Virus record (IMG/VR): IMGVR_UViG_3300025141_016717
Location: 1-32,216 of that record
DNA from: a virus
Direction: 5' to 3' (one strand)
DNA length: 32,216 bases
Positions 1-32,216 of this stretch are shown here, piece after piece. The notes beneath the pieces are model-generated. The model did not search any database. It was not told where the DNA came from and worked only from the letters and a program-made list of their open reading frames with translations. The position numbers and the translations under genes are program-made. Every line of letters starts with the position of its first letter. Position 1 is the stretch's first letter.

Positions 1-1080
1 TCTATCTCTGCCTATATTGGCAACTCCTCCATTGCTATTTCTTAACAAAGTTGACTCCTCTATGTTTAGCTCCAAAACATCCAAGCTTATAAGTTTTTGT
101 ATAAACTGCTGCGAGTTATCATTTATAAGTGTAATTTCTTCGTTAGTAACCTGCTCTCCATCCCTTCTTGTTAAAATAACAGGAACAATATACTCACCTG
201 ATCTATCAAGATTTTGTATTCTAAAGCTGTCTCCACCCAGGTCTTCTAAAGCTGAATTTGACCCCGCAAGCAACTGTTCTGCAGAGTAGTCGAAGGTTAT
301 GGGTATCCTGGGTGATGCGCCGCTATCATCAGAAGTGGGCTCTTCTGCGGTGTCAGTATCTCGCGATCCAGATGGATTAGCTAATGCTCGCTCTTTTCTT
401 TTTTCTTTTCTGTATGATTGCAGCATAGTGAAAGATGATGTAAGCTTTTTGAATATATATATTCTTTTGCAAATACCTATTAATGGGGTCTCAAATCTAT
501 CGGAAAACTCACCACCATCTAGGTCTATTAAAATAGGCCCAATAAAGGATGCATTTTTATTAACCTCACTTGATAGGCTGCTTATAATAATGGTCATTTC
601 TTTAAAAATTTCAATAACCAAATTTCTTGGAGCCTCGCTTGACAATAAGCCCTCTATATCGTTAGATATATTGAGTCTATCATATAATTCTTTTATTCTA
701 TCCAAATTTTCATCAAAAGAAAAGATTTCATCAAAAGAAAAGTCTTCGCCCTTCTTCTCTTTTAAAATTAACTCAGATGTTATATAAAACTTTTCAAAGT
801 GTGTTGTATATATTGAGCTGTACTCTGATGCTGTCTGCTGAAGAATGCTTCTGGCACTCTTGTTCATAGCTTCTGGTCCAGAGTAAATATTTGTTTTAGA
901 CTTTACCCCTGATATATTCGGATCAAAAGAGGGAATGTTACCGCCAACCAAAGCGTTCGCTACATCTTTTAGTTTTTGATACCAATTTTTTCCCCTGCGC
1001 CTAGCAAGCTTTGCAACACCAGCGGTAAGACGTATAGCGCCCTCTTCAAATTGTTTTTTAAATTCTTTATAAATATTCAT
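1..1080 (-). CDS. Protein of unknown function downstream of portal, 3' end cut by window edge
   Basis: The reading frame is open from an ATG at 1078-1080 to the left edge, giving 360 codons with no stop, so the C-terminus lies outside the window. An SD-like GGAG sits 10 nt before the ATG, and the portal stop is 30 nt upstream. The N-terminus is basic (MNIYKEFKKQFEEGAIRL, then KLARRRGKNW). The rest is mostly helical-looking, with a charged, disordered-looking stretch rich in T, E, S and D around residues 240-260. Residues about 113-122 repeat FSFDE twice, encoded by an 18-bp tandem repeat at 708-743. I recognise no family. Genes directly after the portal in tailed phages are often head-morphogenesis, protease or scaffold genes, but no catalytic motif is visible, so this role is only positional inference. 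Confidence 0.8.
   Translation of the reverse strand, partial: MNIYKEFKKQFEEGAIRLTAGVAKLARRRGKNWYQKLKDVANALVGGNIPSFDPNISGVKSKTNIYSGPEAMNKSARSILQQTASEYSSIYTTHFEKFYITSELILKEKKGEDFSFDEIFSFDENLDRIKELYDRLNISNDIEGLLSSEAPRNLVIEIFKEMTIIISSLSSEVNKNASFIGPILIDLDGGEFSDRFETPLIGICKRIYIFKKLTSSFTMLQSYRKEKRKERALANPSGSRDTDTAEEPTSDDSGASPRIPITFDYSAEQLLAGSNSALEDLGGDSFRIQNLDRSGEYIVPVILTRRDGEQVTNEEITLINDNSQQFIQKLISLDVLELNIEESTLLRNSNGGVANIGRDR
708..743. repeat. 18-bp tandem repeat, two copies
   Basis: The unit at 708-725 (tttcatcaaaagaaaaga) is repeated at 726-743 with one mismatch in the last base. It is in frame with the coding sequence and encodes the doubled FSFDE on the minus strand. It is probably a slippage-type duplication. 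Confidence 0.85.
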
Positions 1081-1110
1081 TGTATAAAAACTCCATCATA
1101 CGTCCTCTGC

Positions 1111-2805
1111 CTACATTTCTGGAGGCCCGCCCATAGGCCCCTCTGGAGGCCCGCCCATGCCCTCGGGAGCGCCGACACCAGGCAATCCGCCCTCAGCCGG
1201 CGCACCAGCAACTGTCTCCTCTCCCGGAGGCTCTATGATTGCCTTAGCGGGATCTAGACCAGAAAGCTCTGAAAGCTTCATGTTCCCCAGGACCTGTTGC
1301 TCTTTGGCGAAAATTTGCTCATCAATCATCTCTTCTCGAATTCTTCTTCTTTCTTCTTCATAGCTCAAACCAAGACTCCTGTGAAGAGTCTGAAGAGAAA
1401 CTTGCTTGTTACCTACGAACTGTCCCACTGATTGAATAAACTCGGCCATATCATATAAGTTCATATGGTTAAAGTCTATTGTTGGGACAAGCAGTCTTTT
1501 TTCACCGTCTTTGTACTCAAAGAAATCTTGAATTTCACAAATTGGAGCAAAGATTTTTCTTTCAAGCCATTTTTTCATCATATTTCTAAATATATCATAC
1601 CTTTGACGAAGAACCTCAAGCCCTACGGATGAGCTTGCGTATGTGGCTGACTCCTGATCCATCAGTGACTTAGGGGTCATTAATCCGGCATATAAATTTG
1701 TCATAATGTGCTCAATATCCGAGCCAACATCGAGGGTTGCCCCAGAAAATCCAGCCCTCTCTATATTCACTCCATTATGAGTTACAATTTTAAAGTCCTT
1801 ATCATACTGGGCTTCTTCTAAAACATTTTTAAACGCTTCAATATCAGCCTGAGTCGGCCTATAATCGCCTTCCCCACCTAGCTTTACTAGGGTTAGTGGG
1901 TTGACCATACCATCTGCTTGTGCGAACTTTGATTCACGAAGCTTATCGTATAACATTAAATCTTTGTAAATAGAGACTATTATAGAGGTTCCTCGAATAT
2001 CATATGGCGAACTTAAAAGCTTTAGGTGAGAAACATTAAATGCATCGAGAGGTATATTTTGACCCTTTTTAACATAAGACAAAATATGCTTTGGCATATG
2101 TTTTTTTAAATTCAAATCAGAGGGAGAGGTTGAGTTTACGATTCTTAGAAGATTTGCATCCGGCCTAAGAGAAACTAATGTGTGATTACCTATGACTGAC
2201 TTTCTAACATGAACATAGTCTGGGTTTAAAATTGTAATTCTATTCCAAACGCCCATACTCTCATCTAGCTCTGAGTATGGAAAGGCTTCGCCCATTTTCC
2301 AAAACTCTAATGCAGCCCCATAAACAACAGAGTAAAGATCTATTCTTTCTGACATTTCCATAAAAAACTGCTGAACTTTTTTATTTTTACAAGTTATGTT
2401 AATTTTGCTGATAGGAAATGATGCGTGTAGGTTTATTGCGTTTCTTACAATTGGATGTGTGTCATAGAAAACTCTATTCCACGCATTCATCGTAACCCTG
2501 TCTCTGGGCAGGTTTAGATTTGCTAACTGAAAGAGGGGAGAGTATATCTCTGGAGACATTCGATCAGTAGTAGAGGTCGTTGTTGGGCCCACCATGGGAG
2601 AGGTTATAGATGCATTCTTAATCATATTAAGACTATTTTGTTTAAAGCCACTACTGTGGGCAACGGCGGCATGCAAAGAGGAGTTCGTTTCGGCATCTAA
2701 CCTTTTGTTTTCTGCATTTGAAATTTCAGCACGCCTGAAATCAGACAAAGACTCAGCAGTCTTTTTTGAGATATCAGTAGGCGGTCTGTCGGTTCTTCTT
2801 GACAT
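1111..2805 (-). CDS. Phage portal protein
   Basis: A 564-residue protein whose order (directly after the large terminase) and sequence fit the dodecameric portal through which DNA enters the head. Family-like stretches include LMLYDKLRESKFAQADGM, a 'tunnel/stem' helix region near IKNDKD-type charged residues, and the C-terminal third with TPKSLMDQESATYAS followed by a long helix and KKWLERKIFAPICE. This last pattern is common in portals of large myophages. The last roughly 30 residues form a Gly/Pro/Glu-rich tail ending GGPPEM, encoded partly by a tandem repeat. The ATG has an AGAGGAG SD 9 nt upstream that lies inside the last codons of the terminase gene, so translation is probably coupled. 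Assignment rests on motif memory and synteny, without a database search. Confidence 0.85.
   Translation of the reverse strand: MSRRTDRPPTDISKKTAESLSDFRRAEISNAENKRLDAETNSSLHAAVAHSSGFKQNSLNMIKNASITSPMVGPTTTSTTDRMSPEIYSPLFQLANLNLPRDRVTMNAWNRVFYDTHPIVRNAINLHASFPISKINITCKNKKVQQFFMEMSERIDLYSVVYGAALEFWKMGEAFPYSELDESMGVWNRITILNPDYVHVRKSVIGNHTLVSLRPDANLLRIVNSTSPSDLNLKKHMPKHILSYVKKGQNIPLDAFNVSHLKLLSSPYDIRGTSIIVSIYKDLMLYDKLRESKFAQADGMVNPLTLVKLGGEGDYRPTQADIEAFKNVLEEAQYDKDFKIVTHNGVNIERAGFSGATLDVGSDIEHIMTNLYAGLMTPKSLMDQESATYASSSVGLEVLRQRYDIFRNMMKKWLERKIFAPICEIQDFFEYKDGEKRLLVPTIDFNHMNLYDMAEFIQSVGQFVGNKQVSLQTLHRSLGLSYEEERRRIREEMIDEQIFAKEQQVLGNMKLSELSGLDPAKAIIEPPGEETVAGAPAEGGLPGVGAPEGMGGPPEGPMGGPPEM
1118..1158. 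repeat. Imperfect tandem repeat encoding the portal Gly/Pro tail
   Basis: The 17-base string tctggaggcccgcccat occurs at 1118-1134 and again at 1142-1158, with a period of 24 bases. It is GC-rich in an AT-rich genome and encodes the GGPPEGPMGGPPEM end of the portal. Copy-number change here would lengthen or shorten the tail by 8 residues. Confidence 0.85.
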
Positions 2806-2807
2806 TT

Positions 2808-4601
2808 TTAAATTCTCCTCTTAACATTTGCTATTGTTGCTCTAGGCATATCTTCTCTTTGTTTAATTCCGGGCTTAACACTAAATCCTTTTGTTAAATC
2901 AAATTTATAAGCCATATAAGCATACATTAAAGCCATAAAACCATCATTTGGAACGGGTCCTTTTACAAAGGTTTTAACAGGCTGTCCTCCAACAATTTTT
3001 ATTTTTGACTCCATTGAAGTACAGTGATCTATTAACCACTCAAGATATTCATAGCTTTTCCACGGGAACCTTATCTTTCCTTTTCTAAACAGATCTATTA
3101 ATTCGTCAATTAATAGATCTTTATTATAAGAAATTATTAGCTCATCCTCTCTGTACTTCATCGGATTAGCCAAACTACCACTTCCTTGTGCTCCGATAAA
3201 CTTATCTCTATATAGCGTTTGAATGTCGTGAACTACGTCTTGGCCAAAAAACCAGTCAGATACGCCTCTTGTTATTGAGAACCTTCTATACATTTCCTTT
3301 ATGGTGCTTTTTTTGTAACCATAAGTGTTTTGCCTCAACTTATGTGCGTGCTCAACAAGCAGAGTGCCATCGGGTTCGGCAGAAAGTATGACTACGCAAG
3401 AAAAAGACTGACCACCTGTTGAGTCTGGGTCATCATCTTTACCACCCCAGTCAACGCCTAGGTAAGTAGGTCTAGCGTTTGCCTTTATGCTTTTAGAAAA
3501 ATGTCGATCTGGATCTCTGCATAAATTATATATTTCAGCCTTAGTAAGGGGTGATCCAGCTCCAGAATAAAACTCTCCCACTACCTCGTTTTTCCAGATT
3601 CTTTCAGTCTGAGCCGGATTGTTCTCTGGCATCAACTTTTCAATATTCTCTTTTGTAAAGTAAGGGATGTAAAGCTGATTTATATGAAATCCAACGAAGT
3701 CGCATTCTTCTGGGTTCTTAGAGCCTACCCATTTTCCCAAGCCAACTGCCTCAACCTTCTTTTGTTTTGTTCCGCAAAGTGGACACTGAATCGTATTCTC
3801 ATACAACCAAATTGACTTCCATCTATCATCATCTGGCAGGTAAAAAGGATATGTTTTTTTGCAATTCTTACACCCGAGGTGATAATATCTTTGGTCAGAC
3901 ATTTCCCATATTGTTGCAAAATGACTGTTCTTGCTTTTGGGAGTACCAAAGTAAACCTGAACACCCTGACCAACTGGCCCGTATTTTGCTGCTGTTAGAA
4001 TCTTTGTAGCATTACCAATTGCGTGTCCAAGCATATCTTGAACCTCATCAAACATGGCGACATCAACAGTCATACCACGAATTCTATCTGCATCAGCGCC
4101 AATACTATCAATCCATAGAGTTCCAGTTTCAAACTGCTTCATAGTAAGGTTGTCAACAGCATTTGCGCTATCTAGTTTATTTTGCTCTATAAAGTTATCT
4201 TTTGCAGTTCGAATTAAAGTTTCAAGCTTATCTTGTGAAAACTTTTTAACCTGACCTAAGGCTGGAAATAGGTGTATAACTCTAATATTTGGATCTGTAA
4301 AAAGACCGCTATTAGTAAAAAAAAGATCAAGCGCACCAGCCATAACTGTTGCGCCGACCTGACGACCCTTTTTTATAACAACAGGTTTTCCATCTTTTCT
4401 GGTTGCATTAAGAGCAATATATCTGTAAACATCAGACATAAATTTCCAGCCAGAATCTATGATATTAAATTCTGATCCATCTAAAGTTAGGTTGTTTTTG
4501 CAAAAATGCGCAGGATCAAAATCTAAAAAACTGTTATTAAATTGGTCTATTAAATCTTTTTCTTTTTTACCTTTTGACATACTAACCAGTTGTTTGGGCA
4601 T
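2808..4601 (-). CDS. terL: Terminase large subunit (packaging ATPase and nuclease)
   Basis: A 597-residue DNA-packaging motor. The N-terminal ATPase has a degenerate Walker A at residues 78-85 (KGRQVGAT), without the usual GKT/GKS ending, and a Walker B at 181-189 (VAMFDEVQD). A zinc ribbon follows with C244/C247 and C273/C276, as in GpA-like terminases. The RNase H-like nuclease begins at residue 380 (YLGVDWGG, D384) and continues with later acidic residues in FGQDVVHD and VPNDGFMA. The start at 4601 overlaps the upstream gene by 20 nt. A second ATG at 4580 (MSKGKKEKD) would leave no overlap. Neither has a clear SD, so the start is unresolved by 7 codons. The portal follows directly, the usual terminase-portal order. 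Confidence 0.95.
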   Translation of the reverse strand: MPKQLVSMSKGKKEKDLIDQFNNSFLDFDPAHFCKNNLTLDGSEFNIIDSGWKFMSDVYRYIALNATRKDGKPVVIKKGRQVGATVMAGALDLFFTNSGLFTDPNIRVIHLFPALGQVKKFSQDKLETLIRTAKDNFIEQNKLDSANAVDNLTMKQFETGTLWIDSIGADADRIRGMTVDVAMFDEVQDMLGHAIGNATKILTAAKYGPVGQGVQVYFGTPKSKNSHFATIWEMSDQRYYHLGCKNCKKTYPFYLPDDDRWKSIWLYENTIQCPLCGTKQKKVEAVGLGKWVGSKNPEECDFVGFHINQLYIPYFTKENIEKLMPENNPAQTERIWKNEVVGEFYSGAGSPLTKAEIYNLCRDPDRHFSKSIKANARPTYLGVDWGGKDDDPDSTGGQSFSCVVILSAEPDGTLLVEHAHKLRQNTYGYKKSTIKEMYRRFSITRGVSDWFFGQDVVHDIQTLYRDKFIGAQGSGSLANPMKYREDELIISYNKDLLIDELIDLFRKGKIRFPWKSYEYLEWLIDHCTSMESKIKIVGGQPVKTFVKGPVPNDGFMALMYAYMAYKFDLTKGFSVKPGIKQREDMPRATIANVKRRI

Positions 4602-5166
4602 GCTGGAAGTAGTCTGCGATATCAGAGTCTACTTCACTCTCCCCATTTTCTGGTATGTATTTTACTTCTTCCTCAGAATCTTTGCATGAATCTTTGCTAC
4701 TTTTTAACAAATTTTTTAGTAAATTATTAAACTTACTATTATCAACCCTAGACTCTACTTCATGAAAACTGAGCTCCGGTAGGTTTTTACACTCAGCAAT
4801 AATAGCCATCAAGCTTGCATCCGGCCTATGCTTTGCAAAGCTCTGTACGTAATTAATTATATTTTTTATTTTTTTAACCAAATGTGGGTCGTGCTTTACA
4901 CATTCACCATCACTAGCACAGTCAGTGCATTCTGATGCTTTTTTTGAAATACTTACACCCTCTACATCTTTAATCAAATCAAAGCCAGCACGACTTCTTA
5001 TATCTGCCATTTTTTCTTCAATTGAAGAAAAGTCATTTCTTTTTCTTAAAACAGATTTTAGATTATCAAGATAATCGCCTTGTTTTTCCAAGCTCTTTTC
5101 GAACTCAGAAACCCAATCAGCTGTTGTTCTGTAGTTTTCTGTTAAACTCTGTCTTTTTACCTTCAT
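4582..5166 (-). CDS. Hypothetical protein upstream of large terminase
   Basis: A 194-residue charged, mostly helical protein. A central cysteine cluster, CTDCASDGEC near residues 79-88 followed by KHD, could bind a metal ion. The C-terminus is acidic. The SD AGAGG lies 6 nt before the ATG and overlaps the stop of the preceding gene. Its stop overlaps the favoured terminase start. Position just before the large terminase would suit a small terminase, but no helix-turn-helix is apparent, so I leave the function open. Confidence 0.8.
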   Translation of the reverse strand: MKVKRQSLTENYRTTADWVSEFEKSLEKQGDYLDNLKSVLRKRNDFSSIEEKMADIRSRAGFDLIKDVEGVSISKKASECTDCASDGECVKHDPHLVKKIKNIINYVQSFAKHRPDASLMAIIAECKNLPELSFHEVESRVDNSKFNNLLKNLLKSSKDSCKDSEEEVKYIPENGESEVDSDIADYFQHAQTTG

Positions 5167-5175
5167 TTTAAGCCT

Positions 5176-6255
5176 CTATGCAAAATAGTTTCTAAGAAAA
5201 TCTACACTCAAACTATCTTTTTCATCTTTACCAGAGGCAGTACCCCTATCCTTAAAGAGAGGGAATCCGCTATCCATGCAAATCTGAAGAATTGCAAGCT
5301 CTTCTCTGTCGGTTAAATCATATTTTTCTTTTAGAGCCTCATAAACTTCTGCCATTGGTTTGCCGGCAGATACATGAGCGTTTATCATCATTCCTGATAT
5401 TGCTCTCTCAAATGGAGTAATTGCAATAACTAAGTTATTTGGAATTGCAGCCTCCTTTGTTAGCACGACCTTTTCTCCGTCAGCATTCACCCATAAAGGT
5501 GGAGTTTTTGTAGCCTTTTTTGAGTGCTGCTCTTTAATCTTCTTTTTAAGATTATTTAGGTGATCCTTAAGAGTTATAACATCTCTCATTATAGAACCTC
5601 TTGTCTCTTCTAATCTTTCTAGATCCAGATGACTCTCTACATCATCTTGAACTGCTCTAGAAATTTGAGAATTTAATCTATCCAAAAAGCTTATAGCTTT
5701 TTCGCAGCCAACAGTAGTTCTGCCATCATGAGTAGGAATGTTTGATGGATATTCAGATGCAATATACTCCATAAACTTGCTTAGATCACCATCATTAGCA
5801 TAATCCGTTTCTTTCGCTTCTTCTTCTCCGCCGACCTCTTTGATTGATATGTTTGCACCAGGGATTAAGTCAGATATTTTAGAGCCGCCATGCTCTTCCA
5901 GCAACTCTTCAACTTCCTCTTCGGTTTCTTTTAATTCTTCAGCAAGATCGCCGAGACTACTGTCACCCTCTGATAAGCCCTCCAGTGCTTGCTGCAGAGT
6001 TAAATCTTCAAGATCTTGTTCGGAAAAATCATTCTCGGAAAAACTTCCTGTTTCAAATACATCTGTGATAACGCCCTCTTCCTCATTTAAGTCCAAAGAC
6101 TCAAGAATGTCCTCAAACATTCCGTTATCTAAACCTTCATCTTCGGCGTAATTAACAGAATTTTCTGAGTAAGAAGAATCTTCGTAATAGGCCTCTTTTT
6201 TCATACCTTCTCCCTTTGGTTTAATTTTTCCTTTTAAATTAGTTTTATATGACAT
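5176..6255 (-). CDS. Hypothetical acidic protein
   Basis: A 359-residue protein. After a short basic start (MSYKTNLKGKIKPKGEG) residues about 25-125 are strongly acidic and low in complexity, with runs such as EELKETEEEVEELLEEHGG. The middle is coiled-coil-like (LEETRGSIMRDVITLKDHL), and the end is a more globular region with WVNADGEKVVLTKEA and LKEKYDLTDREELAILQI. The ATG at 6255 lies 4 nt after the previous stop but has only a weak SD. An internal ATG at 6204 (residue 18) has GGGAG 5 nt upstream and may be the true start, giving 342 residues. The family is not recognised. An acidic N-terminal half in a packaging block could suit a scaffold-like role, but this is speculation. Confidence 0.8.
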   Translation of the reverse strand: MSYKTNLKGKIKPKGEGMKKEAYYEDSSYSENSVNYAEDEGLDNGMFEDILESLDLNEEEGVITDVFETGSFSENDFSEQDLEDLTLQQALEGLSEGDSSLGDLAEELKETEEEVEELLEEHGGSKISDLIPGANISIKEVGGEEEAKETDYANDGDLSKFMEYIASEYPSNIPTHDGRTTVGCEKAISFLDRLNSQISRAVQDDVESHLDLERLEETRGSIMRDVITLKDHLNNLKKKIKEQHSKKATKTPPLWVNADGEKVVLTKEAAIPNNLVIAITPFERAISGMMINAHVSAGKPMAEVYEALKEKYDLTDREELAILQICMDSGFPLFKDRGTASGKDEKDSLSVDFLRNYFA

Positions 6256-6259
6256 AACC

Positions 6260-6697
6260 TTAACCTATTAAGCTATATATACCATAATATATATTAGTAT
6301 TATTATCATCTGAATAATAATCGTTATATTCTTTGGGGTAACTATATTGTGCTTTTGGCATTTGACCAATCATTATGTGAGGATAATTAGGACTACCATT
6401 AAGGCCATCTATTCCAACTGGTGTTTCTTTTCCGTCTTCATCAAACTTGCAATCAACGGATCCTGACTTTTCAAAAACCTTATCTGCATAAATACATTTT
6501 TTTGGCTCTTCAACTAAAAATAAAAGATCTAAGTTATTTTCTATTATTTTTTCAGAATGCTCTTCCTCATAAAGAGACATAGGTTCCATAAGCTTTATTG
6601 CAGGGATATCTTTATCAGACACGCATCCGCCTGCCGATTTACAGCCAAAAGGTATATTTAACCCAAACGGGCATTTGTGTAACTTTCCTCTAATCAT
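6260..6697 (-). CDS. Hypothetical cysteine-containing protein
   Basis: A 145-residue protein with cysteines at 9, 19, 25, 68 and 83 (KCPFGLNIPFGCKSAGGC near the N-terminus), a pattern that could bind metal. The C-terminal 40 residues are rich in Tyr, Asn and Asp (NDYYSDDNNTNIYYGIY). The ATG has only a weak purine-rich SD (AGAAGA). It sits 6 nt from an AT-rich element (6703-6726) that may be a promoter, so the mRNA leader may be very short. The next gene begins 4 nt after its stop. No function can be assigned. Confidence 0.75.
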   Translation of the reverse strand: MIRGKLHKCPFGLNIPFGCKSAGGCVSDKDIPAIKLMEPMSLYEEEHSEKIIENNLDLLFLVEEPKKCIYADKVFEKSGSVDCKFDEDGKETPVGIDGLNGSPNYPHIMIGQMPKAQYSYPKEYNDYYSDDNNTNIYYGIYSLIG

Positions 6698-6702
6698 AGT
6701 CT

Positions 6703-6726
6703 TCTATAAAATATATTATATTAGTA
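6703..6726 (-). promoter_or_regulatory. AT-only element, candidate promoter (copy A)
   Basis: On the minus strand this reads TACTAATA, then 11 A/T bases, then ATAGA. Nearly the same element occurs at 12633-12657. It occupies most of the 38-nt gap upstream of the 145-residue gene. The TTTTATAGA end loosely resembles the T4-type late promoter TATAAATA. A promoter role is inference from the shared sequence and position. Confidence 0.35.
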
Positions 6727-6735
6727 AACTTTGTT

Positions 6736-7491
6736 TTACAACATATCTAAATAATCTTTTATCATTCTTCTTTTTAATAATTCTTTTTTAAACTCACCAG
6801 TTAAAGGCACAAGGTTAAGTATATTCATTTCAACTAAATTTTCAAGAATCTTTTTTGGATTTGTCTTAATTCTTTTTCCTATAATATTTTCTATATATGA
6901 TAACTTGATATCGGGATGCTCAGAAAAATATTTTTTATTTTCCTTAACGAAATTTAATATGCCCTCATCTATATCAAAATCGAGTCTAGCAGATAGTTCT
7001 ACAGCCCTCCATAGCCTATTTGGGTCATCCGTTAAAGTTATCTCTGGAGAGGAGACTGTTTTTATAACTCGCCTGTTTATATCTTTTTTACCGCAACCAA
7101 TTGGGTCATTTATTTCGTAAGTTTCTAAATCCATATGAAGCGTATTTATAGTAAAATCCCTGCTGTAAATTTCTTCTAAAAAATCGTCACTTATATATCC
7201 CGCATATTTAGTAGCTGCGTCAGATATAAAATTACTTGAAAAATCTAGAGTATAATCATCTAAATATATTGATATATGGCCATCCTCAAACACTTTAAAA
7301 TATTTTCTAAAAAAATCACAGGATAACAAAGATAGTCGAATAATATCTGAAGAATTTGTGGTTACATCTAAGTCTGAATCCGTAGGGTCAATATTTAGAC
7401 AAAGATCTCTTGGTATTCCGCCAACAAGATATGGTTTCGATATCTTGTTTTCTTTTGATATTTTCAGAATACTGTCTAATATTTCTTTCAT
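6736..7491 (-). CDS. cca: tRNA nucleotidyltransferase / poly(A) polymerase family protein
   Basis: A 251-residue class II nucleotidyltransferase of the bacterial CCA-adding enzyme/poly(A) polymerase family. Visible motifs are VGGIPRDL (residues 23-30, the GG motif), DSDLDVTT with D40 and D42 as metal ligands, the conserved RDFTINTL (111-118), and DDPNRLWRAVELSARL (155-170), the neck-domain signature that precedes nucleotide selection. At 251 residues it is much shorter than cellular CCA enzymes (about 400) because most of the body and tail helices are missing. It could add CCA, add A tails, or repair cleaved tRNA ends; sequence alone does not decide. Its start is 4 nt after the preceding stop, with a weak SD. 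No tRNA gene is in the window. It sits among packaging genes, an unusual place for RNA metabolism. Confidence 0.9.
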   Translation of the reverse strand: MKEILDSILKISKENKISKPYLVGGIPRDLCLNIDPTDSDLDVTTNSSDIIRLSLLSCDFFRKYFKVFEDGHISIYLDDYTLDFSSNFISDAATKYAGYISDDFLEEIYSRDFTINTLHMDLETYEINDPIGCGKKDINRRVIKTVSSPEITLTDDPNRLWRAVELSARLDFDIDEGILNFVKENKKYFSEHPDIKLSYIENIIGKRIKTNPKKILENLVEMNILNLVPLTGEFKKELLKRRMIKDYLDML

Positions 7492-7495
7492 TTAA

Positions 7496-8989
7496 TTATC
7501 CAGGTAATTCTTCTGATTCAACAGGTTCTGTAGGAGTCTCGGAAGGCGGGGCTTCTGGAAGATCTGTCCCAGGAATGGGGCCGCCCGCTTCAAGAAGTGT
7601 TTTTGCATTAGATAGCTGGCCCATCATTTTTGTAACACGGGTTAGCGCATAAGAAAAAGCATCAATAAGCTTACTCTGAGATTCTGCAAGCTCAGGAAAC
7701 ATTGATGCAATACCAATTTTATCTAGCATAATATCAAACTCAGCAAGCTGCCTGATAATTCTTCTGTCGGCAAGCATTCCGGCTACTTCATCTAATTTTT
7801 TAGCTGCATCTTCTAGGTTGATATCTCCAGCAAGGATTTCATACTCGCCTTCTCTTGGCCCTGGGATCGGCTCAATATCCCTTAGCTTTGTTGGCTCTAC
7901 CTTATCTGGCTCAGGTATTTCCACCCCTGACTTCTGCTCCTGTGCGCTTGGCCCAGCAGGCTCCTGATCCTCTGGAGGGTTGCCTTGAGTGACTTCGCTG
8001 GGAGGTGCCTCTATCGGTGGAGCGATCTGCTCTTCCGCTATTTCTTGAGCAATTTTAACTAGAGCATTTGCATGATCATCATGACCTGCTTTTTTAAGCA
8101 TATTTGCAGTCCTATGCGTAACATCGCTCATTGTGCTTGCAAGTTTAATTCTTTTTATCAAAGAGCTTAGCTCAAAAAGGTGTTTTGCCATTTCGGAGTA
8201 CTCATCGTAAGGTATGTCTCCATCTCTAAGAAGTGTATCAATTCTTTTGCAGGCCCTATTTATAGATTTTTTCCAACCTATTAACCTTTCTTTATTTGTA
8301 AAAGAATCTTCTTTTTTGCCTTCCGAAGGAGAACTCGCAGTAAAGCTATCCCCAGGCATATTGTTGCCTCTGTTCCTGCCAGAAAAATTGTACCCCGGGT
8401 TATCCTGAGTGTATGGACCAGTTCCAACTAAGCCGGATTGAAATAAAGATTCTTTTTTCATTTTTTCTTCCTTATACTCTGAGTACTTAAGGTGATCGCC
8501 ATTACTATAGTATTCAAACCATCTTAAGAATTTTTGCTTTTCTTCGTTATCTAAAATATTACTATAAAACTTTACTGCTGACTCTTTTGTTCTAATACCT
8601 TTTTGGCAATCTTTGTATATTTTATGAACTATATTGAGCCAATTATTTAAGTCAATTTCTTTTGACAATGAATCTGGAGACAATCCAGGGTTTGGATAAG
8701 CAATCTTTTTAATACTACTGTCAGATATTTGTCTCTCCATAATATAGTATAAAATATCTCCGTTATCAACGGCTTTTTTAATTATTTCTTTTGCAAACTT
8801 TTTAGATATACTAATCTTCAGTTTATTTGCTTCTTTTTGCAAAAATAAATATCTTTCTAAATCTTCATCAGAAGATACGCCTAGATCAGTAAGGTATACC
8901 GCTCTTTTTACAAGAGGAAAAAGAGTAGATCTATTCTCTTCGCCTATCTTTAAGAGCTTTTGTCTAAAATAATTATTTACTTTTGACAT
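7496..8989 (-). CDS. Hypothetical protein with Pro/Glu-rich linker
   Basis: A 497-residue protein in three parts. Residues 1-185 are helical and Lys-rich. A Gly/Ser/Asn-rich stretch (QSGLVGTGPYTQDNPGYNFS) lies near 185-225. A helical segment with NMLKKAGHDDHANALVKIA near 295 follows, then a long Pro/Glu-rich linker (about 320-385), a helical domain, and a Pro/Glu tail ending ESEELPG. The ATG has a strong AGGAGAG SD and overlaps the upstream gene by 17 nt. No family is recognised. The linkers and location on the packaging side suggest a virion or assembly protein, as inference only. Confidence 0.85.
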   Translation of the reverse strand: MSKVNNYFRQKLLKIGEENRSTLFPLVKRAVYLTDLGVSSDEDLERYLFLQKEANKLKISISKKFAKEIIKKAVDNGDILYYIMERQISDSSIKKIAYPNPGLSPDSLSKEIDLNNWLNIVHKIYKDCQKGIRTKESAVKFYSNILDNEEKQKFLRWFEYYSNGDHLKYSEYKEEKMKKESLFQSGLVGTGPYTQDNPGYNFSGRNRGNNMPGDSFTASSPSEGKKEDSFTNKERLIGWKKSINRACKRIDTLLRDGDIPYDEYSEMAKHLFELSSLIKRIKLASTMSDVTHRTANMLKKAGHDDHANALVKIAQEIAEEQIAPPIEAPPSEVTQGNPPEDQEPAGPSAQEQKSGVEIPEPDKVEPTKLRDIEPIPGPREGEYEILAGDINLEDAAKKLDEVAGMLADRRIIRQLAEFDIMLDKIGIASMFPELAESQSKLIDAFSYALTRVTKMMGQLSNAKTLLEAGGPIPGTDLPEAPPSETPTEPVESEELPG

Positions 8990-9224
8990 TAGAAACTCTC
9001 TCCTGCAAGCTGTCTATCGCTTTTTTCCAATCAGATTTATTGCTACCAATAATCTCGTCCAGCTTGTTATTTATGTAATTAAGATATTTTTGGAGATGAC
9101 CAAGAGGAACTCTGTCTCTATCGCCCTCACCATAATCTCCTGTGCTTTTTTTCACCCATGATTCAAAAGAAACAATTGAGTTTAAATCTTTTTTCAAAGT
9201 TAATATTATCTTTTTTGTTTTCAC
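8973..9224 (-). CDS. Small hypothetical protein
   Basis: An 83-residue basic protein starting with GTG at 9222-9224, supported by GGAG 5 nt upstream. The N-terminus is MKTKKIILTLKKDLN. A short loop with GDYGEGDRDRVPLGH is followed by two likely helices (LQKYLNYINNKLDEIIG and KKAIDSLQERVSNVK). Its stop lies inside the next gene's start region (17-nt overlap), consistent with co-translation. No function recognised. Confidence 0.75.
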   Translation of the reverse strand: MKTKKIILTLKKDLNSIVSFESWVKKSTGDYGEGDRDRVPLGHLQKYLNYINNKLDEIIGSNKSDWKKAIDSLQERVSNVKSK

Positions 9225-9243
9225 AATTGCTCCAAATTAAAAT

Positions 9244-9924
9244 CTAATCTACACCAATAACTTCAGCTTCTATCATGTTTGGTGAATCAATGTAATTCAT
9301 CTTTCTGTTTAAAGAGCCAACAAACACCGGAACAAGCTCTGGATCCATTTGGTATAAAATTTCCATTACGCTTTCTTTTAAAATTCTTGCCTGCTCATTA
9401 ATAACATTAATATTAATATTATGCTCAATCTTTTGATCTGCAACGCCCTCTATATACTTTTTCCAATCTTGCATTAAAGACTTCATTGTATTTATATATT
9501 CCAGAAATATCTTATCCTCTTTTATAGAGCCACCAGTTTGAAGTAAGTTATAATAATATTCAATTCTAGAGTTTACAAGAGAGTCCATTTCTAGCAGCCT
9601 TCTTGTTACATCAAGCTCGCCAGAGGCTATCTCTTCAATCTTTTGCTGGTAGGCGGAAGAGTTTTTTATAATCATTCTGGCCTCTGCCTCAGATTCTTCC
9701 TTGCTTACCTCGACTCTTTTGTTCTTAATATCCTCTAGAACCTCTCCCCTTAGGTTTAGGTGTTCTGTTCTAAACTTCTGAAGAGTCATATAAGATATAT
9801 GCATTCTCTTTTTTCTTGGATACTTATCTTTAAGCCACGCCTCAACGCCCTTGACAGATTCTCCTTCTAAAAGCTTTTTTATCAAAGCCTCTTTATCTGG
9901 ATGATTTAAAATTTTCTTGCTCAC
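9244..9924 (-). CDS. Helical protein with N-terminal HTH-like region, possible small terminase
   Basis: A 226-residue protein. Residues 10-55 look like a helix-turn-helix (ALIKKLLEGESVKGVEAWL, then ISYMTLQKFRTEHLN) of the 'repeat/ramp' type found in small terminase subunits. Long helices follow, and a C-terminal segment ends MIEAEVIGVD. The start is GTG at 9922-9924 with GGAG 7 nt upstream. The in-phase ATG overlapping that SD belongs to another frame and stops at once. A terminator hairpin lies immediately upstream. A small-terminase role would fit the domain order (DNA-binding N-terminus, oligomerising helices) and location, but it is 4.6 kb from the large terminase and motif evidence is thin. 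Confidence 0.8.
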   Translation of the reverse strand: MSKKILNHPDKEALIKKLLEGESVKGVEAWLKDKYPRKKRMHISYMTLQKFRTEHLNLRGEVLEDIKNKRVEVSKEESEAEARMIIKNSSAYQQKIEEIASGELDVTRRLLEMDSLVNSRIEYYYNLLQTGGSIKEDKIFLEYINTMKSLMQDWKKYIEGVADQKIEHNININVINEQARILKESVMEILYQMDPELVPVFVGSLNRKMNYIDSPNMIEAEVIGVD

Positions 9925-9935
9925 CTTATCTCCAT

Positions 9936-9975
9936 AAAAAAATATCTCGGCTATATATTACTATGCCGAGATATT
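9936..9975 (-). terminator. Intrinsic terminator
   Basis: A perfect 11-bp inverted repeat, aatatctcggc (9941-9951) and gccgagatatt (9965-9975), encloses a 13-nt AT loop. On the minus strand it is followed by seven T (9936-9942). There is no T-run on the plus side, so it acts on leftward transcription and would end the transcript of the 162-residue gene. The T-run stops only 11 nt before the GTG of the next gene. Confidence 0.85.
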
Positions 9976-10006
9976 ATTATAATTTAAGAATGAGAATAGT
10001 CCACAA
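9976..10006 (-). promoter_or_regulatory. Candidate promoter upstream of the terminator hairpin
   Basis: On the minus strand a perfect TATAAT (9976-9981) is preceded, after 19 nt, by TTGTGG (10001-10006). The -35 match is weak and the spacing is long, and AT-rich gaps produce TATAAT by chance. If real, its transcript would begin inside the 9941-9975 hairpin. It would then be the only visible way to express the 226-residue gene without reading through the terminator. Confidence 0.3.
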
Positions 10007-10016
10007 TATATGTGAA

Positions 10017-10505
10017 TTATCTTTTTAATTTTACAACCAAAGAATCAACTAAGCTTGCTTCCTTTGTAAGTCCAATTTTATCAAGATAATTTGCAAAATG
10101 AATCAAGCTTGTCTGCATTGATACATCACCTGGGTTGTAAATTTCATCCCCAACCTTAAAGCCTTCTTGGTAATCAAAAACCTCTCCTGTTAAGGGGTTT
10201 TGAACAACTCCATCGCCAATCCTTCTAGCTTGAAGCCCAATATAACCCGGAACATACCTGGTTGATAGATGCGGAGATACAGGGGCGGGATCTTTAAGAT
10301 CGCTGTCTTCATGTTCGGGTGTTATACCGTAAAGCCCTTCTGTGCTTCTATCAAGCGGGGTATTGTGTTTCTCACTCAAATACTTGTCTCTTGTATTGTC
10401 CTGTACGGAGGCTCCCTGAAAGCTGTTAAATATACCATGCTGATCAGCTTCGGCTTCCTTAATCAGAGATGTGTACATTTTTAATTTTCTAGACCTAACA
10501 GACAT
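10017..10505 (-). CDS. Hypothetical protein, probable virion-side gene
   Basis: A 162-residue protein with a basic N-terminus (MSVRSRKLKMYTSLIKEAEA), a polar middle, and a compact region (VVQNPLTGEVFDYQEGF, then VGDEIYNPGDVSMQ) that looks like a small beta-rich domain. It ends in a helix, FANYLDKIGLTKEASLVDSL, which resembles a helix in the 497-residue protein. The ATG has AGGAG 6-7 nt upstream and lies 9 nt after the previous stop. It is the last gene before the 9936-9975 terminator. Function is unknown. Confidence 0.8.
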   Translation of the reverse strand: MSVRSRKLKMYTSLIKEAEADQHGIFNSFQGASVQDNTRDKYLSEKHNTPLDRSTEGLYGITPEHEDSDLKDPAPVSPHLSTRYVPGYIGLQARRIGDGVVQNPLTGEVFDYQEGFKVGDEIYNPGDVSMQTSLIHFANYLDKIGLTKEASLVDSLVVKLKR

Positions 10506-10514
10506 TTTTTTCTC

Positions 10515-12074
10515 CTATGATAGAGATATCTTTGAGGTAGATATCATCGCACCTGTTTCGCTAAGGCTTCCCGAGATCATCTCTCTTGTTGCAGGGACAA
10601 GCCTTCCCTTGCTATCAAAAGCAATTTTGCTAACCGGAAGGCCTAACTTAGGACTGTAAAGTTGAACTGAAGTTGGAATATTGATAAGCTCACCTCTGTT
10701 AACAGCAGCCTTGATCATAGCCTCTCTAGAGGAGCTTGATGACGCATGCTTTAAGAGCTTTGAGAAATGGTCTAACGCAGCCAGATGTTGAGTCTGGTCG
10801 AATCTAGCCTGTATAGAGAGAAGTGCATCTTCAGCTTTTTTGAAGTCTGAGCTAGCAACGCCCTTCTCCATCTCGCCAATAAGCTGTGAGTAATTTAGTC
10901 TTTCCATACTCTCTACTTCTCTAGAAACGCTATTAATGCGACCAGAGGCTTCAGCCTTTCTTAACGCAGATCTCAAACCTGATCTATTAAGCCTAAATAG
11001 CTCTCCAGCCATTTTAAACGTAGTAGGGATAACCGGAGATCCATTTGGCATACTTACTGATATATCTGCAAAAACCTGTCCCCCTGGAGCAGGAATGCTA
11101 GCTTGATAGTATAAGCTCTTGTTATCTGAGTTTGCAAGCTTTACTTGAGCGTTGCCTAGTCCTAGCGCTGATAGCTCAGATGCAATTACAGCATTTGCCC
11201 TTGAAACTTCGCTTGAAGAAAATGATGAGGCTGCAGCTATAAGTTGATTATCTAAATCCGCATATCGACTCAGTGCTTCGGGAATATCTGGCGTACTAAC
11301 CTTAAGGCTACCTAAAGCTCTCTGTCCGGCAAAGTTGCTTTGGGCAGCTTTCTTTTTATAATTGTTTGTGTCCTTAATAAAAACATATAGGTTTTCTTTA
11401 TTAAGCTTTACAAGCTTATCGTCTTGTATAAACGCCTGCGGAATTGACGGGATACCGTTAGTAACTTGAACGGGAATCTGAACATTTACTTGGGTAAAGT
11501 CAGATGTGTCAATGGAGGCCGTACAAAGAACAAAGTGATCATTTGACCTTGACACAGAGACGCTGCTTGGGGCACAACCCAATGAAGTTAGTTGAACTTT
11601 TGCAAACTTAGCAGCTTTTGTCAAAGTTGTATCAGAAAGGACTGAGAAGGAAGCTTTTTTGTCTAAAGAAAATACTCCAGACAGTTCTTTTGAAAGCTCC
11701 GACTCCCCATATAAAGGCTTCAACTCATTCTCGTAAGATATTCTTGATTTTAACCCAGCCTTTTTAGGAATCATAGCGGCGACGGGGCTGGCGGTCATTA
11801 AATCACCGAGAGCTTCTCTAAAAACGCTATTTCCAGAGGAAAGACCCGAAGTCTGATTGTATACTTCAGTAATTTCTTTTTCAGTAAAGAACTTCTGTGA
11901 GGAAGCTCTTTTGCGAAAAATATCTCTTGCATAACCTAGGGTTACATCTCCAGGATTGTTGGCTTTAGCCAGATCTACTCTTTCGCAAACATATTTTGCA
12001 GGATAACTTTTTCCATTTGCCAATTTGTCTAGCGCTCTCTGAGCCTCTCTCGCTATTTTCTTTATTTCATTCAT
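10515..12074 (-). CDS. Hypothetical protein with an internal duplication
   Basis: A 519-residue Ser- and Ala-rich protein. Two segments of about 83 residues are similar: residues 151-234 and 291-373. Each runs from a helix ending LTSLG / LSALG, through V(S/K)(V/L) and LCTASI / YQASI strands, an IPVQVTNGIPSIP / VSMPNGSPVIP loop, to KLNKENL / RLNRSGL. This indicates an internal gene duplication of an alpha/beta unit. The C-terminal third is helical (REVESMERLNYSQLIGEMEK). The ATG has AAGGA 7 nt upstream. No known family is recognised. Size and setting suggest a virion component, without direct proof. Confidence 0.85.
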   Translation of the reverse strand: MNEIKKIAREAQRALDKLANGKSYPAKYVCERVDLAKANNPGDVTLGYARDIFRKRASSQKFFTEKEITEVYNQTSGLSSGNSVFREALGDLMTASPVAAMIPKKAGLKSRISYENELKPLYGESELSKELSGVFSLDKKASFSVLSDTTLTKAAKFAKVQLTSLGCAPSSVSVSRSNDHFVLCTASIDTSDFTQVNVQIPVQVTNGIPSIPQAFIQDDKLVKLNKENLYVFIKDTNNYKKKAAQSNFAGQRALGSLKVSTPDIPEALSRYADLDNQLIAAASSFSSSEVSRANAVIASELSALGLGNAQVKLANSDNKSLYYQASIPAPGGQVFADISVSMPNGSPVIPTTFKMAGELFRLNRSGLRSALRKAEASGRINSVSREVESMERLNYSQLIGEMEKGVASSDFKKAEDALLSIQARFDQTQHLAALDHFSKLLKHASSSSSREAMIKAAVNRGELINIPTSVQLYSPKLGLPVSKIAFDSKGRLVPATREMISGSLSETGAMISTSKISLS

Positions 12075-12087
12075 TGTTAAATCCTTG

Positions 12088-12564
12088 TTAGTTCTTTTTA
12101 AATAAATCTGGAAATACCTGTTTAATCGCGCCTGCCTTTGCCTCTAACTGAGAATCAACAACTTTATTTACAAAAAGCGGATCAGTTTCCGCCATATCCA
12201 ATAATGCAGTTTTAAAGGTAAAAACATCGTCTCTAGAAAACCCGTACTCATCAGAAGAAAACGAACAAATAGGAACACCCCTGTAGGATAAGGTAACCGA
12301 ACTAGAGTTGTAATCGCTTAAAGCCGACCAATCTCCAGTGGTTTTTGATTCATATTTTGGATGTGAGCTTCTAACTAAGAAAGTTGAATCACCTTCTTTT
12401 TCGACCTTCCAAAGATCATTGTACTGATCACCAAAGATCTTCACCATATCAAAGGCAACCTTTTTTATAACAAGATCGTCGGTAAGTTCAATTCTATTCT
12501 TGTTGGAAGGATTCTTTTCTCTATCTTGCGAAAGTTTTAATAAAATATCGTCTAATTCAGACAT
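12088..12564 (-). CDS. Hypothetical protein
   Basis: A 158-residue protein with an acidic/basic mixed N-terminus (MSELDDILLKLSQDREKN) and a central region (LWKVEKEGDSTFLVRSSHP, then SVTLSYRGVPICSFSSDEY) that looks like a small beta domain. A helical end contains FVNKVVDSQLEAKAGAIKQ. It has a strong GAGGAG SD 9 nt before the ATG and an 87-nt leader carrying the AT-rich element at 12633-12657. It is the first gene after the sigma-like regulator and may head a separately transcribed block. Function unknown. Confidence 0.8.
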   Translation of the reverse strand: MSELDDILLKLSQDREKNPSNKNRIELTDDLVIKKVAFDMVKIFGDQYNDLWKVEKEGDSTFLVRSSHPKYESKTTGDWSALSDYNSSSVTLSYRGVPICSFSSDEYGFSRDDVFTFKTALLDMAETDPLFVNKVVDSQLEAKAGAIKQVFPDLFKKN

Positions 12565-12632
12565 TATAAGAAGCTCCTCATGTAAATTCGTCTTATTAAT
12601 AGAAATAAAAGTTTCTAATTACACCTAATATA

Positions 12633-12657
12633 TCTATAAAAATATATATTATTAGTA
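12633..12657 (-). promoter_or_regulatory. AT-only element, candidate promoter (copy B)
   Basis: On the minus strand this reads TACTAATA, 12 A/T bases, then ATAGA, matching the 6703-6726 element with a one-base length change. Its first bases overlap the stop codon region of the sigma-like gene. A short AT palindrome (taatatat at 12626-12633 and atatatta at 12644-12651) overlaps it. It lies about 70 nt ahead of the 158-residue gene. The promoter role is inferred. Confidence 0.35.
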
Positions 12658-13101
12658 GTAAACCTCTTCCTCGGAGGTCTCTTTTTTAATATCAGAGATC
12701 TTAGATAAAATATCATTTACCTTTTCATTGTTTTTACAAAGCTTTTGTAGCTTCTTAACGATTCCACCATATCTTTTTTTCTGATTTCTATAGTCAATAT
12801 TTCCGTGCATAGCCTTGTGTACGGCAGATTGCGTTATACCTAAATGCTCCGCAATCTCATTTTGAGTTTTTCCCATAAGCCTCATAAATAAAATCTTCTT
12901 TTGATGCTCAGTTAAATAATCGCCATTGATTATATCATATATTTCACCTAAAAGCTCTTCTCTTAGATCAACCATCCTCTCGTCAAGAGCGTTTGTTTGA
13001 AGCATGCTCCCTATGCTGTTTTCGTTTGAAAAGTTATTTAGCTTTGCTGCGTCAAAAGAAACTTCAACGATTTTATATTGATAAGACTTACTTTTTCCCA
13101 T
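12652..13101 (-). CDS. Sigma-70 region 4-like HTH protein, candidate phage sigma factor
   Basis: A 149-residue protein. Residues about 62-99 (LTEHQKKILFMRLMGKTQ, then NEIAEHLGITQSAVHKAMHG) form the typical region 4 pattern: a Leu-rich helix, then a helix-turn-helix contacting the -35 region. The preceding acidic segment (ALDERMVDLREELLGEIYD) could be a partial region 2/3-type helix. No full region 2 is visible, so it may be a minimal phage sigma or simply a DNA-binding regulator. It begins 4 nt after the primase stop with a poor SD (coupling likely). It sits at the junction between replication genes and virion genes, where a late-transcription switch would be expected. Confidence 0.75.
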   Translation of the reverse strand: MGKSKSYQYKIVEVSFDAAKLNNFSNENSIGSMLQTNALDERMVDLREELLGEIYDIINGDYLTEHQKKILFMRLMGKTQNEIAEHLGITQSAVHKAMHGNIDYRNQKKRYGGIVKKLQKLCKNNEKVNDILSKISDIKKETSEEEVYY

Positions 13102-13105
13102 TTTG

Positions 13106-13864
13106 TTACCACGCCTCTGGAATTATTTGTTTAAAATCTTTGAAGAAAGTTATAATAGATGTTTGAGGAGAAGCAAAGTATTCATCAATATCCTTAAAGC
13201 CACCTGGTATCTTTAAAAATCTTAACCTAACTCCTTTGTTAATAAATTTATTATAAATTCTTTCAGCAGATTTTTGCCCAGCCTCATCCGAGTCCAAGAT
13301 AAAAGTTATCTTATCAGTGTATCTGGCCAGCTTTAGGAAGTGCTTTTTTGAAAAAGCAGTTCCACATATTGCGACTGAATTCTTTAAACCATTCTTTGAC
13401 ATAGAAATATAATCAAAGGAACCTTCTGTAACAAAAACGTTGTTTTTTTCTAATATGCAATCTTTTGATTTGTTTAAACCATATAATACATCAGCTTTTT
13501 TATAAGAGGTATTTTTATACTTTGGTATGCCAATAAACTTTCTATCTTCATCTGAAAGAAGTGTTCTTCCGCTTATTCCGACTGGATCATTATATTCTGA
13601 ATATATTGGAAAAATAAGATAGAAGTAATTAGAAAAATCACTACCTCCAGAAAAGTTTGTAACATTTAGTTTTGCAAGCAACTCTTCTGATACATGTTTT
13701 TTTAATATAGATATATTTTGAGGAAAAAACCCTATTTTATTTTCTAAAATAGTTTTTTTATCCAAACCCCTCTCTTTAGTAAGATAATTAATACAATCTC
13801 TTGAATTTTTAAGATTTAACTGACAAATTCTAATAAGATTATTTATTTCTTGCTCCTGACTCAC
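13106..13864 (-). CDS. DNA primase, DnaG-type catalytic (Toprim) part only
   Basis: A 252-residue protein making RNA primers, by family. The N-terminal part matches the DnaG core (YFYLIFPIYSEYNDPVGISG near 80-99, comparable to the 'FRIMFPI...GVIGFGGR' region). The Toprim fold follows with E147 (VTEGSFD), D191 and D193 (LDSDEAGQ), and KDIDEYF at 224-230, where DnaG has DPDE. The zinc-binding N-terminal and helicase-binding C-terminal domains of cellular DnaG are absent. The start chosen is GTG at 13862-13864, 2 nt after the previous stop and 6 nt after a GGAGG SD. A longer frame from 13924 would overlap the upstream gene by 58 nt and has no such SD. The adjacent Cys-rich protein may provide a zinc module in trans. 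Confidence 0.88.
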   Translation of the reverse strand: MSQEQEINNLIRICQLNLKNSRDCINYLTKERGLDKKTILENKIGFFPQNISILKKHVSEELLAKLNVTNFSGGSDFSNYFYLIFPIYSEYNDPVGISGRTLLSDEDRKFIGIPKYKNTSYKKADVLYGLNKSKDCILEKNNVFVTEGSFDYISMSKNGLKNSVAICGTAFSKKHFLKLARYTDKITFILDSDEAGQKSAERIYNKFINKGVRLRFLKIPGGFKDIDEYFASPQTSIITFFKDFKQIIPEAW

Positions 13865-13866
13865 TA

Positions 13867-14202
13867 CTATCCTCCATATTCGCTTATGGCAATCAACATA
13901 GTTTCTGTGACATTTATTTGGCAATTAGATTGATTGCTTGGACAATTTTTGCCCACCAACCTACCTGCCTTCGTACACGTTTGCACCTGCTTATCGCAGG
14001 TATTACACAGAAAGGTGAAGGCTTTTCTTTTTGTGTTTCTAATTACGTCTCCACTTGACTTCATTGATAGCTTGGCAAAGTCCGAGATATTGGGAAGTAC
14101 GTCTCCACAGGTGTTGCAAACAGCATTATTATTATCAACATCTAAAGAGCAGTCTGTTTGACCGTTACTTCTCCTGCATGTTGGATTACACCTAACAAGC
14201 AT
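13867..14202 (-). CDS. Cysteine-rich probable zinc-binding protein
   Basis: A 111-residue protein with ten cysteines (5, 9, 18, 29, 32, 66, 69, 76, 87, 94). Two identical CNTC knuckles (29-32 and 66-69) flank a spacer (LPNISDFAKLSMKSSGDVIR). Each knuckle is paired with a C-rich arm (RSNGQTDC and PSNQSNC), which suggests an internal duplication. The ATG overlaps the RecA stop (TAATG), with GGGAGG inside the last RecA codons, so translation is coupled. The primase starts 2 nt after its stop. It may act as a detached primase zinc domain, but the spacing does not match the usual DnaG zinc ribbon and no homology is certain. Confidence 0.8.
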   Translation of the reverse strand: MLVRCNPTCRRSNGQTDCSLDVDNNNAVCNTCGDVLPNISDFAKLSMKSSGDVIRNTKRKAFTFLCNTCDKQVQTCTKAGRLVGKNCPSNQSNCQINVTETMLIAISEYGG

Positions 14203-15353
14203 TATAACAAACCTCCCAGAAGAGGGTTTTCCTCAAGATCTTCAGACTCCTCTACACCTGCCGTATCTAATTCGTTTCCATTTATGTAGATATCTTTAAT
14301 CTGCTCAAGAAAACTATAGGCAAGGTGGTTGTCTAAAAAGTAATTGAATGTCGCATCTCTACCCTTAATCTTCACTTCATTGATCATGTAGCTCTGAGTG
14401 GTTATCCTCTGAATAATTCCATATTTTATTGCAAGATCAAAGATCTCGGCGTCTGTTTCGACAACTCCCTTCTGATATCTAATTTTATACTCTGCCACCT
14501 TAAAAGGTGCTCCAACCTTATTTTTTTGAACTTTAGCTCTAACCGTATGACCAACCCGCTCGCCGTCTTCATTTTTTATCACAGACTCTGCAGAGAATAT
14601 TGGGGCCATATTTATCATTAGGCTGCAAGCATGCTTTAAGGCTTTTCCTCCAGGTGAAGTTGTGGGATCTCCGAACATCTGCCCGAGATTAACTCTAACC
14701 TGATTAATGCCTATAAAGGCAACGTTTGCTTGAGCAACTACAGGAGTTAGCTTTTTAAGTTCTGTGGATAAGAATCTTGGAATTGGAGCCATATTAGCTT
14801 TACCTACAGCTGCAGCTATTTCAAGCGGAGTGTTGAGCACAGCTATAGAGTCTAGTACGATAATTCCAAGATTCTTAAACCTAGGATCACTACCTTCAAT
14901 CACATAATCGAGAATGCCCTTCATTGACTTGGAAACTTTTTTGGTCGTTTTATTTACCTTCACCTTTCCAATTAGACCCTCAAAGATAGCTTTGGCATCA
15001 TTTGTTTTAATAACAATAACCCTTGATGTATCAACCCCCTGCTTAGCCGCCCACTCTGGATCATAAGTATATTCGGCATCAATAAATAAAGCTGTATTTT
15101 CAGGATTTTTCTGCTGATACTCTCTGATTATTGATAGAGCCAACATAGTTTTTCCGGAACTTTCTTGTCCTGCTAGCTGAGTAATTCTACCTAGAGGTAC
15201 TCCTCCTATTCCAATAGCTTCATCAAGCTTTGGGCTTCCAGTGCTAACTGCCTCATACTTGGTTGCAATATTTCCATCAAAAAAGACGGTATCTTCTCCG
15301 AAAAACTTGGATATTTCTTTTTCCGCTTCTGACTGTGATACTTTTTTCGCCAT
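14202..15353 (-). CDS. recA: RecA-family recombinase
   Basis: A 383-residue strand-exchange ATPase close to bacterial RecA. It has Walker A GQESSGKT (residues 62-69), FIDAEYTYDP (90-99) carrying the catalytic Glu equivalent of E. coli E96, Walker B LGIIVLD (162-168), and loop L2 beginning NQVRVNLGQMFGDP (217-230) then TTSPGGKALKH. Compared with E. coli RecA there is an extra Lys-rich segment of roughly 25 residues (about 130-158) just before Walker B. The C-terminus is acidic and ends PLLGGLL. The ATG has AAGGAG 5 nt upstream. It follows groEL and ends at a TAATG overlap with the Cys-rich gene. It probably drives recombination-dependent replication and repair, working with the SSB encoded upstream. 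Confidence 0.95.
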   Translation of the reverse strand: MAKKVSQSEAEKEISKFFGEDTVFFDGNIATKYEAVSTGSPKLDEAIGIGGVPLGRITQLAGQESSGKTMLALSIIREYQQKNPENTALFIDAEYTYDPEWAAKQGVDTSRVIVIKTNDAKAIFEGLIGKVKVNKTTKKVSKSMKGILDYVIEGSDPRFKNLGIIVLDSIAVLNTPLEIAAAVGKANMAPIPRFLSTELKKLTPVVAQANVAFIGINQVRVNLGQMFGDPTTSPGGKALKHACSLMINMAPIFSAESVIKNEDGERVGHTVRAKVQKNKVGAPFKVAEYKIRYQKGVVETDAEIFDLAIKYGIIQRITTQSYMINEVKIKGRDATFNYFLDNHLAYSFLEQIKDIYINGNELDTAGVEESEDLEENPLLGGLL

Positions 15354-15362
15354 AATAACTCC

Positions 15363-17000
15363 TTAATATTTGTGTGAAAGCTTGCCTTCTTCTGGCGGTC
15401 TCCATCCCGCAGGAGGTTGCCAACTCGACGGGTTTTCTTTTTGCTCAGAAACTACCGCACCAGTATTTATAAGCAGCATTGAGATGCTGGCAGCATTTTC
15501 CAAAGCAGTTCTTGTAACCTTTTTCGGATCTATAACTCCCGCTTCTACCAAATCTTCAAACTCGCCCGTTGCAGCATTATATCCGAAGTTTGAATCGTCT
15601 GAGCTTAGAATTTTTTTGATTATTTCCTCTGGATCTAAATCTGCATTTTCAACAATTTGCCTTATAGGTCTTTGGCATGCATCTAAAATAACCCTTACGG
15701 CAGGCAGAACTCTATCTGGGAAAGCAGATGTATCAACCATTTTGGCGGCCCTCAGAAGGGCTGTTCCGCCGCCAGGAACGTACCCCTCTTCTATTGCAGC
15801 CTTAGTTGCGCATATCGCATCCTCAACCCTATCACCCTTCTCTCTTAGCTCAAGCTCGGTAGAGTAACCAACAGATATTACTGCCGCCTTGCTTTTTAAG
15901 AAAGATATCCGGTTTTTAGAGTCAACAAGCATCTGGTCAGATATTAACTTTTGTGAATCAGATTCATAGATGGCTATTTTTTCTGCAACCCTTTTTTCGT
16001 CTTTTCTTCCTTCAACAATTCTTGTTGAATATTGGTTTACAATAACTCTTTGTGCAAAACCAAGATCTGATACCTCCATGTTCACAACAGAACAATCAAC
16101 TCCAGCAACCTTTGTTCCAACAAGTGTTGATAAAGCGCTAACCCACTCGTCTTGAGTAACGCCAAGAACAGGGATTTTGACAGCAACAGCCTTTAATCTT
16201 CCAAGCTTGTTGTTTGCAACCAGAGTTTGCAGGACCTCTCGGTTTACATCTTTTGCTAAAATCAATATAGGTGTATTGGCCTCTGATAAAGCGTGAAGAA
16301 GCTTTAGGTAAAGGTTTAGGTTTGACATTTCTTCGTTACATATTAAAATCCTGCAGCCTTCAAACGTAACCTCTGCCGCTCCCTCAAGAGCAAAGGCTGG
16401 AGAGATCCAGCCGCTTTCCAGCTCTATTCCGTCTACTATATTTACAGAGTTACCTATTCCGGGGGATGCCTTTGCAACAACAGTTCCATCCATATCTACT
16501 TCCGAAAATGCCTGAGCAATACTTGATCCTAAGTCAGAGTCATTATTCGCAGATATAGTTGCTATATTTTTTAGATCATCAAAGCTTGACGCCTCGCTCT
16601 TCATAAGATCAAGCTTTTCAAATACAGCTTTTTTAGCCAACTCAACGCCCCTCCTTAGGTAAAGAGGAGAATAACCATTTGCGAGAAGCCTGCATCCATT
16701 TTTAAGAATTTCATCAGCCAAAACAGTTGCAGTAGTTGTTCCATCTCCAGCAATGGCGGCAGTTCTTCCCGCCGCCTCTTTGATAAGTTGGCAAGATAGA
16801 TCTTCAACAGGGTCTTCTAGAACAATCTCTCTAGCAACAGAGACTCCGTCTTTGGTTAAGACTGGAGCCCCTACAAATTTCCCCAAAATAACGTTTTTAC
16901 CCTGCGGCCCCATAGTTACCGCTACAGTTCTGGATAGCTTTTCTGATCCAGCCAAAATCCTTTCTCTAGCTGATTTGCTGTAAGTTAAATCCTTTGCCAT
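15363..17000 (-). CDS. groEL: GroEL-type chaperonin (Hsp60)
   Basis: A 545-residue group I chaperonin of full length. Conserved elements are TMGPQGKNVIL (29-39), TKDGVSVAREI (49-59, D51 for GroEL D52), GDGTTTATVLA (85-95, D86 for D87), RVEDAICATKAAIEEG with the D398 equivalent, VPGGGTALL, and NAATGEFEDLVEAGVIDPKK near the end. The ATPase equatorial domain therefore looks intact. The C-terminal Gly-Gly-Met tail of bacterial GroEL is replaced by a Trp/Pro-rich tail (SSWQPPAGWRPPEEGK). It starts with an AAGGAG SD 7-8 nt before the ATG and overlaps the RuvC-like gene by 35 nt. No groES is seen in the window. It probably folds phage proteins, using host or remote GroES, or none. Confidence 0.96.
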   Translation of the reverse strand: MAKDLTYSKSARERILAGSEKLSRTVAVTMGPQGKNVILGKFVGAPVLTKDGVSVAREIVLEDPVEDLSCQLIKEAAGRTAAIAGDGTTTATVLADEILKNGCRLLANGYSPLYLRRGVELAKKAVFEKLDLMKSEASSFDDLKNIATISANNDSDLGSSIAQAFSEVDMDGTVVAKASPGIGNSVNIVDGIELESGWISPAFALEGAAEVTFEGCRILICNEEMSNLNLYLKLLHALSEANTPILILAKDVNREVLQTLVANNKLGRLKAVAVKIPVLGVTQDEWVSALSTLVGTKVAGVDCSVVNMEVSDLGFAQRVIVNQYSTRIVEGRKDEKRVAEKIAIYESDSQKLISDQMLVDSKNRISFLKSKAAVISVGYSTELELREKGDRVEDAICATKAAIEEGYVPGGGTALLRAAKMVDTSAFPDRVLPAVRVILDACQRPIRQIVENADLDPEEIIKKILSSDDSNFGYNAATGEFEDLVEAGVIDPKKVTRTALENAASISMLLINTGAVVSEQKENPSSWQPPAGWRPPEEGKLSHKY

Positions 17001-17535
17001 TATCTAGCTCCTTGTAAATGTGTGTTAGCGCTACCGCTATAGCATCTGCCTCATCAAAGCATTCATCTTTTATATTGCCTGTTTTTTTCTTTCTCAATTT
17101 AAAATCATCAAAATTATTTAAGATAAAATCGAAAGCCTCTTCTTTTGAAGATATTTTCTTTCCAGCAATCTTAGAAAGAATTGAGCGAACTGTAATTACC
17201 GCATATGTATCTGGCTCAATATTAAGAGCGTTAATAGATCCGATAGAGCTGACCTCATTAAACACAGATAAAACAATGATGGTTCTAGCCGAACTTCTTC
17301 CTTTTGAAAATTTATTCGCGTAAGCCTCTATGGCAACAGAATCTGGCGATTTTTTAGACAAAAAATTAGTTATTTTATCCAAATAATCTGCAGCCCTAAC
17401 AGACAAAGATCCCTTGTTTGATTTTAGGGGTTTTATGTGACCGTACTCTTCTAGCTTATAGTTTTTTTCATCATAAGCTAGCACAGCCCATCCAACAGTA
17501 GAGGATGATATGTCTAATCCAATTACTTTTTTCAT
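16966..17535 (-). CDS. ruvC: RuvC-like Holliday-junction resolvase
   Basis: A 189-residue RNase H-fold endonuclease. The catalytic acidic residues are visible as D8 in VIGLDISSSTVGW, E70 in SVAIEAYAN, and D161 and D164 in CFDEADAIAVAL, matching the four-carboxylate RuvC arrangement. Length is close to bacterial RuvC (about 170). It would resolve branched recombination or packaging intermediates. The ATG at 17533-17535 lies 5 nt from a 13-bp hairpin, and no SD is present. Translation initiation must therefore be weak or depend on opening the hairpin. It overlaps groEL by 35 nt at its 3' end. Confidence 0.9.
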   Translation of the reverse strand: MKKVIGLDISSSTVGWAVLAYDEKNYKLEEYGHIKPLKSNKGSLSVRAADYLDKITNFLSKKSPDSVAIEAYANKFSKGRSSARTIIVLSVFNEVSSIGSINALNIEPDTYAVITVRSILSKIAGKKISSKEEAFDFILNNFDDFKLRKKKTGNIKDECFDEADAIAVALTHIYKELDNGKGFNLQQIS

Positions 17536-17536
17536 A

Positions 17537-17572
17537 ACAAAAGGCGCGTAAAGATTATACTTTACGCGCCTT
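17537..17572 (-). terminator. Intrinsic terminator after the SSB gene
   Basis: A perfect 13-bp inverted repeat, aaggcgcgtaaag (17541-17553) and ctttacgcgcctt (17560-17572), has the 6-nt loop attata. On the minus strand the stem leads into TTTTGTT. There is no T-run on the plus side. It would end most SSB transcripts while letting a fraction continue into the RuvC-like, GroEL and RecA genes, unless these have an unseen promoter. It also covers the position where the RuvC-like gene would need its ribosome binding site. Confidence 0.8.
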
Positions 17573-17598
17573 AAAAAAGCAGTTTATTTTAGAAAAAA

Positions 17599-18213
17599 CT
17601 ACTCAAAGTCAAAGTCAAAATCATCATCGGAAGCAGATGATTCGGACGCCTCAGGGGCAGAGCCTGACCACCCCATTCTCTCACAAACCGCTTCAGCAGT
17701 TGATGGAGAAATTGCTCGCTCTACATTGATGCGATCATTGAACTCCATGAATTTTGACTTAAACTCAGAGGAGAGGCTCTCCTTGGGGTTTGGCTGCACA
17801 CTATAAAGAGGCTGCTGTCCAGGTGATCCGCGCAGAATGGTGATATCGTACTGCGTTACTTTGCCCCAACGCTTATTGTTATACAGAGCCTTGATTGCAT
17901 TGTAGATCTGTGGGCCGACCTCAAGGAGTCGGAAACCATCGTCACTACGATCAAGAACCTTGATTAGCCATCGAGCCTGACGCTTAAAGCCAGAATCCTC
18001 AAGGCGAGAGACAAGCTCGGGATTATTAACCGGAGAGTTAATCTTACCCTTTTTGCCGTCCGACCCCACAATCCAGTGGATGTAAAACTGGACGGGATTG
18101 CCCATAATGCGAACTGTGTTTTCGCCCTCTTCAAGCCTCATGAAATCAGACTTTCCACCTGAACCCGAGTCTGCTGAATTCCAATCTACTTCACCAAATA
18201 CCATGTTTGACAT
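17599..18213 (-). CDS. ssb: Single-stranded DNA-binding protein, gp32-like
   Basis: A 204-residue SSB. The core carries the OB-fold signals of phage gp32-type SSBs: LEEGENTVRIMGNPVQFYIH (residues about 27-46), RWLIKVLDRSDDGFRLLEVG, then IYNAIKALYNNKRWGKVTQY, and a PLYSV strand. The end is an acidic flexible tail (SSASDDDFDFDFE) typical of SSBs, where it recruits partner proteins. Unlike T4 gp32 no zinc-binding Cys set is visible. The ATG has AGGAG 7 nt upstream. Its codons are clearly more GC-rich (many AAG, CTC, GGC, ATC) than those of neighbours, which fits a very highly expressed gene. A terminator follows directly. It would coat the strands used by DnaE, RecA and the possible UvsY-like protein. 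Confidence 0.88.
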   Translation of the reverse strand: MSNMVFGEVDWNSADSGSGGKSDFMRLEEGENTVRIMGNPVQFYIHWIVGSDGKKGKINSPVNNPELVSRLEDSGFKRQARWLIKVLDRSDDGFRLLEVGPQIYNAIKALYNNKRWGKVTQYDITILRGSPGQQPLYSVQPNPKESLSSEFKSKFMEFNDRINVERAISPSTAEAVCERMGWSGSAPEASESSASDDDFDFDFE

Positions 18214-18269
18214 ATTATTACTCCTATCTATTGTTTTTTTGGCAGTTATCGCACCATGCGAATTTAGCC
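18214..18269 (-). promoter_or_regulatory. Structured leader of the SSB gene
   Basis: The 72-nt gap before ssb has, on the minus strand, a small hairpin (TCGCA-TGG-TGCGA, 18249-18261) inside a possible GGC/GCC closing pair (18267-18269 with 18241-18243). An A-rich stretch containing seven A, the SD AGGAG and the ATG follows. A structured element followed by an unstructured A-rich initiation region is how T4 gp32 represses its own translation. Here that function is inference by analogy. Confidence 0.3.
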
Positions 18270-18285
18270 GGTTTTGTCTAAGGAT

Positions 18286-18840
18286 TTACTCCCAAGGTGT
18301 GTCGTTATCATCTATGATAATATCATCATCTTCTCTGCTGGATGGAAGTGATCCCGCAGATGCATCTACACTATTATACCCAATATTACTAGACATTTCT
18401 ATTGAATAATCTCTTTTTAAGAAAGTTTTTAAAGAATAATGCCATCCAGAAAAATAGCTGGCCTTATTCTCTAGCCACTTTTTGCAGGCCTTAGCCATCA
18501 CAAGATCGTTGTAGGCCTCAATATAATCATCATCAGATTGAGCGAACCATTCTTTATCTTTTGCTGTTTTGTACCCAGCTTGCTTTGCCTTGTTTAGCGC
18601 AGCCTCCGACCAAGCTTTGTTTTTTTCAGATTCTAATCGGCCGATTAGTCGGTCAATCTCAATTATTCTTTCCTGGCACAAGTTCTGCGCTTCTAAGGTT
18701 AGAAGAAGCCCTCTCTCCGCAATGTTTAAATCAACAATACCATTTGTTGGCAACGTTGAAATGATATCTGTGATTGGGCCAATATCAATATTTTCTATTG
18801 AAAAATCTTTGCTAAAAGCTACATTATGTAAAAGCGTCAT
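18286..18840 (-). CDS. Helical protein, possible UvsY-like recombination mediator
   Basis: A 184-residue protein. After an N-terminal 45 residues, the region 46-100 is a long charged helix with LEAQNLCQERIIEIDRLI, ending in AWSEAALNKAKQAGYKTAKD. Next come a D/Y-rich turn (FAQSDDDYIEAYNDL) and a second helix (KKWLENKASYFSGWHYSLK). This order resembles T4 UvsY: a helix with E/K/A, a 'D..Y' turn, then a helix with W/Y and K/R. The last 40 residues are acidic and disordered. It overlaps the upstream gene by 4 nt (ATGA) with a TGGAG SD. Position just before ssb and in the recA operon supports a mediator role, but sequence similarity is only pattern-level. Confidence 0.8.
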   Translation of the reverse strand: MTLLHNVAFSKDFSIENIDIGPITDIISTLPTNGIVDLNIAERGLLLTLEAQNLCQERIIEIDRLIGRLESEKNKAWSEAALNKAKQAGYKTAKDKEWFAQSDDDYIEAYNDLVMAKACKKWLENKASYFSGWHYSLKTFLKRDYSIEMSSNIGYNSVDASAGSLPSSREDDDIIIDDNDTPWE

Positions 18841-19166
18841 TTTTTCTCCAATATTTTTTCGACCCGCTCCAGCCTCTCAAGAACATTAAGCAGATCTGGG
18901 ATTTGGTCTACAAAATTTTCGACTTTTTTCAAAGATCCCTCCAAAATTCTAATTCGCTGATTTATCATTACGTTTAAAATAAAATAAATCGCAATAACAT
19001 TAACACCCTTATTTGGAGGAGGGATGATGGCTGATATTAACCCATTGTTATCTGTCTTGAATAGGCCGATAAAATCAGCCTCTCCAAGGGTTTCTTTTAT
19101 TTCAAGAAAGTAACTATACTCAGAGTCGTTTAGGTCAAGCCTCTTGTTGCCAACCGCTCTTATCAA
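18837..19166 (-). CDS. Small hypothetical protein
   Basis: A 109-residue protein with a probable TTG start at 19164-19166 that overlaps the previous stop (TTGA). Residues 10-45 look globular (LNDSEYSYFLEIKETLGEAD, then FIGLFKTDNNGLISAIIPPP). A hydrophobic stretch, VNVIAIYFILNVMINQRI, comes next and is more likely a buried helix than a membrane span because charged residues follow at once. The end is a coiled-coil-like helix (LLNVLERLERVEKILEKK). It sits between the zinc-ribbon gene and the possible UvsY-like gene in one translationally coupled chain. No function recognised. Confidence 0.75.
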   Translation of the reverse strand: MIRAVGNKRLDLNDSEYSYFLEIKETLGEADFIGLFKTDNNGLISAIIPPPNKGVNVIAIYFILNVMINQRIRILEGSLKKVENFVDQIPDLLNVLERLERVEKILEKK

Positions 19167-19660
19167 GAGCCTACCCGCCTAACTGCTGCTCCAGTTTTTA
19201 AGCGGTTTTCTTTGGCAATTCTCTTTAATCTCTGTATCCTAAGGTCTTCGTCAATGTCTTCTGCAGATATTGACTCTGATGATTTAACCATCTCATCTCT
19301 AACCTGGCTTCTTATATCCTCATAAGACTCTTCGGGAGGAGACTCTTCGGAAGGAGACTCTGAGGCGGAAGTATCTTCAACTGCCTCATCAGCAGTCTGA
19401 CCTTCTGGAGCGTCCTCTTTTTGCCCTGGAGCAGTTGGTGGAAAAAACTCAACCAGCATAAAAAGAGCTATATCAAAAATATCATTTGAATCTAAATTTC
19501 TTGCAAAATGCTGATTAGTTAATTTATTTTTAAATAAGTCCAACCTTCTTTTATGAAGGTCTCCAAGAAGGGCGCTTCCGCATGCTGGACAACAATTATT
19601 AGAAAGCGCATGGCGCATATTCTGTTTTACAGCAAACTTGCAACTTCTACATTCAATCAT
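19163..19660 (-). CDS. Zinc-ribbon protein with disordered acidic middle
   Basis: A 165-residue protein. The N-terminus is a zinc ribbon with C4/C7 and C24/C27 (IECRSCKF and CCPACGSALLG). A helix follows (HKRRLDLFKNKLTNQHFARN), then a Pro/Glu/Ser-rich disordered segment partly built from a 15-bp repeat, and a basic C-terminal helix (DEDLRIQRLKRIAKENRLK). It overlaps the last dnaE piece by 4 nt (ATGA), with GGGAG 6 nt upstream. A nucleic-acid or replisome accessory role is plausible from the ribbon and location, but no family is identified. Confidence 0.8.
   Translation of the reverse strand: MIECRSCKFAVKQNMRHALSNNCCPACGSALLGDLHKRRLDLFKNKLTNQHFARNLDSNDIFDIALFMLVEFFPPTAPGQKEDAPEGQTADEAVEDTSASESPSEESPPEESYEDIRSQVRDEMVKSSESISAEDIDEDLRIQRLKRIAKENRLKTGAAVRRVGS
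19326..19370. repeat. 15-bp tandem repeat in the zinc-ribbon gene
   Basis: Units gactcttcgggagga (19326-19340) and gactcttcggaagga (19341-19355) differ at one base. A third, more degenerate unit starts gactctgagg at 19356. They encode the Ser/Glu/Pro-rich linker of the zinc-ribbon protein. Confidence 0.75.
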
Positions 19661-20802
19661 ATTTTTCTCCCATAAACTCTTTCTAAAGATGATAGCGCTA
19701 GGTCTTTTTGCCCCATATATTCGTTCACTTTACATATAGCCTTTATCGGCAAACCCTCTTTTAAGATTGCTTTATACTTATCATAATCATCTGCCCAAAG
19801 GGTTAAGCCGCATGTATCGCCACTAACGTCTTCAACAAGATATTTAGCAAACTTTCTGCCTACATTTTTTCCATTTTTGATCTTAAACTCTTTGATCTTC
19901 GTTTTGATTATAGCTTCAACTTTAACCCTGGCACCATTATTTTGATTTTCGACATCCTTAATTGGAGTTACAAACGGCCCTCCGGTGAAGAAGGTTGAAA
20001 AAACCTCGTGCAAACTGCCAGATATCGATCGCCCAAGAACCTCTCTCTCATTTAGAAGAATATCCTTTCTGTCCCATTCGTCCTCTGAAGCTGCATAGGT
20101 AAGTCCGGAAACTATATTCTTAAACCTATCAGATTCAACCGAAATATCAAAGTCATCAAAGTAAGTATCTCGAATGTCTTTTGTTATTTTCTTTATTTCT
20201 GGATGCGCTTCTAAAATATCTTTCTCAACTTCTTTTTTTACTGCGTTTTTCGCTTTTGATCGATACTTTTGATAATTATCATGCATATCCATCCTTGTAA
20301 GGCTAAAGCTATCTAGAGCACCCGCCTTTGATAGAGATTGAATAACTGTTTTGCCAACAGTTCTGCTGTTATTCTTTGATACAAATTCCAAAAAGGAGGT
20401 GTATGGCTGCATCTTAACAATTGATTCAATTGCTTTTTCTCCAACACCTTTAATTGCAGAAAGCCCTGTTGTAATAGTCATGCCCTCCAGAACCCTGTAG
20501 TTGCCAGCCGAGTCATTAATATTGGGATTCTCTATTTTTATCCCCATACCCTTACAGCCCGATAGGTACTCTTGAGTCTTGTCAGAGTTTGGGTCTTCAG
20601 AATTTAGAAGAGCACACATAAATTGTGTTGGATAGTGACACCTTAACCAGGCAGTATAAAAGGATATATGTGAGTAAGAGACTGAGTGTGAGTTGGAAGT
20701 TAAAATTCCATTCGCGAGATAATACTGGTGATCAGGGTGATTAACCTCAAGATCATAAGTATGTTCTTCGCCTACACTCTCTACAGAGATGATTTTAGTC
20801 AC
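19657..20802 (-). CDS. dnaE: DNA polymerase III alpha, C-terminal piece, with split-intein C-half
   Basis: A 381-residue chain. Residues 1-37 are the intein C-half. Residues 38-381 resume DnaE at SHSVSYSHISFYTAWLRCHY, matching the E. coli segment [21 protein letters not shown]. A helix-hairpin-helix (LSAIKGVGEKAIESIV) follows, then a charged helical region, and an OB-fold at about 285-375 (VKVEAIIKTKIKEFKIKNG, then YLVEDVSGDTCGLTLWADDY). The start is GTG at 20800-20802, with AAGGAG 6 nt upstream lying in the last codons of the nuclease gene. Function requires trans-splicing to the middle piece. No terminal clamp-binding motif was recognised. Confidence 0.93.
   Translation of the reverse strand: MTKIISVESVGEEHTYDLEVNHPDHQYYLANGILTSNSHSVSYSHISFYTAWLRCHYPTQFMCALLNSEDPNSDKTQEYLSGCKGMGIKIENPNINDSAGNYRVLEGMTITTGLSAIKGVGEKAIESIVKMQPYTSFLEFVSKNNSRTVGKTVIQSLSKAGALDSFSLTRMDMHDNYQKYRSKAKNAVKKEVEKDILEAHPEIKKITKDIRDTYFDDFDISVESDRFKNIVSGLTYAASEDEWDRKDILLNEREVLGRSISGSLHEVFSTFFTGGPFVTPIKDVENQNNGARVKVEAIIKTKIKEFKIKNGKNVGRKFAKYLVEDVSGDTCGLTLWADDYDKYKAILKEGLPIKAICKVNEYMGQKDLALSSLERVYGRKI
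20692..20802 (-). other. Split intein 2, C-terminal half (IntC), 37 residues
   Basis: Residues 1-37 of the C-terminal DnaE chain carry intein block F (TYDLEVNHPDHQYYLANG, H25) and block G ending ILTSN. Asn37 would be cyclised, and the +1 extein residue is Ser38. The penultimate residue is Ser instead of the usual His. Its partner is the Ser1 N-half at 21768-22091. Confidence 0.9.
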
Positions 20803-20805
20803 TAG

Positions 20806-21888
20806 CTACTCCTTTGTAAGTATATTTTTTTCGAGGTATTCTTCGCCAAGATAATAAACACCAGGCACGCCATTGTCCAGTATTTCCCTAACCTTATTTA
20901 AGGTACGCAGCCTAAAGTCGTTGGCAGACTTTCTGTAGTCGTATTCCGTATGCGATACTCTTATCAGAAGATAGTCTTTATCTAAAGAGAACTTGTCTAG
21001 CTCTTTATCCTTTTTCTTATTAAGATTTAGTTTTTCATCGCCAAAGATCGGATCGAAATGGTGCGGACCATCTAACTCTATGATTATTTTATTTTCTTCG
21101 TCAATCACATCGACTTGCTTTCTGGAGGTCTTGTTTGTCAAAAAATGTTTGTTCGAGTTGACCTGCTGATTTCCCTTGAATAAAGGGTTGATTGATTGGG
21201 CGAAAGCTCGAAGTCTTTTTTCAGGTTTAGAGGTCCATGTTTTATGCATAGCCCTTGTGCATTTATTATAAAAATCTTCGGGATTGTTATCTCTCCAGTT
21301 TTTCAGCCTTTCCGCTCTTGCAGCTTGAACATCAGCTCTTGCGGATGTCTTCTTTGCCGTCTCGCTTTGATTCTCCCGAAAGATAGCTGCCTTATTCGGG
21401 TCATTCCACGCTTCCTTCAGCATAGAAGCTCTTCTTTTTCTTTCTTCGGGATTGCTCATAATGGAATCGCTAATTTTCTTTCCACCTTCAACCCAACCAG
21501 CCCTTACTTTGGCCTGCTCATCGGCAGAAAGCTTTGCAAACCAAGAACCATTTTTCTTGCCGGCCTCCTTCTTCTTTTCTATTGTCATTGGAGCCATATA
21601 ACCTCCATATAGTCCAACATACTGATCAAGAGATATTTCTTTGTGCTCTTTTTCTATATGCTGCTTTAATGTTCTTGATTTATGATCGCAAAGAGAGCAT
21701 TGAATAATCTCGCCCATCTCCAAAGCTTTTTGAATGTAAGTGACACACTTTGCCTTATGTTTTCTTAGTCCTTGCTTTGTTTTTGACTCTTTTCCGCAGA
21801 AACAACGATCTCCATGTTGGTTTCCAGAATTAGCCACAGCGGAAGCATCTCCCCGGTCGTGGTTCTGAACTTGTGATTCTTTGTGCAT
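20806..21888 (-). CDS. Free-standing homing endonuclease-like protein, Vsr-like (EDxHD-type)
   Basis: A 360-residue protein between the middle and C-terminal dnaE pieces. Two zinc fingers come first: C29, C31, H44, C48 (CFCGKESKTKQGLRKHKAKC) and C64, C67, H77, H82. Helical NUMOD-like DNA-binding repeats follow (KKEAGKKNGSWFAKLS, then NPEERKRRASMLKEAWNDP). The C-terminal nuclease has E271, D273 and H276/H277 (IIIELDGPHHF), then D294/D298 in KKDKELDKF. This is the ExDGxH...D pattern of very-short-patch-repair-like homing endonucleases known from fractured split-intein loci. The ATG at 21888 (GGAG 10 nt upstream) lies 124 nt inside the IntN2 coding sequence in another frame. A GTG at 21837 is an alternative. 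Either way the frames overlap. Confidence 0.88.
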   Translation of the reverse strand: MHKESQVQNHDRGDASAVANSGNQHGDRCFCGKESKTKQGLRKHKAKCVTYIQKALEMGEIIQCSLCDHKSRTLKQHIEKEHKEISLDQYVGLYGGYMAPMTIEKKKEAGKKNGSWFAKLSADEQAKVRAGWVEGGKKISDSIMSNPEERKRRASMLKEAWNDPNKAAIFRENQSETAKKTSARADVQAARAERLKNWRDNNPEDFYNKCTRAMHKTWTSKPEKRLRAFAQSINPLFKGNQQVNSNKHFLTNKTSRKQVDVIDEENKIIIELDGPHHFDPIFGDEKLNLNKKKDKELDKFSLDKDYLLIRVSHTEYDYRKSANDFRLRTLNKVREILDNGVPGVYYLGEEYLEKNILTKE

Positions 21889-23354
21889 GTTACAGTTTCT
21901 CCAGTTTCTAGCGTAATTTTCAGTACGGGCAGCTTTCCGTGGTAATGGTTATCCTTGACTTCGATTAGGATATCTTCGCCTGTTTCCTCATCCCTTGAGC
22001 GTACAAAGTCGCCAGCTTTAACGTCTTGAATATTAAGGGTTAAAGGCTCCCCGCTTCTTATTATACTCACTTTCTCTGAAAAGTGCAATGATTTATTAAA
22101 CGCATAGCCGCCAAGAGGTTCGATATAACGCTTCCAGATCAGGCAGGCCGTTTTGTAGTCCATGTCAGAATGCTTCATGCAATCCCTGACGAAATTAGCT
22201 TCTGTCTTTAGAACCAAATCAGGGTCTTTGCCTTTTAGTTTGCTTATCTTTCTGAGGGAATCAGCCTGATTAAGGTCCCAGCCAGCACAATCCTGAGCGA
22301 TAAATAGGGCCTGCTCTTCATAGACCAAAATACCGTATGTTTTCTTTAAAGCCCTTTCTAGCTTTGGGTGGTCATACTTTGTAGGCTCAATCCCAAGCCT
22401 TCTTTTTGCATACTTCTTTCTTTCTTCAGGCAAGCAAGAGGGCCTTCCGATTGCATTGATATCAGATATATCTTCAATACACTTCGGCTTTAGCTTCATA
22501 CAAAATGGTGTAAGCGAAGATTCAAGCTGAAAGACACCGCCCGTCTCTCCTCTTCCTAGCATTTCGTAAGATTCTTGATCGTTTAGATCAATATCGTCAA
22601 CAGATAACTTTTTACCAGTCGATGACTCGATAAGCCTAAAGGTATTCTCTATAACCGTTAGCGTCTTTAGGCCAAGAAGATCCATTTTAATTAAGCCATT
22701 TATTTCGCACCTATTTTTCTCCCACTGAGTCACAACACCGCCCGTCGGATCAATCCTTAGCGGAACAGTCTTGTGAAGAGGCTCCTCTCCAATAACCATT
22801 CCGGCAGCATGAACTGACCAGTTTCGAGTAAGATTCTGAAGCTTATTTCCATACTCATATAACTCTGGATATTTCTGCATATAGGCATCAAATTGAGAAC
22901 TATCGCGCATAGCAGACTCAAGGGTTTTTGCATCTGGCATAATTGAAGTAATGTGGTTTGCAATTTTAAATGCAGTAGTTTTATCACCGCCTAAGCGAAG
23001 ACTTCTTGCGACATCCTTGATCACAACCTTTGGCGAAAGGGTGCTCCAGTTTGAAATTGAGGCAACCCTATCTTCTCCATACTTTTCTTTAATGTACTCT
23101 TTAACCAGAGATGGATCAGAAAAGTCAGTATCAATATCTGGAAAAGAAGTTTTTTGATTATTATGGAATCTTTCAAAGATTAAGTCGTACTCAATTGGGT
23201 CCACACTAGTTGTTCCCGTAAGGTAAGCCACAAGAGATCCAGCGGATGAGTTATGTACGGCGAGGCCCTCAATATTGTATGAATGCGTATTCTCTACCGT
23301 AAGGTCATGCACATAGCCTTTATAGGAAACATATTTTTTGCTTTTTAATTTCAC
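21765..23354 (-). CDS. dnaE: DNA polymerase III alpha, catalytic middle piece, flanked by intein halves
   Basis: A 529-residue chain: intein C-half (1-35), DnaE extein (36-421), intein N-half (422-529). The extein starts SSAGSLVAYL, the conserved core start. It contains the catalytic Asp pair D73 and D75 in FPDIDTDF and the third Asp, D225, in KMDLLGLKTLT (E. coli D401, D403, D555). It also has NWSVHAAGMVIG and YGILVYEEQALFIAQDCAG. The usual RPGP motif reads RPSC (AIGRPSCLPEE). It ends at EPLGGYAFNK. The start is GTG at 23352-23354, overlapping the nuclease stop as GTGA, with GGGAG upstream. On its own it has no PHP domain and no OB-fold, so activity presumably needs double trans-splicing. 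Confidence 0.95.
   Translation of the reverse strand: MKLKSKKYVSYKGYVHDLTVENTHSYNIEGLAVHNSSAGSLVAYLTGTTSVDPIEYDLIFERFHNNQKTSFPDIDTDFSDPSLVKEYIKEKYGEDRVASISNWSTLSPKVVIKDVARSLRLGGDKTTAFKIANHITSIMPDAKTLESAMRDSSQFDAYMQKYPELYEYGNKLQNLTRNWSVHAAGMVIGEEPLHKTVPLRIDPTGGVVTQWEKNRCEINGLIKMDLLGLKTLTVIENTFRLIESSTGKKLSVDDIDLNDQESYEMLGRGETGGVFQLESSLTPFCMKLKPKCIEDISDINAIGRPSCLPEERKKYAKRRLGIEPTKYDHPKLERALKKTYGILVYEEQALFIAQDCAGWDLNQADSLRKISKLKGKDPDLVLKTEANFVRDCMKHSDMDYKTACLIWKRYIEPLGGYAFNKSLHFSEKVSIIRSGEPLTLNIQDVKAGDFVRSRDEETGEDILIEVKDNHYHGKLPVLKITLETGETVTCTKNHKFRTTTGEMLPLWLILETNMEIVVSAEKSQKQSKD
21768..22091 (-). other. Split intein 2, N-terminal half (IntN), 108 residues, Ser1
   Basis: It begins at residue 422 of the middle chain as SLHFSEKVSIIRSGEPLTLN (block A-like), directly after YAFNK. 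Block B is present as TVTCTKNHKFRTTTG, with T70 and H73. The first residue is Ser, not Cys. Placing the junction here restores the DnaE sequence FNK-SHSVSYSH exactly. The 3' 124 nt are also read in another frame by the nuclease gene. Confidence 0.88.
23250..23354 (-). other. Split intein 1, C-terminal half (IntC), 35 residues
   Basis: Residues 1-35 of the middle chain show block F (YVHDLTVENTHSYNIEG, H24) and the classical end LAVHN, with His34 and Asn35, then Ser36 as the +1 residue. The half is basic at its start (MKLKSKKYV) while its partner IntN1 is strongly acidic. This suits charge-assisted association of split inteins. Confidence 0.93.
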
Positions 23355-24286
23355 TGAATTCTCCCAATATATTGAAGTTCTTTTTTCTTTGAAAACAGTT
23401 TGATTCTATTTTCTGAGTGCAGCTCTTTGCACAACGGCTTTATTTTGGTGGATCGCTTAAGTAACAACCCTATTTGTTCAGCTTCCGCTTCATCTATAAA
23501 CCAGTAGGAGTCGAAGTTATTTTCTTTTATAAATTTCTCAGCCGCTTCTACTTTGGCCGCATTTTTGCTCTCATCATAATAATGAGGCACAATGCTCTTA
23601 ATCTCAACAATCATCTTTTTAGTGTCAGAGATTAATACGTAATCCGGATAATAATATCTTAATCTTCCGTTATGATTATATTTAATGTAAAACTTGCATT
23701 TACGAACAACCTTATATTGCGGCTGATTTTCCAACCAGATTAAGAAGCATAATTCATAAGAGCTTCCAAATTCAATTACTCGGCCATCTTTGAAAGTATA
23801 TTCTCCAGAAAGAGCATGAGAATTTTTGCCCCTTGCTTTTGCAACTTTTTCCTTATATTCAGGATTCTCGTATTTAGAGAGCATCGTCTGTCTCATCTGC
23901 TCTAATTTTTCTGGGTTTTCTCTCCAAAACTTTGATACGCCTAAGGCGTTTTTTCTTTTTTGCTCTGGAGTTGACTGTATCTTTTTTTGAGCCTTAGAGT
24001 TTGCATCTCTCCACTCCTCCCGCTTGTATATTTCAAGGCTCCCACACTTCAAGCAAACCTCTTCTCTGACAAGAGTTCTTTTTGCTAAGTGTTTTGTAGA
24101 AATCCTTGATTCAGAATTACAGACGATACAGTTTACTTTACAAAAAATATTAACACTTCTCGGGTAAGTTGTTTTTGCCCACAAGCTAAAAGGCAGATCT
24201 TGATTTTTAAAAATCAATTCAATTACTTCTTCTGAATTATTCAGCAACTTTCTACGTCTCGCAAACCTTTGCAGTTCTTCTCTCAT
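23351..24286 (-). CDS. Free-standing homing endonuclease-like protein, PD-(D/E)xK type
   Basis: A 311-residue protein between the N-terminal and middle dnaE pieces. A zinc-knuckle pair (C53/C56 and C78/C81: CIVC and CLKC) is followed by NUMOD3-like helical repeats (TPEQKRKNALGVSKFWRENP, then NPEYKEKVAKARGKN). The C-terminal nuclease shows E178 (GSSYELCFL), P214-D215 (YYYPDYVL) and E228/K230 (IVEIKS), a PD-(D/E)xK arrangement. The start chosen is ATG at 24286, with GGAGAG 5-7 nt upstream. A longer frame from ATG 24322 adds 12 residues but lacks an SD. Its stop overlaps the GTG of the middle dnaE piece. It would cut the intein-free dnaE allele to spread the split intein, inferred from location. 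Confidence 0.85.
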   Translation of the reverse strand: MREELQRFARRRKLLNNSEEVIELIFKNQDLPFSLWAKTTYPRSVNIFCKVNCIVCNSESRISTKHLAKRTLVREEVCLKCGSLEIYKREEWRDANSKAQKKIQSTPEQKRKNALGVSKFWRENPEKLEQMRQTMLSKYENPEYKEKVAKARGKNSHALSGEYTFKDGRVIEFGSSYELCFLIWLENQPQYKVVRKCKFYIKYNHNGRLRYYYPDYVLISDTKKMIVEIKSIVPHYYDESKNAAKVEAAEKFIKENNFDSYWFIDEAEAEQIGLLLKRSTKIKPLCKELHSENRIKLFSKKKELQYIGRIQ

Positions 24287-24349
24287 CTTGACTCTCCATA
24301 TAGGGCCGGCAAGAGGCTCCATACAGACATATGGTTTAACTAGTATAAT

Positions 24350-25801
24350 TTAAACTTCTTTTACATCATCGTCACCGGTTAGCTCATCGGCCTTTACCCA
24401 GCCCCGATTTGTAGTGAAAAACTCATGGTCCTTAGTGCATGTAATGGTTTTTCCGTTTTCAAACCCAAGCTCTACAAGCTCTTCATCAACCTTATAAGAT
24501 AAGGTGTCAGTTACCTTGTTAACAGAATCATCATGAGAAACTACCTCCTCACCTACACGTATTTTTTCAACTGCCTTCATCGATCCATCCGCCAGTTGAA
24601 CCATAGATCCAGGAACAAAGCACCCTCTTGCAGGGCCTACAGGCATTCTTTGTTTAGCCCAATTGATATAATCGGAGACAATAAGCATATATGAGGAAAA
24701 GTTTTTGTCCTCAAGAACTGATAGCTCCATTTTAACCCTATCCCAGTAAAGCTCTTTGTCTTCGCCGGAAAGGTGGGATAACTTCTCCTTAAAGCCCTCA
24801 ATGCATTTATATCGAAGGTATGACTTATCCTCCGCTATAGTGGATCGACCCCTCTCTTTCCACTCGGAAAACTCCTCGTAATCAGCCTGATTCTCAACTG
24901 GGAAAGACGGCAGTCTTGGACCGTCCGGCTTAATATAATGTGGGTCTTGACATGAATTCATAATTTTTATGGTATTCTGCATCCCAACTTCAGCAATATC
25001 GCGCCCAAAGAAGTCTGTAATCTCCTCATGTGTTTTGAGGTACATATCTTGAACTCCATACCTAAATCGGTCGGGATCATCTACAGCTTTTTTATCCTTA
25101 ATCGCAAGCATAAAATCGTGATATTTTGCGTGATCTTTATCACGATAGTGTGCGTCACAAGTTATAACATAAGGTATATCATAATCTCTTGATATTTTAA
25201 GAAGAGATTGGTTTAGCTTCTGCTGATTTACTTCTTTTCCATTTTTTTGCACAGCATGCAGCCTGTGCGGCTGAAGCTCTAGAAAAAATCTATCATGAAA
25301 TATAGATTTAAACATAGAGATATACCTTAGAGCGTTTGCTTCATCCTGTTCTGTAATAAGCGTTTTTGCAATCAAGCCATTTGAGCATGCCGTAAGAGCG
25401 ACTACCCCCTCGTTATGGTCCCGAATATGCTCCCATGTTATCCTTGGGGTTTTCTTGCCCATATATCCCGACACCTGGTTTTGAAAGGCAAGATAATTTA
25501 GGGTTAGAATGTTTTCATAACCAACCTCATTCTGAGCAAGAAGAACCAAGTGGTGGCTCTTCCTGGCCTCAAGGTCATCTGCAAAATAAGCTTCCATGCC
25601 AGGAATTAGCTTTACACCGGTTTCTTGAGATGCAAGATAAGCATCATACATGGCTGTCATTGTACCATGATCTGTAATAGCTACAGCGGGGTGGTCAACC
25701 TCCTTTGCTCTTACAAATAAGTCCTTGACATCGTTCATCCCGTCTAGCGGACTTCCAAGCTCTGTATGATTGTGTAAAGATATGAATGGCCCTTTAGGCA
25801 T
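24350..25801 (-). CDS. dnaE: DNA polymerase III alpha, N-terminal PHP piece, with split-intein N-half
   Basis: A 483-residue chain. Residues 1-393 are DnaE: the PHP domain (SLHNHTELGSPLDG with H10 and H12, ITDHGTM with D44 and H45, GMEAYF with E70, KSHHLVLLA, TACSNG with C139, CDAHYRDKDH with D216 and H218), then the start of the palm ending KQRMPVGPARG. Almost all PHP metal ligands are kept, unlike in E. coli DnaE, so PHP-type proofreading is possible. Residues 394-483 are the intein N-half. The ATG has AAGGAG 8 nt upstream. The gene lies just after a terminator, so it may have its own start of transcription, though no clear promoter is seen. Confidence 0.95.
   Translation of the reverse strand: MPKGPFISLHNHTELGSPLDGMNDVKDLFVRAKEVDHPAVAITDHGTMTAMYDAYLASQETGVKLIPGMEAYFADDLEARKSHHLVLLAQNEVGYENILTLNYLAFQNQVSGYMGKKTPRITWEHIRDHNEGVVALTACSNGLIAKTLITEQDEANALRYISMFKSIFHDRFFLELQPHRLHAVQKNGKEVNQQKLNQSLLKISRDYDIPYVITCDAHYRDKDHAKYHDFMLAIKDKKAVDDPDRFRYGVQDMYLKTHEEITDFFGRDIAEVGMQNTIKIMNSCQDPHYIKPDGPRLPSFPVENQADYEEFSEWKERGRSTIAEDKSYLRYKCIEGFKEKLSHLSGEDKELYWDRVKMELSVLEDKNFSSYMLIVSDYINWAKQRMPVGPARGCFVPGSMVQLADGSMKAVEKIRVGEEVVSHDDSVNKVTDTLSYKVDEELVELGFENGKTITCTKDHEFFTTNRGWVKADELTGDDDVKEV
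24353..24622 (-). other. Split intein 1, N-terminal half (IntN), 90 residues, Cys1
   Basis: It begins at Cys394 of the N-terminal dnaE chain with block A (CFVPGSMVQLADGSMKAVEK, then RVGEEVVSHD). Block B is TITCTKDHEFFTTNRG with T63 and H66 of the half. It ends ELTGDDDVKEV at the stop. By hand count it carries about 10 basic and 20 acidic residues. Splicing to the 23250-23354 half joins GPARG to SSAGSLVAY, as in continuous DnaE. Confidence 0.95.
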
Positions 25802-25822
25802 TTAGCTCTCTCCTTGATAAAG

Positions 25823-25856
25823 TAAAATGGGTGCAAATTTCTTTACACCCATTTTA
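25823..25856 (-). terminator. Intrinsic terminator-like hairpin
   Basis: An 11-bp perfect inverted repeat, taaaatgggtg (25823-25833) and cacccatttta (25846-25856), has a 12-nt loop that can pair three more A-T pairs. On the minus strand the 3' arm supplies TTTTA and is followed by CTTTATC, a modest U-rich tail. It would end transcription of the 93-residue gene before dnaE. Confidence 0.7.
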
Positions 25857-25879
25857 GTCACAAACTAGATTTTGTCTAC

Positions 25880-26161
25880 TTATTCAGAAACCATATCCTG
25901 AATATTATCATAGATTTCGTTAACTACATCCATATCAAGCTCCTGTTTTGCTGCTCGCAGTGCCTGTGAAAGCTCCTTTTTTGGAAGACTCTTATTCTTG
26001 ATAAAATCTGCGGACCACTCTCTGCGTGCTGCCTGCAGATCTTTAATCTGCATCTCATAAACCATATACTGCTTAACGTAATCTTTTACGTCATCCATTG
26101 ACCAGGTGGTATTCTCTGAATTATCATCAGACTCATTAAAAATTCTCAGAACTCCTGACAT
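25880..26161 (-). CDS. Small helical protein, possible GapR/DsbA-like DNA-binding protein
   Basis: A 93-residue acidic, all-helical protein. The region YVKQYMVYEMQIKDLQAARR, then LPKKELSQALRAAKQELD, and an end NEIYDNIQDMV, follows the pattern of small coiled-coil double-strand DNA-binding proteins (T4 DsbA, GapR/DUF2312). Those have an E..IKD..+.AK helix, a K-rich second helix and a short 'E..LYD' tail. This is pattern resemblance only. The ATG has AGGAG 7 nt upstream, 22 nt after the giant gene's stop. A terminator follows. Base composition is somewhat more GC-rich than the surroundings, as for SSB, which hints at high expression. Confidence 0.82.
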   Translation of the reverse strand: MSGVLRIFNESDDNSENTTWSMDDVKDYVKQYMVYEMQIKDLQAARREWSADFIKNKSLPKKELSQALRAAKQELDMDVVNEIYDNIQDMVSE

Positions 26162-26183
26162 TATTTCTCCTAAATTATAATGT

Positions 26184-29100
26184 TTAATCGAAGAGGCGCT
26201 TCAGTGCCTCGCTTTTTATCATAATCCTGCCAAACACATCTGTCTTGTATTTTTCAGATTTTTTAATAAAGTCGCTACAGATAATCTTTGAAGAAACTTT
26301 GTTAAATAATTCTGCAGAATCAAAATAAGCATCTTTGAAAATACCCGCAGTACCATATTCCTCAACCAATTTTCTGATTCCATAAAATTTCTTGTCGAAG
26401 AATGTTTGTAGAACTTCTGAAAAATAATATATACCGCCCGGCTTCTTGCCTCTTCTTTGTTTATATATCGCAGCTAAATCATCGGTACTCAATATATCAG
26501 ATCCAATAGCTTCGTCGCGTACCCTGCTCAAGTCTCTATCGACTTTCTTTTTTCTAAACATCGGAGTATCGATAACTAGTTTTGGTACACCAAAGTTTGC
26601 GACATTTGAGCTGTTAGATTTACTAACATTTATGGGGTAAAACTTAGGCGTATAAGTTGACCATCTTCTTAGAATGCCCCCGTCTTGTTCTTTGAACATA
26701 GTCTTATATTTTTGGTCTACATTATCAAGCCTTATACTTTCTATTCTTCTGAGTCTTTCGTTATAAACAACTCCTTGTTCTGCAATATATGCGGCCTTTT
26801 CTTCTTCACTTTTTAGAGTTTCTAAATGTTCATTTAGCTCACTTCTGCTGATCACTCTAAGCACGCCTTTGGGCCCAAATAATCTATTCATATTTACTCT
26901 TGAAACTTGCTGTCCATTAATTAGCCTTTGACGAAACAACATTTCGTATGGTTCTAGCAAATCCATTCCGCTCACTGGCTCGCCATTAACCATATCTTCT
27001 CTTTGGTTAAATAGCGATGCAAGCTCGTCGTAACCATTTATTTTTGCTAAAAATGACTGCATAGCAGTTTTTGCAGCACTTAAAACCTCTTCGCTTTCAT
27101 AAAGGTCTTCACTAAATACTCCGTGACCAGCATACTCAATTCCGAAGCAAGCTTTAGTTATGATTAAATTTGCAAGAACCGGACTAATAATTGGAACATA
27201 CCATCCTTGTGACTCCTGAAAACCGCCTTTGCCAGTCATAACAGTTCTTGTAGAACCAGAAGTATCAATTTTAAGCGGCAGATTTCTATATCTATTCATT
27301 AAAGATCTCATAGTTAAAGAAGTCTGCTTTTTCTTTTTCTCAGCTTCTTTTTCGCTTATAGATTTTAACTGTTTGTATTTCACTACAAAGTCAGCATACA
27401 CCCTCTCTATAGAAAGGAGGATTGATTCAGCTTCATCTGGAGGGTTTCTTTGGAGTAAATCTGATAGATTAACCCTAACCATGGTGTTGGAGCCTGCAGG
27501 TATATCTATAGGCATATCAGATAGGCTTATATTTATATCGCCCTTCTTAGCGCCCACCTCTACTGGTATTGGCACCCCAATTCTTGACGTAAAGCCGTCT
27601 ACAGGAGGGTAGTAACTATTTGCAGGTGCAGAAGCCTTATAACTTCCCAGAGATAAGGCGGTTTCAGTATCTAATCCTAGTGACACATTCCTGTAAGATA
27701 CCGGATTTTTACTTTCGTCTAAAACAACTTCGGTACCTGGATGATTACATATTGATATCATTGTTACAGAATTTGTCAAATCCGTATTAGTCTTGAAGCC
27801 GGCCTTTTTAACATCACTTCCCTTAATATTTCCGACCATGAGGGTCCAACCGTTTTCAAAATAATCAGGATGGCTTTCTGGGAATTCAACAGAGGGCTGC
27901 ACAGGAAGTAGGCTGCTCAGCAACTCTTCATCATCTTTTGATACCAGTATTGCGAAAGATGGCGCACTTATTAGATAGCCTTCTATTCCAAGGATATACG
28001 AAAAGTCCTGCGCACCCTGCTTTATAAGATATATTGGCTTTACTGTCTTTGTTTTGTAAGACACGAACCCACCCAGAGTTTTAGGATTGATGGAGAGAGT
28101 GGGATGACTTGCAGAAGGCATTAAGCTATGAGCGTTTTCAAATCTAGAAAAATATTCTGCATATTTCCCTCCTGTATTTGTCTCTTTAATATGAGGTTCT
28201 AAAATAATCTCTGTGCTTCTAGTATTAACAATTACTTTTTGCAAAATGTTGTTAACATGCACCTTTTCCTGATGAGACATAGCAGGAGAGTATGTAAGCG
28301 ACATATATATATTTTTAATATAATCAAGACCTAATTCCTGATAGTAATTGGCTCTGGAAGCGTAAGCTGCACCAACTTGCAATCTAGTAAGATTGCGCAC
28401 AACTTCGCCCAGACTATCTAGGTGATCGTTGAGATCCAAGTCATCAATATCTGATAAATCGAGCGAAGTGCCCTGACCACTTGTAATTATCCTATCTATT
28501 GTTATGGCAATTACTTTATCACGAGTGCTTAAATCAAATTGATCAAGAATAGGTAAATTAACATAGCTAGAAGAGGACTCCGATAAGAATCTATTATAAA
28601 CCTCTGATAACCTTTCTGCTAAGTACATTGCTGTCGCAGCAATAGTAACTTGTTTAGCAAACCAAAGTTCTGTTATATTTACTACCTTCATTCCAGCCCC
28701 CTGATCAACTTGACTAATTTGCTCGGACACATCCTGTATGGGATCTGTGTTCTTGCCTTTTGGATCAATTGATTTTTCAAATTCTGCAATTTCTCTTGGA
28801 TTGAAAAAGCTTGGCATAGCTTTTGAGATTTGACTAACAGTTAGCTTCTTCTCATGGACTAAAACTTCCTCTATATCATCCTTAAGGTCCTCCCGAATCC
28901 CTGGATCAGGATGGTTGTTTGCATACAGAATTGCTCCCTCTACTATCTTTCTTTGCAAATAGCGATGAAAAGAGGAGCCTATAGCATAGATAAATGCTCT
29001 TGGATCTTCCCCAAAATCATTAATTATAGAATCTTTAATAAGTCCAGATAACTCATCGATAGATATATCGTAATCCTTAGAAAAATTTACCTTCCTGGCT

Positions 29101-32100
29101 CTGCTGAAGACAAATTCTTGCTCCATAATGCTTTTCAAAAGGTTAGTTAGTCTTTCGTTAAAGAAATCTGAATTAATCTTTTCTTTAAGCGTTTTATCTA
29201 GGGCTTTTCCATAGAATACAACATCTTCTTTGCTGGATCTGGTCGAAGCCAAGAGTAACTCTTGAATTGATATTATAGCATTTTGAGCAAGAGCAACAAT
29301 AATAGCGTTTGTTTTATTGATATTATTTACATACTCTTGTCTTTTTTTACTTACAGCCTCGCCACGCTCTCTGTCTGTAGTCGTCGTTGTTGACCCAACA
29401 TTGTTTTCCAGCCAGTCTACAGACCCTCCCTCTGAGCTGTCTGACATCATTGCTCCAGAAGAGGTAGCCATACCTCCAATGTCTTTTTGCAAATATGTAG
29501 TACTTTCAGATTTCGACGAAGTGTCTGCCACTGCAGTCATAAACCTCGTTTTCATTGGGTATATTGATAGTGCATTTCCGGAATTTATATAAAGATAATC
29601 GCCCTCTGGATCATCTGGATTTTCAAAATAGATACTGCTAATTGGGTCTTTACCAAAATCAAACTCAGAGTATGACTTCATACCCATTTCTTCAGCTCTC
29701 TTTCTTGATATAGTGCTTATTGGTCCATTTTTAATTTTTAAAAGCAAAGAAAGTTGGTCTAAACTAGATTCGTTCAAAACTTTTCTTGTAGCATTCAATC
29801 TATCTTTGGTTCTTAAATCAGGTACATCTATATAATTGTTTGCAAAATTTATAGAGTCATTAATTGAAAAAGAATGACCATTGTGACATGTGAGCTCTAT
29901 GTTTTGGATGAAATCAAAAAATTTATGCACAGATACTTGGCCCTCGCCTATACCCGTTGTCTTTGTTGCCATGGCCTTCTTTAAAAGCTGAGATATCTTA
30001 TAAGATCTAGCCAAAAGATCGTCAACCACGGATGAGTCTAACTCAATATTGGATTCGCCTAATTCTAAGTTAGAATGCTTAAGCATAGTGAATGGCAGTA
30101 TATCAGATACCTCTACGCCAAGCTCAATCATTGAGTTTATTACTCCATTATAAGATTCTTCGCTTTTATCTTCAACTAATTGTTTTATAATTTCTCCAAA
30201 CTTTATTCTGTTAAACTGCGAAATGCTAGTTCTTGCTCCACAGTATAAATTCACAAATGATTTATTTTCTTTTAACATTTTGATAATCGGATGAACCTCA
30301 GAGTATTCGGGTTCAGCTATTGGCATAGCAATAATCGAATAATCCTTAATAACTTGTTTTGCTTGTTTCAAATCAGAAGGAACGGTTATTTTTTCAGGGC
30401 AAATAAATGATCTAGAGGAAAATTTAAATCCACCGGCAGACTGTCTTCTAGATAGATTTAGTATTGACTCTTTTATTTTAGGCGTTATAGCAGACCCAAC
30501 CATTTCTTCGAGATATATATTAAGACCCGTAACTTGCTGAAAATCTTCTTTAAACCCACATTCCCACGGGCTATCATTGTTTGCTTCAACTATAGTCATT
30601 TTATCAAGATCTTCTTGCGTAGCAATGTAACCTGAAGCACTAGCGCCTTCTATACGAGCTTCTCCCGGTACATATTCTGAGCCTGGGCCTGCCACGCCCT
30701 GTGTCTTAAACTTATTTATAAGATCTTTAGAACCTCCAAATGGGCACCTGTTTTTGGACGTAGATATTTTAACTCCCGATCTCAAACGCTTTCCGCCAAG
30801 AGATCTAAGGGCATCTGATTTTCTTATAATTGATTCGATATTTTTAAATGAGTCTCCACTGTAAAAATCTAACCCTATCTGTTCCCAAGATTTTACTCGA
30901 ACAACACTGTCGTCTGGTCTGCCAAAGTCTTTAGAGATCTGAACTAATTTATCAAACTCTTCTTCAGAAAGTTCAAATTCTGAATTAACAAGGGCTTCGA
31001 AAGAGATTACACTTCCATCCTTTCTAACCAAGGAATATATATTATATGTTATATCTTTTTCAGGATTTTCTACCTTCCTTTTAAGAAGAGCATATTGCTC
31101 TGCCGGAAAACCAGCGCTTTGTTTTGGATCGTTTCTTATGTATACGAACTTGTTGCAGACAGAGCATTTAGACTGCACCTTGGAAAGCTGGGCTTTATAA
31201 AAAACCATTCCTCTTAATTCTTGTACAATCACCGTGATTGATAAGTTTAAAATTTCTTTTGATACATTCTCATCGCTACTAAATTTCTTTTCCCCCAAAT
31301 GTTCTTCAATTATCTTTTTTATTTTAGATACCAAAAGCTCTTCAAAAGGTGTGTCTAAAGTCTTTTGCCAATTTATACCTTCTCTTTCGTGCCGTTTTTG
31401 CCTTTTGTTTTTAAAAATATTATTACTTGCAGCAGGCTTATAGAGGGGGACTAGGGCTGCTAACAGCTCATCATAATATTTATCTACCTGAAAAAACAAA
31501 CCATTTCCAGAAAATACATTTGATCCTAAACAATTTCTTTTAATATCATTTTTCTGGTCAGGAGTTAAAAGCCTATCCTCCTTCAAGTAGGATAGAATAG
31601 CTCTATCCCTTAGCTTTATGGATGAAATTAGGTAATCAAACTTTCTTATAAGAAATCTTCTGTATAAGTTTATTTTTGCACTAACATCTTTTTCTGGTGC
31701 TTGTAAAGTTAGGGCACTAGAGTATAGATCATTTGATATTGTAGATATAATCTGCACCTCTCTTAAGATAAGAGCCCGAATATCTTTTAATCTCTTTTCA
31801 TCTATCTCGACTACAGCCGAATTATCAGAGTCTGACTCAATTATGTTAGCACCCAGTATATCTGCAAACTTACCGCTAAATATAGAGCCTTCAATACTTA
31901 AAAAGTCTTTTTTGCCAGACTTTACATCTTCGTAAAAGGAGTCATTATCGTCTAGGCCTTCTATTTTTTCGTAAACTAAGCTTGAAAAATTAGGGTTTGA
32001 TAAATTGTTTTGTATTCTATCAACTTTGGTTGTTGTATATTCTCCATCGAAACTTGATTCGCCCCCTGTCTTTTTCGAAGAAAAAAGAGAGATAACTTTA

Positions 32101-32216
32101 TCTCGATTGGTTCTTTCGAATAAATCGTAAGCATCCAGCAGATCCTCCGTATTATCACTAATAAATTTGGCAATCAACTGAGACCTTAACAAAAACTCCC
32201 TAGCGGGCAAGCCGAT
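26184..32216 (-). CDS. Giant protein of unknown function (>2,000 residues), 5' end cut by window edge
   Basis: A reading frame of 2,010 codons remains open at the right edge. A TTG at 32208-32210 is the first possible internal start, but two more codons precede it and the true start is probably outside. The first 750 residues are helical and contain scattered cysteine motifs: CSVC (in SKCSVCNKFVYIRNDP), RCPFGGSKD, WECGFKED, FICPEK and LTCHNGHS, suggesting zinc sites. The rest is nearly Cys-free. A predicted beta-rich middle (about 1340-1560) includes SVEFPESHPDYFENGWTLMV and VPIPVEVGAKKGDINISLS. A long helical C-terminus follows. I see no nuclease, protease, polymerase or helicase motif and no transmembrane segment. 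It could be a virion, ejection or replication-linked protein; function is open. Confidence 0.88.
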   Translation of the reverse strand: MGLPAREFLLRSQLIAKFISDNTEDLLDAYDLFERTNRDKVISLFSSKKTGGESSFDGEYTTTKVDRIQNNLSNPNFSSLVYEKIEGLDDNDSFYEDVKSGKKDFLSIEGSIFSGKFADILGANIIESDSDNSAVVEIDEKRLKDIRALILREVQIISTISNDLYSSALTLQAPEKDVSAKINLYRRFLIRKFDYLISSIKLRDRAILSYLKEDRLLTPDQKNDIKRNCLGSNVFSGNGLFFQVDKYYDELLAALVPLYKPAASNNIFKNKRQKRHEREGINWQKTLDTPFEELLVSKIKKIIEEHLGEKKFSSDENVSKEILNLSITVIVQELRGMVFYKAQLSKVQSKCSVCNKFVYIRNDPKQSAGFPAEQYALLKRKVENPEKDITYNIYSLVRKDGSVISFEALVNSEFELSEEEFDKLVQISKDFGRPDDSVVRVKSWEQIGLDFYSGDSFKNIESIIRKSDALRSLGGKRLRSGVKISTSKNRCPFGGSKDLINKFKTQGVAGPGSEYVPGEARIEGASASGYIATQEDLDKMTIVEANNDSPWECGFKEDFQQVTGLNIYLEEMVGSAITPKIKESILNLSRRQSAGGFKFSSRSFICPEKITVPSDLKQAKQVIKDYSIIAMPIAEPEYSEVHPIIKMLKENKSFVNLYCGARTSISQFNRIKFGEIIKQLVEDKSEESYNGVINSMIELGVEVSDILPFTMLKHSNLELGESNIELDSSVVDDLLARSYKISQLLKKAMATKTTGIGEGQVSVHKFFDFIQNIELTCHNGHSFSINDSINFANNYIDVPDLRTKDRLNATRKVLNESSLDQLSLLLKIKNGPISTISRKRAEEMGMKSYSEFDFGKDPISSIYFENPDDPEGDYLYINSGNALSIYPMKTRFMTAVADTSSKSESTTYLQKDIGGMATSSGAMMSDSSEGGSVDWLENNVGSTTTTTDRERGEAVSKKRQEYVNNINKTNAIIVALAQNAIISIQELLLASTRSSKEDVVFYGKALDKTLKEKINSDFFNERLTNLLKSIMEQEFVFSRARKVNFSKDYDISIDELSGLIKDSIINDFGEDPRAFIYAIGSSFHRYLQRKIVEGAILYANNHPDPGIREDLKDDIEEVLVHEKKLTVSQISKAMPSFFNPREIAEFEKSIDPKGKNTDPIQDVSEQISQVDQGAGMKVVNITELWFAKQVTIAATAMYLAERLSEVYNRFLSESSSSYVNLPILDQFDLSTRDKVIAITIDRIITSGQGTSLDLSDIDDLDLNDHLDSLGEVVRNLTRLQVGAAYASRANYYQELGLDYIKNIYMSLTYSPAMSHQEKVHVNNILQKVIVNTRSTEIILEPHIKETNTGGKYAEYFSRFENAHSLMPSASHPTLSINPKTLGGFVSYKTKTVKPIYLIKQGAQDFSYILGIEGYLISAPSFAILVSKDDEELLSSLLPVQPSVEFPESHPDYFENGWTLMVGNIKGSDVKKAGFKTNTDLTNSVTMISICNHPGTEVVLDESKNPVSYRNVSLGLDTETALSLGSYKASAPANSYYPPVDGFTSRIGVPIPVEVGAKKGDINISLSDMPIDIPAGSNTMVRVNLSDLLQRNPPDEAESILLSIERVYADFVVKYKQLKSISEKEAEKKKKQTSLTMRSLMNRYRNLPLKIDTSGSTRTVMTGKGGFQESQGWYVPIISPVLANLIITKACFGIEYAGHGVFSEDLYESEEVLSAAKTAMQSFLAKINGYDELASLFNQREDMVNGEPVSGMDLLEPYEMLFRQRLINGQQVSRVNMNRLFGPKGVLRVISRSELNEHLETLKSEEEKAAYIAEQGVVYNERLRRIESIRLDNVDQKYKTMFKEQDGGILRRWSTYTPKFYPINVSKSNSSNVANFGVPKLVIDTPMFRKKKVDRDLSRVRDEAIGSDILSTDDLAAIYKQRRGKKPGGIYYFSEVLQTFFDKKFYGIRKLVEEYGTAGIFKDAYFDSAELFNKVSSKIICSDFIKKSEKYKTDVFGRIMIKSEALKRLFD

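What the first reader, a model, noticed from the sequence alone, without database searches (positions are those of the whole stretch)
20806..24286. Two different nuclease folds serve equivalent positions in one gene
Both breaks hold proteins of the same overall design (zinc knuckles, NUMOD-like repeats, C-terminal nuclease). One ends in a PD-(D/E)xK site (YYYPDYVL, IVEIKS) and the other in a Vsr-like ExDGxHH site (IIIELDGPHHF). This points to separate acquisition or domain swapping, and the PD-(D/E)xK type is the less expected partner of a split intein.
Basis: partly seen in the sequence, partly recalled or inferred. Interest (0 to 1): 0.7.

Follow-up and report, generated by a model that had tools for sequence, protein, structure and literature searches.

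The report
Two split inteins breaking one polymerase gene
A phage DNA polymerase gene is broken twice by mobile split inteins, each carrying its own DNA-cutting enzyme; the two enzymes come from different families but share one protein fold, so this is a well-resolved example of a known arrangement rather than a case of two unrelated folds.

Summary
Phage dnaE (minus strand) is encoded in three pieces by two split inteins. HEN1 (23351-24286) lies in break 1 and HEN2 (20806-21888) in break 2.

The headline does not hold. HEN1 is a TnsA-like PD-(D/E)xK nuclease and HEN2 a Vsr-like EDxHD nuclease: different families, but confident models show the same restriction-endonuclease-like core.

Relatives support separate acquisition, not recent domain swapping. 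Site 2 carries only EDxHD enzymes in 18 other phage contigs. Site 1 carries PD-(D/E)xK enzymes in L225 and L226 and a decayed copy in L231; it also occurs as an unsplit mini-intein and a LAGLIDADG intein. Near relatives have empty sites (L085 both, L002 site 1). Between the window and L002, element 2 is far less diverged at synonymous positions than flanking dnaE, so it moved on its own.

Likely mechanism: endonuclease homing of each element, with two trans-splicing reactions restoring DnaE. Cutting and splicing are inferred, not tested. This is the known "fractured gene" kind; the recurring PD-(D/E)xK partner at one site, and a methyltransferase plus putative restriction gene inside one split intein (L231), are the newer parts.

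The parts
24623..25801 (-). DnaE N-extein (PHP domain and start of the polymerase alpha domain), ends ...GPARG
   Evidence: ORF and Pfam; boundary mapped
24350..24622 (-). IN1, N half of the site-1 split intein (90 aa, Cys1, TKDH block B), stop at 24350
   Evidence: Pfam Intein_splicing 2.4e-10; co-linear with unsplit inteins of L093, L222, L223
23351..24286 (-). HEN1, free-standing endonuclease gene (in-frame ATG also at 24322); TnsA-like PD-(D/E)xK C-terminus
   Evidence: phrog_33911 5e-27; DUF7487 above its cut-off; model and fold search
24044..24130 (-). HEN1 CxxC...CxxC putative zinc-binding module
   Evidence: sequence
23819..24022 (-). HEN1 helical repeat region (putative DNA-binding)
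   Evidence: sequence; weak similarity to the HEN2 repeats
23354..23845 (-). HEN1 nuclease domain; E190, D227, E240, K242 predicted active site
   Evidence: alignment, AlphaFold2 pLDDT 88, best PDB match TnsA
23250..23354 (-). IC1, C half of the site-1 split intein (GTG start overlaps the HEN1 stop, GTGA), ends VHN
22092..23249 (-). DnaE middle extein, SSAGSL...GYAFNK
   Evidence: Pfam DNA_pol3_alpha and finger domains; strong purifying selection
21765..22091 (-). IN2, N half of the site-2 split intein (108 aa, Ser1, TKNH block B)
20806..21888 (-). HEN2, free-standing endonuclease gene; its ORF overlaps IN2 by 124 bases in another frame; Vsr-like EDxHD C-terminus
   Evidence: phrog_559 and phrog_9084; family alignments
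21643..21804 (-). HEN2 two putative zinc modules (CxC...H...C at 21745-21804; C2H2 at 21643-21699)
   Evidence: sequence; Cys invariant and His conserved in 17 aligned sequences
21259..21483 (-). HEN2 helical repeat region
   Evidence: sequence, alignment
20809..21291 (-). HEN2 nuclease domain; E223, D260, E271, D273, H277, D294 conserved
   Evidence: AlphaFold2 pLDDT 89; best PDB match Vsr 1cw0
20692..20802 (-). IC2, C half of the site-2 split intein (GTG start with AAGGAG upstream, inside the 3' end of HEN2), ends TSN
19657..20691 (-). DnaE C-extein, SHSVSYS... to the end

Best explanation
This is a phage dnaE gene invaded at two conserved sites by two independent mobile elements. Each element is a split intein with a free-standing homing endonuclease gene between its halves. 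The three DnaE pieces are translated separately and joined by two trans-splicing reactions (inferred). Each endonuclease would cut an allele lacking its element, and repair from the invaded copy would spread it (inferred). HEN1 is TnsA-like PD-(D/E)xK and HEN2 is Vsr-like EDxHD: two families of one restriction-endonuclease-like fold, recruited separately and each kept at its own site over long evolution. Shown here: the anatomy, empty and occupied alleles, unsplit and decayed versions, site-specific nuclease class, shared fold by model, and independent transfer of element 2. Not shown: splicing, cutting, target sites.
For: Near relatives give clean alternative alleles: L085 (92% in the middle extein) has both sites empty; L002 has site 1 empty and site 2 filled by an 86% HEN2. 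Split inteins align end to end with unsplit ones: L093, L222 and L223 at site 1, L222 at site 2. At site 2, 18 other contigs carry EDxHD enzymes and no other class. At site 1, L225 and L226 carry intact PD-(D/E)xK enzymes and L231 a broken one. Models: pLDDT 88 and 89, pTM 0.82 each, same core order; best solved matches TnsA (E 7.6e-4) and Vsr (E 5.2e-4). Mobility of element 2: third-position identity to L002 is mostly 0.8-0.9 in the element and about 0.5 in both flanks; dS is 0.46 in HEN2 and over 2 in dnaE. Decay series at site 2: truncated HEN in L090, frameshifted HEN in L223, none in L093 and L018. DnaE and HEN2 evolve under purifying selection.
Against: Nothing here tests cleavage or splicing. 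The two models could not be superposed on each other; sharing of the fold rests on element order, solved matches and a common hit (1y88). Direct profile comparison of the two nuclease domains is not significant (hhalign E 0.056). No raised identity was seen in the exteins next to element 2, although homing usually converts some flanking sequence. Only three intact site-1 enzymes are known, and they share just 26-30% identity.
Confidence: 0.86

Rival explanations
1. The two endonucleases are unrelated folds that converged on the same position and role.
For: The sequences are too far apart for a significant direct match (hhalign E 0.056), and the active-site motifs differ (ExK against ExD...H).
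Against: Both models have the same helix-three-strand-helix-strand core with the E and D residues in the same elements. Best solved matches, TnsA and Vsr, share one fold superfamily, and 1y88 is found with both. Papers say the two motif families are related.
Confidence: 0.06
2. One endonuclease is derived from the other by swapping of the nuclease domain within this gene, leaving a common N-terminal DNA-binding part.
For: Both have zinc modules, helical repeats and a C-terminal nuclease; the repeats are weakly similar. phrog_22215 matches the repeats of an EDxHD enzyme (L012) and the nuclease side of PD-(D/E)xK enzymes, so modules have been mixed at some time.
Against: Repeat similarity is only 23% over 65 residues, the zinc modules differ in type, and each class is already fixed at its own site in very distant phages. 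A recent swap would leave one N-terminus clearly close to the other site's enzymes.
Confidence: 0.1
3. The dnaE gene is dead: the two insertions broke it and the pieces are decaying.
For: Three ORFs instead of one.
Against: Exteins show dN about 0.06-0.09 with dS over 2 or saturated. Splice residues are intact at both sites. Each downstream piece has its own start and ribosome-binding sequence. The same broken layout recurs in many phages.
Confidence: 0.03
4. The nucleases no longer act as homing enzymes and persist only because the restart signals of the downstream dnaE piece lie inside their genes.
For: The IC1 and IC2 start signals lie in the 3' ends of HEN1 and HEN2, so deleting the nuclease endangers the polymerase.
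Against: Several relatives have lost the nuclease and kept the split intein (L090, L093, L018). Active-site residues are invariant in the HEN2 family, and element 2 has moved more recently than its flanks diverged.
Confidence: 0.1

Closest known systems
'Fractured genes' with split inteins and free-standing endonucleases (Dassa et al. 2009, doi 10.1093/nar/gkp095; not in the library, contents from memory, cited in PMC7090010 and PMC3653736)
   Same: A conserved replication gene broken by a split intein with an endonuclease gene between the halves; Vsr-like endonuclease family as partner; phage setting.
   Different: Two such breaks in one dnaE gene, and a TnsA-like PD-(D/E)xK enzyme at one of them. 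I could not check whether that paper lists dnaE or this nuclease class.
EDxHD (Vsr-like) homing endonucleases, I-Bth0305I type (PMC3943268)
   Same: HEN2: extended protein with DNA-binding modules and a Vsr-like nuclease; conserved E, D, H, D residues.
   Different: HEN2 lies in a split intein rather than a group I intron; its N-terminal zinc modules and repeats are its own.
PD-(D/E)xK homing endonuclease I-Ssp6803I (PMC3943268)
   Same: HEN1: PD...ExK active site on the restriction-endonuclease-like fold.
   Different: PMC3943268 describes this class as compact and multimeric; HEN1 is elongated and modular, and its nuclease is TnsA-like (Pfam 0.0016, below cut-off; fold E 7.6e-4).
T4 gp4-like head completion nucleases and TnsA
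   Same: HEN1 nuclease aligns with phage head completion proteins over the S..E, PD, ExK and KxEAA positions; TnsA is its best solved fold match.
   Different: Those are virion or transposition proteins without the zinc module, repeats or intein context of HEN1.
Cyanobacterial DnaE split intein (Ssp/Npu DnaE; from general knowledge)
   Same: Split intein in dnaE, a few residues from site 2 (the cyanobacterial site lies just before CFNKSH; here between FNK and SHS).
   Different: Different insertion point; the cyanobacterial halves are far apart in the genome and carry no endonuclease.

Membership tests
Fractured gene (split intein plus free-standing endonuclease) | Host ORF interrupted by intein N half, a separate ORF, then intein C half | tested here: met
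   both sites
Fractured gene (split intein plus free-standing endonuclease) | Middle ORF is a homing-type endonuclease | tested here: met
   family and fold matches; activity not tested
Fractured gene (split intein plus free-standing endonuclease) | Intein-free alleles exist in relatives | tested here: met
   L085, L002 and others
Fractured gene (split intein plus free-standing endonuclease) | Protein trans-splicing | not testable with these tools
   splice residues intact only
EDxHD (Vsr-like) homing endonuclease (HEN2) | Conserved E, D, H, D residues | tested here: met
   E223 in over 90% of sequences; D260, H277, D294 invariant; assignment of these residues to the family name is from general knowledge
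EDxHD (Vsr-like) homing endonuclease (HEN2) | Vsr-like fold of the nuclease domain | tested here: met
   1cw0, E 5.2e-4, probability 1.00
EDxHD (Vsr-like) homing endonuclease (HEN2) | Site-specific double-strand cutting at the insertion site | not testable with these tools
   needs an assay
PD-(D/E)xK nuclease, TnsA-like (HEN1) | PD...(D/E)xK residues on the restriction-endonuclease-like core | tested here: met
   D227, E240, K242 invariant; TnsA E 7.6e-4
PD-(D/E)xK nuclease, TnsA-like (HEN1) | Pfam TnsA-like N model above its curated cut-off | tested here: inconclusive
   HEN1 19.4 bits, below 26.5; relative L226 28.1 bits, above
NUMOD-containing endonuclease | Match to a NUMOD model | tested here: not met
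   no NUMOD match in HEN1 or HEN2 at E<1

The most novel reading that the evidence does not exclude
Split inteins at a given site of phage dnaE are bound to one nuclease class over long times (PD-(D/E)xK at site 1, EDxHD at site 2). TnsA-like PD-(D/E)xK enzymes are an undescribed regular partner of split inteins, and once an intein is split its gap becomes a safe harbour in an essential gene for other selfish or defence cargo, as in L231 (adenine methyltransferase plus putative restriction gene).
Probability: 0.45. Interest if true: 0.62.

Novelty: new variant of a known kind. Interest (0 to 1): 0.42.

Why it matters
It is an unusually complete natural series for how a gene becomes fractured. 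At the same two dnaE positions there are empty sites, unsplit mini-inteins, a LAGLIDADG intein, split inteins with an intact-looking endonuclease, and split inteins whose endonuclease is decayed or gone. That makes the order of events in split-intein origin testable. It adds a TnsA-like PD-(D/E)xK class to the endonucleases found in split inteins, gives two natural split inteins that must work without crosstalk in one protein, and suggests that a split intein gap can shelter unrelated cargo.

Tried and rejected
HEN1 as a single query found no relatives: none in viral contigs, none in phages at E 1e-3, and its PHROG family was absent from 34 related records. A pseudo-alignment with loosened motif letters, used only for searching, found distant PD-(D/E)xK proteins. 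Searching with the intein itself was what revealed the site-1 relatives.

Sequence search of solved structures gave nothing useful for either protein, alone or as a profile.

Two different folds: rejected on the models and fold matches. Recent domain swap: rejected on weak repeat similarity and stable site-specific classes. Dead polymerase: rejected on selection.

The HEN2 start codon inside IN2 was examined as a sign of selection on the overlap. The A base is kept in most loci, but also in loci where that frame is closed by stops, so it is not decisive.

The 2009 paper on fractured genes is not in the library.
Full report
What is there. The window is a 32,216-base phage contig from IMG/VR. 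On the minus strand, dnaE (DNA polymerase III alpha) is encoded in three pieces: 24350-25801, 21765-23354 and 19657-20802. Piece 1 ends in an intein N half after GPARG and piece 2 begins with an intein C half before SSAGSL. Piece 2 ends in a second N half after GYAFNK and piece 3 begins with a second C half before SHSVSYS. HEN1 lies in the first gap and HEN2 in the second. The likely HEN1 start is the ATG at 24286, with a GGAG sequence upstream, which is the end coordinate in the finding. The HEN1 stop overlaps the GTG start of the next dnaE piece (GTGA), and the last dnaE piece has AAGGAG before its GTG. HEN2 overlaps the coding region of its intein N half by 124 bases in another frame.

Are the motifs real. 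HEN1: a CxxC...CxxC module, a helical repeat region, then a nuclease domain with E190, D227, E240 and K242. The D, E and K are invariant among 30 aligned domains, including phage head completion nucleases. HEN1 passes the Pfam cut-off for DUF7487, and the related L226 enzyme passes the cut-off for the TnsA-like N domain. HEN2: two zinc modules, repeats, then a domain in which D260, E271, D273, G274, H277, F278, D294 and R310 are invariant in 21 sequences.

Same fold or not. The two nuclease domains were modelled with alignments (pLDDT 88.1 and 89.0, pTM 0.82 each). Both have the order helix, strand, strand, strand, helix, strand, with the conserved acidic residue in the first helix, the D in or at the second core strand and the E-x-K or E-x-D in the third. 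HEN1 has extra short strands. Best solved match of HEN1 is TnsA, followed among others by Bax1, a Holliday junction resolvase and R.BspD6I small subunit. Best match of HEN2 is Vsr, then AbaSI and others. The archaeal protein 1y88 is in both lists. TnsA and Vsr are both restriction-endonuclease-like (general knowledge), and two papers in the library state that PD-(D/E)xK and EDxHD active sites are related. The direct profile comparison is not significant (E 0.056), so the relation is remote, and the two models could not be superposed with the tools at hand.

Empty, unsplit, occupied and decayed alleles. L085, 92% identical in the middle extein, is empty at both sites; L002, 92%, is empty at site 1 and has an 86% identical HEN2 at site 2. 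At site 1, L093, L222 and L223 have an unsplit intein without endonuclease that aligns end to end with the window's split halves. L122 has an in-frame intein with a LAGLIDADG domain, and L013 has the tail of one, weakly supported. L225 and L226 have split inteins with intact PD-(D/E)xK enzymes of the HEN1 family (phrog_33911). L231 has a split intein with a broken HEN1-like gene. At site 2, L222 is unsplit; 18 other contigs have split inteins with EDxHD enzymes. L223 has a frameshifted enzyme, L090 a truncated one, and L093 and L018 none. No EDxHD enzyme was seen at site 1 and no PD-(D/E)xK enzyme at site 2. Because several nuclease losses left the halves split, the unsplit forms are more likely to be the state before fracture; this is inference.

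Mobility. Between the window and L002, third-position identity at conserved residues is mostly 0.8-0.9 in IN2, HEN2 and IC2 but about 0.5 in the exteins on both sides and 0.5-0.6 in neighbouring genes. dS is 0.46 in HEN2 and above 2 in dnaE. Element 2 therefore has a more recent common ancestor than the genes around it. HEN2 dN/dS is 0.15, so it is under selection. For element 1 the evidence of mobility is presence and absence only.

How it most likely works. Each nuclease cuts the intein-free allele of an incoming or co-infecting phage and repair copies the element in (inferred; not tested). Three DnaE pieces are made and two trans-splicing reactions restore the polymerase (inferred from intact splice residues, purifying selection and recurrence).

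Separate acquisition or swapping. The shared plan of DNA-binding modules tethered to a nuclease is common among phage homing enzymes (PMC3943268). The repeats are only weakly similar (control). phrog_22215 matches repeats of an EDxHD enzyme and nuclease parts of PD-(D/E)xK enzymes, so modules have been mixed in the distant past. A recent swap between these two sites is not supported.

Is the nuclease choice surprising. In the same intein family in other phage genes, the gap holds GIY-YIG (L227, L235), HNH (L258), EDxHD-like (L232, L233, L236) and PD-(D/E)xK-like enzymes (L246, L262) (some of these are motif readings only). Split inteins thus take varied nucleases, but each dnaE site keeps one class. 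A viral structure library also holds many HEN1-like nucleases, some named homing endonucleases or nuclease-associated modular domain proteins.

Place among known things. This is the fractured-gene arrangement described in 2009 (not readable here; contents from memory). New to me are two such elements in one dnaE, the recurring TnsA-like PD-(D/E)xK partner at one site, and the cargo in L231. Whether the 2009 set contains a PD-(D/E)xK case could not be checked.

Noticed in passing
L231:3440-5835: Between the halves of a site-1 split intein lie a broken HEN1-like gene, a D12-class adenine methyltransferase (PF02086, 2.6e-29) and a 332-aa ORF with an HNH-like EIDHKYPY motif, which together look like a restriction-modification pair; the second ORF matches no Pfam, NCBIfam, PHROG or PDB entry.
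   Followed up: partly
L222:3822-8045: In a 335-kb phage contig, dnaE is a single 1408-aa ORF containing unsplit mini-inteins at both sites 1 and 2, the unfractured counterpart of the window's gene.
   Followed up: yes
L225:6295-6980: The L225 dnaE carries what looks like a third split intein, at a different site (...GRHR|CMQPD... and ...THN|TSWPDID), with almost nothing between its halves.
   Followed up: no
L229:3-1178: A 392-aa ORF built of repeats (EKDPIxFLKxFSEKDWAxPYLExARKSAA) lies just upstream of the site-1 intein C half, where an endonuclease would be expected; the contig begins inside it.
   Followed up: no
L005 to L084: Most other phage dnaE loci of the scan are intein-free at both sites; occupied sites are concentrated in a few groups.
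   Followed up: partly
window 20806-21888 / 21765-22091: HEN2 begins inside the coding region of its own intein N half in another frame; in most relatives the ATG is kept, although some have stops in that frame and must start later.
   Followed up: partly
L105:4197-5369: A free-standing 391-aa phage protein with helix-turn-helix-like repeats and a RYYYPDF...IVEIKS nuclease, a strong DUF7487 member (4e-20), looks like a homing enzyme outside any intein.
   Followed up: no
window 14202-18213: The phage encodes its own GroEL-like chaperonin (15363-17000) and RecA (14202-15353), and by eye a possible Holliday junction resolvase (16966-17535) and single-strand binding protein (17599-18213).
   Followed up: no
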